From assembly GCF_023715655.1 (NCBI RefSeq), contig NZ_JAMBON010000005.1:62001-126000 (forward strand): a stretch of DNA of 64,000 nt, given 5' to 3'. Shown here in pieces: positions 1 through 64,000 of the stretch. Both the position numbers and the translations under genes were made by a program. The notes beneath the pieces are model-generated. The model saw only the letters and a program-made list of their open reading frames with translations. It ran no database searches and was not told the origin of the DNA. Each line of letters begins with the position of its first letter. The first letter of the stretch is position 1. This DNA comes from Oceanobacillus luteolus (lineage in GTDB: Bacteria > Bacillota > Bacilli > Bacillales > Amphibacillaceae).

Positions 1-138
1 ATAATGGATAGCTTTTAGAAAACGCAGCATGTATTCAAAGTTAAAGAATTTCACTTTACCGCGGTATATGTTCCACTGGATGTTCTCTGACTTAAGCAAC
101 ACAAGCCCTACCTGCTCTTGCGTCCTTGCGACCCCTTA
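1..138 (-). pseudogene. Possible gene fragment at the left edge
   Basis: A minus-strand reading frame is open from an in-frame stop at 138-136 to the window edge. It has no convincing start codon or ribosome binding site. The translation contains a short stretch reading QWNIYRGKVKFF and ends in MLRFLKAIHY, which I do not recognise. It may be the interior of a gene lying to the left or a decayed remnant. Nothing in it supports a function. Confidence 0.2.
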
Positions 139-206
139 GTCGCTCCAGTTTGAATAAGCATCAACAAAAACATTGTAGAATGCCAGAATTACTTAGTTGT
201 TACTAG

Positions 207-635
207 ACTATTAATAATATCATTCACTATATCATTTGTCAAATTAATCTTAGATACTCTTTTTTTCTAGACAAAGTAAATCATTCCATCAACCTCCCGG
301 CAGATGAAAATGATCTAAGCATTGGCTTTTCATATGAAAGTTTTTTATGCTCGGACGATATGGATGAGTGGACATATGACCTTGAGCAACGGGAAGCCTT
401 TGAAAATGACAAGATAGAAAGATTTTATGGACACGTGGAATACGCACACAAACAGATGGTATTAAAACATAATGATATTTGTTACAGCACTTCTATTTTC
501 ACAGAGGATGGGTACCATGAATCTGATAAAAGACTGTTTGAATTGTTGGCAAATACGTTTAAGACAGAAGAAGAAGGAGCTTATGACCCTATTTATTCCG
601 GGGTCGGAGGCAAGAGGCTATCAAGGCGGAGATAA
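207..635 (+). pseudogene. Remnant of an unrecognised gene (C-terminal part)
   Basis: The frame is open from a TAG at 204-206 through a stop at 633-635. The first in-frame ATG, at 360, has no Shine-Dalgarno sequence, and plausible protein sequence continues upstream of it. The readable product is acidic and aromatic-rich (for example DEWTYDLEQREAFENDKIE and later RLFELLANTFK), and ends in a basic run. This looks like the C-terminal part of a longer protein that has lost its start. I do not recognise the family. If the ATG at 360 is used, the product would be 91 residues. Confidence 0.35.
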
Positions 636-692
636 CCGTTCAAAACTGCGGGAATTGCAAATTACGAAGCTTGATATTTCTTCTAATTCAAG

Positions 693-900
693 TTCCAGAG
701 GGCACGTGAGAACCCCTTGCGTTACCCCTCACTTCTGAATCCTACTCCAGAGGGTACATGAGAATTTCTTACGTTACCCCTCACTTCTGAATCATGCTCC
801 AGAGGGTACATGAGAACTTCTTACGTTACCCCTCACATAGAAATATTGTTCCAAAGGGAACGTGAAAACTCCTTGCTTACCTCTAACTCCAAAATTCTGT
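693..900. repeat. 52-bp tandem repeat, four units, each with a hairpin
   Basis: Units start at 693, 745, 797 and 849, a spacing of exactly 52 bases. The first three are very similar and the fourth is degenerate. A fifth, very weak unit could start at 901. Each unit holds an imperfect inverted repeat: GAGGGTACATGAGAA facing TTCTTACGTTACCCCTC. There are no unique spacers, so this is not a CRISPR array. It lies just beyond the 3' end of niaR, between niaR and the decayed gene on the other strand. Confidence 0.8.
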
Positions 901-937
901 CCCAGAAAAAGATCTGGCTCCAGAACATCATAAAATA

Positions 938-1462
938 TCAAACCAAAATCCCTGCCCTCTCCAATTCCCTGCAAGCTGCTTCAATCTTCTCTATTGAATC
1001 CGCTTCTAACGTATGAAGATGCAAACCTTCCGTTAACGATGATAAATGAGAGGCTTTTGGATCTTGCAGTTTTTCATAAAACAAGTCTACCTCTTTTCGA
1101 TTGCTCACCATGATCGAGGCTGTTAAGTCACCATATACCGGATGCTCCACACTCACATCCTTGACCGTAACGCCATGATCAACAATCATATACAACTCTT
1201 CTAGTGTTTGCTCTGGAGTATGTCGGACCACAATCGTCCGTCGTTGTACACTATCCTCGGCCTTCTCCCTTAAATAAACATATCCTTGACTCGTAGCGAT
1301 AATTGGTTCGTTTTTCGCTTTTAGGATGGAAACATCTTGAACAATAACTTGTCTGGAGACATTCGCTTTTTCAGCAAACTCTGAAGCTGTAATTGGTGTG
1401 GATGCACTTTCTAACGTTGTGATAATTAACTTTTGACGTTCTTGGGGCGACATTTTTTTCAT
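938..1462 (-). CDS. niaR: NiaR, niacin-responsive transcriptional repressor
   Basis: The 174-residue product has an N-terminal winged helix-turn-helix (about residues 8-60, including ITASEFAEKANVSRQVIVQDVSILK). A C-terminal 3H domain follows, with its conserved histidines in VDHGVTV, VEHPVYGDL and GLHLHTL. In Bacillus and other Gram-positives this family (YrxA/NiaR) represses NAD biosynthesis and niacin uptake genes when niacin is available. The gene is divergent from nadC, a known type of NiaR target, and a near-palindrome lies in the shared upstream region. It probably controls both itself and the nadC-TRAP operon. The length is normal for the family. The start at 1462 is preceded on the minus strand by a purine-rich AGGAAG-like site. 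Confidence 0.9.
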   Translation of the reverse strand: MKKMSPQERQKLIITTLESASTPITASEFAEKANVSRQVIVQDVSILKAKNEPIIATSQGYVYLREKAEDSVQRRTIVVRHTPEQTLEELYMIVDHGVTVKDVSVEHPVYGDLTASIMVSNRKEVDLFYEKLQDPKASHLSSLTEGLHLHTLEADSIEKIEAACRELERAGILV

Positions 1463-1529
1463 ATTTTTACACTTCCTTATGGTTATGCCATTCTAAAATT
1501 CTACCATGTGCATGTAAAATTTTACTTGA

Positions 1530-1621
1530 TATAATATTAAATCTATGTAAAGATAGTTGTCAAGACATCTAAATATACACCCAAATAAACACCCATGATT
1601 TCATTGTGAAAAACTTCACAA
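1530..1621 (+). promoter_or_regulatory. nadC promoter region with two inverted repeats (candidate NiaR operator)
   Basis: A TATAAT lies at 1530-1535, with only a weak -35 partner. Just downstream, 1554-1571 reads TAGTTGTCAAGACATCTA, an 8-bp inverted repeat with one mismatch and a 2-base centre, well placed for repression of nadC. A second inverted repeat, TTGTGAA-AAAC-TTCACAA, lies at 1604-1621 just before the nadC ribosome binding site. Which of the two is bound by NiaR is inference; the first has the better position relative to the promoter. Confidence 0.4.
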
Positions 1622-1649
1622 CTAACTCGATTTATAAGGAGATATAAAG

Positions 1650-2495
1650 ATGAATCAACTAAAGTTAAAGAAAATGCTAGAATCATTTTTACTAGAAGAT
1701 ATTGGTGATAATGACTTAACAAGCAACTCTATCTTTCCTATCGAACAACAAGGTAAAGGGATTTTCATTTCGAAAGAGGATGGAATTATTGCAGGACTTG
1801 AAATCATCCAAGCTGCTTATCATTTGCTCGATCCACAAATCGAAGTTAAATTGCATTTTGCTGATGGAGATAGGGTCAATCAAGGAGATACGATTGCGGA
1901 AGCTTTTGGTCCAGTAAGACCTATCCTGACAGGCGAACGTGTCATTTTAAATTTACTCCAGCGGATGAGTGGAATCGCCACATTAACGAAAACATGTGTA
2001 GAGACTTTAAATGATCCCTCCATTCAAATCTGTGATACAAGAAAAACAACGCCTGGCCTAAGGATGCTGGAGAAATATGCAGTCACCGTTGGCGGTGGGA
2101 AAAATCATCGTAACGGCTTATATGATGGTGTCATGATTAAGGATAATCATATTTCTTATTGCGGATCCATTACAAAAGCAGTTGAGCGAGTACGTGAATC
2201 TGTGGGCCATATGGTAAAAATCGAAGTTGAGACGGAAACGCGGGATGAAGTGTTAGAAGCCGTTGAAGCAAATGCAGATGTCATTATGTTTGATAATCGC
2301 AAACCTGAAGAAGTGAGGGAATTTGCCAAACTTGTTCCACCTCAAATTATAACCGAAGCTTCTGGAGGGATTAATCTATCAAATCTAGCATCTTATGCCA
2401 ATACCGGAGTTCGATATATATCTTTAGGTGCATTGACGCACTCGGTTAAAGCGCTAGATATTAGTTTACAAGTCAAAGAAGGAAACAAAAAATAA
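1650..2495 (+). CDS. nadC: NadC, quinolinate phosphoribosyltransferase (decarboxylating)
   Basis: The 281-residue product has the full family length. It makes nicotinate mononucleotide from quinolinate and phosphoribosyl pyrophosphate in de novo NAD synthesis. Family motifs are present: LLEDIGDNDLTS at the N-terminus, the LLQRMSGIAT helix, the DTRKTTPGLR active-site loop, KDNHI, and EVE/FDN acidic residues of the barrel. The start has a good AAGGAG site. The usual partners nadA and nadB are not in this window. Instead the gene is followed, 26 bases later, by a TRAP transporter in the same orientation. Regulation by the divergent NiaR is likely. Confidence 0.95.
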   Translation: MNQLKLKKMLESFLLEDIGDNDLTSNSIFPIEQQGKGIFISKEDGIIAGLEIIQAAYHLLDPQIEVKLHFADGDRVNQGDTIAEAFGPVRPILTGERVILNLLQRMSGIATLTKTCVETLNDPSIQICDTRKTTPGLRMLEKYAVTVGGGKNHRNGLYDGVMIKDNHISYCGSITKAVERVRESVGHMVKIEVETETRDEVLEAVEANADVIMFDNRKPEEVREFAKLVPPQIITEASGGINLSNLASYANTGVRYISLGALTHSVKALDISLQVKEGNKK

Positions 2496-2521
2496 TTTCC
2501 GACTTACAGGAGAGCTAGAAC

Positions 2522-3526
2522 ATGAACAAAAAAACATTCATATCTATTCTTTTACTGCTATTCCTATCTATTCTAGCTGGCTGCGAAGAAGAAACAGAAG
2601 GTTCTGATTCGAACGGCATCACTACTACTATCAAGGGCGGTCGGACAGGTGGTGCATGGGCAGTATTTACAGAAGGAATTGCCGAATCGGTCCGTCGTGA
2701 AAATGATTCCTCCTATATTACAGTGGAACCTGGCAGTATAGTAGAGAATCCTCCCATGGTAGGTCTCGGCAGGGTTCCATATGGTTTGTCTTATGCGATG
2801 ACCGCCTATGCTGCTTATCGAGGAGTAGAGCCATACGATCAAGCTTTTGAAGATATTCGTGCGGTTAGTGTTGTTATTCCAGCTAATTATTATCAATTCT
2901 TTGTGAGAAAAGATGTGCCATACGATTCACTTCATGACATTGTGGAAAACCAAATACCAATTCGTTTGGCTGTGAACCAAAAAGGATCAGATGCTGAGCT
3001 GATCACCCGGGAAACATTCCATCATTTTGGGATAACCTATGAAAATATCATTTCATGGGGAGGGTCAGTCGATTATCTGTCCGGGTCAAAGGCGTTTGAA
3101 ATGATGGCGGATGGAAGAATTGACGCTGCTGGAAATGCCGAGTCTGCACCTTCAGGTAATATTATTGAAGCCTCTACAACCATCGATTTAAAAATGGTTT
3201 CCTTGGATAAGGAAACTATTGAAACGGTATCCGAAAAACTCGGAATGGAGCCCAACACGATTCCTGCTGGGACCTATGACTTTCAAAAAGAAGACATTGA
3301 TACGGTCAGTACCCCAGCAATTCTTATCGTTCATAAGGACGTTTCTGACGAAGAGGTGTACGCAGTTACAAAGAGCATCTACAACAACTTGAATTATTTA
3401 CAAACCGTACATGATGAATTTAAAGAATTGACAGAGGAAAGTATGATAAACGTTGGAGAGCTCCCTCTCCATCCAGGAGCCGAGAAGTTTTATAAAGATA
3501 TCGGAATACTTGCTAAGGATGAATAA
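2522..3526 (+). CDS. TAXI-family TRAP transporter solute-binding lipoprotein
   Basis: The 334-residue product is a lipoprotein with a hydrophobic signal and an LAGC lipobox (Cys21). The mature part is a TAXI-type binding protein in normal domain order: an N-terminal GGRTGGAWAVFTEGIAE segment, a central region, and a C-terminal PLHPGAEKFYKDIGI motif. It should capture an organic substrate outside the membrane and deliver it to the permease encoded next. It lies between nadC and the permease with short gaps (26 and 34 bases), so the three genes form one operon. The substrate is not known from sequence; the linkage to nadC suggests a pyridine dicarboxylate or another NAD precursor (inference). 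Confidence 0.88.
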   Translation: MNKKTFISILLLLFLSILAGCEEETEGSDSNGITTTIKGGRTGGAWAVFTEGIAESVRRENDSSYITVEPGSIVENPPMVGLGRVPYGLSYAMTAYAAYRGVEPYDQAFEDIRAVSVVIPANYYQFFVRKDVPYDSLHDIVENQIPIRLAVNQKGSDAELITRETFHHFGITYENIISWGGSVDYLSGSKAFEMMADGRIDAAGNAESAPSGNIIEASTTIDLKMVSLDKETIETVSEKLGMEPNTIPAGTYDFQKEDIDTVSTPAILIVHKDVSDEEVYAVTKSIYNNLNYLQTVHDEFKELTEESMINVGELPLHPGAEKFYKDIGILAKDE

Positions 3527-3560
3527 ACATCTTATTTTGCCAAGAAGGAGTTAGTTCCTT

Positions 3561-5504
3561 ATGAACATAAAAGGATTTGTTGTAGGTTGGTTTGGTTATG
3601 GATACCGACGGCAATTATCATCATTCCACATAAAAATATTCAGCTGCACGGCCTTCATTTTATCTATATACCAAGTCTGGTCTGTAATCTGGGGAAAACT
3701 AGATCCGTTGAACCAGATGGCCATTCATCTATCTGTAATATTGGGCCTGACATTTTTGATGTACGGCTATTCAAGAAAACATAAAATCAAGCAAGCACCC
3801 ACTCTATATGACTATGCCGCTGCACTGTTAGCATTATCTTCAGGAGTGTATTTTTCAGCTCAAGCAGAACGGATTTCAGTAAGGATTCCTATCCTAGACC
3901 CATTAAGTACACTTGACCTCTTTTTTGGCGTTATTTTTGTGGTCTTAACGATAGAAGCTGCTCGAAGAACGATGGGATTTCCAATCATTGCAATTGTGTT
4001 TATTGGCCTTGGTTATAGTATATGGGGACATCATTTTTCAGGTTTATGGCACCATCGTGAATTTTCCATTTCAGAGATCATTAATGATGTAGCCTATACC
4101 TATAATGGAATTTGGGGATCTCCACTCTCAGTTGCTGCAACATTTGTGTTTATGTTCCTTTTATTTGGTGCATTTTTGAAGCATGCCGGTGCGGGTCAAT
4201 TTTTCTTTGATCTATCGGCCGCCATTGCAGGAAGAACAAAGGGAGGTTCAGCTAAAGTAACAGTCTTAGCCAGTGCATTCTTTGGTTCCATTTCCGGGAG
4301 TCCGACAGCCAACGTCGTTACGACTGGGTCCTTTACTATTCCAGTACTCAAAAAAAGTGGTTACAAACCCTCCATGGCAGCAGCAATTGAAGCAGCTGCA
4401 TCAACAGGAGGGAGTATTTTACCGCCAATCATGGGGTCTTCCGCTTTCTTGATGGCGGCAGTTACACAAATCCCCTATGGAACAATCGCGATAGCTGCCG
4501 TCATCCCTGGGATCCTTTATTATGTATCCTTACTTGTGATGGTCCATTTGGAAGCTGTACGATTGGATTTACCAACACCTGAGGAAGAAAGTATTCCACG
4601 ATTAAAAGAGGTATTGATAGAAGGTTGGTATTATTTTATTCCATTAATTGTTTTAGTGTATTTTCTCATGAGTGGATACAGTGCATCAAGGACAGGATTT
4701 TACAGTATTCTTGCAGTTATTCTTGTCAGTTGGTTCCGTAAAGACACACGGATTGGATTCAAAACAGCATTCCACGCGATGGTCGACGGCGCAAAGTCTT
4801 CCATTCCGGTAACCGCTGCCTGTGCCGCAGCAGGAATGATTATCGCAGGAATCATGTCTACAGGTCTCGGTGGAAAGCTGACAAGTATTGTTCTAGGGTT
4901 CACCGACGGACTACTCGTCCCTACCCTATTTTTAGTGATGCTCATTTGTATTGTTTTGGGGATGGGAATGCCAGTAGCAGCTGCCTACATATTGACAGCC
5001 ATGTTGGCGGCTCCAGCTTTAATCGGATTAGGTGTCTCACCACTTGCAGCACATTTGTTTATCGTGTACTTTTCTATTTTTTCTGCAATAACACCACCAG
5101 TTGCAGTTGCAGCCTACGCAGCTGCAGGAATTGCAGATGAAAATCCGAATACTGTCAGTATCGAGGCTGTTAAGCTAGGAATTGTTGGTTTTATTATCCC
5201 ATTTATGTTTGTTTTGAAACCAGCTCTACTGATGGAAGGTTCATGGACGGAAATTATAATAGCAACATTTACCGCAACACTAGCAATTATTGCACTTGCA
5301 GCAGGAACAATCGGATTTCTGAAAACAAGCACTACCATCTGGGAACGGATAATATTAATTGTAGCTGGCTGTATGTTCGTATACCCTAGTTTCTTATTGA
5401 ATGGAATCGGAATCATTTTATTGATTACAGTATTCTTGTTCCAACTGAAACGAAGGATCGGAAGTTCAGTTTCTAAAGGAGCACAAAATATACCAAGAAT
5501 TTAA
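3561..5504 (+). CDS. TRAP transporter permease, fused small and large subunits (4TM/12TM type)
   Basis: The 647-residue product is an integral membrane protein with many hydrophobic segments. The N-terminal four helices correspond to the small DctQ-like subunit. The remainder is the large DctM-like channel subunit, recognisable from GSISGSPTANVVTTGSFTIP, the EAAASTGGSILPPIMGSSAF motif, and a second repeat with MGMPVAAAYIL and FSAITPPVAVAAYAA. Such fused permeases work with TAXI binding proteins and normally use a sodium gradient. An AAGGAG site precedes the ATG. A strong terminator follows, so the operon nadC-TAXI-permease ends here. Confidence 0.92.
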   Translation: MNIKGFVVGWFGYGYRRQLSSFHIKIFSCTAFILSIYQVWSVIWGKLDPLNQMAIHLSVILGLTFLMYGYSRKHKIKQAPTLYDYAAALLALSSGVYFSAQAERISVRIPILDPLSTLDLFFGVIFVVLTIEAARRTMGFPIIAIVFIGLGYSIWGHHFSGLWHHREFSISEIINDVAYTYNGIWGSPLSVAATFVFMFLLFGAFLKHAGAGQFFFDLSAAIAGRTKGGSAKVTVLASAFFGSISGSPTANVVTTGSFTIPVLKKSGYKPSMAAAIEAAASTGGSILPPIMGSSAFLMAAVTQIPYGTIAIAAVIPGILYYVSLLVMVHLEAVRLDLPTPEEESIPRLKEVLIEGWYYFIPLIVLVYFLMSGYSASRTGFYSILAVILVSWFRKDTRIGFKTAFHAMVDGAKSSIPVTAACAAAGMIIAGIMSTGLGGKLTSIVLGFTDGLLVPTLFLVMLICIVLGMGMPVAAAYILTAMLAAPALIGLGVSPLAAHLFIVYFSIFSAITPPVAVAAYAAAGIADENPNTVSIEAVKLGIVGFIIPFMFVLKPALLMEGSWTEIIIATFTATLAIIALAAGTIGFLKTSTTIWERIILIVAGCMFVYPSFLLNGIGIILLITVFLFQLKRRIGSSVSKGAQNIPRI

Positions 5505-5548
5505 CAAGATGTGTTTTTAAGCTGAGAGAAATTCCAGCCTCTCCTCAA

Positions 5549-5596
5549 AATCCCACCTCAGTTCGTTTAGTTTACGAACAGGTGGGATTATTTTTC
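5549..5596 (+). terminator. Intrinsic terminator after the TRAP permease
   Basis: The arms AATCCCACCT (5549-5558) and AGGTGGGATT (5580-5589) pair perfectly, with extra pairing inside (TTCGT/ACGAA), and are followed by ATTTTTC. Confidence 0.85.
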
Positions 5597-5822
5597 ATAA
5601 TATGACCATATACAACGAACATCCATCTCCCCCTAACTATCCTTTTTATTCTTCTAAATTCTTTTATCTATTTTACAAAATTAACTTTACACGAAGGAAC
5701 AAACGTTCTATAATAATGTTAATGTTTTCTGATTCTTTCATAACTTCTAGTTTTTACGCCCCCTTTTATGGAGTTCATTCGATTATGATTATAAGGACCC
5801 ATAAGAGGAGGAGTGTATATTC

Positions 5823-6389
5823 TTGAAAAAGCAGAAATTTACCTTCGAAGAGATATATGAACAAAATGAGCGGAGGATCCATTACCATTTGCACAGGTTG
5901 AACATACGAGATCACCATCAAGAGTTTTATCAGGAGGGGCTTATTGCTATGTGGAGTGCATATAAAAACTATCAGCCAGATAAAGGTCCACTATCCACCT
6001 ACTTCAATTATATGATCCGCAATCGTTTAATCGATCTCATTCGAAAAGAAAGTCGCAGGTTGGAAAATGAGAAACTGGCAACATCGGAGGACGAAGGTGC
6101 AAATGATACGGCTACGTATCATCAAGTAAGCGAAACGACTCAGTCTCACATAACCACTCATCTAGACAGCAACATGGATGATTATATGTGGAAGCAAATA
6201 AGAAACATACTGACGGAAAAACAGTGGAAATGGGTACGATATTACATTATTGAAGATATGACACTAAAAGAGATTGCTGAGAATGAGGGTGTTTCCATCG
6301 AAGCGGTAAAAAGTTGGGCAAAGGAAGCAAAGAAAAAACTGCGGAATATCGATATGAAAAAGATGATTACAGAAAACCTGAATTCCTAG
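5823..6389 (+). CDS. Sigma-70 family RNA polymerase sigma factor, orphan
   Basis: The 188-residue product starts at a TTG with a GAGGAGG site a short distance upstream. Region 2 is at about residues 10-75 (FYQEGLIAMWSAYKNYQPDKG, then TYFNYMIRNRLIDLIRKE, a typical core-binding and -10 recognition segment). Region 4 is at about residues 128-178 (LTEKQWKWVRYYIIEDMTLKEIAENEGVSIEAVKSW, a helix-turn-helix). No anti-sigma gene is adjacent. Its architecture resembles the small alternative sigma factors of Bacillus. The regulon cannot be told from sequence, and the downstream nitrilase-like gene has its own 200-base upstream region. Confidence 0.82.
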   Translation: MKKQKFTFEEIYEQNERRIHYHLHRLNIRDHHQEFYQEGLIAMWSAYKNYQPDKGPLSTYFNYMIRNRLIDLIRKESRRLENEKLATSEDEGANDTATYHQVSETTQSHITTHLDSNMDDYMWKQIRNILTEKQWKWVRYYIIEDMTLKEIAENEGVSIEAVKSWAKEAKKKLRNIDMKKMITENLNS

Positions 6390-6596
6390 TTTCACAAATT
6401 GATATTCTCCAACAGTCCCTTTTGCCTATTTCTTAGTATCCAATACGGGAAAACAACCTACTACATCCTTACCCATTATGTACATTTACATTTACATCCA
6501 ATGTTGTTAATATTTCAAATAATAATGTTTATATTGGGGGAAGAATATACCTTTTTCAGCAAATATCCGACAAACAAATAAAAGGAGAATCAGCAT

Positions 6597-7424
6597 ATGG
6601 CAAAGCTTGTAAACATAGGGATGATCCAAATGAATGTAACACTGGGTGATGTTCAAGGAAATTTAGAAAAAGCAGCTCAATTCGTTGAGGATGCTGCTGA
6701 AAAAGGAAGTCAGATTATCTGCCTGCCAAAACTATTTTCCACTGGTTATCATTTGAATTATCTAGGAGAAAAAACAGTGGAACTGGGTTTAACATATTTT
6801 CAGGATAGTGTGCAATTTTTATCCAACGTAGCACGTAAAAATAAAGTATACCTCATAGCCCCTATCCCTGAAGAAAGGGAAATAAAAGGCGTTCTTTATA
6901 ACTCAGCTTTATTATTTAATGATGAAGGCGACCTGGAAGGATCCTATGCTGCACCCCATTTACAGGGGGAAGAAGCGATATATTTTCGGGAAGGCAATGA
7001 ATTCCCAGTATTCGAAACGAAGTATGGAAAGATTGGAATTGCTATGTTTTACGATGTTGGATTTCCAGAAGTGAGTAGAATCCTCAGCCTAAAAGGAGCC
7101 GAAATGATTTTTATTCCTGGAGCTTGGAAGGCCCAAAACATGGATATGTGGGATTTGATTTTGCCGCAGCGAGCACTAGAGAACTTAGTATATACTATTG
7201 GTGTGAATCATATATCTGATGATCACGGACTGGAGCTATTCGGCAAAAGTAAAATATGTAATCCGAGAGGTAAAGTGATTAAAGAATTACCTGTGAATGA
7301 GGAATTTATATCAAATACGATGATAGATTTAGATGAGGTATACAAACATCGGATCAAGATCGATTATTTAAAGGACAGAAAACCATATCTTTATGAAGAA
7401 TTAACACATACACAAAATGAGTAA
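6597..7424 (+). CDS. Nitrilase-superfamily protein with all three catalytic residues replaced (pseudoenzyme)
   Basis: The 275-residue product spans the whole carbon-nitrogen hydrolase fold. The Glu-Lys-Cys triad is missing, however. LPKLFSTGY has Lys45 where the catalytic Glu belongs. GSYAAPHL has Ala119 in place of the catalytic Lys of the usual YRKxHL. GIAMFYDVGFPE has Phe151 in place of the nucleophilic Cys of the usual ICYDxxFPE. Flanking residues of all three motifs are conserved, and the frame is intact from a good start (AAAAGGAG, ATG) to the stop. The protein probably keeps a structural or ligand-binding role rather than amidase activity (inference). A terminator follows, so it is likely transcribed alone. 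Confidence 0.85.
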   Translation: MAKLVNIGMIQMNVTLGDVQGNLEKAAQFVEDAAEKGSQIICLPKLFSTGYHLNYLGEKTVELGLTYFQDSVQFLSNVARKNKVYLIAPIPEEREIKGVLYNSALLFNDEGDLEGSYAAPHLQGEEAIYFREGNEFPVFETKYGKIGIAMFYDVGFPEVSRILSLKGAEMIFIPGAWKAQNMDMWDLILPQRALENLVYTIGVNHISDDHGLELFGKSKICNPRGKVIKELPVNEEFISNTMIDLDEVYKHRIKIDYLKDRKPYLYEELTHTQNE

Positions 7425-7437
7425 AACGCTTGAACCA

Positions 7438-7476
7438 TAAAGAGCCGAGTCATTTAATTCTCGGCTCTTTAATTTG
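7438..7476 (+). terminator. Intrinsic terminator after the nitrilase-like gene
   Basis: AAAGAGCCGAG and CTCGGCTCTTT form an 11-bp stem around CATTTAATT-type loop sequence, followed by TAATTT. Confidence 0.85.
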
Positions 7477-7694
7477 AATGGATTAGTTTAATAGCCAGCC
7501 AGAGACGGTGTTCAACTCCAGTCTAACAGTTTATTATACATATACTATTTTTCTTAGAGAGAGAAATATGTTACTACCCATTATTTTAGAGTCTTATTTT
7601 ATATCCATGTATTTAACGAAATCTTTTGTTTCGGCTACATAATAACTGGGTAACGATAATTAATCTATTCTAAACTAATCTGAGGTGAATCAAT

Positions 7695-7832
7695 ATGGAT
7701 GAGCATAAAGAGATTGAAAGAACGGAAAAGAAAACGGATTCAAGCAGAGTTGCAGTTGCCTTTATAAAATATGCCGCAATCCTGATCATCTTCTTTGGCA
7801 TTCTATGGTTTGTTATTAACTATATATTATAG
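7695..7832 (+). CDS. Small single-span membrane protein, 45 residues
   Basis: A short gene starts at an ATG with a GAGGTG site seven bases upstream. The product has a charged N-terminal half (MDEHKEIERTEKKTDSS) followed by one hydrophobic segment (about residues 19-44, VAVAFIKYAAILIIFFGILW). A terminator follows directly. The clear ribosome binding site, coding-like composition and terminator support a real gene. I do not recognise a named family; a topology with the N-terminus in the cytoplasm is inferred. No partner is evident from the neighbours. Confidence 0.65.
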   Translation: MDEHKEIERTEKKTDSSRVAVAFIKYAAILIIFFGILWFVINYIL

Positions 7833-7836
7833 TTTC

Positions 7837-7874
7837 AAAAAATCACCACTATTAAACTAGTGGTGATTTTTCGG
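7837..7874. terminator. Bidirectional terminator between the small membrane gene and the alpha-glucosidase
   Basis: AAATCACCACTA pairs with TAGTGGTGATTT across a six-base loop. It is flanked by A-runs on the left and T-runs on the right, so it can serve both converging transcripts. Confidence 0.8.
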
Positions 7875-7902
7875 AACTTGTTGAGATAGAATGCACCTAT
7901 AC

Positions 7903-9573
7903 TTAAACAATTTGATAAACACGCGCTTCATAAGGACGAAAAGTCATTGCATCAAATGTTTCAACACCAAGTTCCATCTCATAGTTACTTAATAACAGTT
8001 TCCCTTGTTTCCCAACCAATTTCTTAGGGGGTTCAACTTCTGCATTATGTCCAAATAAATTCGTTAGGATCACATAAGTCTGTTCTTTTGAAGTGCGCAA
8101 ATAAGCAAAAATCTCATCATGTTCCTCTAAAATGAGCTTATAGCTGCCATATATAAGAGTTTGGTTCCCTCTGCGCAATTCTATTAACTTTTTATAGTAA
8201 TGAAAAATAGATTCAGGATTTTTCAATTCCGCTTCTACATTAATTTCTGTATAATTTGGGTTTACTTTCAACCATGGTGTTCCGGTTGAGAAGCCACCGT
8301 TCATCTCACGGTTCCATTGCATCGGTGTTCGTGAGTTATCACGGCCACTCTTCCAAATGATTTTCATTACCTCTTCATGACTCTTCCCTGCAGCCCGCTC
8401 CTCTTTATAGAGGTTTTTAATCGCAACGTCATTATAATCTTCGATAGATTCAAAACTAACATTCGTCATGCCAATTTCTTGTCCCTGATATATAAACGGT
8501 GTCCCTTGCATCAAGAAATACATTGTTGCAAAGCTTTTCGCTGATTTTTCCCTTAACGTTGTATCATTTCCCCATGTTGAAACGGAACGAGGTTGATCAT
8601 GGTTCTCCAGAAATAACGCATTCCATCCAATGCCATCGAGACCTGTTTGCCATTTGCTCAGAGTTTGCTTGAGACCATGAATATCGAGTCCCCCTGTTGC
8701 ACTTTTCCCCCATAGATCTAAGTGTTCAAATTGGAAGATCATATTAAAATAACCATTTTCTTCGCCAACCCATGCGTCAGCCTGCTCTACAGAGACTCCG
8801 TTTGCTTCTCCAACGGTCATGATGTCATACTTGTCGAATGTTTCTTTTTTTAATTCTGTTAAAAACACTTCAATTCCAGGACGATTCATGTGGCCTTCAT
8901 AGGAAGGGACATACTTCTTCTTATCAGGATTCGGCATATCAGGGAAACCGGGAATTTTTTTTATATGTGATATTGCATCTACACGAAAACCATCTATCCC
9001 TTTATCCAGCCACCAATTCACCATTTTGTACAAATCTTGACGTACACTCGGATTTTCCCAATTTAAGTCAGGCTGTTTACGTGAGAAGACATGCATATAA
9101 TATTCTCCCGTCTCCTTATCATATTCCCAAACAGAGCCGCCAAATATGGACTCCCAGTTATTAGGTGCCTTGCCATCCTTTCCAGGGTGCCAAATATAAT
9201 AATCACGGTATGGATTATCCTTGGATGACCGAGATTCGATGAACCACTCGTGCTCATCCGAAGTATGGTTGATGACAAGATCCATAATCAATTTCATCCC
9301 ACGCTTATGAACTTCATCCAGTAATTCGTTAAAATCCTCCATCGTTCCGAATTCAGGTGAAATTCCTTGGTAATCACTTATATCGTAGCCATTATCATCG
9401 TTCGGTGACGGGTAAATTGGTGATATCCAAATCACATCAATTCCCAACTGCTGCAAATAATCCAGCTTGGTTATGATCCCTTGAATATCTCCAATACCGT
9501 CTCCATTTGAATCCATAAAGCTTCTTGGATAAACTTGATAAGCTACTGCTTCCTTCCACCAATTACTTCTCAT
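7903..9573 (-). CDS. malL: GH13 alpha-glucosidase (oligo-1,6-glucosidase/maltase type)
   Basis: The 556-residue cytoplasmic product has a full-length GH13 catalytic barrel and C-terminal beta domain. The catalytic residues appear as Asp199 (DGFRVDAIS), Glu256 (MTVGEANG) and Asp326 (LENHDQPR). It releases glucose from short maltodextrins or isomalto-oligosaccharides. Residue 200, after the nucleophile, is Ala. The classical Bacillus oligo-1,6-glucosidase has Val there, so alpha-1,4 preference is possible (inference from family knowledge). It is the last gene of the maltodextrin cluster on this strand, downstream of its LacI regulator. A GGAGGAAAACC site precedes the ATG. Confidence 0.92.
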   Translation of the reverse strand: MRSNWWKEAVAYQVYPRSFMDSNGDGIGDIQGIITKLDYLQQLGIDVIWISPIYPSPNDDNGYDISDYQGISPEFGTMEDFNELLDEVHKRGMKLIMDLVINHTSDEHEWFIESRSSKDNPYRDYYIWHPGKDGKAPNNWESIFGGSVWEYDKETGEYYMHVFSRKQPDLNWENPSVRQDLYKMVNWWLDKGIDGFRVDAISHIKKIPGFPDMPNPDKKKYVPSYEGHMNRPGIEVFLTELKKETFDKYDIMTVGEANGVSVEQADAWVGEENGYFNMIFQFEHLDLWGKSATGGLDIHGLKQTLSKWQTGLDGIGWNALFLENHDQPRSVSTWGNDTTLREKSAKSFATMYFLMQGTPFIYQGQEIGMTNVSFESIEDYNDVAIKNLYKEERAAGKSHEEVMKIIWKSGRDNSRTPMQWNREMNGGFSTGTPWLKVNPNYTEINVEAELKNPESIFHYYKKLIELRRGNQTLIYGSYKLILEEHDEIFAYLRTSKEQTYVILTNLFGHNAEVEPPKKLVGKQGKLLLSNYEMELGVETFDAMTFRPYEARVYQIV

Positions 9574-9642
9574 GGTTTTCCTCCTAAAGCTGTACTGTTT
9601 ATTATTTTTATTACTCGGTAAACCAACAGCTAAATGCGTACC

Positions 9643-10668
9643 TTAAGGTCGTTTATACGAACTTACCGAATCCCGGTAAATCACCTTATGCGGGATGATG
9701 ATTCGCTTTACCGGTTCTGATTTGTCTACCGTCTTTTCAATTAGAGCCTTAGCTGATTGTACCCCAAGTTCGTATATTTGAATATCAATCGTTGTTAATG
9801 CAGGTCTGGTGATCTCCGATAAATAAACATTATTAAAACTTACTAATGAAATATCCTCTGGAACACGAATTCCCGAATCTTCCAGCATGCCCAAAACTCC
9901 TAGGCTGATTAAATCATCACTGATGACAATTGCTGTCGGACGCTGTTTCAATGCGAGTAAACTTTCCACTGCTTCCCGTCCTGCTGATTTAAGAAATTCA
10001 GTATGGATGTGATAATCTTTTACGTCCTCTAATCCAGCTTCCTGCAGAGCGGTTTCATAGCCTTTCTCCCGATCTATCGTTACAAACAAATCACGCGCCC
10101 CACCGATAAAAGCAATCCGTTGATGACCTTGTGCTATAAGGTACTCTGTAATTTCCTTCCCTGCAGAAAAATTGTCGTTATCGACATGTGTTATCTCGTT
10201 CATATACTCGTACGGCTTCCCAACAATGACAAAAGGAAATTCGTTTTCCCTCAGGAAGTTGGTTATACGATCATCCATCCGTGAGTAGAGTAAGATCATG
10301 CCATCAACATATCTGCCATAGACCATCCGCTCTACTTCTGCAAAAATCTCATCCTCAGTTTGTCCGCTGGATAGCATCATCGTATATTGCTCTTTGTGAG
10401 TGACGGATCCAATCCCACGTAGTATTTCAGGGAAAAATGGATTTTGTAATGCCTTATCAGCAGACGATGGCAGAATGACACCAATCGCTTTGGTCGACTG
10501 GGCAACCAAATTCCGTGCGTGGATATTCGGATGATAACCTAATTCCTTCATCGCTTTCCGTACTTTCTTTTTCGTATCTGAACTTATCCTTGGATTATCG
10601 GCAATCACTCTAGAAACCGTAGAGGGTGACACACCTGTTGCCTTTGCTATGTCTTTAATTGTTACCAT
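9643..10668 (-). CDS. LacI-family regulator of the maltodextrin cluster
   Basis: The 341-residue product begins with a LacI helix-turn-helix and hinge (MVTIKDIAKATGVSPSTVSR, then GYHPNIHARNLV). A periplasmic-binding-protein-like effector domain follows (GVILPSS, VDGMILLYSR, RIAFIGGARD, PTAIVISDD, LTTIDIQIYELG). It resembles the MalR-type repressors that sit in maltose operons of Bacillales and lactic acid bacteria. It is encoded between the transporter genes and the alpha-glucosidase on the same strand. Palindromes of LacI type lie in the divergent mdxE/neopullulanase promoter region and are its likely operators. Confidence 0.9.
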   Translation of the reverse strand: MVTIKDIAKATGVSPSTVSRVIADNPRISSDTKKKVRKAMKELGYHPNIHARNLVAQSTKAIGVILPSSADKALQNPFFPEILRGIGSVTHKEQYTMMLSSGQTEDEIFAEVERMVYGRYVDGMILLYSRMDDRITNFLRENEFPFVIVGKPYEYMNEITHVDNDNFSAGKEITEYLIAQGHQRIAFIGGARDLFVTIDREKGYETALQEAGLEDVKDYHIHTEFLKSAGREAVESLLALKQRPTAIVISDDLISLGVLGMLEDSGIRVPEDISLVSFNNVYLSEITRPALTTIDIQIYELGVQSAKALIEKTVDKSEPVKRIIIPHKVIYRDSVSSYKRP

Positions 10669-10727
10669 TATTCTTTACACCCTCCTTTCCAAATTTCACT
10701 CTGTGTCATAAGCATTCCTGGCTCGAA

Positions 10728-11570
10728 TTATCCTTTCGTTGCCCCTGATGTTAAACCGGAGATCAAATAGCGTTGTAGCAGAAGGAAAACCAATGCAATC
10801 GGAATGGCAATTAATATGGCTCCTGCTGCAAAACGGGTAAAGTTTGTTGAAAATTGATCATTGATAAAACTATATAGTCCGAGTGCCAACGTATAGTTTT
10901 CCGGACTTGTAAGTACAATCCTTGGTAATAAGAAGTCCATAAAAGGTGCCATAAAGTTAAACAAAGCAACGACCGCTAAAATAGGCTTTGCTAATGGAAG
11001 CATGATGGTCCAGAAAACCTTCAAATGCCCAGCCCCATCAATCTTCGCCGCTTCATCCAACTCTTTTGGTATCGTATCAAAGTAACCTTTTACTAGCCAT
11101 GCATTAAATGGAATTTGACCACCGAGATAAACTAGCAGCAATCCCCATAGTGAATCCGTCAAGCCAATCGTATTCAACAGAATATAAATCGCTACCATCC
11201 CCATTAATGCCGGGAACATCTGCAATAATAAAAACAGGTATAAACCATATTTACGCCCTATAAATTTATATCGAGAAAAGGCGTATGCAATAAGCGACGT
11301 TATAATAACTGATCCAAGTGAATTTAGAATGGCAACGATTAAACTATTTTTATACCAGAGTAAATAATCACTCCGTGGATCCGTAAACAGCCATATATAG
11401 TGTTCTAATGTTGGATTAGATGGAAATAAATCTGTCACGAGCATATTTGTCCCGGGGTTTACACTCATCATAATAGCCCAAAATAATGGATAGCCGATAA
11501 TGATAAACATAATCAGGAAAAATAAATAGATTAACGTTACTTCAATTTTAGATTTAGTTTTTCTATTCAT
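10728..11570 (-). CDS. mdxG: MdxG-type maltodextrin ABC transporter permease
   Basis: The 280-residue product is a MalG-class inner-membrane permease with about six transmembrane segments. The cytoplasmic EAA loop is clear (DEAAKIDGAGHLKVFWTIMLP, about residues 173-193). Its start overlaps the stop of the preceding permease gene by one base (TGATG), which indicates translational coupling. It forms the channel with MdxF and takes substrate from MdxE. No ATPase gene is in the cluster; in Bacillus the shared ATPase MsmX, encoded elsewhere, serves this transporter. Confidence 0.93.
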   Translation of the reverse strand: MNRKTKSKIEVTLIYLFFLIMFIIIGYPLFWAIMMSVNPGTNMLVTDLFPSNPTLEHYIWLFTDPRSDYLLWYKNSLIVAILNSLGSVIITSLIAYAFSRYKFIGRKYGLYLFLLLQMFPALMGMVAIYILLNTIGLTDSLWGLLLVYLGGQIPFNAWLVKGYFDTIPKELDEAAKIDGAGHLKVFWTIMLPLAKPILAVVALFNFMAPFMDFLLPRIVLTSPENYTLALGLYSFINDQFSTNFTRFAAGAILIAIPIALVFLLLQRYLISGLTSGATKG

Positions 11571-12871
11571 CAGTAACGTTCCCCCTCATCTTTAAATGCT
11601 GCCGTTCTTCTAAACTGGAAGAATGCAAAGCCCATCACGATAAGTCCCATGATAATTGTAATCGCTGCAGCCATATTGTAATTATTTGTTTCAAACGTCA
11701 ATTTATAAACCCATGAAATTAAAATATCTGTACCTCCAGCATTTTGTCCACGAACAGCTGGATTTCCTTCATTGAACAGATAAATAATATTAAAGTTATT
11801 AAAGTTACCTGCATATTGCATGATAAGAAGAGGTGCAGTGGCAAATAGAACATGTGGAATCGTAATAAGTCTTAGCTTCTGCCATCTGGTTCCGCCATCC
11901 ACATCTGCTGCTTCGTACATATCAGCAGGAACACTTTGAAGTACCCCGGTAAATAATGCAAAGATAAAAGGAAAACCTAACCAGGTTTGAATCATGATTA
12001 ATGCAATCTTTGCCCAAAATGGATCGGACAGCCAAGGTATCATTATTTCAAAATGACTTAGTATATCTCGGTTGATCGCACCAAATGTGGGATTGAAAAG
12101 TGCTGAAAAAATTAAGATAGAAACGAATGCAGGCACAGCCCAAGGTAAAATAAGTACGGTTCGAATTGTTCGCTTAAATTTAATTCGCTTATCATTAACG
12201 AGTAAAGCTAAGAAAAAGCCGAGAATGATTTGTAATGTCGTTGCAACGACTGTCCAAACAATCGTCCAAGTAAATACACTTAAGAATGTATTCTTCCATA
12301 TATCGATATTAATGAGATCTGTAAAATTAGCAAACCCTACCCAACTCAATAGGTTCCTAGGTGGAGAATTATACTGATTATAATCAGTAAATGCTAATGC
12401 AAGCATAAATAATAGTGGCAGTACAACGATGAAAAGAAGCATTACCAAACCAGGCAAAATCAAAAAGTATGGAAAACCACGATCATAAAAGTTAGAAATC
12501 CCTTCTAACAAAGTGGGAATAGGTTTTCCTTCTTCTCTAGTTTTTGCATCTTTTCGTGCATCTAAAATATTGTATGCATAAATACATATCCCAAAGAAAA
12601 GGACTATCAATGAAATGAGACCTTGCAATAATAATTGAATGGAATGATGTTCACGAGGTATGGTTCCAAGAGTAAATAAACCCCAAATCCCGATATCTAT
12701 ATAGTCCCAAGTAGTAACCAAGAAAGAGATTGAAACGATCAGCAGTATGAATCCCTTTAATAATCTTCTATTATATAGTTGGCCTAATCCTGGAACCAAG
12801 ACGGATAATAACGTAGCAATATTTCGAGGTGCGCTTAGCCCAGTTTTCTTCTCCGCTTGATTATTCGTCAT
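11570..12871 (-). CDS. mdxF: MdxF-type maltodextrin ABC transporter permease
   Basis: The 433-residue product is a MalF-class permease. It carries an extra N-terminal hydrophobic region (about residues 15-120, including LVPGLGQLYNRRLLKG) before the core six helices, as is usual for Bacillus MdxF. The EAA loop is YEAADVDGGTRWQKLRLITIP. It pairs with MdxG. The gene follows mdxE after about 100 bases that contain a stem-loop, and ends in a one-base overlap with mdxG. Confidence 0.93.
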   Translation of the reverse strand: MTNNQAEKKTGLSAPRNIATLLSVLVPGLGQLYNRRLLKGFILLIVSISFLVTTWDYIDIGIWGLFTLGTIPREHHSIQLLLQGLISLIVLFFGICIYAYNILDARKDAKTREEGKPIPTLLEGISNFYDRGFPYFLILPGLVMLLFIVVLPLLFMLALAFTDYNQYNSPPRNLLSWVGFANFTDLINIDIWKNTFLSVFTWTIVWTVVATTLQIILGFFLALLVNDKRIKFKRTIRTVLILPWAVPAFVSILIFSALFNPTFGAINRDILSHFEIMIPWLSDPFWAKIALIMIQTWLGFPFIFALFTGVLQSVPADMYEAADVDGGTRWQKLRLITIPHVLFATAPLLIMQYAGNFNNFNIIYLFNEGNPAVRGQNAGGTDILISWVYKLTFETNNYNMAAAITIIMGLIVMGFAFFQFRRTAAFKDEGERY

Positions 12872-12926
12872 TTCTATTTCCCTCCTAAAACGAGTAGCTT
12901 AAAGACAGCAGCATTTCTCGAAAATA

Positions 12927-12955
12927 GTATATGGGAGCAAAGAGCCCCCATATAC
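12927..12955 (-). promoter_or_regulatory. Intra-operon stem-loop between mdxE and mdxF
   Basis: GTATATGGG (12927-12935) pairs perfectly with CCCATATAC (12947-12955). No U-run follows on the minus strand. Such hairpins after binding-protein genes commonly stabilise the upstream mRNA or reduce read-through, giving more binding protein than permease (inference). Confidence 0.6.
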
Positions 12956-12969
12956 CAGATCCATGTACT

Positions 12970-14253
12970 TTACTGGTTCGCACCAGATGCTTCAATATTG
13001 TCATTTATGGATTGGACAGCCTCATCTAGTACTTCGTCCACCGGCTCCCCTTTAGAGATAAAGCTTAAAGCATCATTGAATGGAGTCCAGACTTGCTGCA
13101 TTGCCGGTACATTCGGCATCGGCTCACCATAGTTTGTTTGCTCTGCAAATGCGGAATAAATTTCATCATCGGCAATGACTGGATTTTCAATTGCATCATG
13201 TCTTGGAGGCATTTCACCTGCCACTTCATAATAAATCATCGAGTTCTCTGCATTTGTAATGTATTTCATTAGATCCTGTGCCCATTCTTTATTCTCAGAG
13301 TAGTATGATAGCATGTAAGATTTTACTCCAACAAAGGATTTAGGACGCTCTCCATTATCAAGGACTGGTAATGGAACAACACCGAGATCATCACCTAATG
13401 CTTCAGCATATTCACGAGCCATCCAAGGTCCATTAATTACCGTCGCTACTTTTCCTTCTTTAAATAATCCATTCATAATATCCGGTGTTAAATCTTGTGG
13501 AATGTAACCTTCATCAAACCATGTCTTGACTAAATCTCCACCCTGCTTTGCACCTTCATTCGCAAGCCCAATATCGGTAATATCGTAGTTTTCTCCGTCA
13601 TTTGCAAAGACGTATGCTCCATATCCGGAGAAAAATGGGTAGACGAAATATAGATTAGCAGCTTCCATCAAGAAACCATATTTATCTTGTGATGCATCTG
13701 TAAAGTCAGCTGCGAGGGACATGATCTCTTCCATCTTTTCGGGTTCTGTTTCAACTAAAGATTTGTTATAATACATCGCATATGTTTCCATGACAGCTGG
13801 GAATCCCCAATAATCACCGTCAAATGTAACAGCTTCTTTTGCAATATCTGTATATTCGGATTCTGCTTCACCCAAATCAACGGGGTCAACTAATCCACGA
13901 AGTGCTAAATCTCCAATTCTATCATGCGGTTGGAAAATGATATCTGGACCATTACCAGCTGGACCTTCCACATCTAATTTTTCAACTTGTTCCAACATGT
14001 CCACTGGGACAAGCTCAACTTCTATTCCTGTTTCTTCAGTATATTTATTTGTAATTTCCTCCATCGCCGTTTGTTGCTTCTCTTCTGCATTCATCCAAAG
14101 CGTTAATGATTCAGGCTTCTCCGGCATGTCCCCTTCTGATGCGCCCTCTCCACTGGTATCTCCATCAGTCGGCTCTGCGTCGTCTGGACCGCATGCTGCA
14201 AGTAACCCAACAATCAACAATAAAGCAAAAGCATAACGTAACCATTTACTCAT
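12970..14253 (-). CDS. mdxE: MdxE-type maltodextrin-binding lipoprotein
   Basis: The ATG at 14253 is chosen over an upstream in-frame ATG because a GGGAGGT site precedes it and the product then begins with a proper signal peptide (MSKWLRYAFALLLIVGLLAACG, lipobox Cys21). The 427-residue product has an acidic linker after the Cys and a type I extracellular binding domain of the maltose class (TLWMNAEEKQQTAMEEI, GPDIIFQPHDRIGDLA, NGPWMAREYAEALG, GVKSYMLSYYSENKEWA). It captures maltodextrins outside the cell for MdxFG. It is the first gene of the minus-strand operon and is divergent from the neopullulanase gene. Confidence 0.93.
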   Translation of the reverse strand: MSKWLRYAFALLLIVGLLAACGPDDAEPTDGDTSGEGASEGDMPEKPESLTLWMNAEEKQQTAMEEITNKYTEETGIEVELVPVDMLEQVEKLDVEGPAGNGPDIIFQPHDRIGDLALRGLVDPVDLGEAESEYTDIAKEAVTFDGDYWGFPAVMETYAMYYNKSLVETEPEKMEEIMSLAADFTDASQDKYGFLMEAANLYFVYPFFSGYGAYVFANDGENYDITDIGLANEGAKQGGDLVKTWFDEGYIPQDLTPDIMNGLFKEGKVATVINGPWMAREYAEALGDDLGVVPLPVLDNGERPKSFVGVKSYMLSYYSENKEWAQDLMKYITNAENSMIYYEVAGEMPPRHDAIENPVIADDEIYSAFAEQTNYGEPMPNVPAMQQVWTPFNDALSFISKGEPVDEVLDEAVQSINDNIEASGANQ

Positions 14254-14304
14254 TTCATTGACCTCCCCAAAGTTTTGATATCTCAATGACGCATGCAACA
14301 TTAG

Positions 14305-14316
14305 GCAATCGTTTGC
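14305..14316. promoter_or_regulatory. LacI-type operator-like site upstream of mdxE
   Basis: GCAATCGTTTGC matches the palindrome GCAAACGTTTGC with one mismatch. It lies about 50 bases upstream of the mdxE start codon. A LacI-family repressor or CcpA could bind; the linked LacI gene makes the former likelier. Confidence 0.5.
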
Positions 14317-14512
14317 ACAATCATTGTACTTTAAATTATACACACCTTTACTGAAAGCGCAATCATATTTTCGTTTTTTCATAACATTTTCTTACCTACT
14401 ATCTATAATGACGGTTACAAACCTATCAAATTAGTGTTAAACTATTAAATAACATCGATGATTTATCAGGAACTAGAAATATAACTCTATCTAATCAAAT
14501 GCACAGATACGT

Positions 14513-14524
14513 GCAAACGTTTGA
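14513..14524. promoter_or_regulatory. LacI-type operator-like site upstream of the neopullulanase gene
   Basis: GCAAACGTTTGA is a near-perfect LacI-type palindrome around a central CG. It sits about 20 bases before the TTG start at 14546, just ahead of the ribosome binding site. With the site at 14305 it brackets the divergent promoters, an arrangement suited to joint repression. Confidence 0.55.
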
Positions 14525-14533
14525 ATAATATAG

Positions 14534-16321
<1,788 letters not shown>

Positions 16322-16345
16322 ATAAAAGTTCAATATCAACAATAA

Positions 16346-16390
16346 AACACCACCTCTAGGATACTGAAACCTCGAGGTGGTGTTATAAGA
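16346..16390. terminator. Bidirectional terminator between neopullulanase and motB
   Basis: AACACCACCTC (16346-16356) pairs with GAGGTGGTGTT (16374-16384). A-rich sequence on the left and ATAAG on the right suggest use mainly by the converging motAB transcript as well as the neopullulanase transcript. Confidence 0.75.
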
Positions 16391-16411
16391 AACATAATTT
16401 CTACAATCCGC

Positions 16412-17176
16412 TTATTTTTTATTTAGAGTGATTAGTATCTCAACCCGTCTATTCTTCTGACGGTTTTCTTCCGTTGAATTTGGAACAGCTGGTTTATACT
16501 CTCCATATCCTTTCGCACTAAACATCGTCGGATCCAGTTTTTCATTTTCAAGCATAAGCTTCATGAAATTGACGGCCCTAGCGACACTAAGCTCCCAGTT
16601 CGAAGCATATGAGCTGTTCGAGATCGGAATATCATCCGTATGTCCACTAACAATGACTTCATGCGGCGGATCGAAGTAAAGAAGCTCTGCAACCTCTTCC
16701 GCTGTCTGCTTTGCATGCTCTTTTACTTCGGAACTGCCTTTATCGAAAAACACATCGTCGACAATAGTCAGCTTCAAGCCTTCCTCTGAGAGTGCTGTTT
16801 GGAATTTTTCTTCCAACTCATGCTCCTCGATATAGGTGTCGATGCTCTCTTTCATTTGCTCTAATGGTGGTCGATCAGAAGTCCCTTCATCAGGAACCTC
16901 GCTTTCATCAGAATGTTCTTTTGGAATAGGTTTTTCATCGGATTCATTATCGTTCACCGGTGTCTTTCTAGGTAACTCCTCTTCCAGTATTCCAGCACCA
17001 CCTAGCGAGAACTCACCACGAAATACTTGTGCCAGCTTCTCATATTTTTGGGAATCCACTTCACTGGCGGCAAACAAAATGATAAATAGTGCGAGTAGAA
17101 GGGTGAGCATATCAGAATAAGGAAGTAGCCAGGATTCACTAATTTCCGTCCGCTTTTTCTTTTTTCTCCTACTCAT
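16412..17176 (-). CDS. motB: MotB, flagellar stator protein
   Basis: The 254-residue product has a basic N-terminus, then one transmembrane helix with the conserved ion-binding aspartate (WLLPYSDMLTLLLALF, Asp22). An acidic, flexible linker follows (about 65-110), then a C-terminal OmpA-like peptidoglycan-binding domain (VDDVFFDKGSSEV, IVSGHTDDIPI, NWELSVARAVNFM, SAKGYGEYKP, NRRVEI). It anchors the MotA-MotB stator to the cell wall and couples ion flow to flagellar rotation. Its start overlaps the end of motA by 8 bases. Whether protons or sodium are used cannot be decided from sequence alone. Confidence 0.93.
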   Translation of the reverse strand: MSRRKKKKRTEISESWLLPYSDMLTLLLALFIILFAASEVDSQKYEKLAQVFRGEFSLGGAGILEEELPRKTPVNDNESDEKPIPKEHSDESEVPDEGTSDRPPLEQMKESIDTYIEEHELEEKFQTALSEEGLKLTIVDDVFFDKGSSEVKEHAKQTAEEVAELLYFDPPHEVIVSGHTDDIPISNSSYASNWELSVARAVNFMKLMLENEKLDPTMFSAKGYGEYKPAVPNSTEENRQKNRRVEILITLNKK

Positions 17177-17951
17177 ATGAATTCTCCTGTTTCAACTCGC
17201 CCGCTTCCTTCTCAGAAAGGAAAGCGTTCAGTTTCTCCACCATCATGGAACGGGAATGACCATAAGCCAACGAAACGATACCTTCTATAATCAACTCTTT
17301 TTGTTGTACTTCCTTTTTAGACTTCTCCCGTAATTTGTTCGCAAAGGGATGCCATAACACATACCCCGTAAAAATCCCCAACAACGTCGCAATGAATGCA
17401 GAAGAAATCGCATATCCCAAAGCATCTGTATCAGACATATCAGCTAATGCCGCAATAAGTCCTACTACTGCACCTAGTACCCCTAATGTTGGAGCATATG
17501 TACCAGCTTGCGTAAACACGCCTGCCCCTTCCTCATGCCTTTCTTCCATTGCTTCTATTTTCTTTATCAGAACATCTTTTATGTACTCTGTTTCCTGTCC
17601 ATCCACCATCATTTGAATCCCACTGGATATGTAAGGGTCATTGATGGATTCTATTTCTCTTTCCAATGCGAGCAAACCTTCTTTCCTTGTCAGATCAGCC
17701 CACTCACCAAATTGTTGAATCAATGCTTTGTTGTCCAATTTCTGTTCTGTAAATAATATCCGAAAAAATGACGGGACTTTTCGAATCGTGCTTGCAGGGA
17801 AAGCTATCATTACTGATGCTACTGTTCCGAGAATAATTACAAGGATAGCCGCCAGATTGAATAAGGCTGATAAGCTCACACCTTTTAATATCATCCCTAA
17901 TCCAATTGCAAGTAAACCAATTAGCAATCCGATTATCGTCGTTAAATCCAA
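17169..17951 (-). CDS. motA: MotA, flagellar stator protein
   Basis: I place the start at a TTG (17951) because AGGTGG lies six bases upstream. A TTG five codons further upstream would bury that site. The 260-residue product starts MDLTTIIGLL as in Bacillus MotA and has four membrane segments (about 4-22, 32-52, 150-172 and 180-202). It contains the conserved cytoplasmic EGLLALE region and the APTLGVLGAVVGLIAAL helix. It forms the ion channel of the stator with MotB, encoded next. Flagellar sigma-D control is suggested by a matching upstream promoter. Confidence 0.93.
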   Translation of the reverse strand: MDLTTIIGLLIGLLAIGLGMILKGVSLSALFNLAAILVIILGTVASVMIAFPASTIRKVPSFFRILFTEQKLDNKALIQQFGEWADLTRKEGLLALEREIESINDPYISSGIQMMVDGQETEYIKDVLIKKIEAMEERHEEGAGVFTQAGTYAPTLGVLGAVVGLIAALADMSDTDALGYAISSAFIATLLGIFTGYVLWHPFANKLREKSKKEVQQKELIIEGIVSLAYGHSRSMMVEKLNAFLSEKEAGELKQENSYE

Positions 17952-18096
17952 AGATATCCACCTCAATTGCGATATATTTTAAGTTTGATTGTTTTCCAAT
18001 TAACAACCCGGTCTTTTGCCCTATATCTTTTATCGGGATAATTCGGTGGATATCAAGGTATATTTTAAACGTAGAATGTTCTGTATTTTGAGAAGT

Positions 18097-18124
18097 ATAT
18101 CGATGCAAAGTTTATTTGTCTTTA
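18097..18124 (-). promoter_or_regulatory. Candidate sigma-D (flagellar) promoter of motAB
   Basis: Read on the minus strand, TAAA and ATCGATAT are separated by 16 bases, close to the Bacillus sigma-D consensus TAAA-N15-GCCGATAT. The position gives a leader of about 145 bases before motA. The match is imperfect in the -10 element. Confidence 0.4.
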
Positions 18125-18232
18125 TTTAAGACTTTCACTTACATGAAATGGATAAAGAACACCAACTAAAAAGTTGACGTTTCCTTAACCTACTTTATAA
18201 CTAGATCAGCAATATGTTTTTCTAATCTGTTA

Positions 18233-18730
18233 TTAAAGTCTTCCATTACTTCGAGCCATACTCCGGTTATACAGTTTCGTAACAACAAGTAACCCAAGCA
18301 TAGCACCGGATACACTACTGACTAGAAAAGCTGGGATAAAAGCAAATGCACCAACAGAAGAACCCATAAAAACATGGGCAAACGGAACCGCAAACAATGC
18401 GCCAATTATGCCGCTTCCGATACCTTCACCTACAGCAGCAAGTGACCTCTTCTCCGTTTTTTTATAAAGTACTCCAGCCAAGAACGCCCCAACCATTGCA
18501 CCTGGAAACGCCAGGAATGTTCCAAGTCCGAGCATATTGCGTAATAAACTGATCATAAACGCAATGACAACAGCCGGGCCCGGCCCCAATGCAACAGCCG
18601 CCATGACATTGATGGCATGCTGCACTGGATACGCTCTTGCCACTCCTGCCGGGAACCAAATCAATTGCGCGCTGATTGTGCCAATCGCAATAAAAACTGC
18701 CATGGTAGTGATCAAACGTGTTTTATTCAT
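18233..18730 (-). CDS. thiW: ThiW, predicted ECF-type S component for a thiamine precursor
   Basis: The 165-residue product is a hydrophobic protein with about five to six membrane segments (TTMAVFIAIGTIS, VQHAINVMAAVALGPGPAVVIAFMI, LGTFLAFPGAMVGAFLAGVLY). It matches the ThiW family of energy-coupling-factor substrate-binding subunits, which are linked to uptake of a thiazole precursor of thiamine. It stands alone behind a TPP riboswitch, so expression rises when thiamine pyrophosphate is scarce. The energising ECF A and T subunits are not in this window and are presumably shared from elsewhere. Confidence 0.88.
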   Translation of the reverse strand: MNKTRLITTMAVFIAIGTISAQLIWFPAGVARAYPVQHAINVMAAVALGPGPAVVIAFMISLLRNMLGLGTFLAFPGAMVGAFLAGVLYKKTEKRSLAAVGEGIGSGIIGALFAVPFAHVFMGSSVGAFAFIPAFLVSSVSGAMLGLLVVTKLYNRSMARSNGRL

Positions 18731-18765
18731 CCTTTCACCTCCACTTTATAGGGAACCAAAGAAAT

Positions 18766-18915
18766 AAAAAAGCCAGATCCATAGGACCTGACGGCAGAAA
18801 AAAGTATGAGAATTTACCTCACTACTTCCCTCCGCTGGTACTAACCAGATCAGGTCGATAAGAGTCGGAAAGAATAGCCTTTCCTCTCAGCCCGCATTGT
18901 AGGCACCCCTAGTAG
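18766..18915 (-). ncRNA. TPP riboswitch with terminator, upstream of thiW
   Basis: Read on the minus strand from 18915, the THI-box landmarks occur in order: GGGGUGCC, GGCUGAGA, then ACCUGAUCUGGUUAGUACC and GCGGAGGGAAG (to about 18821). A terminator-like hairpin follows (CAGGUCC/GGAUCUG with one wobble pair, 18766-18796), ending in a run of U before the thiW ribosome binding site. TPP binding should therefore terminate transcription. Confidence 0.93.
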
Positions 18916-19074
18916 TTTTAAAGCTTATTAGATTCGTGATAAGCTTACCAAATGTAGTGAGTATGTCAACTATGAAAATTCGCATATATTAGATTAATGG
19001 TCGTCTACTCGAGTAAAAAGTTCTCATCATAATAAAAATACAAAACTAGCTAAAATCATTAACCTTAATTACAC

Positions 19075-19103
19075 TTGACAGATATAATAATCTTCGTTAA
19101 ATT
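19075..19103 (+). promoter_or_regulatory. Sigma-A promoter of the aminotransferase-HyuAB operon
   Basis: TTGACA (19075-19080), a 17-base spacer and TAAATT (19098-19103) form a good vegetative promoter. Transcription would start about 25 bases before the structured leader described next. Confidence 0.6.
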
Positions 19104-19132
19104 ATAAATAATAAAATAATATGAGCTGCTTA

Positions 19133-19243
19133 ATCTAATTGACTCTGTTGCATAAACAGAGCAACCCATTAGATAAAACCAGTAATATTGTGTGGATGTA
19201 TGGCATGAAATGCTGTTCTTCTTCCCTTATTACTGGTTTTTTT
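19133..19243 (+). promoter_or_regulatory. Structured 5' leader with terminator (candidate attenuator or riboswitch)
   Basis: An outer stem ATCTAAT/ATTAGAT (19133-19139 with 19168-19174) encloses an internal loop and an inner hairpin CTCTGTT-GCAT-AACAGAG. Two bases later a terminator starts: AAAACCAGTAATA (from 19176) pairs with TATTACTGGTTTT, followed by T-rich sequence to about 19243. The aminotransferase gene lies only 30 bases beyond, so this terminator must be read through for operon expression. I do not recognise a known riboswitch class. Confidence 0.6.
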
Positions 19244-19274
19244 ATATTTTGTATTTAATCTAGGAGGTATCAAA

Positions 19275-20627
19275 ATGGAGTTACAAAAATTAATTGAATT
19301 AGACAAGAAACATTTTATCCACCCAACATCATCTATTCATCAACAACAAGCAAATGGTCCGAAGGTGATTATCGAGAAAGGTGATGGAATTTATTTAACG
19401 GACAAAAATGACAACGTTTACATTGATGCAATGTCTTCACTTTGGAATGTGAATGTTGGACATGGGAGAGAAGAATTAGCAGAAGCTGCTGCTGAGCAAA
19501 TGAAGAAACTAGCATTCAGTTCTACTTTTTCCACCTTCAGTAATGAACCTGCGATATTACTAGCAGAAAAAATTAGCTCGATCGCTCCAGAGGGGTTAAA
19601 TGCAGTCTTCTTTACTTCCGGAGGTTCGGAATCGAATGACACCGCAATTAAACTAGTAAGGCATTACTGGAGAATCCAAGACAAACCAGAAAAACGAAAA
19701 ATCATTGGACTTAACCGCGCATATCATGGGGTGGCAGCTGCATCGACTAGCGCTACCGGTATCCCTGAGTTTTGGAGCATGGCCGGTAAAATGATGGTTG
19801 ATATTTATCATGCCGATAACCCCTATGGAAATGGAACAGCAAAAGCAATAGACTCCCTACGTGCAGTAATTGAAAAAGAAGGACCTGAAACAGTCGCTGC
19901 TTTCATTGCTGAGCCGATTCAAGGAGCTGGTGGAGTACTTATCCCGCCGAAAGAATACCTTAAAGAAGTTCGGAATCTTTGCAATGATTATGGAATATTA
20001 TTTATTGCCGATGAAGTCATCACTGGATTCGGACGAACTGGAAAATGGTTCGGAATTGAAAACTTCGGTGTAACGCCTGACGTCATTTCTTTTGCAAAAG
20101 GGGTTTCCAGTGGCTATATCCAACTTGGAGGAGTGATTGTATCTGACCATATCCATGAAGTTCTGAAAGAAAAATCTGCCGGAACATTATTCCATGGTTA
20201 CACCTATAGTGGTCACCCTACTGCAGCAGCTGTAGGACTTAAAAATATTGAAATTATAGAAAAAGAAAAACTTGTAGATAATTCAAGAGCGATGGGAGAA
20301 GTCATGCTTGAAGGGTTTAACAAGTTGAAAAAAGAACTGGATATTGTCGGAGATGTCCGTGCTGTTGGTTTACTTGGTGCCGTGGAACTTGTTGAAGATC
20401 CTGCTACAAACAAACGTTTTTCCAGTGATTTACAAGTAGCACCTAAGGTCATTGAAGCATTGCATCAACGTGGCGTCATCTGCCGGGCCGTAACGTATGA
20501 AGGAACAGACATCATTTGCTTCTCCCCTCCATTAATCATAAACAAAGAACAGGTAGAAACAATGATCGAAAAACTGCATGAAGCAATTAAAGAAGTTAGA
20601 AACGAACTGTCAGCAACATTAAATTAA
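19275..20627 (+). CDS. Class III PLP aminotransferase, omega-amino acid type
   Basis: The 450-residue product is a fold-type I aminotransferase. The PLP lysine is Lys275 (SFAKGVSSGY), the cofactor-binding aspartate is Asp247 (IADEVITGFGRTGKWFG), and the phosphate loop is SGGSESND. It belongs with the omega-amino acid:pyruvate and 4-aminobutyrate transaminases, which turn a terminal amine into an aldehyde. AGGAGGT precedes the ATG. It is first in an operon with HyuA, HyuB and a permease, so it probably acts on the amino acid freed by the HyuAB enzyme, giving a semialdehyde (inference). The exact substrate is not known. Confidence 0.9.
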   Translation: MELQKLIELDKKHFIHPTSSIHQQQANGPKVIIEKGDGIYLTDKNDNVYIDAMSSLWNVNVGHGREELAEAAAEQMKKLAFSSTFSTFSNEPAILLAEKISSIAPEGLNAVFFTSGGSESNDTAIKLVRHYWRIQDKPEKRKIIGLNRAYHGVAAASTSATGIPEFWSMAGKMMVDIYHADNPYGNGTAKAIDSLRAVIEKEGPETVAAFIAEPIQGAGGVLIPPKEYLKEVRNLCNDYGILFIADEVITGFGRTGKWFGIENFGVTPDVISFAKGVSSGYIQLGGVIVSDHIHEVLKEKSAGTLFHGYTYSGHPTAAAVGLKNIEIIEKEKLVDNSRAMGEVMLEGFNKLKKELDIVGDVRAVGLLGAVELVEDPATNKRFSSDLQVAPKVIEALHQRGVICRAVTYEGTDIICFSPPLIINKEQVETMIEKLHEAIKEVRNELSATLN

Positions 20628-20651
20628 AGAGCATTTTATGGGAGGAATATC

Positions 20652-22694
20652 ATGGGTAACTATCGTGTTGCAGTAGATGTCGGAGGCACCTTTACAGATG
20701 TATTTGTTTTTGATGAGAAGTCGAAAGAAATTTTAGTCGCAAAGACTGCTTCAACTCCTGCCAACCCAGAAAAAGGAGTCATTAATGGAATCGAAGCTGC
20801 CAATATTTCCGGAGAAGATATATCCGTTTTCTCCCATGGTACAACAGCTGGTACGAATGCCTTAATTGAAAGGAAACTGCCTAAAACTGCTCTAATCGCC
20901 ACAAAGGGATTTCGTGATGTTACTGAGATTCGCCGAGGTACAAAACTAGATTTATGGGATGCTTATAAGGACGTGGCAGAACCTTATATAAAAAGACGAG
21001 ATCGCTTTGAAATTAATGAGCGGATCGACTATTCGGGAAATATCCTTGTTGAAGTTGATGAGCAAGAAGTAATTGAGCTTGCGAAAAAGCTAAAAAAGAG
21101 AAATGTAGAATCGATTGCAATTAGCTTTATGAATGCTTATGTCAACGGAGATAATGAACGGAAAGCAAAAGAAATTTTGCAACGTGAACTCCCAGACGTA
21201 TATATTTCTACATCAAGCGAAGTGTTGCCGGAGATTTTCGAGCACGAGCGGACAAGCACTACAATTATCAACTCTGTCCTTGGACCGAAAGTAAGCAAGT
21301 ATATTGATGTTTTGCAGAATCAAATTAAAGAAAAAGGCTATGACGGAGAGATTTTAGTGCTTCATTCTGGTGGCGGAGTGATGACATCGGAAAACGTGCA
21401 AAAATACGCAGGTCGCCTTGCCAGTTCTGGAATAGCGGCAGGAGCGATAGCAAGCAAACATATTGCAGAATTATGTGGTTTTAAAAACGCGATCGGGTTG
21501 GACATGGGAGGAACGAGTACAGATATTTCCCTCGTCTATGATGGCGAACTTAAAACTACAAAAGAATGGTATATCGAATATGGCTACCCGATTGGTTTCC
21601 CTAGTATTGAAATCATGACAATTGGTGCTGGTGGCGGCAGTATCGCGCGAATTGATGAGGGTGGTTCATTACGCAACGGACCTGAAAGTGCAGGTTCTGA
21701 ACCGGGGCCGGCCTGTTACGACTTAGGTGGAACAGATCCAACGAACACAGATGCCAACTTAATTTTAGGCCGTTTAAATGAATCGTTACTAGATGGCAAA
21801 ATGACGTTAAATAAAGAAGCTTCCAAAAAGGCTATTCAACCAATTTGTGAAAAGTATGGTTATAGCGAGCATGAAGCTGCAGATGCCATCCTAAAAGTCG
21901 CTAACGCTAACATGTCTGATGCACTCCGGCTTATTTCCGTCCGTAAAGGATATGACCCGCGAGATTTTGCGTTAGTTGCTTTTGGCGGAGCAGGTGCTCT
22001 CCATAGTGCTTACTTAGCTAAGGAACTCAGCATTCCAAAGGTAATTGTTCCAGCACATCCAGGTGTTGCGGCAGCACTCGGTTGTTTACTTGTCGATTTC
22101 CGTCATGACTTAACAAAGACATATGTAGCAAACACAGATGATGTTGATATAGATACAATCGAACAGGAATTTTCGAAAATGGAAATCGAAGCTATTAAAT
22201 TATTAGAAAAAGAAGGCATTGGAAAAGAGTCTATGAATCTAATTCGCCATTTGGAAATGCGTTATATCGGACAATGGCGCTCGTTAGAAATCACGGTTGG
22301 TAGAGATCTTACTTCTTTAGAAGCTGCACTTGAAAGTTTCCATAAAGAACACGAGCGTGCGTATTCTTTCTCCAATCCAGATCAAGGTGTTGAAGTTTAT
22401 GGGTTCCGAGTTGAGGCAGTCGGAGTAGTGCCAAAGCCGGAATTACCAAAAGAAAAACCAGTTGGCTCCTTGAACGAAGCATTGAAAGAATATCGGGATG
22501 TGTACTTTGAAGAAGTTGGAGGATTCATAAATACACCGATATATGACCGTCCAGCTGTACCAGTTGGTTCACATTTAAATGGACCGGCAATTGTGGAGCA
22601 ATTGGATTCCACAGTGGTCATTCCTCCAGAATTTACAGCTGAAGTTGATGAGTATAAAAATATAATTATTTCATTGAAAAGTGTGGTGGAATAA
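20652..22694 (+). CDS. hyuA: HyuA-type subunit of an ATP-dependent hydantoinase/oxoprolinase/lactamase
   Basis: The 680-residue product has an N-terminal Hydantoinase_A domain with the nucleotide-binding VDVGGTFTDVFVFD, the central actin-like fold (GLDMGGTSTDIS, GAGGGSIARID) and a C-terminal HyuA domain. This family includes N-methylhydantoinase, 5-oxoprolinase, acetophenone carboxylase and the caprolactam/valerolactam-opening enzymes. All use ATP to activate an amide or ketone together with a HyuB partner. The stop and the hyuB start are adjacent with no gap, so the two are made together. With an omega-aminotransferase upstream, opening of a lactam ring is the most coherent role (inference). 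Confidence 0.9.
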   Translation: MGNYRVAVDVGGTFTDVFVFDEKSKEILVAKTASTPANPEKGVINGIEAANISGEDISVFSHGTTAGTNALIERKLPKTALIATKGFRDVTEIRRGTKLDLWDAYKDVAEPYIKRRDRFEINERIDYSGNILVEVDEQEVIELAKKLKKRNVESIAISFMNAYVNGDNERKAKEILQRELPDVYISTSSEVLPEIFEHERTSTTIINSVLGPKVSKYIDVLQNQIKEKGYDGEILVLHSGGGVMTSENVQKYAGRLASSGIAAGAIASKHIAELCGFKNAIGLDMGGTSTDISLVYDGELKTTKEWYIEYGYPIGFPSIEIMTIGAGGGSIARIDEGGSLRNGPESAGSEPGPACYDLGGTDPTNTDANLILGRLNESLLDGKMTLNKEASKKAIQPICEKYGYSEHEAADAILKVANANMSDALRLISVRKGYDPRDFALVAFGGAGALHSAYLAKELSIPKVIVPAHPGVAAALGCLLVDFRHDLTKTYVANTDDVDIDTIEQEFSKMEIEAIKLLEKEGIGKESMNLIRHLEMRYIGQWRSLEITVGRDLTSLEAALESFHKEHERAYSFSNPDQGVEVYGFRVEAVGVVPKPELPKEKPVGSLNEALKEYRDVYFEEVGGFINTPIYDRPAVPVGSHLNGPAIVEQLDSTVVIPPEFTAEVDEYKNIIISLKSVVE

Positions 22695-24656
22695 ATGGAA
22701 ACAGTATTTAAGACAAAATTGGATCCTGTGACGTTTGAAGTATTGAAAAACGGCTTTGTAAACCTAGTTGACCAAATGTCAGAGCAGATTCTTCGCACTT
22801 GTTATTCCTTTGTTATTTATAACCGTGACTTCAGTTCAGCACTATGTGATGCTAATGGCAATACAATTATGCAAGGTACGCAAGATATCGCTGTCCACGT
22901 TGGAACACTTCATTTGACTGCGAAAGCTGTTATTGAAGATTTCGGTGATGATATTCATCCAGGGGATGTTTTCCTAGTAAACGACCCGTATCGTGGTGGT
23001 ACACATTTTAATGATGTTCGCGTCATCCGCCCTGTTTTTCATGAAGATAAACTGATTGCTTTTATGCAGTCTAATGGACACTGGGCAGATATGGGCGGAT
23101 CCGTTCCAGGTTCTTTTGATGTAAGTTCAAGAGACCATTATGGAGAAGGTGTACGTATCCCACCAGTACGTGTTTGGAGTAAAGGTGAATACTTGCACGA
23201 TGTGGCAAATTTACTTATCTCCAATATGCGAGTTCCGGAAGAAAGACTTGGAGACTTGCGTTCACAGGCTGAAGCTACTAAAGTCGGCGAAACAGAGCTG
23301 ATCCGCCTTGTTGAAAAGTATGGAGTCGAGACAGTCTTGACTGCTTTTGATGAAGTTCAGGATTATGTCGAACGTCTGACACGGGCAAAAATCAAAGAAC
23401 TTCCTAAGGGCACTTGGGAAACGGTTGATTACATTGATATGGACCCTGAACTTGGAGATGGATTAATCCCAATCAAAATAAAAATGACTATCGAGGAAGA
23501 TGAAATATTTTATGACTTGGATGGAACCCACGATGCAATTAGTTGTTTTCTAAATTCATCTTTCGGCGCTTCTTTATCTGGCTTATATGCAGGAACAAAA
23601 ACGTTTTTCCCTGACATTCCTTTAAACTCAGGATTTTATCGTGTCGTTAGGGCCCATCTTCCTGAAAACTCGGTTGTAAATGCAAGTTGGCCTGTTGCTG
23701 TTACCGGGTTCTGTTCTGGACCATATGAAAAAATTATGAATGCTTGTTTTGAACTATGGTCCTACGTGATGCCTGAAAGGGCTCTAGCCTGCTCCTTCAA
23801 CCTTGAATATTTATTAATCGGTGGTTGGGATAAACGTGACCGTTACGATAACTTTTTCATGTGGTATGACTGGATGGCTGGTGGACATGGTGGCAGAAGT
23901 GACCGAGATGGTGCGAACGCGATGTCACCAGTATTTGGAGCCGGTTTAAGTGTCCAACCGTGCGAAGGCCAGGAACGATTGACTCCCGTTGTGACTTCTT
24001 ACCATCAAATCATTACAGATTCAGGTGGACCTGGTGAGTTTCGTGGTGGGTGTGGAGTAGAAAAAGGCGGTACGTTAACCAATATTGAAGATACGGTTAT
24101 GTCCGTTTGCTGTGACCGTTCACGTTCAGTTACATGGGGAATCTATGGAGGTCTCCCTTCCAACCCACACGGAAACTGGCTGAATCCAGGAACGGATAAA
24201 GAACAATTCCTTGGCGCTTTCTTCTCCAATATCAAAGTAAAAGAAGGCGACAGTTTTTCCAGACCATCAGCTGGTGGCGGCGGACTGGGTGATCCATTAA
24301 AACGACGTACAGAAGCTGTTTTAGAAGACGTTATTGATGGATACGTTTCGGTTGAACGGGCTAAAAAAGATTACGGTGTCATCATTAAAGAAATTGATAC
24401 AGAATTAGATTTATATGAAGTATTGGAAGATGAAACTGCAAGCGAAAGAGAATATATCCGAAATAACCGTAAAAAATGGCTCCGTGAAGATATCGATACC
24501 GTCCATGAATTATATAAAAACGGTGAAATCGACGAATTAGACTTAATTCGTAAATATGGAGTACTTGTTGATTTTGCAAACGGAAAAGTTTTATATAAAT
24601 CCACCGGCCAGTTTAGAGAAATGCTGGAAAAACGTTCGGCAGCTTATTGGGATTAA
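22695..24656 (+). CDS. hyuB: HyuB-type subunit of an ATP-dependent hydantoinase/oxoprolinase/lactamase
   Basis: The 653-residue product is a full Hydantoinase_B protein. Recognisable motifs are the N-terminal YNRDFSSALCDANG, HVGTLHLT and NDPYRGGTHFNDV (metal-site region in the family), and the Gly-rich C-terminal SAGGGGLGDPLKR. It supplies the amidohydrolase-like half of the complex, using the substrate activated by HyuA. It starts at the base after the hyuA stop, with GTGGTGGAAT acting as the ribosome binding site inside the end of hyuA. A permease gene follows after 69 bases. Confidence 0.9.
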   Translation: METVFKTKLDPVTFEVLKNGFVNLVDQMSEQILRTCYSFVIYNRDFSSALCDANGNTIMQGTQDIAVHVGTLHLTAKAVIEDFGDDIHPGDVFLVNDPYRGGTHFNDVRVIRPVFHEDKLIAFMQSNGHWADMGGSVPGSFDVSSRDHYGEGVRIPPVRVWSKGEYLHDVANLLISNMRVPEERLGDLRSQAEATKVGETELIRLVEKYGVETVLTAFDEVQDYVERLTRAKIKELPKGTWETVDYIDMDPELGDGLIPIKIKMTIEEDEIFYDLDGTHDAISCFLNSSFGASLSGLYAGTKTFFPDIPLNSGFYRVVRAHLPENSVVNASWPVAVTGFCSGPYEKIMNACFELWSYVMPERALACSFNLEYLLIGGWDKRDRYDNFFMWYDWMAGGHGGRSDRDGANAMSPVFGAGLSVQPCEGQERLTPVVTSYHQIITDSGGPGEFRGGCGVEKGGTLTNIEDTVMSVCCDRSRSVTWGIYGGLPSNPHGNWLNPGTDKEQFLGAFFSNIKVKEGDSFSRPSAGGGGLGDPLKRRTEAVLEDVIDGYVSVERAKKDYGVIIKEIDTELDLYEVLEDETASEREYIRNNRKKWLREDIDTVHELYKNGEIDELDLIRKYGVLVDFANGKVLYKSTGQFREMLEKRSAAYWD

Positions 24657-24725
24657 AGTTAGAACAGATTCATGGTGAGATTTTAAGGATAATCTCACCA
24701 TGAACTTCAGTAAGGGGGATAATGC

Positions 24726-26132
24726 ATGGATTCGGATCAACAATTACTTAAACTGTTAGGTAACAAAGATGTCCTAGCACTCGCTTTTGGTGCAATGATC
24801 GGTTGGGGTTGGGTTGTAACTACCGGTATTTGGATTAATGAGGCTGGATCATTAGGGGCAATTTTAGCATTTGTTATTGGTGGAATAATGGTCGTGTTCG
24901 TAGGCCTTACCTATGCAGAGTTGGCTTCAGCAATGCCACTCGTTGGTGGAGAACTTGTTTATACTTATAAAGCAATGGGCAGGGTAATGGCTTTTATTAC
25001 GACTTGGGCAATTGTTTTTGGGTATGTATCGGTCGTTGCATTCGAAGCTGTGGCCTTGCCAACAGTATTTGAATATTTAATACCGAACTTCAGCCAAGGA
25101 TATTTGTATACAATTCAAGGCTGGGATGTAACCATTACATGGGCTGGTACAGGAATCATTGGCTCGATCCTCATTGCTTGGATAAACTATCGCGGCATTA
25201 AGCTCACCTCTTTTATCAACATGGTTTTAACATTATTAATTATTATTGCAGGTATTTTATTGATTACAGGGAGTGGGTTTTCTGGAACTACGGGAAACAT
25301 GCAACCATTCTTTGAAAATGGCTTTGCTGGATTATTGACCGTAGTCGTCATGACTCCATTCATGTTTGTCGGTTTTGACGTCATCCCCCAAGCAGCCGAA
25401 GAAATCAATTTGCCGAAAAAACGTATTGGACAGCTATTAATCTTCTCTGTTGTGCTGGCAGTGATTTGGTATGTAGCAGTAATCTTCGGTGTGTCACGGG
25501 TAATGACCCCTTCCGAATTAGCTGCGACAAACTTAGCAACTGCAGATGCAATGGGGAAAGCCTTTGGCGGTAGTCAACTGATGGCGAATATTCTTGTTTT
25601 GGGTGGAATCGGCGGTATTTTGACAAGTTGGTTAGGTTTTTATGTTGGTGGAAGCAGAGCAATCTATGCGATGGCTAAAGCGGGTATGTTGCCAAAGTTC
25701 CTAGGAGAGTTGCATCCCAAATATCGGACTCCACATAAAGCTATCCTTTTGATCGCCATCATGTCAACATTTGCTCCATTACTCGGGCGCCCAGCCCTTG
25801 TTTGGTTTGTTGATGCTGGAGGTATCGGATTAGTTATTGGATGGTCTATGGTCGCACTTTCCTTTGTCATCCTGCGTAAAAAGGCACCTGAAATGAAGCG
25901 TCCGTTTAAACTTCGAGGTGGAACACTACTTGGGTGGATTGCGACAATCTCCGCATTTGCTATTGCGACTCTATACTTACCAGGAATGCCTTCCGCTTTA
26001 GGTGTACCGGAATGGATTATAATTGGAGTCTGGTTTTTAATCGGGGTTATATTTTATAATTACTCGATGAGGAAATATGGTAAAGATAGTGCCGACGAGC
26101 ATTTAAGGAGAGAAATAGACCGCATTGCTTAA
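24726..26132 (+). CDS. APC-superfamily amino acid permease
   Basis: The 468-residue product is an integral membrane protein with about twelve hydrophobic segments and the APC signature near the start (LALAFGAMIGWGWVVTTGIW, then GLTYAELASAMPLVGGELVYTYKAMG). The helix 6 region reads TPFMFVGFDVIPQAAEEI. It probably imports the substrate of the linked HyuAB/aminotransferase pathway, either the lactam or the open amino acid (inference). A short inverted repeat (AGATTCATGGTGAGATT against AATCTCACCATGAAC, about 24666-24703) lies between hyuB and this gene. It has no U-run and is more likely an mRNA-stabilising hairpin than a terminator. Confidence 0.88.
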   Translation: MDSDQQLLKLLGNKDVLALAFGAMIGWGWVVTTGIWINEAGSLGAILAFVIGGIMVVFVGLTYAELASAMPLVGGELVYTYKAMGRVMAFITTWAIVFGYVSVVAFEAVALPTVFEYLIPNFSQGYLYTIQGWDVTITWAGTGIIGSILIAWINYRGIKLTSFINMVLTLLIIIAGILLITGSGFSGTTGNMQPFFENGFAGLLTVVVMTPFMFVGFDVIPQAAEEINLPKKRIGQLLIFSVVLAVIWYVAVIFGVSRVMTPSELAATNLATADAMGKAFGGSQLMANILVLGGIGGILTSWLGFYVGGSRAIYAMAKAGMLPKFLGELHPKYRTPHKAILLIAIMSTFAPLLGRPALVWFVDAGGIGLVIGWSMVALSFVILRKKAPEMKRPFKLRGGTLLGWIATISAFAIATLYLPGMPSALGVPEWIIIGVWFLIGVIFYNYSMRKYGKDSADEHLRREIDRIA

Positions 26133-26194
26133 GAGCGTATTAGCCCAGAAATGGTCAACAAAAAAATTATCTATACAAATAATTAAGAATATAC

Positions 26195-26376
26195 TATAAT
26201 AAGAGCAAGGAAATCATGTTAAGATGCATCCACGTCTACCTCACATGATTCTTTTTTAAAAAAATTAGTTAACTGCCTAAACTGTTCCAAATCCCTACCA
26301 GGATTGTTCCAACAGTCGGAAGCCAGTTCAAATGAATTTACAGTCTACTGTAACTCATTTGATCTGGCTTTTTTTA
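26195..26376 (+). promoter_or_regulatory. Structured leader with two terminators before the CoA-transferase
   Basis: TATAAT at 26195-26200 is a possible -10 element. Terminator 1 is AATCATGT/ACATGATT (26212-26250) followed by CTTTTTT; it may also end the upstream operon. A cruciform-like element follows at 26281-26317 (ACTGTT...AACAGT with inner AATCC/GGATT). Terminator 2 is AGCCAG-T-TCAAATGA (26321-26335) against TCATTTGATCTGGCT (26355-26369) with eight T, ending about 25 bases before the gene. This resembles the leader at 19133 in logic, though not in sequence. No known riboswitch class is recognised. Confidence 0.6.
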
Positions 26377-26401
26377 ATCCATATGAAAGGAGGTATAGAA
26401 A

Positions 26402-27562
26402 TTGACTTCAGCTCTATCGCATATTAAAATCCTTGATTTGTCACGGGTGCTCGCCGGTCCATATTGCACGATGATCCTAGGAGATTTAGGTGCTGAAGTA
26501 TGGAAAGTTGAAGCACCAGGTGGCAGTGATGAGACCCGTAAATGGGGTCCTCCTTTTCAAAAAGACGTCAGCGCTTATTACTTGAGCGCGAACCGTAACA
26601 AGAAAAGTATAACCGTTGACCTGAAAACCGAGGAAGGAATTGACTTCATCAAAGAGCTCGTTAAGGAAAGTGATGTCATCATTAATAATTTCAAGACAGG
26701 CACAATGGAAAGATTCGGACTCGATTATGATACTCTCTCGAACATAAATCCCGGGATTATCTATTGCTCAATCACTGGTTTCGGGGAGACTGGGCCTTAT
26801 AAAGATATGCCTGGCTATGATTTTATCATTCAAGCAATGAGTGGATTAATGAGTATAACAGGAGATGAAAATTCTGGGCCACAAAAACTTGGTGTTGCCA
26901 TTACCGATGTTTTAACTGGCTTATACGCATGTATCGGGATACAGGCCGCACTGCTTGAGAGAACAATATCAGGCAAAGGACAGAAAATCGACATGTCCCT
27001 TTATGACAGTGCTGTTAGTTCATTAGTCAATATCGGTAGTAATTATCTCATGTCAGGGAAGAACCCCCAGGCACTTGGAAATCATCATGCTAATATCGTC
27101 CCTTATCAAACTTTCAAGACACAAGATGGCGAGATTGTCATTGCAGTTGGTAATGACAACCAATATAAATCTCTATGTAACATCCTGGAAAGACCTGAAC
27201 TAGCTACAGACGAAAAATACTTAACCAATCCGGATCGGGTTAAGCACCGGGAACAGCTAGTACCATTATTACAAGAGGCATTTCTGGAAAAAACATCAGA
27301 TTATTGGCTGACAAGATGTAATGCAAATAACATTCCATGCGGCCCGATACAAAATATAGAAGAAGTGGCAAAAGACCCACAACTAATTGCACGAAATATG
27401 TTTATCAGCGCAGACCACCCAACTGCCGGACCAATTAAAATGATTGGCAGTCCATTGAAATTATCAAGAACACCTGTAACATACCGACACCACCCACCAA
27501 ATCCGGGTGAACATAATCAGGAAATTAAATGGAATATCAACAATAAAATTGAGGAGAGATGA
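26402..27562 (+). CDS. Class III CoA-transferase (CaiB/BaiF type), probable dicarboxylate CoA-transferase
   Basis: The 386-residue product starts at a TTG with AAAGGAGGT upstream. It has the family N-terminus (KILDLSRVLAGPYCTMILGDLGAEV), the GYDFIIQAMSGLM motif, and the catalytic aspartate at Asp169 (VAITDVLTGLYA). Class III enzymes move CoA between carboxylic acids. Its direct partner, an acyl-CoA dehydrogenase with a glutaryl-type arginine, points to glutarate or a similar dicarboxylate as acceptor (inference). The dehydrogenase gene starts 4 bases after this stop. Confidence 0.88.
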   Translation: MTSALSHIKILDLSRVLAGPYCTMILGDLGAEVWKVEAPGGSDETRKWGPPFQKDVSAYYLSANRNKKSITVDLKTEEGIDFIKELVKESDVIINNFKTGTMERFGLDYDTLSNINPGIIYCSITGFGETGPYKDMPGYDFIIQAMSGLMSITGDENSGPQKLGVAITDVLTGLYACIGIQAALLERTISGKGQKIDMSLYDSAVSSLVNIGSNYLMSGKNPQALGNHHANIVPYQTFKTQDGEIVIAVGNDNQYKSLCNILERPELATDEKYLTNPDRVKHREQLVPLLQEAFLEKTSDYWLTRCNANNIPCGPIQNIEEVAKDPQLIARNMFISADHPTAGPIKMIGSPLKLSRTPVTYRHHPPNPGEHNQEIKWNINNKIEER

Positions 27563-27566
27563 TCAG

Positions 27567-28772
27567 ATGAACTTTGAATTTTCAGAGGAACAAAATATGC
27601 TTCGTAAAACAGTGAGGGATTTTACCGATAAGGAAATCATGCCATATATTGCTGAATGGGACCGGGAAGGAAAATTTGATCCAAGCGTAATTGAAAAGCT
27701 TTCTGAACTTGGGCTCATGGGAGTATGTATTCCCGAGGAATATGGCGGCAGTGGAATGGATTACAACGCACTAGCAATTGTTTGTGAAGAATTAGAGCGC
27801 GGTGATACAGCATTCCGCACAGCTGTATCCGTCCATACCGGATTAAACAGCATGACACTGCTCCAATGGGGAACAGAAGAACAAAAACAGAAATACCTCT
27901 CACCTCAAGCAACAGGTGAGAAAATTGGTGCATTCGGGCTGACCGAACCAGGCGCTGGTTCGGATGTTGCAGCAATGGAAACAACTGCAGTAAGAAGTGG
28001 TGACCATTACATTTTAAATGGACAAAAAACTTGGATTTCCCTCTGTGATATCGCAGATCACTTTCTCGTCTTCGCATACACAGGCAGCAAGTCGGAAAAA
28101 CATAAAGGAATTTCAGCTTTCATTGTGGAGCGCACATGGGAAGGATTTTCATCAAAAGCCATTAAAGGAAAACTAGGCATCCGTTCTGGAAATACGGGTG
28201 AAATATTCTTTGACAATGTAAAAGTGCCGAAAGAGAACTTACTCGGCGAAGAAGGTGAAGGTTTCAAGATTGCCATGTCTGCGTTGGATAACGGACGCTT
28301 CACCGTGGCGGCCGGAGCTGTCGGTCAAATCATGGCTTGTATCGAGGCGAGCGTTAACTATTGCCACGAGCGAGAAACATTCGGAAAAGAAATCGGCAGA
28401 CACCAACTCGTTCAACAAATGATCGCTAAGATGGAAGCAGGACTCCAAATGAGCAGACTTCTCGTGTATCGTGCTGGTGAATTGAAAAACCAAGGAAAAC
28501 GCAATACCCGAGAAACTTCCCTGGCAAAATGGCAAGCATGTGATTTTGCCAACCAAGCTGCGGATGATGCGGTGCAAATCCATGGAGCTTACGGTTATTC
28601 GGATGAATATCCAGTGGAAAGATATTTGCGTAACTCAAAAGCACCTGTCATCTATGAGGGTACGAGAGAAATTCATACGATTATGCAAGCGGAATATGTG
28701 CTTGGTTATAGGAAAGATAAACCATTAAATAAAATGCTGCCGGCCTGGAAGGTTGAAGCCGTTAAACAGTAA
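27567..28772 (+). CDS. Acyl-CoA dehydrogenase, glutaryl-CoA dehydrogenase-like
   Basis: The start at 27567 (MNFEFSEEQ) is chosen because GAGGAGAG lies upstream and the N-terminus then matches the family; a further 20 upstream codons overlap the previous gene. The 401-residue product has the FAD/substrate motifs LTEPGAGSDVAAMET and IHGAYGYSDEYPVERYLR and the catalytic base Glu364 (IYEGTREIH). Arg84 (DTAFRTAVSVH) sits where glutaryl-CoA dehydrogenases carry the arginine that binds the distal carboxylate (human Arg94, from memory). It may therefore convert glutaryl-CoA to crotonyl-CoA and carbon dioxide; a medium- or short-chain substrate is the alternative. Confidence 0.85.
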   Translation: MNFEFSEEQNMLRKTVRDFTDKEIMPYIAEWDREGKFDPSVIEKLSELGLMGVCIPEEYGGSGMDYNALAIVCEELERGDTAFRTAVSVHTGLNSMTLLQWGTEEQKQKYLSPQATGEKIGAFGLTEPGAGSDVAAMETTAVRSGDHYILNGQKTWISLCDIADHFLVFAYTGSKSEKHKGISAFIVERTWEGFSSKAIKGKLGIRSGNTGEIFFDNVKVPKENLLGEEGEGFKIAMSALDNGRFTVAAGAVGQIMACIEASVNYCHERETFGKEIGRHQLVQQMIAKMEAGLQMSRLLVYRAGELKNQGKRNTRETSLAKWQACDFANQAADDAVQIHGAYGYSDEYPVERYLRNSKAPVIYEGTREIHTIMQAEYVLGYRKDKPLNKMLPAWKVEAVKQ

Positions 28773-28781
28773 AGAGAAACC

Positions 28782-28810
28782 GGGACAGGGACGGAATAAG
28801 TGCCTGTCCC
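28782..28810. repeat. Short palindromic intergenic repeat
   Basis: GGGACAGG and CCTGTCCC flank a 13-base centre (GACGGAATAAGTG). This type of GGGACAGG...CCTGTCCC palindrome is scattered between genes in many Bacillales genomes (family knowledge). It lies between the acyl-CoA dehydrogenase and aldehyde dehydrogenase genes and lacks a U-run, so it is probably not a terminator. Confidence 0.5.
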
Positions 28811-28841
28811 CTATCCTACTTTGTTACAGGAGGGTAAGAGG

Positions 28842-30287
28842 ATGAACATAGAAAACCAGACAAAAAGTATATTGATTGACGGCGTGTGGAGAGATATTGA
28901 AGAAAGAACGGAAACTATTTATAATCCCGCCACATTAGAACCAATCACTAAGGTCGCTTATGGTGGAAGACAGGAAGCAGATGAAGCAATTCAAGCTGCA
29001 GCTAAAGCAATTCCTTCTTGGAGTGAAATGACAGGCCGCGAACGTTCCGGAATCTTGTATAAAGCTTCTGAACTAATGAACGAAGATGCCGAACGGCTTG
29101 GAGAAATATTGACACTCGAACAAGGGAAACCTCTTTCTGAAGCTATCGGTGAGGTAAAAGGGGCTGCAGCTTTTCTATTATGGTATGCAGAAGAAGCAAG
29201 CAGAGGATACGGGGAATGGATTCCTCCTTCCAATAAATCAAAACGGTTACTCGTCATTCCGAAGCCAATTGGTGTAGTTGGTGCAATCACACCATGGAAT
29301 TTTCCGTCTTCCATGATTACAAGGAAAATTGCTCCCGCTCTCGCAGCAGGATGTACAGTCGTATTAAAACCGGCTCCGGAAACTCCCCTATCTGCGATTG
29401 AAATCATGAAGATTTTACAACGGGCTGGACTTCCAGATGGGGTCGTTAATTTAGTTACTGGAGATGCCGAAGAAATTGGTAAGGCAATGCTCGAAAATAA
29501 AGATGTCCGGCTGATCACGTTCACAGGATCAACAGCTGTAGGAAAATATCTCATGCAGGAAAGTGCAAAACACGTGAAAAAGCTCTCCCTTGAGCTCGGT
29601 GGTCATGCACCGAGTATCGTCTTTGAAGATGCCGATATCGAAAAAGCTGCCACCCTTGTCTTAGGAAGCAAGTTCAGGAATAATGGACAAACATGTATTT
29701 GTACGAATCGTCTGTATGTACATGAGTCAATTGCAGAAGCGTTCACTACAAAGCTTACCGAGAAGGTAAACGAATTAAAAATCGGTTCTGGTTTGGAGGA
29801 GGATACCCAGCTTGGGCCGTTGATTAATAAAAAAGCAGCTGAAAAGGTGCACGCCCACTTGGAAGACGCTGTAAATAAAGGAGCAGAAGTAGTATGTGGT
29901 GGTGCACCGTGGGACGGTGACTTGAAAGGGTACTTCTACGAGCCAACGATTCTATCAAATGTTACGAATGACATGATGATTATGAGCGAAGAAACATTTG
30001 GACCAATTATCCCTATCCAGACGTTTAATGATGAAGATGATGTAATCCGGGCTGCAAATGATTCGGACTATGGATTAGCTGCGTATATCTTTACAGAAAA
30101 TACAAATCGTGCCATTCGCACTTCTGAAAAGTTGGACTACGGGATTGTAGGGGTAAATGACGTATTTCCTGCCACACCAGAAGCCCCTTTTGGTGGTATC
30201 AAGCAATCAGGTATCGGCAAAGAAGGCGGTCATCACGGAATGAGTGAATTTCTTGAAGAGAAGTTTGTATCAATCGGGATAGACTGA
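28842..30287 (+). CDS. Succinate/glutarate-semialdehyde dehydrogenase-like aldehyde dehydrogenase
   Basis: The ATG at 28842 is preceded by CAGGAGGG; an in-frame ATG 14 codons earlier lies within the palindromic spacer and has no such site. The 481-residue product has the NAD(P)-binding motifs TPWNFPSSMITRK and FTGSTAVGK, the general base Glu251 (LELGGHAPSIVFEDAD) and the nucleophile Cys285 (NNGQTCIC). It oxidises a semialdehyde to a dicarboxylate. In this cluster it would act on the aldehyde made by the aminotransferase and supply the acid to the CoA-transferase. Related GabD and DavD enzymes take succinate or glutarate semialdehyde. Confidence 0.88.
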   Translation: MNIENQTKSILIDGVWRDIEERTETIYNPATLEPITKVAYGGRQEADEAIQAAAKAIPSWSEMTGRERSGILYKASELMNEDAERLGEILTLEQGKPLSEAIGEVKGAAAFLLWYAEEASRGYGEWIPPSNKSKRLLVIPKPIGVVGAITPWNFPSSMITRKIAPALAAGCTVVLKPAPETPLSAIEIMKILQRAGLPDGVVNLVTGDAEEIGKAMLENKDVRLITFTGSTAVGKYLMQESAKHVKKLSLELGGHAPSIVFEDADIEKAATLVLGSKFRNNGQTCICTNRLYVHESIAEAFTTKLTEKVNELKIGSGLEEDTQLGPLINKKAAEKVHAHLEDAVNKGAEVVCGGAPWDGDLKGYFYEPTILSNVTNDMMIMSEETFGPIIPIQTFNDEDDVIRAANDSDYGLAAYIFTENTNRAIRTSEKLDYGIVGVNDVFPATPEAPFGGIKQSGIGKEGGHHGMSEFLEEKFVSIGID

Positions 30288-30299
30288 CCACCGTAGATT

Positions 30300-30339
30300 G
30301 ATTGTAAGTCCTCTAAACAACTTTAGAGGACTTACAATC
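30300..30339. terminator. Strong 18-bp hairpin between converging genes
   Basis: GATTGTAAGTCCTCTAAA (30300-30317) pairs perfectly with TTTAGAGGACTTACAATC (30322-30339) around a 4-base loop. U-runs are weak on both sides, but the position between the converging aldehyde dehydrogenase and DUF3870 genes fits a shared terminator. Confidence 0.65.
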
Positions 30340-30348
30340 TTAAAACGT

Positions 30349-30654
30349 TTATCTCATATTTTCGTACTGCTTGTACAAGTCTTTCAATGCGGAAGCCAGT
30401 GCGTTACCCGCTTTTCCAAGATAATGTTCTTTTACTGCTTGGACAGGTTTGTCAATTCCATCCTGTAAACTATGTCCTTTCAACAAATGCTGGACAAAGT
30501 CACGTCCATGCTCTGTTGCCAGGGTACAACTTGCGGTCACAATCACACCATATTTTTTATCTATTTCAGCAGTGATCGTCAGTGTTTCATAAATATTTTT
30601 TGCTGCCATTCCAGAAGGAAGTCTGGAGTGTCCTGCAATAAAGACTGTGTTCAT
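30349..30654 (-). CDS. DUF3870 domain protein, 101 residues
   Basis: This small protein begins MNTVFIAGHSRLPSGMAAK and includes VIVTASCTLATEHGRDFV and a C-terminal GKAGNALASALKDLYKQYE. It matches the DUF3870 family of short proteins with no established function. A GGGGTGAAGG site precedes the ATG on the minus strand. It is convergent with the catabolic cluster and may be functionally tied to it, but the sequence gives no direct proof. Confidence 0.75.
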   Translation of the reverse strand: MNTVFIAGHSRLPSGMAAKNIYETLTITAEIDKKYGVIVTASCTLATEHGRDFVQHLLKGHSLQDGIDKPVQAVKEHYLGKAGNALASALKDLYKQYENMR

Positions 30655-31299
30655 ATTCCTTCACCCCAAATTAATTTTGAATTTTCTTTACTATAAATAT
30701 AGCATGATTTTTTATTACAATATAGTTTATTCACCGTATGGAATCATCGAAATTTTGAACCCTGCCACCCCAGTTCTTTCCTAATAAAATCCATCCTGTA
30801 AGCATTTTTCCACTGTTTCGTACATAAACTTGAAATAAATACCATTAGAACATAAGCTCTGAAAACCATTCCTAACATCATCATTGCAGAAGCATCAGGT
30901 TCGTTATTACTGAATGTTATCTCTTTTTAAACAACCGAAATGGCATCAAACGTATATATGGATGAAAATCCATTGCATTTTAAATTCAAAACAGTCCTTT
31001 ATTCATAATAAATTGTAAAATTTATCGCAACTATATAACTAACTCCTTTGACCTAATTGTCGAATACACTTCCTTAATCTTACATTTTTCTCCACTTAAT
31101 TAATGTAAATGACCTAGTTATAATTTCCTGACAATATATATTCAGTTCATAAACATCCTGATTTTTACCTCCATTCGTCAATAATCACTATTTTTAGTAT
31201 AAATAGTAATAATTGTAAATATTTAATATAATCTAGTAAAAACAGGTTGTATTATAGGTAGCTATTTTGCCTTTATAAGTTGAAGGGAGGAAAGAAAGG
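30655..31299. other. Intergenic stretch without a convincing gene
   Basis: These 645 bases are AT-rich. A minus-strand frame at about 30755-30926 encodes a short product with a hydrophobic core (MMMLGMVFRAYVLMVFISS) and a basic tail. It has no ribosome binding site and is not called. The last 100 bases presumably carry the promoter of the downstream sigma factor operon; no vegetative promoter with good spacing is evident. Confidence 0.5.
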
Positions 31300-31935
31300 A
31301 TGGAGAAAGATAAAATTTCTGAAAAAGATCAGAGTGAATACACTTGGGCAAAGAAATTTATCGCTGAAAATGAATTGATTTTCCAAAATTATTTATTGCA
31401 GTCGTTCTTGCTGAAAAAGGAAAATTATTCGCTGCTGAATCAATCCATCCGTTACCCAACATCTGATGCTAATAAGGCTTTGGACCGAGCATTCCAGGAA
31501 CACTTTGCTGAACTGAGATTAATCAGTCAACTCTCTAATGAATTAAGAAGGCATGCCATCCGTTATGATCAAAAAATCAACCTGTACAGAAACAGGCAAC
31601 CGCTTATCTTGGACCAGCCCATTAATGAAGAAGAGACGCCAAGTCCATCTCTAGTAGATATCATTAAAAATGGTGACACATCTCCTTTAGACCAAGCTTT
31701 GAAAAACAGCTTAGACTTGGAAGCACATATTGAAGATCCAGCACTTTATCAAGCGATCTTATCTCTTACACCCCGGCAAAAACACATTTTAACCGCATCT
31801 TATCTGCTGAATATGTCAGATACTGAAATCGCAGCTAAAGACGGGGTCTCCCAGCAGTCCATTTCAAAAACAAGGAACAAAGCCTTGGAAATTTTGAAAC
31901 AAAAATTAATGGCAGAGGAGGGAGAACATGGCTGA
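31300..31935 (+). CDS. sigO: SigO-like half sigma factor (regions 3-4)
   Basis: The 211-residue product has a sigma region 4 at about residues 148-205 (LTPRQKHILTASYLLNMSDTEIAAKDGVSQQSISKTRNKALEIL), a clear helix-turn-helix for -35 recognition. No recognisable region 2 is found in its N-terminal part. In Bacillus subtilis, SigO (YvrI) works only with RsoA (YvrHa), which provides the region 2-like part. The same trio of genes follows here, with overlapping ends. A GGGAGG site precedes the ATG. In B. subtilis this pair responds to acid and cell-wall conditions and drives oxalate decarboxylase genes; targets here are unknown. Confidence 0.78.
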   Translation: MEKDKISEKDQSEYTWAKKFIAENELIFQNYLLQSFLLKKENYSLLNQSIRYPTSDANKALDRAFQEHFAELRLISQLSNELRRHAIRYDQKINLYRNRQPLILDQPINEEETPSPSLVDIIKNGDTSPLDQALKNSLDLEAHIEDPALYQAILSLTPRQKHILTASYLLNMSDTEIAAKDGVSQQSISKTRNKALEILKQKLMAEEGEHG

Positions 31936-32101
31936 ATTCTATACGCTTACCAGTCTGATTCCGTTACTGGAAAATGTTGGTTTCCCTTTGGTCGTAACCT
32001 TAATCCTGCTAATCCGTTATGAAGTTAGGATGGAGCGCTTGGAAAAGCATTCAAGGGATCTGACAGACACCATCAATAAATTAAGGAGGGATATTTCATG
32101 A
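31928..32101 (+). CDS. yvrJ: YvrJ-family small membrane protein, 57 residues
   Basis: The ATG at 31928 overlaps the end of the sigO-like gene by 8 bases and follows a GAGGGAG site. The product has an N-terminal hydrophobic segment (LIPLLENVGFPLVVTLILLIR) and a charged coiled-coil-like tail (RMERLEKHSRDLTDTINKLRRD). This is the layout of the YvrJ family, which accompanies SigO/RsoA in Bacillus. It overlaps the next gene by 4 bases (ATGA). Its role is unknown; membrane location is inferred. Confidence 0.78.
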   Translation: MAEFYTLTSLIPLLENVGFPLVVTLILLIRYEVRMERLEKHSRDLTDTINKLRRDIS

Positions 32102-32370
32102 CTCGACTCATCGAACTAACCAAAAAAGTCCAGAAGCATAATGATATCAAATCACTGGAAATTGTTCTTAATTTATTCGAGCCAAAAATCAAAGCCTCTC
32201 TGAGACAAACTTCTCCTCAAGAACAACATGATCTTTATCAAGAGCTGAAAATAAAAGTCATTGAAATTGTAAGAAAATATGATATTAACGACACATGTGG
32301 ATTTTGGGAATTTACAAATAGGTTAAAGGAACAACATGCACTTGATTGCAAGGATAAAGAAACATCTTGA
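32098..32370 (+). CDS. rsoA: RsoA-like co-sigma factor (region 2-like)
   Basis: The 90-residue product matches the small YvrHa/RsoA type: LEIVLNLFEPKIKASLRQTSPQEQHDLYQELKIKVIEIVRKYD, then CGFWEFTNRL. This resembles sigma region 2, the core-binding and -10 recognition part. It begins within the yvrJ stop codon (ATGA), showing translational coupling. In B. subtilis, RsoA and SigO form one functional sigma factor from two polypeptides. A hairpin at 32445-32473 (CCGTTCCC/GGGAACGG) lies downstream and may end the operon although it lacks a U-run. Confidence 0.78.
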   Translation: MTRLIELTKKVQKHNDIKSLEIVLNLFEPKIKASLRQTSPQEQHDLYQELKIKVIEIVRKYDINDTCGFWEFTNRLKEQHALDCKDKETS

Positions 32371-32592
32371 AAATAAATATTTACAGGGGGAGTAGAGACA
32401 ATTTTATATGATTATAAAAATCATCTTCCATCCACCAGTAAGTCCCGTTCCCTCATATCCTTTAGGGGAACGGATACATAACCATAATCTTTTAACCGCC
32501 CACATTCTCCATGCATAGAGTACTGTTCATCCTCTTTTTCTCATTCATGTCTTCACTTTTTTTAGTTACCCACTATTCTTTGCAAAACTTTA

Positions 32593-32613
32593 GGGAGAAC
32601 CACCGGCTCTCCC
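32593..32613 (-). terminator. Probable terminator of the aprX-like gene
   Basis: GGGAGA and TCTCCC form a stem close to the stop of the protease gene. On the minus strand it is followed by TAAAGTTTT, a weak U-rich tail. Confidence 0.5.
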
Positions 32614-32624
32614 CTGCCATGTGC

Positions 32625-33917
32625 TTAACTTTCCTGCGCTACTTTAGTCGAGCTCGGTAATTGATAGTGTTGTGCCATCTCCACTGCACTACCCGCTTCT
32701 ACATATCCCCACACATCATCTAATGTTGACTGGGCAGTCGCCTTAAGGATGCTTTTTACATCATTTGGGCTAAGATTTGGATTGGCTTCCAACATGAGAG
32801 CGATGACTCCCGCACATATAGGTGTAGCCATTGAAGTTCCTGATAATTGAATATATTTTTCATCAATGATCTGGTCTGGCAGTTCGGATTCCAACCTTGA
32901 CCCAGGTGCCAACAACGAGATGATATTTGTGCCAGGTGCATAAATATCGGGCTTTACAAACGAGTCAATGGACGGCCCTCTACTCGAATAATCCGCTATA
33001 TGATCGTCTGAACGGTCTACTGTATTTAAGTCATCTGTTGATCCAACCGTAATAATAAAAGGATCAATCGCAGGAGTACTGATTGTTTGTTGTTGCGGAC
33101 CGCTATTTCCTGCCGCTGCACATACGACAATTCCATTATGCCATGCCATTTGAGTTGCTTGAGCCAAAGGATCATCTCGGAAGGACTCGTAGGCCGGTGC
33201 TCCAAGCGAAAGGGAGATAATTCGAATCTCATGCTCTTCTTTATGCTCGATGCACCATTCCAACGCTTCGATTATCGTTGAGAGTCTGCCACTACCCTGC
33301 TCATCTAAAACTTTCAAACCGACAATCGAAGCTCCAGGTGCAGCACCAATATATTTGCCATCTGCAAAACTGCCACTGCCTGCTGCAATCCCTGCACAAT
33401 GCGTCCCATGACCATTATCATCATATGGTTCGTTCTCTCCGTTAACAAAATCATGGAAAGCTATCATTCTATTTGATGGCTGAGTCACGTCTTCATGCGG
33501 GGAGATACCTGTATCAATAACCGCTATGGTGACTCCTTCCCCGGAAAAACCTAATTCTTCCTGAACTTGAATTGCACCGATTTGATCAGATGCAATATCA
33601 AGGAAAGAGGTGACCATCCGATCATAAAATATTCGTTCTACCGCTTCATGTTCTTTAATTTGTTTTATTTTCTCTGGTGTTAGATATCCCTTCATTCCAT
33701 TTATACTGTGTAATTCCCTACTAAGATGATTATGGGAGGCGTCATTACATCTTTGCAGAAGGTCATTTCGTTTTTCTTCGTCGCAATTCCCTTTCAGGTA
33801 TACGATAATTGGAATTTCATTTCGATCCCCATTTGAGCTGTTACGTAATTGTTCCACCAAGCCAGGATCAAGTTTTCTTCCAGCACCTTCAAACCATAGT
33901 TCTTTGTTATTACTCAT
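32625..33917 (-). CDS. aprX: AprX-like subtilisin-family serine protease
   Basis: The ATG at 33917 is chosen because AAGGAGG lies 8 bases upstream; a longer frame adds 35 residues rich in Cys and Arg with no family match. The 430-residue product has an N-terminal inhibitor-like region (about 1-105) and an S8 catalytic domain with Asp135 (VIDTGIS), His170 (NGHGTHCAGIAAG), the oxyanion Asn271 (AAGNSGP) and Ser362 (SGTSMATP). No signal peptide is present, so it is probably cytoplasmic like B. subtilis AprX, a protease of unclear role. It stands alone. Confidence 0.9.
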   Translation of the reverse strand: MSNNKELWFEGAGRKLDPGLVEQLRNSSNGDRNEIPIIVYLKGNCDEEKRNDLLQRCNDASHNHLSRELHSINGMKGYLTPEKIKQIKEHEAVERIFYDRMVTSFLDIASDQIGAIQVQEELGFSGEGVTIAVIDTGISPHEDVTQPSNRMIAFHDFVNGENEPYDDNGHGTHCAGIAAGSGSFADGKYIGAAPGASIVGLKVLDEQGSGRLSTIIEALEWCIEHKEEHEIRIISLSLGAPAYESFRDDPLAQATQMAWHNGIVVCAAAGNSGPQQQTISTPAIDPFIITVGSTDDLNTVDRSDDHIADYSSRGPSIDSFVKPDIYAPGTNIISLLAPGSRLESELPDQIIDEKYIQLSGTSMATPICAGVIALMLEANPNLSPNDVKSILKATAQSTLDDVWGYVEAGSAVEMAQHYQLPSSTKVAQES

Positions 33918-34297
33918 TTTAACATCCTCCTTGTTTTGATGAATGGTATATCGGACTCCTTGTCCCCCCTCCCTATTTGGCCTTGTTGAACGCATGAAAC
34001 ATGTGCAATTTTCCTGGCACAAGAAAAAGGATACCTATACGTGTAAAGGCATCCCTTTGGAATAAATAACAACGTCAAAGCTAAAATTATTTAAATGTCA
34101 CATTTTTGTAATATAAGCAAAACAATTTGATATTTAATCCGGATTGTTCAAGGTGACTATTAAACCAGCATTTCCAATAACTTAAACATGGATAGCTGAA
34201 TCTAATAAAATGAATAATAACGTATACATGAAACCAAAATAACGATAAAGCTTTTATTAAAATACTTTATTGGAATCATGATAAAGGAGGTTTTTAA

Positions 34298-34546
34298 GTG
34301 AATAAACCGTATCGTTGTCCAAGTTGCAAAACAAACAGATCACGCTTTAATATCATTGAGCAAGTGGCCACCCCTGTTAAGCTCGACGCTACAACCGGAG
34401 AAGTCCTGACGGAATATACGGATGGAAATACAGAATCATTTCATCATCCATATAACGGACCAAAATTCAGAATTCAATGTGGCGTTTGTGGACTGATAGA
34501 AAATGAGAATATGTTTAAACAATTCGCTGAGTATGGAGGAAATTAA
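34298..34546 (+). CDS. Small zinc-ribbon-like protein, 82 residues
   Basis: The gene starts at a GTG preceded by AAAGGAGG. The product has two CxxC pairs, CPSC near the N-terminus and CGVC at about residues 61-64, which suggests one bound zinc ion holding a ribbon fold. The segment between is polar ([26 protein letters not shown]). I do not recognise a named family. It stands alone between the subtilisin gene and the TRAP cluster and ends ahead of a strong bidirectional terminator. Confidence 0.75.
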
Positions 34547-34597
34547 TAAATACTGCAATTCTTGAACATGGACACCAAACACCATATGATAAGTAAA

Positions 34598-34631
34598 CAA
34601 ACACACAGAATCGTTGTTTCCTGTGTGTTTG
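34598..34631. terminator. Bidirectional terminator
   Basis: CAAACACACAG (34598-34608) pairs perfectly with CTGTGTGTTTG (34621-34631). TTTCG follows on the plus strand and TTACTT on the minus strand, so it can serve both the zinc-ribbon gene and the converging TRAP permease gene. Confidence 0.75.
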
Positions 34632-34647
34632 TTTCGTTGTATAAAAA

Positions 34648-36606
34648 TTAAACCGTTGCCTTCATTTCCATGTTCCCTGAATCATCGTCTCTTCTTTTTT
34701 GAATAAAGTAAATACCGAGAACAAGTAGAGCACCTATTGCACTACTTACGAAATCTGGAATAATCAGGATAATTCCGGCAGCAAATAAAATAAGTCTTTC
34801 CCAAAGATAAGAATCCCGCATGAAGTGGCCAATTACAGAACTGCTGACAGCCATCATTCCGAGAAGCGCAGTTATTAATCCTATAATTAGTGGAATCACC
34901 TCTACATTTACTAATACGAGTATTTCATTGTATACAAATATATACGGTACGATAAATGCAGCGATTGCCAACTTAACAGCAATGACTCCACTTTTGAACG
35001 GATTAGCTCTCGCAATCCCCGCTCCGGCATATGCCGCAAGACAAACAGGTGGTGTAATATCCGCTGCAATTCCAAAATAGAATACAAACATATGTGCAGC
35101 GATAGGAGCGATACCGAATTCATTGATCAGTACAGGAGCTGCAACCGTCGCTGTAACCACATAATTCGCTGTTGTCGGCAACCCCATTCCAAGAACAAGG
35201 CATGCAATCATCGTAAAGAATAAGGCGAATATCAATATCCCCCCGGACAGTGCTATAATTCCAGAGGCGAACTTTGCACCAAGACCGGTGATACTGACTA
35301 CCCCTGCAATAATGCCAGCTGTACCAACCGCTGCAATTACCGCCAAAGCTACACGTGCCCCTTGTTCAAGAACATATATAAGCTTCTTCAGGTTCATTCG
35401 TGACTCTTTATCAATAAAACTGACGATAAAGGCTCCAGCAATCCCCATGATTGCGGCTCTTTGCGGGGTAAAACCTATCATAATCGTCCCGATTATAATC
35501 ACAACCGGTAAGAGCATATACCAATTTTGAGCCATAAGTTTCCGGAAACTTGGCAAATCTGCTTTAGGCAAACCGTATATTTTTAATTTTTTTGCTTCAA
35601 AATGAGTTCCGATAAAGATACCAGTAAAATAAAGAATGGCTGGAATAATTGCGGACAGCATAATGGTCGCGTAGGATACACCTAAATACTCCATCATGAT
35701 AAATGCGGCTGCCCCCATTAGTGGTGGCATAATTTGTCCACCTGTAGATGCCGATGCTTCTGTTGCCGCTGCGAATTCAGGTTTAAATCCTGACTTTTTC
35801 ATCATCGGAATGGTGAAAGATCCGGAGGCAACTGTATTACCTACTGAACTTCCAGACACCATTCCTTGCAATGCACTAGCAGTAACCGCAGCTTTAGCCG
35901 TTCCACCAGTAAATCTTCCTGTAAGTGCAAACGCAAGGTTATTAAAAAACTCCCCGATTTTAGTATTCACAAGAATTACTCCGAAAAACAGGAATAGAAA
36001 AATAAACTTTGCAGAGATTTGTATCGGTGTGCCGAACACACCACTTTCCTTATACCAAATATCAGTAGCAAGTCTTTCGAAAGCAAACCCTGGATGAGAT
36101 AGGATTTGCGTAGGAACAAAATTACCGAATAAAGCATAGAGCAACGTAATTGATGCAACAATTACAATCGGAACACCTACTGTTCTTCTTGTCGCCTCCA
36201 ACAATAACAAAATTCCGAGTACTGAAATGATCACATCCATGGTGCTGTAACCGGAAATTCTACTCTGTAAAATTGAATCAAAGAAAATAATTTTATGATA
36301 GGTCACATACATTGCTGTAAATGCTAAAATAACATCATACCATGGTACTGTCTTTTGTTTTTTATGCCAACCTTTCTTTGCAGGAAATAGTAAAAATATA
36401 ATACCTAAAGCTGTACCTAAATGAACAGCACCCTGCATTTGGGAAGGAAGTGTACCGAAGTAACCTGTATAAAGATGAAAAAGGGTTAAAGAAACACCTA
36501 AAAATGTTACTACCCAAGCCCACCGGCCAATTTTCTTCCGATAGTTTTCTTCTTGACTATATTTCTCTAATATTTCGGTAGTATTCAGCTCCTTGTTTTC
36601 ATTCAT
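34648..36606 (-). CDS. TRAP transporter fused permease (4TM/12TM type), second copy
   Basis: The 652-residue membrane protein has the small-subunit helices at the N-terminus and the large channel part after them. The motifs are GMVSGSSVGNTVASGSFTIP, ATEASASTGGQIMPPLMGAAAF, LGMGLPTTANYVVTATVAAP and YFGIAADITPPVCLAAYAGAG. It is clearly homologous to the permease at 3561 but divergent. It is transcribed with, and downstream of, the unusual TAXI receptor gene, after a 109-base gap holding a hairpin. The substrate is unknown. Sodium coupling is expected for the family. Confidence 0.92.
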   Translation of the reverse strand: MNENKELNTTEILEKYSQEENYRKKIGRWAWVVTFLGVSLTLFHLYTGYFGTLPSQMQGAVHLGTALGIIFLLFPAKKGWHKKQKTVPWYDVILAFTAMYVTYHKIIFFDSILQSRISGYSTMDVIISVLGILLLLEATRRTVGVPIVIVASITLLYALFGNFVPTQILSHPGFAFERLATDIWYKESGVFGTPIQISAKFIFLFLFFGVILVNTKIGEFFNNLAFALTGRFTGGTAKAAVTASALQGMVSGSSVGNTVASGSFTIPMMKKSGFKPEFAAATEASASTGGQIMPPLMGAAAFIMMEYLGVSYATIMLSAIIPAILYFTGIFIGTHFEAKKLKIYGLPKADLPSFRKLMAQNWYMLLPVVIIIGTIMIGFTPQRAAIMGIAGAFIVSFIDKESRMNLKKLIYVLEQGARVALAVIAAVGTAGIIAGVVSITGLGAKFASGIIALSGGILIFALFFTMIACLVLGMGLPTTANYVVTATVAAPVLINEFGIAPIAAHMFVFYFGIAADITPPVCLAAYAGAGIARANPFKSGVIAVKLAIAAFIVPYIFVYNEILVLVNVEVIPLIIGLITALLGMMAVSSSVIGHFMRDSYLWERLILFAAGIILIIPDFVSSAIGALLVLGIYFIQKRRDDDSGNMEMKATV

Positions 36607-36678
36607 TCCAACACTTCCTTTATTAGTACTATAAGTTGTTAATCAAATTCCTCTAAAAATAAGAGTTTAATAGTAGGA

Positions 36679-36706
36679 AAGGGATCTACTAAATTTAAGA
36701 TCCCTT
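36679..36706 (-). promoter_or_regulatory. Intra-operon hairpin between receptor and permease genes
   Basis: AAGGGATC (36679-36686) pairs perfectly with GATCCCTT (36699-36706). It lies just after the receptor stop codon. On the minus strand it is followed by TCCTACT rather than a U-run, so it probably adjusts receptor versus permease levels instead of ending transcription. Confidence 0.55.
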
Positions 36707-36714
36707 AACTGTAA

Positions 36715-37707
36715 TTATTTTGCTAAATCATCCATACTCTCAATTCCTGTATTTTCGCGAGTGATAATCTGAATAACTTCCGGATAGATGTGCCCAATAA
36801 ATGCAGCATTCTCCACCGCTTCTCCTTCAAAATCACCTTCCCCATTCACAGCAGCTTGAGCAGGAACATGCACCGTCATCCCTAAATCAATGTTTCCATC
36901 GCGGATACCTACCATGTTCTCGATTGAAGCACCAGTTTCTGTGTTGGTGATATTTATACCATCAATATGGTTATTCCAAATATTGGCCATCTCTCCGCCA
37001 AGTGGATAATAAGTACCTCCTTGACTTCCCGTTCCTAAGATAAGTTCAGATTTTTCTTCAGATACATTCAACTCAGCCACCGGGTTATCAATCGTTAATC
37101 CTTGTTCTTCATAGTAACGCTTTGCTCCCGGGTGGATCGGCAGGCCCTCTGCTCCATTTAGTGCATTTTCCAATGTCATATGGGCAGATTGAGCATGGGT
37201 ATTTTCATTTGCATTCTCTACCATGCTCTTAGCAAGTTCATATCCGAGTTCTTCAGAAATCGTGTCTGTACTTGCCATCAAGATCGCATAAGCAGTTACC
37301 GTCTCCACATCTGAATCCATGAAGTCATAGGTCCCATTTGGTATCGTATAACGACGATAACCACTATTTTCTTCAATATGTGCGATTGCTTCATCGGATA
37401 ATCCAAGCAATTTTACATCTCCAGCAGAAGCTTGCAAACTCTCAATACTTCCGGCAGGCAATCCTAGAATTCCAATGGATACATCGATGTTTCCATCCTG
37501 CACTCCATCCGCCGCATCACCAAAACCCTCTTGATAAGCTGTGTAGTCATCTTCCCCTATTCCATATGCCTCTAGAATTAATTTGGAGGCTGAATTTGTT
37601 TCACTAGCAGGTGGTCCAATCGCAATGTTCTTTCCCCCACCGCCACATGCAGCGAGAACTAACAAACTTACCATTACAAGCAGAAACAACAGTCTCTTTT
37701 TCAACAT
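36715..37707 (-). CDS. TAXI-family TRAP receptor lipoprotein with circularly permuted domain order
   Basis: The 330-residue product has a normal lipoprotein signal (LLVLAACG, Cys21). The mature part then begins directly with GKNIAIGPPASETNS, which in ordinary TAXI proteins is the middle of the chain, and runs to the family's C-terminal motif LPIHPGAKRYYEEQGL at about residue 200. A short linker (NPVAELNVSEEKSE) follows, then the segment that normally comes first (LILGTGSQGGTYYPLGGEM), ending in IESMDDLAK and a stop. In standard members DDLAK is followed at once by GKNIAIG-like sequence, so the break is seamless. Total length is normal. The protein is probably functional with the adjacent permease (inference). 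Confidence 0.88.
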   Translation of the reverse strand: MLKKRLLFLLVMVSLLVLAACGGGGKNIAIGPPASETNSASKLILEAYGIGEDDYTAYQEGFGDAADGVQDGNIDVSIGILGLPAGSIESLQASAGDVKLLGLSDEAIAHIEENSGYRRYTIPNGTYDFMDSDVETVTAYAILMASTDTISEELGYELAKSMVENANENTHAQSAHMTLENALNGAEGLPIHPGAKRYYEEQGLTIDNPVAELNVSEEKSELILGTGSQGGTYYPLGGEMANIWNNHIDGINITNTETGASIENMVGIRDGNIDLGMTVHVPAQAAVNGEGDFEGEAVENAAFIGHIYPEVIQIITRENTGIESMDDLAK

Positions 37708-38064
37708 TCATGACTCCCCTTTGCTATATTTTTATATTTACTACTATTAATTAAACTTCTTTAAATGTCAGTGGAATCATTGGTGTGCTGAAGAAGTTAT
37801 TGAATAACCAGCATTGAACACGCTTTCATTTCTTGGTGTAAGAAAGGTAGAGGTGAGTAAAGATTATAGAACGCAAAAATAAAATACACTTTTCCGAATA
37901 TAGGTCAAAAATAGATTATTCAGATAAGGTAAAACTATTTTAACACAGGTGAATTTTTTCTACAACAACAATTGTACATGCAGTGACTTATAGAGGACAA
38001 TTAACACGAAATAAAAAACCTCATCTGAAATATATTTTCCAGACAAGGTTTTATTCTTAAATCA
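37708..38064. other. Intergenic stretch with one terminator
   Basis: No gene is seen in these 357 bases. The left part should contain the promoter of the TAXI-TRAP operon (minus strand). The right end carries a hairpin at 38014-38054 (AACCT, TCTG against CAGA, AGGTT with a U-run on the minus strand), the likely terminator of the YeiH-type gene. Confidence 0.6.
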
Positions 38065-39222
38065 TTACATATTTATTAATCCACCAAACATTGCGATCAG
38101 CAACAGACTTGCCAAACCTACCGAAACTGCCGCGACAAACCCAATATAAAACGGCTTCAGCCCAAGTCCTTTAAACATCTTAAAGTCAGTGGTAAGCCCG
38201 ACTCCAGCCATCGCCATACCTAGTAGGTAGGTGATTCCAAATGAGCTTAGTTCAGTATATAAGGCATGCCAGGTATCTTCTCCAATAATTCCAAATGCGT
38301 TACCTGACGCAACCAATGTTGCATCACCTATCGTCCGGAGAACAGAAAGAAGTAGAAACCCAATTACAAACAATGGGATAAAAGTATACCATTTTGGTAA
38401 ACTGACTGTATTGTCCCTATCCACTTTATTCCCCTTCGATTTCGCTAAAAACATATAGGATACTAATGGAATGATTACAATGATGAACAAATTTCTCGTA
38501 AGCTTCGTTACCGTAGCCGCTTCAACCACTGCCTGTGATTGAAACATCTGGTCATATATTAAAGCTGCTCCTGTCACCTGAGCTGTGTCATGAATGGCAG
38601 TTCCTAAAAATAATCCTGCTTTAATCGGATCATCTGCAAATAAAAAATTTGCAAGAAAAGGATAAATCAGCATTCCAGTCAAACCAAATATGGTGATGTT
38701 GGCTACCGCATAAGAGATTTCATTTTCCTTCGCCTTGATTACTGGAGACGTAGCCATGATTGCACTGACTCCACATATTCCCGTACCACTCGCTATTAAC
38801 GTTCCTAACCTTATGGATTGATTCATCTTATGAGTCAAAAATAACGTAATGCCTAGACCGACCGTAATACATACAGCAATAAGCGGAATTCCAATTGCAC
38901 CTAGCTTTAAAGCCTCCATCAAACTTAACCGAAGACCGAGTAATATAATACCGGCCCTCAATAAATACTTCATAGAAAAAGAGATTCCTTTTGAAAACAA
39001 ACCTGGGACTTTTATTAAATTTCGTACAATAATTCCAAGCAGTATAGCAACAAATATTCCAGAAACAGGAGATTTGCTGTCTGCTTCTAATACTCCAATC
39101 CCTTTGAGCACCTCACCAATCAAGTCGGCACCAACCATACCTAATAGCATAATAAACAGACAAAGGATAATTCCTGGTAAAGTGTCCTTAAAAAAGTTAG
39201 ATTTTTTCTGTGCATCGTCCAA
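38065..39222 (-). CDS. YeiH/YadS-family putative membrane exporter (UPF0324)
   Basis: The 385-residue product is an integral membrane protein with about ten hydrophobic helices. It has the family motifs LRAGIILLGLRLSLMEAL, ASGTGICGVSAIMATSPVIKAKENE and GTAIHDTAQVTGAALIYD. This family is annotated as putative sulfate or sulfonate exporters, with weak experimental support. The gene stands alone with a hairpin terminator downstream. No regulator is adjacent, and the true substrate cannot be told from sequence. Confidence 0.85.
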   Translation of the reverse strand: MDDAQKKSNFFKDTLPGIILCLFIMLLGMVGADLIGEVLKGIGVLEADSKSPVSGIFVAILLGIIVRNLIKVPGLFSKGISFSMKYLLRAGIILLGLRLSLMEALKLGAIGIPLIAVCITVGLGITLFLTHKMNQSIRLGTLIASGTGICGVSAIMATSPVIKAKENEISYAVANITIFGLTGMLIYPFLANFLFADDPIKAGLFLGTAIHDTAQVTGAALIYDQMFQSQAVVEAATVTKLTRNLFIIVIIPLVSYMFLAKSKGNKVDRDNTVSLPKWYTFIPLFVIGFLLLSVLRTIGDATLVASGNAFGIIGEDTWHALYTELSSFGITYLLGMAMAGVGLTTDFKMFKGLGLKPFYIGFVAAVSVGLASLLLIAMFGGLINM

Positions 39223-39335
39223 ACCGCTTATTCCCCTTTTCTATTTATAAATACATATCATAACTCTTCATGTTATCAGAGGCACTGCTAGTTTTCAATA
39301 TTCGAAAGTGAGACACAACTTCTTAAGAACAAGAA

Positions 39336-39368
39336 TAAAAGCAGCTACGTAAAAAGATAGCTGCTCCT
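39336..39368 (-). terminator. Terminator of galU
   Basis: AGCAGCTA and TAGCTGCT (39340-39347 and 39358-39365) form a perfect stem. On the minus strand it is followed by TTTTATT, just beyond the galU stop. Confidence 0.8.
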
Positions 39369-39394
39369 CTTGGTGATAATAGTGGGCCACCAAT

Positions 39395-40267
39395 TTATTT
39401 CATATCTCTCACTTTTCTCTCTAAAAACTCATAAAACTCGTGCTTTAATTCCTCATTTTCTAAAGCCATTTCCACCGTTGTCTTCAAAAAGCCCATCACA
39501 TCTCCAACGTCATGGCGTGTACCTTGGAAATCATAAGCATAAACTTTTTGCTCTTCATTCAGCATTTGAATAGCATCGGTAAGTTGGATTTCTCCCTGTG
39601 CACCAATATGCTGTTTATCCAGGTGATTAAATATTTCAGGGGTGAATATGTACCGACCCATGATTGCTAAATTTGACGGGGCTGTTCCAGGTTTTGGCTT
39701 CTCTACAAAATGATTCACCTCGTAGAGACGATCCTCCTTCGTGCTTGGATCGACGATACCATAACGATGGGTTTCATGCTCACCTACCGTTTGCACACCA
39801 ACAATGGAACTTTGCTTTTCATCAAATTGATCGATTAATTGTTTTAAACCTGGAGTATCGGCTTCTACAATATCATCACCAAGCAATACAGCAAATGGCT
39901 CATTACCAATAAACTTTCTTGCGCACCATACGGCGTGTCCTAAGCCCTTGGGTTCTTTCTGGCGGATATAATGCAGTTCAATGTTGGAAGCTTGGTTCAC
40001 TTTCTCCAGCAAATCAAATTTTTCTTTATTTAACAAGGTTTGTTCTAGCTCGTAATTATGGTCGAAGTGGTCCTCAATCGCACGTTTCCCCTTACCGGTT
40101 ACAATAATGATATCTTCAATTCCAGAAGCAATTGCTTCTTCTACAATGTATTGGATCGTCGGTTTATCCACGATCGGCAACATCTCTTTCGGCATTGCTT
40201 TCGTAACAGGCAAGAATCTCGTTCCTAATCCTGCAGCTGGGATGATTGCCTTTTTTACCTTACTCAT
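39395..40267 (-). CDS. galU: UTP-glucose-1-phosphate uridylyltransferase
   Basis: The 290-residue product has the nucleotidyltransferase signature at its N-terminus ([38 protein letters not shown]) and the later [12 protein letters not shown] and VEKPKPG motifs. It makes UDP-glucose for glycolipids, teichoic acid decoration or exopolysaccharide (GtaB in B. subtilis). The length matches GalU/GtaB. AGGAGAG precedes the ATG on the minus strand. The gene is monocistronic, with a terminator after it. Confidence 0.93.
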
Positions 40268-40385
40268 GTACTCTCCTCCAGACCATTCTAATTGATATCT
40301 TCATATGTTTTCCTTCAATTGCTATTTACAAAATAAGTATCTCAAATATAGAGGAACGATTCAATACTGACGATAAGCGAATTAC

Positions 40386-40553
40386 TTAAGAGTTAATTCT
40401 CCTTCTGTATTCTGCTGTTTTGGAGTTAATAGTATAGTAATGATATCCTCCAACTCTAAAGAACTGCGATGGCGCTACTCGAATTTCCATAGGTCCCAGA
40501 TGAAATTCTTCAATAGTTTTTTCCAGGTTTGAGATGGTCAATATGGGTTCCAC
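40386..40553 (-). pseudogene. N-terminal remnant of an ABC transporter ATPase
   Basis: A GTG start at 40553 overlaps the stop codon of the GntR gene by one base (TAGTG). The 55-residue frame begins VEPILTISNLEKTIEEFHLG, the typical start of ABC ATPases that accompany YtrA-type GntR regulators. The similarity stops at about residue 28, before the Walker A motif, and an unrelated tail (FFRVGGYHYYTINSKTAEYRR) runs to a stop. The ATP-binding core is absent, so the gene is a deletion remnant. Confidence 0.6.
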
Positions 40554-40954
40554 TAGTTGTTATCCCCTTTCTCTTTTGAATGAGAAGCTAAAATATCTTG
40601 GATGATTTCTTCGATTTCCTCGATGCTGTAGTCAAAACTAAGAGCAGCTTCTACAGCGCTTTCCATTATTTTTCTTACAGTAGAGACTTTAACTTTCTTC
40701 TTTTGTCCTTCTGATATGTCTGCAACAAACGTAACTTTACCTTGTAGCGTTTGAATAAAGCCCTGTGCCTCCAAATCTTGATATGCCCTCCTTGTAGTAA
40801 TACTGCTGATTTCCAGTTGCTTGGATAATGCACGAATAGAGGGAAGTGCTGATCCCGCAGCTATATGACCACCGGCAATCAAAGCCTTTATTTGATTGAC
40901 AATCTGATGATAGATTGGTTCTCTTGAATCCTTTGATAATTTTATAGGAAGCAA
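40553..40954 (-). CDS. GntR-family (YtrA subfamily) transcriptional regulator
   Basis: The 133-residue product has a GntR winged helix at about residues 10-77 (PIYHQIVNQIKALIAGGHIAAGSALPSIRALSKQLEISSITTRRAYQDLEAQGF) and only a short C-terminal helical tail (IEEIEEIIQDILASHSKEKG). This is the YtrA type, lacking a large effector domain, and it usually controls the ABC transporter genes of its own operon. It follows the membrane protein gene after 19 bases and leads with a one-base overlap into the ATPase remnant. Confidence 0.88.
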   Translation of the reverse strand: MLPIKLSKDSREPIYHQIVNQIKALIAGGHIAAGSALPSIRALSKQLEISSITTRRAYQDLEAQGFIQTLQGKVTFVADISEGQKKKVKVSTVRKIMESAVEAALSFDYSIEEIEEIIQDILASHSKEKGDNN

Positions 40955-40973
40955 AGAAATACGCTCCTTTCCA

Positions 40974-41705
40974 TTAGAGATAGTCTACCTCATATAAGTG
41001 TTCCGTCATTTTATTGCTCCAATAACGCAGCCCCACAATCGCCAATATAATAGAAATGATTCCAGAAGCAATACTCCATCGATCAGCCAAAATTGCACTC
41101 CAACCTACGATGCTGTTCTCGAAGATATATGGGAAAAACAAAATGACAGCGATTCCTAAAATGACAAGTAGAACGGATAAAACGGAAATCATTTTACCTG
41201 ATGGTATTTTGTATACTACCACTTCCAGGGAAAGCGCCGCTAAACCTCCATAAATTCCAAACGATAACCAAATCAGTGCAAAAGCTATATAACTGCCGGG
41301 TTCCAATATCCCCCTTATATCTGGATTAAAAAGGTATACCATCAGCAGCATGTATAATTGAAAAGGGATGGAGCTCAAGAAATAGATGAAGAGTGTTTTC
41401 CAAACAACAATCTTTCCATTTATCGGCAAATGTAAATTCATGACAACTGCAGGAAACCCCCACATGTCACCGCTTATCTTTTGAAATTGCATGCCTTTCG
41501 CTTTAAACCAAGTAGGCCCAAAGATAAATAGCAAAATGAATAACAGGTCTAAAATAGCAAATTTACTATTACCCAGAAGGTCAAAACCCATAATAATCAG
41601 AACCGTATAAAATGTAAAAAACAGCAACAAATTGATAAAGTTTCTTTTTGATACTTTCAGTCCCGGTTTTGCTACGTGCAATACCGTTTGCATTGTTTCC
41701 TTCAC
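40974..41705 (-). CDS. Membrane protein, probable ABC-type permease partner of the GntR regulator
   Basis: The 243-residue product has about six hydrophobic segments (for example FINLLLFFTFYTVLIIMGF, FAILDLLFILLFIFGPTWF, ISIILAIVGLRYW). I do not recognise a precise family, but small membrane proteins of this size sit next to YtrA-type regulators and ATPases. Here the ATPase has been deleted, so the permease may no longer work or may use another ATPase. A GGAGGAG-like site precedes the start on the minus strand. Confidence 0.7.
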   Translation of the reverse strand: MKETMQTVLHVAKPGLKVSKRNFINLLLFFTFYTVLIIMGFDLLGNSKFAILDLLFILLFIFGPTWFKAKGMQFQKISGDMWGFPAVVMNLHLPINGKIVVWKTLFIYFLSSIPFQLYMLLMVYLFNPDIRGILEPGSYIAFALIWLSFGIYGGLAALSLEVVVYKIPSGKMISVLSVLLVILGIAVILFFPYIFENSIVGWSAILADRWSIASGIISIILAIVGLRYWSNKMTEHLYEVDYL

Positions 41706-41865
41706 GATGTAATCTCCTCCGCCTCAGGTGTTATAGTGTGTATATCTTTATACACACTTTAACGGTTAAGTGTACAGGTCAAGGGTAATTTTCAGATAAT
41801 AAGGAGTTGAATCGGAATCATCATTGGGAAAGCCTTGCTACCTGCGAGTTCCTTCCATTAAAAAA

Positions 41866-41905
41866 GTCTCCCGAGAATGGACTAACCATGTCTCCGGAGA
41901 CCTTT
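41866..41905 (-). terminator. Terminator of the M20 peptidase gene
   Basis: GTCTCC (41866-41871) and GGAGAC (41896-41901) pair around a 24-base loop. On the minus strand the hairpin is followed by TTTTTTA. The right arm lies within GTCTCCGGAGAC, itself a perfect 12-base palindrome. Confidence 0.65.
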
Positions 41906-41928
41906 CAATGTGTTAACTATTCTTTTAT

Positions 41929-43101
41929 TCAACTACAAACGATTTCTCCAACCGCTTTAGCCGCAACAAGCATACAATCCTCATCCATATCGAACTTCGG
42001 ATGATGATTGAAATAAGCATCCTCCACCCCTTTTGGTTTACAGCCTACGTAAAAGAAACAGCCGGGGATTTTTTCAAGATAATAAGCAAAGTCTTCAGAA
42101 CCAGAAAGCATTTGGAATTCCTTAACTTCCTTAATCTCCGGAGCATCGGAATTCTCTAACGTAGCAACCACATGAGCAGTTGCTTCCGGGTCATTATATA
42201 ACGGCGGATAATCAGGAACATACTCCAACTCGCATGTCACACCAAATTGAGCTTCGATACCTTTAACAATCCGCTCCACTTCCTCTTGAATGACTTGCTG
42301 TGTCTTCGATGTCATATAGCGAACGTCACCTTCCAGCACCACACTATCCTTGATTACGTTGAACGTTCCCTTTCCGTCAAAAGAACCAATCGTAATGACA
42401 CCCATCTCAAAAGGATTAATCCGGCGACTGATAACCGTTTGGATTGCTGTCACAAAGTGTGACCCCGCTACAATGCTATCATTGGCTAAATGTGGCGAAG
42501 ATCCATGTCCACCTTTACCTTGAATCGTCAGCTTGAAACATGACCTGCCTGCCATAGCATATTCACTTCGATAACTGACTACACCAGTTGGGTGGAATGG
42601 AAAAAAGTGGACCCCATAAACATTCTCGACATCATCCAACAGACCGGATTCCATTATGCTTTTTGCTCCGCCGGGTGGAGTTTCCTCTGCATGCTGATGG
42701 ATGATTTTAACCGTTCCAGATAAGGAATCTTTCAATTGGATGAGACAATCGGCAAGTACGAGCAAGTAAGCAGTATGAGCATCATGGCCACAAGCATGCA
42801 TGACCCCATCATTTTTCGATTTAAATGGTACATCCGTTTCTTCTTGAATCGGCAGTGCATCGAAATCAGCTCGGAGTGCAATTGTTTTTCCTGGCTTGCC
42901 CCCTTGGATAGTAACGATGATTCCGTATCCGTTGCCCACATTGGTATGTAACTCCACATCTTTCCCTTCATAAAAGTCAGCAATATATTGTGCTGTCTTT
43001 TCTTCTTTATAAGATAGTTCCGGATTTTCATGTAAGTAACGACGGATTTCAATCATTTCATCTTTACGACTTTCCAACATGTCCATTAGTTGCTTTTTCA
43101 T
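41929..43101 (-). CDS. M20-family metallopeptidase (amidohydrolase, N-acyl amino acid hydrolase type)
   Basis: The 390-residue product has the M20D pattern: IRRYLHENPELSYKEEKTAQYI, the metal-binding GVMHACGHDAHTA with Cys, His and Asp, HQHAEETPPGGA with Glu-Glu, and the C-terminal SGSEDFAYY and FNHHPKFDMDE. It is a cytoplasmic zinc or manganese hydrolase that removes acyl or peptide groups from amino acids. The natural substrate is unknown. It stands alone. The start has a GGGATG-type upstream region with GAGGG, moderately supported. Confidence 0.9.
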   Translation of the reverse strand: MKKQLMDMLESRKDEMIEIRRYLHENPELSYKEEKTAQYIADFYEGKDVELHTNVGNGYGIIVTIQGGKPGKTIALRADFDALPIQEETDVPFKSKNDGVMHACGHDAHTAYLLVLADCLIQLKDSLSGTVKIIHQHAEETPPGGAKSIMESGLLDDVENVYGVHFFPFHPTGVVSYRSEYAMAGRSCFKLTIQGKGGHGSSPHLANDSIVAGSHFVTAIQTVISRRINPFEMGVITIGSFDGKGTFNVIKDSVVLEGDVRYMTSKTQQVIQEEVERIVKGIEAQFGVTCELEYVPDYPPLYNDPEATAHVVATLENSDAPEIKEVKEFQMLSGSEDFAYYLEKIPGCFFYVGCKPKGVEDAYFNHHPKFDMDEDCMLVAAKAVGEIVCS

Positions 43102-43285
43102 TTACATCCCTCACCTATCCTATTTTGATTAGTCACATGAATCTGTATTTTCTATTATCTCATAACAACCAGTAATTATAGTGCCATTGCCAACAAAAGT
43201 TACTTCATTTTCTTTCGATGTTTACTTCATCACTTTCATGTAAATAATGTGAATGCCTTAAAAATAATTCAACGGAGGTAAAAAC

Positions 43286-43881
43286 ATGAAAAGATTAACT
43301 CTACTTTTCCTTTCTCTTGGGCTGTTAATTTTCACGCATACCAAGCAATAGGTACAGAAAATGACCAAGATACATATGCAGTGGATGAATCAAGCGTTGA
43401 AGTATCTACTGACATTATGAAGGAATCAGCTTCATCGCTTACGGTTCCGTTAATCAATACCAAAGGAGAAACAATCGGGGAAGCGAAACTGGAACAAAAA
43501 TCGGATGGTGTGAGCATTAATTTGGAAGCTTCCAACCTATCGCCAGGTGTCCATGGATTCCATATCCATGAGAAAGGGCTATGTGAACCACCTACATTCG
43601 AATCAGCAGGCAGCCATTTTAATCCGACAAACGCAAAGCACGGATTTGAGAACCCAGAAGGACCTCATGCTGGGGACCTTCCGAATATTGAAGTAACAGA
43701 ACAAGGAACTGTATCAGCAACTGCGCTCGCAGAGATGGTTACATTGGAAAAAGGTAAGGAAAATTCGCTCTTAAAAGAGGGGGGAACTTCTTTAATGATT
43801 CACTCTAAAGCAGATGATTATAAAACGGACCCTGCAGGAAATTCCGGTGAACGGGTTGCTTGTGGTGTGATTAAGGAATAA
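43286..43881 (+). pseudogene. sodC: Cu/Zn superoxide dismutase with a frameshift in the signal peptide
   Basis: An ideal ribosome binding site (CGGAGGT) precedes the ATG at 43286, which starts a signal peptide (MKRLTLLFLSLGLLIF). This frame stops at 43349-43351. The enzyme continues in another frame to 43881. One extra T in the TTTT at 43329-43332 would join the two as ...LLIFHAYQAIGTE. The rest is intact: metal ligands in HGFHIHEKG, GSHFNP, KHGFENPEGPHAGDLPN and SLMIHSKADD, and the active-site Arg in GERVACGV. It may be a recent pseudogene, a slippage-prone site, or a sequencing error. Translation from a GTG at 43381 would give 166 residues without a signal. Confidence 0.8.
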
Positions 43882-44051
43882 AGTGAAAGAATCCCGAGTA
43901 TTTGTTACTCGGGATTTTAGTTGTTCTTAAAGGTTGTGACTCCCGGTTCATAGAAACTCAAGAATAACAGCAACTATGATAGAATAGCATATAACATATT
44001 TGAACATCGTAATTGCTGTTTTCATCATAAACCGGGGGGGTGCAAATAATA

Positions 44052-44969
44052 TTGAACAAAAATCCTCGTGTTATTTATCTCATCGTTTTATTTGTCATGC
44101 TTATATGGGGGATAAATGTCTCCGCGCTTAAAGTGATTGTAGAAAACTTTATGCCAATTACCATTACTTCTCTTCGTATTTTTACAGCTGGAGTAACGGT
44201 CATGTTAATTTTGGGAGTCACAAAAGCATTACGGCTGCCCAAAAAGAAAGAATGGTATTTTATAATGGGGGGTGCAGTGTTCAGCGTCGTCCTCCATCAT
44301 TACTTTTTAGCAGCTGGTTTGACGTTGACCAGTGCCACGAACACGGGACTGATTCTGGGAATGGGTCCGGTATTGACAGTCATTTTTGCCACAATCATCT
44401 TAAAACGAAAACCATCGCGTCTCCAATTCGCAGGTTTTATCCTTGGATTTATTGGAGTGAGCTTCACTGTTTTAGCTGGCAGCGGAGGTATCATGACAAT
44501 CAATCTAGGAGATTTCTACATATTATTATCAATAGTTTCTCAAACTCTTAGTTTTATAGTGATCAAGCGGGCAGCAGAAACCATGGATTCCAGATTGTTG
44601 ACAGGCTACATGTTAGTCGTTGGCTCTGTCGCTCTATTCTTTATAAGTTTATTGCAAGAACCAAATGGAATAGCCTCTCTAAAGCAAGCTGACTATACAG
44701 TGTGGCTCATCTTCCTATTTTCTGCTTTAATTGCTACTGGAGTTGGTCATATGGCGTATAATCATGCCATCAGCAGACTAGGACCAGCAGAAACATCCAT
44801 ATTTTTGAACTTGAATACATTCTTTTCTATTATGGGAGCAGCTCTATTCCTGAATGAGGCCATTTTATTATCTCATTTTATTGGACTAGTATTTATTGTT
44901 TTTGGGGTAATCTTCGGCTCAGGCGGACTCGAGGCATGGATGTTGCAAAGAAGAAGAAGGAGAATGTGA
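44052..44969 (+). CDS. EamA/DMT-family transporter
   Basis: The 305-residue product has ten predicted membrane segments as two EamA repeats (IYLIVLFVMLIWGINVSALKVIVENF at the start, and ATGVGHMAYNHAISRLGPAETSIFLNL in the second). Members export amino acids or metabolites, and the substrate here is unknown. I prefer the TTG at 44052 because the GGGGGTG sequence that includes an upstream in-frame GTG (44040) is the only purine-rich site. The C-terminus is very basic (LQRRRRRM). A strong terminator follows. Confidence 0.85.
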   Translation: MNKNPRVIYLIVLFVMLIWGINVSALKVIVENFMPITITSLRIFTAGVTVMLILGVTKALRLPKKKEWYFIMGGAVFSVVLHHYFLAAGLTLTSATNTGLILGMGPVLTVIFATIILKRKPSRLQFAGFILGFIGVSFTVLAGSGGIMTINLGDFYILLSIVSQTLSFIVIKRAAETMDSRLLTGYMLVVGSVALFFISLLQEPNGIASLKQADYTVWLIFLFSALIATGVGHMAYNHAISRLGPAETSIFLNLNTFFSIMGAALFLNEAILLSHFIGLVFIVFGVIFGSGGLEAWMLQRRRRRM

Positions 44970-44993
44970 AAGTGTGTAATATAGTTCTTATCT

Positions 44994-45045
44994 AAAAAAA
45001 TTCCCCCGAACAGGCTCATACCATGTCTCGGGGGAATCTCTTTGA
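44994..45045. terminator. Bidirectional terminator between the EamA gene and alkaline phosphatase gene
   Basis: TTCCCCCGA (45001-45009) pairs perfectly with TCGGGGGAA (45028-45036). It is flanked by a run of seven A on the left and TCTCTTTG on the right. Confidence 0.85.
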
Positions 45046-45066
45046 TTGTACCGTTAACTCAAATGC

Positions 45067-46413
45067 TTACTTTAGCTTCATCGCCTTAGCCATAATTTTT
45101 GGAAGATCTGTGTTATCCAGGAATCCAACAAACTTCTCTGCTTGTGGACCATATGCATAAACAGGGATGTCTGCTCCTGTATGGTTCGTGCTTGTCCATC
45201 CGATATTCGCGCGATCACTCACTACCGTGTTGATTGCAAAAGCTGCATTGCTCGCATCTTGAATCGCTTGAACCTCTTCATTCGTCAAGTCAAATCCAGT
45301 ATATTTCGCAAGTACTTCACGTACGTTGGAACGATCTTCATTCAATTGAGCAGCCATAAAATCACCTGTAGCCGTTACATCTTGTAAAACAGCTGCATTG
45401 AGCTCCATGGATCCTTTGGAACCAGTCGTCATTCCACCAGTATCGTGGTCACCAGCAACGACTACAAGCGTTTTACCATCTTCTTCGGCAAATTCAATCG
45501 CTTCCTCCACTGCCTCTTCAAATGCTGCAACATCTGACATTGCATAACCAGCATCATTCGCATGTCCTGCCCAGTCAATTTGGCTGCCTTCAACTACTAA
45601 GAAAAATCCTTTTTTGTTTTCTTCTAAAATATCAATAGCAACTTCGGTCATTTCTGCAAGGCTTGGCTCTTCCGTTTCATCACGGTGAAGTTCCGGAGCT
45701 AGAGCACCATTTGCGAATAATCCTAACAGTTTTTCACCTTTTCTAAGTTTGATATCCTTGTTTTCTAGTAATTCATCTCGAGTTTCAACAAATTCATAAC
45801 CTTGTTCTTCTGCTTGTTTGATCAAATCAAGCTCCTCTTGATTTCCACCTTTAGAGACTGGTAAGAAATTGTCTTTACCTCCACCAAGTATGACATCTAC
45901 TTCATTAGCAAGATACTGTTCCGCAATTTTAGTTTCATTATTACGGCTTTCTACATGAGAAGCGAAAGACGCTGGTGTTGCATGTGTAATGGTAGATGTT
46001 GCGACTAGACCAGATGCTTTCCCGTTTTCTTGGGCTGCCTCAAGAATCGTTTGAAGCTCATTTCCCTCAGGATCTAGACCAACTACACCATTATTTGTTT
46101 TATTTCCAGTGGCCATTGCTGTACCTGCTGCAGCGGAGTCTGTGATATCAGAGTTAGCTGAATATGTAGTGAACATCCCTTTTAAATGCGCATCCCAAAC
46201 CGCGTCTTCCCCTTTATAAACGCGATAGTTACTTGCGTAGTCAGAGCTGAATCCATCCGGAATCATATAAATGACATTTTCTACTTTTTTATTATTTCCC
46301 TTGTTTCGAGCATGTTCTGGCTTGGCATCGACCGCCCCTAAACTTAAACCAGAAAGTACGAGCCCTGCACTTAGTGCAACTACACCAAGTTTTTTACCAA
46401 GATTGTTGAACAA
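45067..46413 (-). CDS. Secreted alkaline phosphatase (PhoA family)
   Basis: The start at the TTG 46413 is chosen because AGGAGAGG lies five bases upstream; a longer frame would include that site. The 448-residue product has a Sec signal (KKLGVVALSAGLVLSGLSLGAVDA) and the PhoA metal and nucleophile motifs: MIPDGFSSDY, SDITDSAAAGTAMATG with the catalytic Ser, THATPASFASHV, EGSQIDWAGHANDAG, GDHDTGG and NHTGADI. It releases phosphate from organic esters outside the cell. No Pho-box could be identified with confidence. It is monocistronic. Confidence 0.92.
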   Translation of the reverse strand: MFNNLGKKLGVVALSAGLVLSGLSLGAVDAKPEHARNKGNNKKVENVIYMIPDGFSSDYASNYRVYKGEDAVWDAHLKGMFTTYSANSDITDSAAAGTAMATGNKTNNGVVGLDPEGNELQTILEAAQENGKASGLVATSTITHATPASFASHVESRNNETKIAEQYLANEVDVILGGGKDNFLPVSKGGNQEELDLIKQAEEQGYEFVETRDELLENKDIKLRKGEKLLGLFANGALAPELHRDETEEPSLAEMTEVAIDILEENKKGFFLVVEGSQIDWAGHANDAGYAMSDVAAFEEAVEEAIEFAEEDGKTLVVVAGDHDTGGMTTGSKGSMELNAAVLQDVTATGDFMAAQLNEDRSNVREVLAKYTGFDLTNEEVQAIQDASNAAFAINTVVSDRANIGWTSTNHTGADIPVYAYGPQAEKFVGFLDNTDLPKIMAKAMKLK

Positions 46414-46590
46414 ATTAACCTCTCCTCTCAAATTTCAACTACAATTTGAGTATAACTAACTAATATTGAAATCTAGTTAAAGTCTAGTAAATCTAGCATA
46501 AATTTTTTTAGGCAGGAATCACTAGTCGAGATTTTTGCCTTGCTAAAGTTGCAGGACTTGATACCCCGCTCCTTTACTGTTCTTCGCACA

Positions 46591-46632
46591 AAAAAACCTA
46601 AGAAGCATAAAAAACTTACCTCTTAGGTTTAA
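46591..46632 (-). terminator. Terminator of the alcohol dehydrogenase gene
   Basis: AAACCTAAGA (46594-46603) pairs with TCTTAGGTTT (46621-46630). On the minus strand it is followed by TTTTTGTGCG. Confidence 0.8.
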
Positions 46633-46642
46633 TTCTAAGTAT

Positions 46643-47596
46643 TTATTTTTCCATGTTCGCTACTAAACGACCTGTAACTTTATTTTCTTCCAGCATCTGA
46701 ATACCTTCAGGAATTTCATCAAAACTTATTTCAGTTATTTTAGGATTCACTTTTCCACTAGCAAACAATTCATAGATTTCTTCAATATCTTGTTTCGTAC
46801 CACCATTACTTCCAACCAATGTTGCTTGCTTAGTAATCAATGATGTGACATTGATCGTTGTTTCTAGTTTCCCCATCCCGACAAGAACTACTTTACCTTG
46901 GAAACCAATAGATTCTAGTGCTTCTCTAGTGGTTACATCAAAACCAGCAAAATCAATAATGACCTCTGGTTCATATTGTGCAATTTCTTTTACATTTTCA
47001 AATGTACCTGCAGCACCTAAGCTTTTAGCTAATTCACGCGCATTTGGGTTCAAGTCAACCGCATATACAGTAGCTCCTTTTGCAACAGCAGCTTCTAATG
47101 CAATCTGACCCAATCCACCAATACCAATCATACCGACTGTCATGCCTGCTTTTACTCCACCTTTAGTGAATGTTGCATGGTAAGACGTCATTCCGGCATC
47201 TGTACCAGCTGCTGCTTGTGCAAACGAAACACCTTCCGGGATTCGGACTAAGTCTTCAGCCGGTGCTAAAACCTTTGTACCGAAGCCTCCATCATATGCA
47301 TAACCTGGAGCCATTTTACTTGGACCAGTAGGACAGACAGCTACTTTATCACCAACTTGGTAGTCTGTTACACCTTCACCAACTTCACTGATGACACCTG
47401 CAACTTCATGCCCCATAATGACAGGAAGTTCACCAAGTAATTCTTTCCAACCTGGATCTCTTAAAACACCGACATCCGAGTGACAAAGACCTGCCACCTT
47501 TGTGTCGATAACTACTTTACCTGCTTCAACTTTCGGATCTTCTTTTTCCACCAATTCTAACGGTTCATTTGTTTCTACAAACTGCCAACCTTTCAT
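46643..47596 (-). CDS. Zinc-type alcohol dehydrogenase (medium-chain family), short form
   Basis: The 317-residue product has the GroES-like domain with catalytic-zinc motifs AGLCHSDVGVL and VIMGHEVAGVI and a Rossmann domain (GMIGIGGLGQIALEAAVAKG). The lobe that normally holds four structural zinc cysteines is reduced to CPTGPSKMAPGYAYDGGFG, so the structural zinc is absent. This, and Asp in the third catalytic ligand region (AGTDAGMTSYHA), marks a divergent subgroup. It likely oxidises an alcohol with NAD(P), substrate unknown. A GGAGGAAT site precedes the ATG. It is monocistronic. Confidence 0.88.
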   Translation of the reverse strand: MKGWQFVETNEPLELVEKEDPKVEAGKVVIDTKVAGLCHSDVGVLRDPGWKELLGELPVIMGHEVAGVISEVGEGVTDYQVGDKVAVCPTGPSKMAPGYAYDGGFGTKVLAPAEDLVRIPEGVSFAQAAAGTDAGMTSYHATFTKGGVKAGMTVGMIGIGGLGQIALEAAVAKGATVYAVDLNPNARELAKSLGAAGTFENVKEIAQYEPEVIIDFAGFDVTTREALESIGFQGKVVLVGMGKLETTINVTSLITKQATLVGSNGGTKQDIEEIYELFASGKVNPKITEISFDEIPEGIQMLEENKVTGRLVANMEK

Positions 47597-47723
47597 GATG
47601 ATTCCTCCTTAAGTTGTTGTATGTCTACATCTATATTATAAACCTTAAAGAGGATGGCCTACTGAAATGGAATGACAATTTATTGAACTTGGCCTGTCTA
47701 TGAAGCAATAAGTGGATAATTAA

Positions 47724-48512
47724 TCAAACCTCTTCCAAAACATTACTCACTTGCTTAATGATCAAATCAGAGAGTTCCTTATATCCTTCTTGATTAGGAT
47801 GGACCATATCTGCCCACAAATCTTTTTTTCTACCTAGTTCTTTCGTATTCACACGAATAATGGCAAGCTTATTCATGCTTGAATTCCAATAGTTGATTAG
47901 AACCCCCGTCAAGCCAAAAAATTGATAGTCCTTTTCTAAAGAATTATACAAGTTATTCACGACGATGGTTATGGCTGGATTGATTGCTTCAATGTATTCG
48001 ATGATATGCTGTAAGTTTTTTATATAATTGGAGCGGACTTTAAAGAAGTTTTTTAAAACGGCACGCGCGCCATCTTTGTGGAAGTGTTGCAGAAGATCGT
48101 TTCCTCCAATATTGATAAATACAAGATTGGAATCTTGCAGTTGCTGGTCGTACAATTTTTCATTGATCAGCTTTTGAAGCAAGCCTTCCGAAGTCAGGTG
48201 AATAATCCCTTCATTCTCTACATTGACTTCACCAAATTTACTTTCAAGATGCTCTCTCAGGTAATTTGTAATGCCTCCATTCGGGGATCCATATCCCTTT
48301 GCCACCGAATCACCTAAAATGAGGACTCTTCTTATATGTTTTGTATTGGTTCTTGCTTGTTCCATGTATTTATTCAATTTCTTTGCTTGCCTATACTTAT
48401 TGATCCCAACATAAGCTGCTGCAGCCAACAAAATTGGAGAGGTTATCAAACGGGTCTTTTTTGGTCGTCTTTTGCCAACATCATGGTGTATTGAATTTAC
48501 TTTATCGTTCAA
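47724..48512 (-). CDS. Membrane-anchored SGNH/GDSL hydrolase
   Basis: I choose the TTG at 48512 because AAAAGGAGGT lies just upstream; a longer frame would include that site. The 262-residue product has an N-terminal hydrophobic anchor (TSPILLAAAAYVGINKY) and then the SGNH blocks: ILGDSVAKGYG with the nucleophilic Ser, INIGGNDLLQ, and DMVHPNQEGY with catalytic Asp and His. It probably removes acyl groups from lipids or wall polymers at the cell surface. A small perfect hairpin GTGGGG-GCT-CCCCAC lies at about 48533-48547, upstream of its start. Confidence 0.86.
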   Translation of the reverse strand: MNDKVNSIHHDVGKRRPKKTRLITSPILLAAAAYVGINKYRQAKKLNKYMEQARTNTKHIRRVLILGDSVAKGYGSPNGGITNYLREHLESKFGEVNVENEGIIHLTSEGLLQKLINEKLYDQQLQDSNLVFINIGGNDLLQHFHKDGARAVLKNFFKVRSNYIKNLQHIIEYIEAINPAITIVVNNLYNSLEKDYQFFGLTGVLINYWNSSMNKLAIIRVNTKELGRKKDLWADMVHPNQEGYKELSDLIIKQVSNVLEEV

Positions 48513-48746
48513 AGAGTGACCTCCTTTTAATGCGTGGGGGCTCCCCACAACCAATTATTATTACGATTCCTCAATTGTAACACTTTTATTTGAAGATTTT
48601 AATCGTGAGGGATTAAACAAAACTTAATATATTATATGCATCCGACAGTATTTCGTCCTGTCACGTGACCATGTGAAGCTTCAAAGCCGAAATAAAATCC
48701 ATGACGAACCAAATATTTATTTTTTTGTTAAAAAACAAAAAATAAA

Positions 48747-48771
48747 TTGACAATTTAACTACCTCGGTAGT
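48747..48771 (+). promoter_or_regulatory. Promoter-like TTGACA followed by a perfect inverted repeat
   Basis: TTGACA (48747-48752) is followed by ACTACC-TC-GGTAGT (48758-48771), placed where a -35/-10 spacer would be. This is the usual layout for a TetR-family operator. No TetR gene is intact nearby; see the short frame at 48796. Confidence 0.45.
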
Positions 48772-48795
48772 AGTACGTTGTAAAGGGTAAGAATA

Positions 48796-48963
48796 ATGGA
48801 AAAAGAGAGAATATTAGACGCATTGCCAGAAGGAATTCTCTTATCTCCAGCTGGTAGTTTTAGAATAACATTTGTCCTATTCATTATAAAATTAAAAACA
48901 GGTTATAATCCACGTGCGCTTCTCCCCTCTTCTTCGCACCATTACTTAAATATAAAACAATAG
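48796..48963 (+). pseudogene. Short frame, possibly the start of a truncated regulator gene
   Basis: ATG at 48796 follows AAAGGG, and the 55-residue product begins MEKERILDALPEGILL, like the N-terminus of many TetR regulators. It then loses any helix-turn-helix (SPAGSFRITFVLFIIKLKT...). Together with the palindromic promoter upstream, this suggests a regulator gene reduced to its first codons. It could also be chance. The rest of the 48555-49042 interval holds no other gene. Confidence 0.3.
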
Positions 48964-49042
48964 TTACCCTGATTTAAAAAGGGATTCCACGGAGGAATGT
49001 CAAATCATGTATTAGAAAGAAAAAACAAGAGGAGGTCAGACA

Positions 49043-50146
49043 ATGAAAGTTGCAGTTATAGGGGCAGGAATTGTAGGGGCTTGTGCCGCATTTTATTTAT
49101 CCCAAAGCAATGACTGTGAGGTTATTGTAATTGATAAAGCTCTTGAAGGGAAAGCAACACTGGCAGGTGCAGGAATTATTTGTCCTTGGATCTCGAGATA
49201 TCATGACCCTGATTGGTTTGTCATTGCAAGCAGAGGTGCCCAGTATTATCCTGGCTTGATACATTCCTTGAATCAACTCGGAGAAACAGATACTGGTTAT
49301 AAACAAACCGGTGGAATTGCAACAAGTAAAGACATAAATGTTTTAAATAACCTGGAAGAAAAAGTGGCTAAAAAAAGAGAAACATTTCCAGTAATCGGCG
49401 AAATTAAACTTTTAGAGGCTCCAGAGGCACAAGAATATTTTCCAGCACTAGCTGATAACTTACATGCACTCTATATTTCCGGAGCTGCCCGTTTAGATGG
49501 ACGATTATTAGCTGAAGCTTTAGTACGAGGAGTGAAGAAAAATAAAGGTAAAGTAATAGAGGAGCAAATACGTTTAGAAAAACACGACAACCAAATTAAA
49601 GTATCAACCAAACAAGGTGCTATACAAGCTGACCGTATTATTGTCGCAGCCGGGGCTTGGACGAACGATTTGCTGAAGGATATTGGTGTTTCCATTCATG
49701 TGAATCCTCAAAGAGGACAGATCATCCATCTATCTGCCGATGAAGACACATCCAATTTACCTGTCATTCTCCCCCAAGAAAGTAGCCATTATATTGTTCC
49801 TTTCGAAGATTCACGCATTGCTTTTGGCGCAACCCGAGAGGACGGGACTGGTTTTGACTACCGGATGACTGCGGGAGGTCTTCAAGAAGTATTAAATGAA
49901 GGATTAAAAGTTGCACCAGGTTTAGTCAATCATACAGTAAAGGAAATCCGGATTGGCTTCCGCCCGATGAGTCCAGATAATAAGCCTTACTTGGGTATTA
50001 TTCCTGAATTCGAAAATGTTGTTGTTGCAACTGGATTAGGGGCTTCTGGATTGACAATGGGACCTTATATCGGATCTTTAGCAGCGAAGATAGCGATGGA
50101 TGAGGAAATTGAGATTGATTTAGACCCTTATAGGTTGAATAGATAA
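49043..50146 (+). CDS. FAD-dependent D-amino acid oxidase/dehydrogenase-like protein
   Basis: The 367-residue product begins with a dinucleotide-binding motif (VAVIGAGIVGACAAFYLSQS). It has the DAO-family core: GGIATS, GRLLAEALVRGVKKN, RIIVAAGAWTNDLL, PQRGQIIHL, and the C-terminal RIGFRPMSPDNKPYLGIIPEFENVVVATGLGASGLTMGP. It oxidises the amine of glycine, a D-amino acid, or a secondary amino acid such as proline. It resembles DadA and ThiO, but no thi genes adjoin it. AAGAGGAGGT precedes the ATG. A strong terminator follows. Confidence 0.88.
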   Translation: MKVAVIGAGIVGACAAFYLSQSNDCEVIVIDKALEGKATLAGAGIICPWISRYHDPDWFVIASRGAQYYPGLIHSLNQLGETDTGYKQTGGIATSKDINVLNNLEEKVAKKRETFPVIGEIKLLEAPEAQEYFPALADNLHALYISGAARLDGRLLAEALVRGVKKNKGKVIEEQIRLEKHDNQIKVSTKQGAIQADRIIVAAGAWTNDLLKDIGVSIHVNPQRGQIIHLSADEDTSNLPVILPQESSHYIVPFEDSRIAFGATREDGTGFDYRMTAGGLQEVLNEGLKVAPGLVNHTVKEIRIGFRPMSPDNKPYLGIIPEFENVVVATGLGASGLTMGPYIGSLAAKIAMDEEIEIDLDPYRLNR

Positions 50147-50183
50147 TAAAATCCAATTAAATGGAGATATTAATCAAAGTAAA

Positions 50184-50228
50184 AAAGCTAGGATTTCTAA
50201 TTTCTTTGAAAATCCTAGCTTTAATTTT
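50184..50228 (+). terminator. Terminator after the FAD oxidase gene
   Basis: AAAGCTAGGATTT pairs with AAATCCTAGCTTT, followed by AATTTT; the A-run on the left would allow use in both directions. Confidence 0.85.
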
Positions 50229-50447
50229 GAATTCTTTGAGCGTATACACATACAGGAGGTTTTTCGTTTAGTTACAATTCTACTCTTTCGCCAATTCAAC
50301 TAATACCCTATTATTTTCTATCCCCTCTATTGTCTCCAGTTTCACGCCCCCCTCCCTTCTTCTATCTAACAACATCACACGACAATTGAATAATTTTGGT
50401 TGTTTTTGAACGGTTTTGATGGTATTATACAGATAAAGGAGGTTATT

Positions 50448-51197
50448 ATGTTAACAGAAGAGAGACATGCTTCCATATTAGACCTGCTGAAACAGAAAGG
50501 AATCGTTAAAACAAAAGAATTAATGGAAACGCTTCAATGCTCTGAATCTACAATTAGACGGGACCTCGATGAATTAGAGAAAAATGGATTGTTACGGCGG
50601 GTCCATGGTGGCGCTAAACGTATCTATCGATTGGATGATGAATTATCAATTCAGGAAAAATCACTCAAAAACGTTCATGAAAAGGACGCGATTGGTCAAA
50701 CTGCTGCTTCTTTTATAGAAAATAACGATGTGATTTACGTGGATGCTGGTACATCAACACTTTCTATGATTGATTTTATTGAAAGCGATGACATTACCGT
50801 TGTTACAAATGGGATACAGCATGCATCCCTCCTTGCAGATAAAAACATACACACGATTCTCGTTGGTGGAAGGATAAAACCTTCCACAAAAGCAATTATT
50901 GGACCAACGAGTCAAAAAGAAATCAGTGATTACCGCTTTAACAAAGCTTTCTTAGGAATAAATGGAATTGACATGGAATATGGCTGTACGACACCTGATC
51001 CGGATGAAGCAGCTTTAAAAAAATTAGTAATCAAAAATTCCTCCAAGGCTTATATGTTAGCCGACCACAGCAAATGGGGGAAAATCAACTTTGTTAAAGT
51101 ATGCGACTTGGAGGAAGTGACAATCATAACATCACAATCGAAAATAAATCTTCAGGAATATAAACAGAAAACGAATGTTTTGGAGGTGGAGCGATGA
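50448..51197 (+). CDS. fruR: FruR, DeoR-family repressor of the fructose operon
   Basis: The ATG at 50448 follows AAAGGAGGT; an in-frame start 16 codons earlier falls in the promoter region. The 249-residue product has a DeoR helix-turn-helix (RHASILDLLKQKGIVKTKELMETLQCSESTIRRDLDELEKNGLLRRVHGGA) and a sugar-isomerase-like effector domain (DVIYVDAGTSTLSMIDFI, HTILVGGRIKPSTKAIIG). It should repress the fruRKA operon and release it on sensing fructose-1-phosphate, as in other Bacilli. Its end overlaps fruK by 4 bases. Confidence 0.93.
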   Translation: MLTEERHASILDLLKQKGIVKTKELMETLQCSESTIRRDLDELEKNGLLRRVHGGAKRIYRLDDELSIQEKSLKNVHEKDAIGQTAASFIENNDVIYVDAGTSTLSMIDFIESDDITVVTNGIQHASLLADKNIHTILVGGRIKPSTKAIIGPTSQKEISDYRFNKAFLGINGIDMEYGCTTPDPDEAALKKLVIKNSSKAYMLADHSKWGKINFVKVCDLEEVTIITSQSKINLQEYKQKTNVLEVER

Positions 51198-52105
51198 TTT
51201 ATACGGTTACTCTCAATCCGTCGATTGATTATGTGGTTCAAGTTGAAAATCTTCAGTTAGGTGAACTGAACCATAGTTCAAGTAACTTTAAGCTTCCCGG
51301 CGGTAAAGGAATCAACGTTTCCCGTATCCTTCATCAATTGAATACAGATACGACTGCACTCGGCTTTATTGGCGGTTTTACCGGCGAATTTATCACCAAC
51401 TGGTTACAACAAGACGGGATTCGTACAGATTTTATAACAATCGCTGATGATACCAGAATCAACATCAAATTGAAATCCGATTCTGAGACCGAAATTAATG
51501 ATAGAGGTCCTACTATACGTGAAGAAGAAGCACAGGCATTGTTAAAAAAAGCGGAAAACTTCACGGCAAATGACATAGTTATTTTGTCAGGCAGTATGCC
51601 TCCTTCCTTGCCTTCTGATTTTTACAAACAGCTGATTGAGCGTTTTTCAGCTGCAAATGTTCAATTTGTCATTGACACGACTGGAGAAGGATTAAAATCA
51701 TCATTGCCGTATCAGCCATTCCTCATTAAACCGAACGTAAAGGAGTTGGCGCAATTCTTTAATGTAACATTAGAAAGCAATGAAGCAATTCTTCATTACG
51801 GTAAACAAATGATAAATCTCGGAGCACAGCATGTCATTGTATCTATGGCTGGCGATGGTGCATTGCTCTTTACAAAAGATGCGATTTATCAAGGAATCAG
51901 CCCGAAAGGTACTGTTAAAAATTCTGTTGGTGCCGGAGACTCAATGGTAGCTGGATTTATTGCTGAATACCATTCATCCGGTAATATAGAGTCCGCATTC
52001 AAAATGGGACTCGCATCTGGAAGTGCGACAGCCTTTTCGGATGACTTAGCGAAGAAAAACGATATTTTACAACTACTAGAACATGTCGAAGTTTCACGCC
52101 TTTAA
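51194..52105 (+). CDS. fruK: FruK, 1-phosphofructokinase
   Basis: The 303-residue product is a PfkB-family sugar kinase with the N-terminal VTLNPSIDYVV and LPGGKGINVSRIL motifs and the C-terminal NSVGAGDSMVAGF anion-hole and catalytic Asp motif. It converts fructose-1-phosphate, made by FruA, to fructose-1,6-bisphosphate. It overlaps fruR by ATGA and is followed by fruA after 25 bases. Confidence 0.95.
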   Translation: MIYTVTLNPSIDYVVQVENLQLGELNHSSSNFKLPGGKGINVSRILHQLNTDTTALGFIGGFTGEFITNWLQQDGIRTDFITIADDTRINIKLKSDSETEINDRGPTIREEEAQALLKKAENFTANDIVILSGSMPPSLPSDFYKQLIERFSAANVQFVIDTTGEGLKSSLPYQPFLIKPNVKELAQFFNVTLESNEAILHYGKQMINLGAQHVIVSMAGDGALLFTKDAIYQGISPKGTVKNSVGAGDSMVAGFIAEYHSSGNIESAFKMGLASGSATAFSDDLAKKNDILQLLEHVEVSRL

Positions 52106-52130
52106 AATTTGATAAAGAAAGGTGATTATC

Positions 52131-54008
52131 ATGAAAATAACCGATGTCTTAAGAAAAGATATTATGATTATGGACTTGCAGGCAACAACAAAAGAACCCG
52201 TAATTGATGAGATGATACAAAGTCTCGTAAATACTGGAGTGATTACAGACCGCAGAAAATTTAAAGAAGCAATATTAGAACGTGAAGCTCAAGTTACGAC
52301 AGGTCTCGGTGATGGAATCGCGATGCCGCATGCGAAGAGTGCTGCAGTTAAAGAGCCTACCGTTCTATTTGCTAAAAGCAATAAGGGTGTGGATTATGAA
52401 TCTCTGGATGGAGAGCCTTCGTACTTGTTTTTCATGATTGCTGTTCCAGAAGGCGCCGACAATACCCATCTAGAAACGTTGGCTTCCCTCTCGAAGTTAT
52501 TAATTGACGAAGCATTCATCGATCAATTGAAAAAAGCAATAACACCCGATGAAGTACATGCGCTATTCGAAGACGCAGTATCAGAAGAAGACGTGCAGGA
52601 AAAGGCTGAAGAAACAACTGCTAATGCGGAAAACAGCCAGAAAACACCGTTCATCGTCGCCATTACCGCTTGTCCAACGGGGATTGCGCATACCTACATG
52701 GCTGAGGATGCCTTAAAGAAAAAAGCAGCTGAACTGAATGTGGATATCCGCGTAGAAACTCAAGGTTCTGAAGGAGCAAAAAACGCACTGACGGCTGATG
52801 AAATTGAACGTGCAGAATCTATTATCATCGCTGCCAGTAAACAAGTTGATTTAAGCAGATTTACTGGTAAACATGTGTTGCAACGACCGGTAACGGACGG
52901 AATTCATAAAGCCGAAGAACTCATTACAAAAGCAATGAACCAAGAAGCTCCGGTTTATCATGCTGATCAGGTGAAAACTTCTGAAACTGAAGAAGAAAAA
53001 TCCTCTTCAATTTGGGGTAGAATCTACAAGGATCTGATGAATGGTATCTCCCATATGCTGCCATTTGTAGTTGGGGGTGGGATTTTACTCGCCATATCAT
53101 TCTTATTTGAAAGTATGCTAGGCAGCGAAAATGAGATTTTCACCTTCTTAAATTCAATTGGTGGGAATGCATTTAGCTTCCTTATCCCGATTTTTGCTGG
53201 ATTTATTGCAATGAGTATTGCCGACCGACCTGGTCTCATGCCTGGAATGGTAGCTGGTTTAATTGCCGTGAATAGTGATGCAGGTTTCCTCGGTGGTTTG
53301 GTTGGAGGCTTCCTTGCTGGTTATATTGTCGTTCTACTCAAGCAGCTTTTCCGCAATTTACCGAAATCATTGGAAGGTTTAAAACCGATTTTAATTTATC
53401 CTGTGATCGGCTTATTCTTTACTGGAATATTAATGTATTATATTTTTGGCCCAATTTTCTCAGGGATTAATTCAGCGATGATTAATTTCTTGCAAAATCT
53501 AGGAACAGGGAATGCGGTCATTCTTGGAGTGATACTTGGAGGAATGATGGCGATTGATATGGGTGGACCATTTAATAAAGCCGCTTACGCTTTCTCGATA
53601 GGAATTTTCACTGATACAGGTGATGGTAGTTTAATGGCGGCAGTAATGGCGGGCGGAATGGTGCCTCCACTTGCAATCGCGGTAGCCACTACCATGTTCA
53701 AACATAAATTTACAGAAGGCGAACGTAAATCCGGATTAACAAACTATGTTATGGGAATATCATTCATTACAGAAGGAGCCATCCCATTTGCAGCAGCTGA
53801 TCCTATACGAGTCATTGCTTCGTCCATTATTGGAGCAGCAACTGCAGGAGGATTAACCCAGCTATGGAATACAGCCATCCCTGCACCACATGGTGGACTT
53901 TTCGTTATTCCACTTGCTGAAAATGCCTTGCTTTTCCTATTAGCTTTAGCTATTGGAACAATGGTTGCAGCAGTTGTACTTGGATTGTGGAAAAAAACAG
54001 TACGTTAA
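52131..54008 (+). CDS. fruA: FruA, fructose-specific PTS enzyme IIABC
   Basis: The ATG at 52131 is preceded by GAAAGGTG and gives MKITDVL, the usual EIIA start; a GTG three codons earlier is less likely. The 625-residue product has domains A, B and C in order. EIIA has phospho-His67 (GLGDGIAMPHAKSA). EIIB has Cys181 (TACPTGIAHTYMAEDAL). The membrane IIC domain runs from about residue 300 (GISHMLPFVVGGGILLAI) to the end with the AIDMGGPFNKAAYAF motif. It imports and phosphorylates fructose to fructose-1-phosphate. Confidence 0.95.
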   Translation: MKITDVLRKDIMIMDLQATTKEPVIDEMIQSLVNTGVITDRRKFKEAILEREAQVTTGLGDGIAMPHAKSAAVKEPTVLFAKSNKGVDYESLDGEPSYLFFMIAVPEGADNTHLETLASLSKLLIDEAFIDQLKKAITPDEVHALFEDAVSEEDVQEKAEETTANAENSQKTPFIVAITACPTGIAHTYMAEDALKKKAAELNVDIRVETQGSEGAKNALTADEIERAESIIIAASKQVDLSRFTGKHVLQRPVTDGIHKAEELITKAMNQEAPVYHADQVKTSETEEEKSSSIWGRIYKDLMNGISHMLPFVVGGGILLAISFLFESMLGSENEIFTFLNSIGGNAFSFLIPIFAGFIAMSIADRPGLMPGMVAGLIAVNSDAGFLGGLVGGFLAGYIVVLLKQLFRNLPKSLEGLKPILIYPVIGLFFTGILMYYIFGPIFSGINSAMINFLQNLGTGNAVILGVILGGMMAIDMGGPFNKAAYAFSIGIFTDTGDGSLMAAVMAGGMVPPLAIAVATTMFKHKFTEGERKSGLTNYVMGISFITEGAIPFAAADPIRVIASSIIGAATAGGLTQLWNTAIPAPHGGLFVIPLAENALLFLLALAIGTMVAAVVLGLWKKTVR

Positions 54009-54017
54009 CACATGTTA

Positions 54018-54047
54018 AAGATAACCCTCTGTGGGTTATCTTTTTTT
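54018..54047 (+). terminator. Terminator of the fructose operon
   Basis: AAGATAACCC and GGGTTATCTT pair around CTCTGT-type loop sequence and are followed by TTTTTT. Confidence 0.9.
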
Positions 54048-54165
54048 ATCCAGAAATTTCCTCGAATTAGTATTTTCGTCTCATCTTCCCTGAAAAGATT
54101 GACTTGAAAAAATTATGATGTTATTATGCATCTAACACAAAAATTTTTAGAACAATTGAATAATT

Positions 54166-54317
54166 ATTTCTTATCCAGAGCGGCGGAGGGACTGGCCCGA
54201 TGATGCCCGGCAACCTACTTAAAAATAGTAAGGTGCTAATTCCAGCAGGATTATATCCTGGAAGATAAGAAGAGCGTAATGATAAATCAACCCTCTTCTT
54301 AACGGAAGAGGGTTTTT
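54166..54317 (+). ncRNA. SAM-I (S-box) riboswitch with terminator
   Basis: The S-box landmarks appear in order: TTCTTATCCAGAG, GGCGGAGGGACTGGCCCGAT, GATGCCCGGCAACC, AAGGTGCTAATTCC and GGAAGATAAGAAGAG, with P1 formed by CTTATC and GATAAG. A terminator CCCTCTTC/GAAGAGGG (54291-54312) with TTTTT follows. S-adenosylmethionine binding should stop transcription, so the operon behind it is switched on when SAM or methionine is low. Confidence 0.95.
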
Positions 54318-54407
54318 ATATTTTCATAAGTAGGAGGTTAGGAAACAGGATATATACCCTTTTTCAAGATAAGGGAAAAATGAATGTTAATCAGGAGGAA
54401 AAAAACT

Positions 54408-55391
54408 ATGAAAAAACTAAAATATTTGATCATCAGTATGGTTGGATTAGTATTACTCATTTCTGGATGTTCCACTTCAGCCAGTACGGATGGTAAGCCA
54501 AAAAAAATCAAATTGGATTATGCGTACTACTCCCCTACTAGTCTAGTATTGAAAGAATTTGGATGGCTGGAAGAAGAATTGAAGGAAGATGGCATAGAAG
54601 TTGAATGGGTGTTAAGCCAAGGCAGTAATAAATCCTTGGAATTCCTGAACAGTAATAGTGTAGATTTCGGTTCTGCGGCAGGTGCGGCTACCTTAATGTC
54701 AAAAGCTAATGGCGCTCCAATCAAGACCGTCTATATCTTCTCCAAACCAGAATGGACTGCACTCGTCACAAATCAGAATTCAGGAATTGAATCGATTCAA
54801 GACTTAGAAGGAAAACGAGTTGCCGCTACACTGGGTACGGATCCATACATTTTCTTGCTTCGTGCTTTAGATGAATCCGGTATCTCAGCAGATGATGTTG
54901 AAATTGTAAACCTGCAACATGGAGATGGTGCTTCTGCCTTATCTTCCGGTTCTGTTGATGCCTGGGCGGGGCTTGACCCACATATGGCAAGACTGGAATT
55001 AGAATCCGATGCCGAACTGTTTTATCGCAATCCTGACTTCAATACGTATGGCTTTTTAAGTGTCAGAGAGGAATTTGCTGAGCAATATCCCGACTATGTG
55101 GATAGAGTTATTGAGGTTTATGAGAAAGCTAGAGAATGGACCATTGACAATCCAGAAAAGGCTGCCGAAATCCTGGCTGAAGAAGCGAGCATCGAACTAG
55201 AAGTGGCCAAAACACAGATTGAACGGAATGATTTCTCCAATGCTATACCGAGTGAGCTGCATCATGAGGCGCTGATTGAAGCAGGCAATGTCTTACTTGG
55301 AGAAGTAATCGATGAAACAACAGATATTAAAGAAGTCACTTCGGAACTCATTGATTCGTCGTTTGCGGAAGAAACAATCAAGTCTGAATAA
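54408..55391 (+). CDS. SsuA/TauA-like ABC substrate-binding lipoprotein
   Basis: The ATG at 54408 is chosen for its AGGAGGA site and clean signal peptide (lipobox LISGC, Cys21); an upstream in-frame start lacks both. The 327-residue product is of the NMT1/SsuA type (KIKLDYAYYSPTSLVLKEFGWLEEE, SVDFGSAAGAATLMSKANG, VDAWAGLDPHMA). It lies directly behind the S-box riboswitch and ahead of its permease and ATPase. A sulfur compound that relieves methionine shortage is the expected substrate (inference); the exact compound is not known. Confidence 0.9.
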   Translation: MKKLKYLIISMVGLVLLISGCSTSASTDGKPKKIKLDYAYYSPTSLVLKEFGWLEEELKEDGIEVEWVLSQGSNKSLEFLNSNSVDFGSAAGAATLMSKANGAPIKTVYIFSKPEWTALVTNQNSGIESIQDLEGKRVAATLGTDPYIFLLRALDESGISADDVEIVNLQHGDGASALSSGSVDAWAGLDPHMARLELESDAELFYRNPDFNTYGFLSVREEFAEQYPDYVDRVIEVYEKAREWTIDNPEKAAEILAEEASIELEVAKTQIERNDFSNAIPSELHHEALIEAGNVLLGEVIDETTDIKEVTSELIDSSFAEETIKSE

Positions 55392-55406
55392 GGTGGAGGG
55401 AACAAG

Positions 55407-56261
55407 ATGAAATACAAAGGGGAATTAACAACATCCGTACCTTTAAAGAAACAAATCGAAAAGAATAAAGCTACTGGAAAACTTAATGGATTTTCAGGGT
55501 CTGGAAGAACAGTAATTTTAGGCAGTATTATTCCGGTAACCCTCTTAATAATATGGGAGGGTTTAAGTAGATTAGAAGTATTACCTGCCTACCAGCTTCC
55601 CGCACCGACCGTTATTTTCAACACCATCCTGACGATGGCGCAGGATGGCACATTATGGTCGCATATCGGGATAACGACTATCCGTGTATTTCAAGGATTT
55701 ATATTAGGTACCATCGTTGCAATCATCCTAGGATCGTTAGTCGGATTTTATAAAAAAGCGGAGCAGTTGTTGGATCCGATGCTGCAAGCCTTCCGCTCCA
55801 TCCCTTCCCTCGCTTGGGTACCTTTATTCATTCTATGGATGGGAATTGGGGAACCTTCGAAGGTGACGATGATTGCAGTCGGGGTGTTTTTCCCGGTTTA
55901 TTTAAATATCGTGAGCGGGATAAGCGGCGTGGACCGAAAACTGATTGAAGTTGGAAAGATGTATAGTTTAAACAACTTCCAACTCATCAAAAGAATCATC
56001 TTGCCAGCTGCATTACCTTCCTTTATTGTCGGTCTTCGCAGCGGTCTTGGCTTAGGGTGGATGTTTGTTGTCGCAGCGGAACTAATGGGTGCAAGTCAAG
56101 GGTTAGGGTATTTACTCGTCCTTGGGCAAAATACACTCTCACCCGAGACAATTATCGCAAGCATTATTTTATTTGCAGTAATTGGTAAGTTATCGGATTG
56201 GATTTTAAAACTGATTCAAGACAGGTCACTTCATTGGCAGGATGGTCTGGAGCGATCGTAA
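55407..56261 (+). CDS. SsuC-like ABC transporter permease
   Basis: The 284-residue product has an N-terminal cytoplasmic stretch, then about six membrane segments with the EAA-like loop [45 protein letters not shown]. It belongs to the nitrate/sulfonate/taurine permease class. GGTGGAGGG precedes the ATG, 15 bases after the binding-protein stop, so the genes are co-transcribed under the S-box riboswitch. Confidence 0.92.
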
Positions 56262-56278
56262 ACAAAGGGGGTAATCAA

Positions 56279-57019
56279 ATGAGCCTTGAATTAAGGGATG
56301 TCAGCCGAACATTTGACGGGAAAACAGCTGTGAATAATATCAACTTCTCCGCCAAGCCTGGTGAGATTATCGGACTCCTCGGCACGAGTGGCTGTGGGAA
56401 AAGTACATTATTACGTGCAATTTCCGGACTAGATCGTGGGTATGATGGAGAAATTGCAATAAACGGAACGACCACCAAAGCAGTGCATGACAAAGTAGGA
56501 TTCATTTTCCAAGAGCCAAGATTATTTCCATGGTTAACGGTATTGGAAAATGTAACTTTCGGCTTAAAGGGAGATAAACAAGACATGACGGAACGGGCCA
56601 CCAAATATTTGGAAAGTGTCGGTTTAAAGGGTAGTGAGAAACTTTATCCAAAACAATTGTCCGGCGGGATGGCTCAGCGTGTAGCAATTGCTAGAGCATT
56701 GGTCACATCACCGGAAATCCTTTTATTAGATGAACCATTCAGCGCCCTCGATGCATTTACAAAAATGCAGCTGCAGGATTTGTTGTTGGATGTTTGGAAG
56801 ACTCATCAGTCCACCATCGTTTTAGTCACCCACGATATTGATGAAGCAACATATTTATGTGATCGCATCATTATTTTAAGAGGGCAGCCTGGAGAAATCG
56901 ATAAAGAAATTGAAATTAGTGAAGCACGTAATCTCGAGCGTGGCAGCGAGAAAGCCGCATTCTACAAGAAAGAGATTTTAGACAGCCTTGATTTGAATAA
57001 ACAGAGTTCGCGCATCTAA
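56279..57019 (+). CDS. SsuB-like ABC transporter ATPase
   Basis: The ATG at 56279 has AAAGGGGG upstream and gives [12 protein letters not shown]; a longer frame overlaps the permease gene. The 246-residue product has Walker A ([13 protein letters not shown]), the Q-loop ([11 protein letters not shown]), the signature [15 protein letters not shown] and Walker B ([12 protein letters not shown]). It energises the permease encoded upstream. The synthetase gene follows 15 bases later. Confidence 0.94.
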
Positions 57020-57034
57020 AGGGAGGAAAAGAAC

Positions 57035-58753
57035 ATGACATTAAAAAATAGAAGTATTCCATCTTTAGCTAATCATGCTTACAATCTATCAGACTATAAC
57101 GAAGTAAGGAAAAACTTTGACTGGAACCAATTAGGGAGAGATTTTATCCGGGAAGACGGTAAGGTCAATGCAGCACATGAGACGATTGACCGTCATGTAG
57201 AAGATGGCTATGGTGATAAAATTGCCCTCCACTATGTCAATGGTGAGGAGAGACAAAGTTATACCTTCAAAGAAGTGAAGGAAAAAACGGATCACTATGC
57301 AACAGTTTTAAAGAATTCTGGTGTTAAAAAAGGAGATCGCGTATTTGTTTTCCTTCCGAAAACGCCAGAATGCTATATTTCCATCCTGGCAATCATTAAG
57401 ATTGGTGCCATTGCTGGTCCACTTTTTGAAGCCTTCATGCAGGATGCGATAAAAGAACGTATCAATGACTGTGAAGGTACACTGCTAATTACAGATAAGG
57501 ATATGGTAAATAGAGTGCCGCAAGACGAAATCCCTTCGTTAAAAACCATATTATTTGTGGAGGATATCGAAGTACTTACTATTGAAGGTGTAGAAGAAGA
57601 TGTTGTAGAGTGGCTCGACCCGGAAGATGGATTAATTATTCATTATACAAGCGGTTCTACAGGAAAACCTAAAGGTGTGCTCCACGCTCATCGGGCGGTC
57701 GGTCATCATTACATTTCTGGTAAATGGGTACTGGATATTAAAGATGACGACGTATATTGGTGCACCTCCCACCCAGGCTGGGTGACAGGGAGTGTATACG
57801 GTTTGTTTGCACCATGGCTGAACCGGGCAACGATCATCATCCAAAACGGACGCTTTCAGGCTGAGGAGTGGTATCAACTCATCGAGGAATTCAAAGTAAC
57901 GATTTGGTACAGCGCCCCTACTGCTTTTCGCATGCTCCTTGCTCAGGATGAGTTGCTTGAAAAATACGACCTATCATCTATCCGACATGTACTGAGTGTC
58001 GGTGAGCCACTAAACCCTGAAGTTATTTACTGGGCTTGGGAAAAACTGGGCGTCCGCATTCACGATACATGGTGGATGACCGAGACTGGAGGACATTTAG
58101 TCGTCAATTTACCATCTGAAGAAATAAGGCCGGGCTCGATGGGCAGACCATTCCCGGGGATACAAGTCGGTATCCTTGATGAAGATGGAAATGAATTGCC
58201 TCGTTGCTCTGTTGGGCAACTCGCTGTCCGTACTCCTTGGCCGGGACTGATGAAGGAAATCTGGGGAAATAAAAAGAAATTCAATGATTACTTTAAATAT
58301 GAAGGCTGGTATCTTTCAGGTGATTTAGCTATTCAAGATGAGGATGATTATGTGTTTTTCCAAAGCCGAGACGACGATATGATTAACTCTTCCGGTGAAC
58401 GGATCGGCCCGTTTGAAGTGGAAAGTAAACTGATTGAGCATCCGGCAGTCAGTGAAGCCGGTGTAATCGGTAAACCAGATCCAACCCGAGGTGAAATTGT
58501 AAAAGCATTCATCACCCTCCGTCCAGGATATGTGGAATCGGAAGAACTGTTAGAAGACATCCGTCTATTTGTCCGAAATCAACTAGCGGCACACGCAGCA
58601 CCTCGAGAAATTGAGGTTATGGATGAATTACCAAAAACAACAATCAGTGGGAAGATTTTACGAAGAGAATTAAAAGCACGGGAAGTAGCTTTAAGTCATG
58701 CAGAGGCAAACCACACTGGAGTCAAAGAACCTTCTGTATCAGCAACTCGTTAA
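57035..58753 (+). CDS. AcsA-like AMP-forming acyl-CoA synthetase in the S-box operon
   Basis: The 572-residue product closely follows the layout and length of Bacillus AcsA, acetyl-CoA synthetase. Motifs are HYTSGSTGKPKGVLHAH (AMP-binding), YWCTSHPGWVTGSVYG, HVLSVGEPLNPEVI, IHDTWWMTETGG, and the C-terminal catalytic Lys540 (SGKILRREL). The Trp pair in DTWWMTETG usually limits substrates to small acids such as acetate or propionate. GGGAGG precedes the ATG, and no terminator separates it from the ABC genes. It is therefore SAM-controlled, which is unusual for AcsA. It may activate a small organosulfur acid delivered by the transporter (inference). Confidence 0.88.
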   Translation: MTLKNRSIPSLANHAYNLSDYNEVRKNFDWNQLGRDFIREDGKVNAAHETIDRHVEDGYGDKIALHYVNGEERQSYTFKEVKEKTDHYATVLKNSGVKKGDRVFVFLPKTPECYISILAIIKIGAIAGPLFEAFMQDAIKERINDCEGTLLITDKDMVNRVPQDEIPSLKTILFVEDIEVLTIEGVEEDVVEWLDPEDGLIIHYTSGSTGKPKGVLHAHRAVGHHYISGKWVLDIKDDDVYWCTSHPGWVTGSVYGLFAPWLNRATIIIQNGRFQAEEWYQLIEEFKVTIWYSAPTAFRMLLAQDELLEKYDLSSIRHVLSVGEPLNPEVIYWAWEKLGVRIHDTWWMTETGGHLVVNLPSEEIRPGSMGRPFPGIQVGILDEDGNELPRCSVGQLAVRTPWPGLMKEIWGNKKKFNDYFKYEGWYLSGDLAIQDEDDYVFFQSRDDDMINSSGERIGPFEVESKLIEHPAVSEAGVIGKPDPTRGEIVKAFITLRPGYVESEELLEDIRLFVRNQLAAHAAPREIEVMDELPKTTISGKILRRELKAREVALSHAEANHTGVKEPSVSATR

Positions 58754-58777
58754 AATAGCTAGCAAACAAAGTAAACA

Positions 58778-58812
58778 AAAATAGCCGTGTGGTAAAAGTC
58801 CGCACGGCTATT
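58778..58812. terminator. Bidirectional terminator between the synthetase gene and cysK
   Basis: AAATAGCCGTG...CACGGCTATTT is a long, nearly perfect stem with an additional GG/CC pair inside. A-runs and T-runs flank it, so it can end both converging transcripts. Confidence 0.88.
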
Positions 58813-58852
58813 TATAAAAAGTATAGGGATGGTCAGCTAGCTCCCCACTCTA

Positions 58853-59776
58853 TCACTCTGGAAATAAATCCGATGATAAATATCGTTCCCCTGTGTCAGG
58901 AGCAATGCTGAGAACTCTCGCAGATTCCGGAAGTTCTTTTGCTATCTGGATGGCGAAATATGCAGAAGCTGCACCAGATGCGCCGACAAATATCCCTTCC
59001 TTTGCAGCAAGATAGCGGGCCATTTGTTGGGCGTCTTCATCTTCTATATGAAGAATCTCATCAAAGATTTCCTGGTTTAATATTTTCGGGATGAACCCAG
59101 GGCCTGTGCCCGGAATTTTATGTGGACCTGGTTGCCCACCGGAGAGAACTGGAGAACCTTTAGGCTCGACCACATATATTTTTAGATCGGGGATTTGTTT
59201 TTTCAATTCTTCACCTGCACCTGTCACGGTCCCTCCTGTCCCCGCAGTGAGGACTAGAGCATCCAACTTACCATCAAAGGATTCTAGAATTTCCACTGCA
59301 GTTGTTTCACGATGAGCATCAGAGTTTGCTTCATTTTCAAATTGCATCGGAATAAAGCTGTTTGGGATGTTGCTCGCTATCTTGTTTGCTTCGTCGATAG
59401 CTCCTTGCATCCTTTGACTTGCAGGTGTCAGAATGACTTCTGCCCCGTAGGCTTTCATAATTTTTATCCGTTCTTTCGTAGCATTATCCGGCATCGTGAT
59501 GATGCAGCGATATCCCTTAACTGCGCTGACCATACAAATTCCAATCCCTGTATTTCCAGAAGTCGGCTCAATAATCGTGCTTTTTCCCGGAATCAGTTTG
59601 CCATCTCTTTCTGCTTGTTCAATCATATTGAATGCTGCCCGGTCTTTGACACTGCCACCCGGATTATATGACTCTAATTTCATATATACACCAGCACCAT
59701 TTGGATCTGGTAATTTATTCAACTGAACAATAGGAGTATTTCCGATAAGATCAAGTACTGAACGATATATCTTCAT
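58853..59776 (-). CDS. cysK: Cysteine synthase (O-acetylserine sulfhydrylase)
   Basis: The 307-residue product is a fold-type II PLP enzyme. The PLP lysine is in GGSVKDRAAFNMI (about Lys44). EPTSGNTGIGICMV binds the substrate carboxylate, and the phosphate loop is TAGTGGTVTGAG. It makes cysteine from O-acetylserine and sulfide. It lies between two sulfonate-type ABC transporter operons and is divergent from the second. A CymR-like box lies upstream. The length is normal for CysK; a paralogue of slightly different specificity cannot be excluded. Confidence 0.92.
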   Translation of the reverse strand: MKIYRSVLDLIGNTPIVQLNKLPDPNGAGVYMKLESYNPGGSVKDRAAFNMIEQAERDGKLIPGKSTIIEPTSGNTGIGICMVSAVKGYRCIITMPDNATKERIKIMKAYGAEVILTPASQRMQGAIDEANKIASNIPNSFIPMQFENEANSDAHRETTAVEILESFDGKLDALVLTAGTGGTVTGAGEELKKQIPDLKIYVVEPKGSPVLSGGQPGPHKIPGTGPGFIPKILNQEIFDEILHIEDEDAQQMARYLAAKEGIFVGASGAASAYFAIQIAKELPESARVLSIAPDTGERYLSSDLFPE

Positions 59777-59823
59777 GAAGTTCCTTCCTCTCTTATTGCA
59801 TAATAAACGAAATGCTGCAATTT

Positions 59824-59849
59824 AAATTCCAACTAAATCAGTCAGCTTA
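59824..59849 (-). promoter_or_regulatory. Candidate CymR operator upstream of cysK
   Basis: Read on the minus strand, TAA is followed after 16 bases by GGAATTT, matching the TAA...GGAATTT pattern of Bacillus CymR sites as I recall it. The cysK start codon lies about 50 bases further. The same TAA-N16-GGAAT spacing occurs at 59951-59976. Confidence 0.45.
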
Positions 59850-59912
59850 GTATTATTTTGACTATATTTTAGCGTATATCTAGGGAGATAACAATAAAGA
59901 AAGACTGGAAGA

Positions 59913-59976
59913 TTGACTTTTAAGTGAGGAAGTATATAATAAAACATAGTTAATCCGATTAACTTACTAGGAATAG
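59913..59976 (+). promoter_or_regulatory. Sigma-A promoter with candidate CymR operator
   Basis: TTGACT (59913-59918), a 16-base spacer and TATAAT (59935-59940) form a strong promoter. The segment 59951-59976 begins TAA and reaches GGAAT after 16 bases, covering the expected transcription start. This placement suits repression of the second sulfonate-type transporter when cysteine is plentiful. The site also contains the inverted repeat GTTAATC-C-GATTAAC. Confidence 0.5.
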
Positions 59977-60006
59977 TTCGGTTAATCTATGAATAGGTGG
60001 GAGAAC

Positions 60007-60792
60007 ATGTTTCTTTCGATAAATAACGTACAGAAAAGCTTTCCAAATCAAGGAAAAACGGAACAAGTATTACGTGATATCAACTTAAATATAGAAAAGG
60101 GAGAATTCGTTTCTCTTTTAGGACCATCTGGTTGTGGGAAATCTACCGTGCTGAACATTATTGCAGGACTTCTTAGACCCAGTGAAGGAGAACTTTACTT
60201 AGACAACCAACAAATAACTAAACCCGGGAATGACCGGGGCATGGTATTTCAACAGGCTGCCCTCTTCCCTTGGTTATCCGTGGAAGAGAATGTGATGTTT
60301 CCATTGAAAAAAATAATGAAGAAACAGGAAGCCCGAGAAACAGCACAGAAATATTTACAACTCGTACAATTGAGTGCTTACGCCAATCATTCTCCTCATG
60401 AACTTTCAGGAGGTATGCAGCAGCGAGTCGCCATCGCCAGAGCATTGGCGATGAGCCCCCGGGTGCTGCTTATGGACGAACCATTCGGTGCACTAGATGA
60501 ACAAACAAGAATCAGGCTTCATGACGAACTGGAGAGAATCTGGGTCGAAACAAAAAAGACGATTATATTCGTGACCCATAGTATCCAAGAGGCCATTAAG
60601 TTATCTGACCGCATCATTGTCATGGGTACCCAACCAGGCAGAATCTTACAAGATATCCCTATCGACATCGAAAGACCTCGTGAAAAACATTTGCAACAGA
60701 TGGCACAATATGAAGAACAGATTATGAAACTATTAAAAAATGAAATTGATAAAGTAGCAGAAGAGGAATTGAAATATGCAGTTAGCAATTAA
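60007..60792 (+). CDS. SsuB/TauB-like ABC transporter ATPase, second system
   Basis: The ATG at 60007 follows AGGTGGGAG and gives [12 protein letters not shown]; an ATG six codons earlier lacks a site. The 261-residue product has Walker A ([15 protein letters not shown]), the Q-loop ([11 protein letters not shown]), the signature [15 protein letters not shown] and Walker B ([12 protein letters not shown]). Its end overlaps the permease gene by 17 bases, showing tight coupling. It is first in a three-gene operon, likely under CymR control. Confidence 0.93.
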
Positions 60793-61543
60793 ACGCATTC
60801 TATTTTTTATAGGGTTATTTGCATTATGGGAATTGGCGATTTGGATTTTCTCCATTCCTCCCGTCATCTTACCATCCCCGACTACTGTCTTTTCAAGTTT
60901 ATTTGAAAGCTTAGCGGATGGGTCACTGTTGAAAGACTTAAGAGCAAGTTTTTCTCGATTATTAATAGGTTTAAGTATCGCACTGATTATCGGAGTACTT
61001 TTAGGGATATTATTAGCAAAGTTTAAAACTGCAGATGAGACACTTGGTTCTCTCATACTGGCATTACAAAGCATACCTAGTATCGTCTGGCTTCCACTGG
61101 CGATCATGTGGTTTGGCTTAAATGAGAAAGCAGTTATCTTCATCGTCGTACTCGGTGGAACCATCGTAATGACGATCAACATGCGAACAGGAATCAAAAA
61201 TGTGCAGCCGCTTTATACTAAAGCAGCTCAAACAATGGGGTCAACGGGGATCGATTTATTTTTCCGCGTTATCCTGCCCGCTTCCGTCCCTTATGCAGTT
61301 ACAGGTACGAGACTCGCATGGGCGTTTGCCTGGCGTGCATTAATGGCTGGTGAATTATTAAGCTCCGGACCAGGACTCGGCTATACGTTGAAATACGCAT
61401 CTGATTTCGGTCGGATGGATATGGTCATGGCAATCATGGTCGTGATTGGTGTAATTGGAGTTACAGTAGATATTCTTATTTTCCAACGGATTGAAAAGAA
61501 AGTCATGATTAAATGGGGATTAGAACAAAAAGAAGCAGCTTAG
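60776..61543 (+). CDS. SsuC/TauC-like ABC transporter permease, second system
   Basis: The 255-residue product has about six membrane segments and the EAA-like loop GIKNVQPLYTKAAQTMGSTGIDLFFRVILPASVPYAVTGTRLAWAFAW. It belongs to the nitrate/sulfonate/taurine class. The start lies inside the end of the ATPase gene with a GAGGAATT site. The binding-protein gene follows after 43 bases. Confidence 0.93.
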   Translation: MQLAIKRILFFIGLFALWELAIWIFSIPPVILPSPTTVFSSLFESLADGSLLKDLRASFSRLLIGLSIALIIGVLLGILLAKFKTADETLGSLILALQSIPSIVWLPLAIMWFGLNEKAVIFIVVLGGTIVMTINMRTGIKNVQPLYTKAAQTMGSTGIDLFFRVILPASVPYAVTGTRLAWAFAWRALMAGELLSSGPGLGYTLKYASDFGRMDMVMAIMVVIGVIGVTVDILIFQRIEKKVMIKWGLEQKEAA

Positions 61544-61586
61544 ACGTCATGTCTTTTAAGATTACATTTATTAAGGAGGAAGTTAA

Positions 61587-62579
61587 ATGAGAAAGTGGAT
61601 TTTACTGTTGGTTTTATCTCTTTCCTTGGGAGCATTAGCAGCTTGTGGTGATGATTCTGGTACTAGTGGGGATGCAGAGAAGGAAGAAGTCATCATTGGA
61701 TATTTCCCGAATATCGACCATGCACCAGCAATGGTTGCCCGTGAAAAAGGTTACTACGAAGAGGCGCTTGGCGATAACGTGAACATCGAATATCGTACAT
61801 TCCCAGATGGGGGTACATTTATGACCGCCTTAAAATCTGGTGAAATTGATGCTGGATTAGTTGGACCAGGGCCAGTGTTAAACAACTATTCCAATGGTGC
61901 AGATGTTAAAATTATTAGCGGTGCCTCGGCTGGAGGTACAGTAGTAGTAGCAAGTGAACAAAGTGGAATTGAAACATTAGAAGACATTGAAGGAAAAACA
62001 TTTATTACACCTGGTATTGGCTGTACCCATAACGTACAATTTGAAACATATTTAATGGAGCAAGGTGTTGATGAATTATCTTCCGAGCGTATCGGTGGTT
62101 CTTTGAAGCATGTGACTGGAAACCCAGCTTCTTATCAAGGTATGTTTGAAACAGGGCAAGTAGATTTAGCTGCAGTTCCAGAGCCATGGGCGTCGATTCT
62201 GATTGATAACGGAGCAAAAGTCGTTGTAAGCACAGAAGAAATCGCTTATGGAGAAAACTTACCAAACGTTGTTTCAGTAGCAACAGGAGATCTAGTTGAA
62301 AATAACCCCGAAATCGTTCAAGGATTAGTGGACGCACAGCAAAAAGCAGTGGATTTCATCAATGAGAATCGTGAAGAAGCTCAAGACATCGCGATCAACG
62401 CAATCAAAGACTTGACTAAACAAGAAATGGATAATGATATTGTGGCGAAAGCGATGGATCGGATCACGTATACTACTGAAATCGAAGAAGAAGTATTGCT
62501 CGAGTTCGGTCAGTCCTCATTCGAATTGGAGTTTCTAAAGGAACAACCTAATTTTGAAGGATTAGTAGCGTCTGAGTAA
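61587..62579 (+). CDS. Sulfonate/taurine-type ABC substrate-binding lipoprotein, second system
   Basis: The 330-residue product has a lipoprotein signal (LGALAACG, Cys20). An NMT1/SsuA-type binding domain follows: VIIGYFPNIDHAPAMVAREKGYYEE, LKSGEIDAGLVGPGPVLNNYSNG, ITPGIGCTHNVQFETYL, and LAAVPEPWASIL. It differs clearly from the paralogue at 54408, so a different sulfur source is likely. AAGGAGG precedes the ATG. A terminator follows the stop. The operon order ATPase-permease-receptor is the reverse of the S-box operon. Confidence 0.92.
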   Translation: MRKWILLLVLSLSLGALAACGDDSGTSGDAEKEEVIIGYFPNIDHAPAMVAREKGYYEEALGDNVNIEYRTFPDGGTFMTALKSGEIDAGLVGPGPVLNNYSNGADVKIISGASAGGTVVVASEQSGIETLEDIEGKTFITPGIGCTHNVQFETYLMEQGVDELSSERIGGSLKHVTGNPASYQGMFETGQVDLAAVPEPWASILIDNGAKVVVSTEEIAYGENLPNVVSVATGDLVENNPEIVQGLVDAQQKAVDFINENREEAQDIAINAIKDLTKQEMDNDIVAKAMDRITYTTEIEEEVLLEFGQSSFELEFLKEQPNFEGLVASE

Positions 62580-62606
62580 ATAAACGATCATTGTATTTAA
62601 AAGATT

Positions 62607-62648
62607 TGACCCTTGCTGACTCTGAACGGAGTTATCAAGGGTCTTTAC
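62607..62648 (+). terminator. Terminator of the second sulfonate-type transporter operon
   Basis: GACCCTTG (62608-62615) pairs with CAAGGGTC (62636-62643), with an inner GACTC/GAGTT stem, followed by TTT. The following 235 bases to the next gene hold no other feature I can support. Confidence 0.75.
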
Positions 62649-62883
62649 CGTTTGTGAATATAAAAGCCTCTTAGGTTCAGATAAGTACCTTGAGCCTGCA
62701 ACCCTTTCCTTCCGCCCTTTTCCCTAGAAACCTTCCTCCCAACGTTCGAGATATTCTTAGTAAAGAAGTTGTGGTTCACTAAAAACCACGTAGTCTATAG
62801 CATTCATTTTATAAATATCGGAAGGAGATTAGTACATATAACGAGAATAATTTCATTACTAATACTAACAAGGAGGCACTGCA

Positions 62884-64000
62884 ATGAAGCTGATTGGAAA
62901 AGTTGCATTATTGAGCGGGGCTATTTTACTTGGTGCGGGAGCTCTTTCCCCAGCAGTTAATCCCCCGTTAACTTCAGAGGCAGCAGAAATTAAAAAACCA
63001 CCAGTATCAGGATTTATTAGTCATGATGAATTAACAAGAGAATTAACTCAAATTGAAAGGACAAGCAATGGAAACGTCCAAGTAGAAGTCGCCGGATATT
63101 CCAACCAAGGAAGAGAAATCTATACCGCAACCGTTGGGACAGGGGATAAAGTGGTTTTGATTCAAAGTGAGATACACGGAAATGAAAAGGTAGGAACGAA
63201 AGCTTTGTTGGATATGGTCAAAAAGATTGGTAAAAACAATTCTCCAGAAATGAGACAACTCAGGGAAGAACTGACAATCGTAGCGATTCCAATGATGAAT
63301 CCCGATGGTTCCGAATTAAACCGCCGTGGTAATGAAATGACTTGGGAAGAGGTGATCGAGGAATTTCCGCAACTGGAAGGCGCCCAACCAACATGGAATT
63401 ATTACACATACGTAAATCAATATTGGGATTATGCATCACAGCCAGGATTTGATGTAAACCGAGATTTTAATCCTAACTTAGATTATGTACCTCAACCGCA
63501 AGACTTTCCTGGCAACTCATCACAGGCAGGATGGTTTATTACACCAGAATCTCAAACAGTTCGCGATGTTTATAAAAATTTACAAGAACAATTTGGAACG
63601 GTTGATGTCTTTATCGACCTACATCACCAAGGTGAGTATGTGATTGAAGGTACGGACGATCCGGTTACCTTATCATTATCCGGACTTTTTGTGCCGAATC
63701 CAAGTACACCAGAGGGGGAAAAGTATCGTCAATATGCAGATCAGTATAACGAGGAATTTTCTAAACAATTAAACGTGGCTGCTTACAATGCATTGCAAGA
63801 AATGGGTAATTCACCTTTTGGCAATATCTCGTTATATCCTCAAGGTCTAGACTTGCCCGGCACAGCATTAGGAACCTTTGCATTAAATGGAAGTGGCACG
63901 GTATTATTTGAAATTACTGGTCAGACGCAAAACTTCGGACAGAAGAAAATGGGACAATTAACAAAAGCTGTTGAAACCGGAGTACTAGGTATTTTAAACA
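62884..64000 (+). CDS. Secreted M14-family zinc carboxypeptidase (partial, runs off the right edge)
   Basis: The gene starts at an ATG with AAGGAGG upstream, and at least 372 codons are visible without a stop. A signal peptide is clear (LIGKVALLSGAILLGAGALSPA, then a probable cut near TSEAAE). The M14 domain shows SNQGREIYTATVG, the zinc motif SEIHGNEKVG (His and Glu), MNPDGSELNRRGNE, FDVNRDFNPN, DLHHQGEYV (third zinc ligand His) and the catalytic Glu in VLFEITGQTQ. It probably releases C-terminal residues from peptides or wall peptides outside the cell. The C-terminus lies beyond the window. Confidence 0.88.
   Translation, partial: MKLIGKVALLSGAILLGAGALSPAVNPPLTSEAAEIKKPPVSGFISHDELTRELTQIERTSNGNVQVEVAGYSNQGREIYTATVGTGDKVVLIQSEIHGNEKVGTKALLDMVKKIGKNNSPEMRQLREELTIVAIPMMNPDGSELNRRGNEMTWEEVIEEFPQLEGAQPTWNYYTYVNQYWDYASQPGFDVNRDFNPNLDYVPQPQDFPGNSSQAGWFITPESQTVRDVYKNLQEQFGTVDVFIDLHHQGEYVIEGTDDPVTLSLSGLFVPNPSTPEGEKYRQYADQYNEEFSKQLNVAAYNALQEMGNSPFGNISLYPQGLDLPGTALGTFALNGSGTVLFEITGQTQNFGQKKMGQLTKAVETGVLGILN

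Follow-up and report, generated by a model that had tools for sequence, protein, structure and literature searches.

A circularly permuted TAXI-type TRAP receptor in Oceanobacillus luteolus and its relatives in Bacillota and Pseudomonadota

An open reading frame of 330 codons plus stop, located in the window (the whole 64,000-nucleotide stretch of Oceanobacillus luteolus DNA that was analysed), encodes a TAXI-type TRAP solute-binding protein in which the two parts of the chain have exchanged places, and sequence comparison confirms it as a circular permutant. The standard chain was cut in lobe 2, before the first lobe-2 strand, and the old termini were joined by a linker of about 20 residues. 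The permuted protein very probably acts as receptor for the fused TRAP permease whose gene lies directly downstream, and would close as a trap on a C5-C6 dicarboxylate before passing this ligand to the permease; the operon appears to have passed later into Halomonadaceae and Alcaligenaceae. Taken as a whole, the explanation of a permuted, re-anchored TAXI receptor that serves the adjacent permease and traps a C5-C6 dicarboxylate is considered highly probable, the ligand step by itself having about an even chance.

Order of the halves and position of the breakpoint

According to the sequence-only reading, a normal lipoprotein signal is followed by a chain that starts in the middle of a TAXI protein, runs through the usual C-terminal part, crosses a linker and finishes, at MDDLAK, with the usual N-terminal part. 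The frame has the coordinates and all the motifs quoted there (Table 1). It reads, in order, the LVLAAC signal, four glycines, a segment opening with KNIAIGPPAS, LPIHPGAKRYYEEQG, the linker LTIDNPVAELNVSEEKSE, a segment opening with LILGTGSQGGTYYPLGG and a terminal ESMDDLAK; in this protein the four glycines (GGGG) are the only residues between Cys21 and the first strand. Both Pfam NMT1_3 (PF16868; 217.1 bits against a cut-off of 27) and TIGR02122 TRAP_TAXI (228.7 bits against 84.35) match the protein in two stretches of swapped order. The best stretch pairs protein residues 25-203 with profile positions 111-289 of 289, the C-terminal part of the profile coming first. The protein thus scores above the curated cut-off without a collinear N-to-C match to the TAXI profile and, as the stretches are swapped, it is filed as a permuted derivative, related to the family by descent and not by architecture. 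The receptor at 2522-3526 of the window, put forward as an internal control, is indeed in standard order, with a single collinear stretch to NMT1_3 and to TIGR02122.

The two halves had also been described as complete and their join as seamless, which agrees with the alignment to VcGluP (8s4j/9ibo). Query residues 25-204 correspond to chain positions 117-298 and residues 222-329 to positions 6-116, so that the two VcGluP pieces abut at chain 116/117 with zero residues lost. In VcGluP, domain 1 comprises residues 29-115 and 268-328, the hinge strands residues 116-131 and 255-267, and domain 2 residues 132-254 (PMC11574862). The breakpoint at VcGluP 144/145 (chain 116/117) falls in domain 2, in the loop preceding the first lobe-2 strand. 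The arrangement is that of a circular permutant: two complete parental segments are swapped, the old termini are joined and the new termini lie at one site. The opposite order is found in every standard family member, the closest ones at about 61-64% identity included.

Table 1. Features of the permuted receptor gene and its downstream region in the window (coordinates refer to the forward strand)
Feature	Position	Strand	Basis
Permuted TAXI solute-binding protein gene	36715..37707	-	profiles, VcGluP alignment, equal order in about 57 named loci elsewhere
Lipoprotein signal peptide, aa 1-20, ending LVLAA/C	37648..37707	-	sequence motif
Lipidated Cys21 (predicted, by motif)	37645-37647	-	sequence motif
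B segment, aa 25-203, C-terminal two thirds of a standard chain: beginning of lobe 2, second hinge strand and C-terminal portion of lobe 1	37099..37635	-	NMT1_3 111-289; VcGluP chain 117-298; domain limits from PMC11574862
Conserved linker, aa 204-219, LTIDNPVAELNVSEEK, running from the old C-terminus into the old N-terminus	37051..37098	-	clade alignment
A segment, aa 220-330, ending DDLAK, N-terminal third of a standard chain: lobe 1 core and first hinge strand	36718..37050	-	VcGluP chain 6-116
Perfect 9-bp inverted repeat AAGGGATCT/AGATCCCTT, receptor-permease intergenic	36679..36706		read from sequence
Cognate fused TRAP permease, 652 aa, TRAP_fused	34648..36606	-	TIGR02123, 714.7 bits against a cut-off of 320.7; DctM PF06808

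Distribution, single origin and selection

A scan of the full collection, with one genome per species, gave 79 loci, and sorting every TAXI frame by the order of its halves yielded 67 permuted and 49 standard rows. About 57 of the permuted rows are distinct named loci, the rest being the window locus itself or loci from the search for relatives, several of which duplicate named ones. Permuted loci are 63-90% identical and occur in Bacillaceae, Caryophanaceae, Halomonadaceae and Alcaligenaceae. Their carriers include Oceanobacillus, Virgibacillus, Lentibacillus, Psychrobacillus, Sporosarcina, Bhargavaea, Aquibacillus and others in Bacillota, and Halomonas, Vreelandella, Billgrantia and Bisbaumannia as well as Castellaniella, Paenalcaligenes and relatives in Pseudomonadota. 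In even samples, the permuted order was found in 8 of 399 Bacilli, in 9 of 121 genomes from the family of Halomonas sp. ML-15, in 4 of 121 from the family of Castellaniella and in 2 of 398 genomes sampled across Pseudomonadota, a count that includes the genome around which this last sample was built. A tblastn search of the plasmid collection PLSDB at 1e-40 returned no match.

These relatives bear directly on whether the window locus could be an assembly artefact or a rearranged repeat. The assembly is fragmented (206 contigs), and orthologues of equal order had been suggested as a check. They were found in independent assemblies, which excludes chance and assembly error as the source of the order. 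The breakpoints agree within a few residues throughout the clade, with a new N-terminus at xxIAIGPP (or VAIGP) and a new C-terminus at or just past a DDL motif (DDL(AK) or like). The approximately 57 named loci come from assemblies unrelated to one another, among them a complete chromosome (NZ_CP035925.1, locus L081), and a further relative is a single-contig genome (G012); this agreement already refutes an artefact; moreover, purifying selection spans the join and leftover half-copies are absent within 600 bp of either flank. The probability that the order is artefactual is negligible.

Two observations were made in passing. Oceanobacillus damuensis carries two permuted receptor-permease operons, with a class-III aminotransferase upstream of only one of them. 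Near-identical TAXI loci occur in metagenome-assembled genomes labelled Desulfonatronospira and Candidatus Pacearchaeota from one sample series (T1Sed10), and the archaeal one is probably a binning error.

The history of the permuted gene was traced in receptor trees built with the halves restored to standard order. In a tree of 107 proteins, all permuted proteins lie on one side of a branch with an SH-aLRT value of 98. When two closer standard cousins were added (88 proteins), the permuted clade reached a bootstrap of 100 and an SH-aLRT of 99, and a single origin was recovered in 200 of 200 bootstrap trees. The clade is nested within the standard-order TAXI tree (100/99), which shows its descent from TAXI proteins, and as the permuted proteins are surrounded by standard-order rows only, with a standard outgroup, the permuted order is the derived one. 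The nearest standard cousins, 61-64% identical, belong to Bacillota (Fredinandcohnia, Robertmurraya, Bacillus timonensis and two further genomes). The trees show a single permutation event in Bacillota, affecting an ordinary TAXI gene whose partner was already a permease of this type. The Halomonadaceae and Alcaligenaceae proteins form two separate groups inside the Bacillota permuted clade, a placement best read as two transfers from Bacillota to Pseudomonadota. In the permease tree, built without three pseudomonadotan loci (L074, L076 and L080) that are probably wrong-frame picks in GC-rich DNA, the same split between permuted and standard partners appears with a support of 100 and the permeases of the permuted clade form one clade. 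The matching splits indicate that receptor and permease have probably travelled together.

When the protein was compared by tblastn with the 600 bp that flank each permuted gene on either side, no remnant of a tandem duplication appeared, and nothing therefore singles out duplication followed by deletion over fission and fusion. A chimaera of two paralogues was considered and rejected, because each half finds its closest relatives in one shared standard-order group (L016, L096-L106), with far lower scores for the other paralogues. Among nine pairs of close relatives, in which synonymous change is unsaturated, dN/dS lies between 0.01 and 0.06 in segments B and A alike; each half is under strong purifying selection, and the permuted protein is in use. 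The lobe-2 ligand-loop motif GPPGSGT has become GPPAS[ET]T in nearly all permuted members. The earliest-branching permuted protein, from Aquibacillus sediminis (L089, 6001-6990), retains GPAGSGTQ. As it alone keeps the motif, the ligand loop, which lies beside the new N-terminus, was altered after the permutation.

Fold, lipid anchor and other permuted receptors

AlphaFold2 modelled the permuted protein (50 permuted sequences) as a bilobed structure with a pLDDT of 89.6 and a pTM of 0.81. A standard cousin (L098) modelled as control reached a pLDDT of 87.4, its residues 1-42 lying below 50. Leaving out the signal-peptide helix, each model contains 21 helices and strands that match after rotation, elements 1-8 of the standard protein corresponding to 14-21 of the permuted one and elements 9-21 to 1-13. 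Both long hinge strands correspond as well (residues 134-146 and 301-317 in the permuted model, 265-277 and 127-143 in the standard one). From this order of elements and from the confidence of the model we infer that the permuted chain takes the normal two-lobe trap fold. After permutation, lobe 1 would be formed by one continuous stretch of chain and lobe 2 by two, the opposite of what holds for the standard protein.

A structurally different receptor, or a domain-swapped dimer in which the halves do not refold into one trap, would be the alternative. Sequential aligners place the control on six TAXI crystals with Z-scores of 32-35 over about 290 residues; for the permuted model, about 61% identical to the control, they return no full-length TAXI crystal and align only some 200 columns with TAXI chains. 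Its best sequential match is OpuAC (Z 13.5, 214 residues), and TAXI crystal chains are absent among the 50 VIA rows listed, an absence from a list that is no proof of another fold. Against this alternative stand the confident monomer model, the correspondence of all 21 elements with the standard cousin and the conserved linker, which joins old termini that both lie in lobe 1 of VcGluP; it is accordingly judged very unlikely, and a single refolded trap is preferred. The structure matches of the standard control include ProX- and OpuBC-type proteins, and in the models the permuted TAXI protein appears to stand to TAXI as OpuAC stands to ProX.

The linker, 19-22 residues from YYEEQG to xGTG, is present in 60 of 60 permuted proteins, while the C-termini of the closest standard cousins carry nothing comparable. 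A lipobox is present by motif in the window protein (LVLAAC) and in 55 of the 60; five Alcaligenaceae members have A.A signal-peptidase I sites in its place, and their predicted mature protein begins at the first lobe-2 strand (AHA/AKIAIG). The spacer from the cysteine to the first strand has a median of 4 residues (range 4-14) in the 55 permuted lipoproteins and of 23 in 45 standard ones, where it is predicted to be disordered (control L098, residues 1-42 with pLDDT below 50). On the models, the lipid anchor would have shifted from lobe 1 to lobe 2. With a lobe-2 anchor and a tether of about four residues, the receptor would lie close to the membrane, probably in a more fixed orientation over the permease.

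Why the permuted order has persisted can be read in two ways. The permutation may have been functionally neutral, an accident fixed once that left tethering and docking unaffected, a reading to which we give slightly less than an even chance and under which the core identification stands. TpMglB-2, another permuted binding protein, works normally (PMC4990184), the Alcaligenaceae members are unlipidated yet permuted, and a permuted gene does not easily revert. The short tether of lipidated members compared with standard ones, the change of the ligand loop after the event in nearly all members except the earliest branch, and the presence of the operon in two pseudomonadotan groups nested in the Bacillota clade argue against neutrality. 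More speculatively, and in our view rather improbably, the permutation was selected for re-anchoring: lobe 2, tied by about four residues, would make the receptor a permanently docked, oriented subunit of the permease and not a tethered shuttle, lobe 2 resting fixed on the permease and lobe 1 making the opening and closing movement. The five Alcaligenaceae proteins that lack a lipid anchor imply that the new anchor point cannot be the sole reason for the persistence of the permuted order. In the Halomonadaceae (L062-L087), the lipidated cysteine is followed by Ser or Gly and the tethers are short. Under E. coli sorting rules, many of these lipoproteins would go to the outer membrane, which together with the short tether would put the inner-membrane permease out of reach.

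Permutation of binding proteins is itself already known. OpuAC is a reported circular permutant of ProX, both binding glycine betaine (PMC2395249); this pair likewise represents a natural permutation of a bilobed binding protein with a changed lobe order, but these are ABC-transporter proteins less than 24% identical to each other, so that neither when the change occurred nor in which direction is clear. TpMglB-2 (Tp0684) of Treponema is a permuted glucose-binding lipoprotein for which membrane anchoring was suggested to have driven the topology (PMC4990184). Like the TAXI clade it is permuted, lipid-anchored and conserved family-wide; it differs as a type I sugar receptor of an ABC transporter with an added fourth hinge crossing and a permuted part only 13% identical to its counterpart. 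BP0403 of the TAXI-GltS system (PMC12344293) is a TAXI lipoprotein of unusual architecture too, but with extra N-terminal domains, a GltS partner and a solute-binding domain described as standard. The window protein is homologous over both halves to TAXI proteins such as VcGluP (8S4J) and TtGluBP (1US5), with about 30-43% identity to typical members and about 61-64% to the nearest standard cousins, and is likewise paired with a TRAP_fused permease; its clade differs from standard TAXI in the swapped halves, the linked old termini and the anchor on lobe 2 with its tether of about four residues. The searchable open-access literature (subscription papers lying outside this scope) describes no permuted TAXI or TRAP receptor, in agreement with the sequence-only reading, and two recent TAXI papers do not mention permutation by that word. 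The permuted TAXI clade thus represents an independent case in another transporter class.

Reported permuted binding proteins are so diverged that the how and why of their origin are hard to test. Here, permuted and parent-like proteins are about 61-64% identical, are paired with permeases of one kind and partly have a neighbour gene in common, and the tree clearly shows in which direction the order changed. This provides a natural experiment on the docking of TRAP receptors to the membrane subunit and on the relevance of the anchor point of the trap. The clade is young enough for the membrane-anchoring idea to be tested in it, and its unlipidated Alcaligenaceae members provide a counter-example from within. 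Profile annotation calls the permuted proteins ordinary TAXI, and structure-guided inferences on termini, tethers and tags would consequently be wrong for this clade.

Transport partner and ligand

A fused TRAP permease is the next same-strand gene in 53 of the 57 permuted loci. The intergenic inverted repeat of the window is possibly a transcript-processing hairpin that would set receptor above permease levels. A sensory receptor, acting in signalling and not as a transport subunit, could be envisaged from Virgibacillus sp. MSJ-26 (L044, 4352-8567), whose permuted gene lacks an adjacent permease and is followed on the same strand by a PAS-GGDEF-EAL gene (999-residue frame), and from the DcuS/DcuR-like two-component genes near some Halomonas copies. 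Given the near-constant presence of the permease and its co-divergence with the receptor, a signalling role has a very small probability, and the protein is best regarded as a transport receptor. A possible TAXI-permease fusion in one genome (G062, 1040-aa frame) was rejected, the receptor there being separate and in standard order.

Indications on the ligand come mainly from the Halomonadaceae, where 17 of 19 loci have, within about 6 kb, at least one gene of the route from lysine or 2-aminoadipate to 2-oxoglutarate. HglS occurs in 10 halomonad loci (NF049974, 739.8 bits against a cut-off of 550 for the one tested), the D-2-hydroxyglutarate dehydrogenase YdiJ in 9 (1505 bits against 1350), a class-III aminotransferase resembling glutamate-1-semialdehyde aminomutase in 9, and piperideine-6-carboxylate dehydrogenase in 4 (816 bits against 730). 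In 10 genomes chosen for adjacent HglS, this gene is single-copy and lies a few kb from the single permuted gene. An aminotransferase of this kind also lies beside one Oceanobacillus copy and beside several of the standard cousins. The glutamate contacts Y45, S75 and E125 of VcGluP are retained in the window protein, but Q93, which binds the amino group, is replaced by V279 in the permuted clade; the nearest standard cousins also have V. On these data, a C5-C6 dicarboxylate similar to glutamate is favoured with about an even chance, the best candidates being 2-aminoadipate, 2-oxoadipate and 2-hydroxyglutarate. Lysine-catabolism genes adjoin only one of 33 permuted loci of Bacillaceae and Caryophanaceae, so that this assignment may not hold for the window; its likelihood is lower there, the neighbours being uninformative. 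A YeiH-like membrane protein (PF03601; 38065-39222, reverse strand), encoded upstream on the same strand, was set aside since it is not conserved beside other permuted loci.

In two Oceanobacillus loci (L042, 9359-11803, and L053), the receptor and permease are followed by a membrane protein that looks like GltS by eye, without matching a Pfam or NCBIfam model at the cut-offs applied, and by an amidohydrolase-like protein. Elsewhere in the window (1650-5504, forward strand), a standard-order TAXI receptor and its fused permease lie directly downstream of a NadC-like frame (quinolinate phosphoribosyltransferase), and a link of this transporter to NAD precursors is possible.
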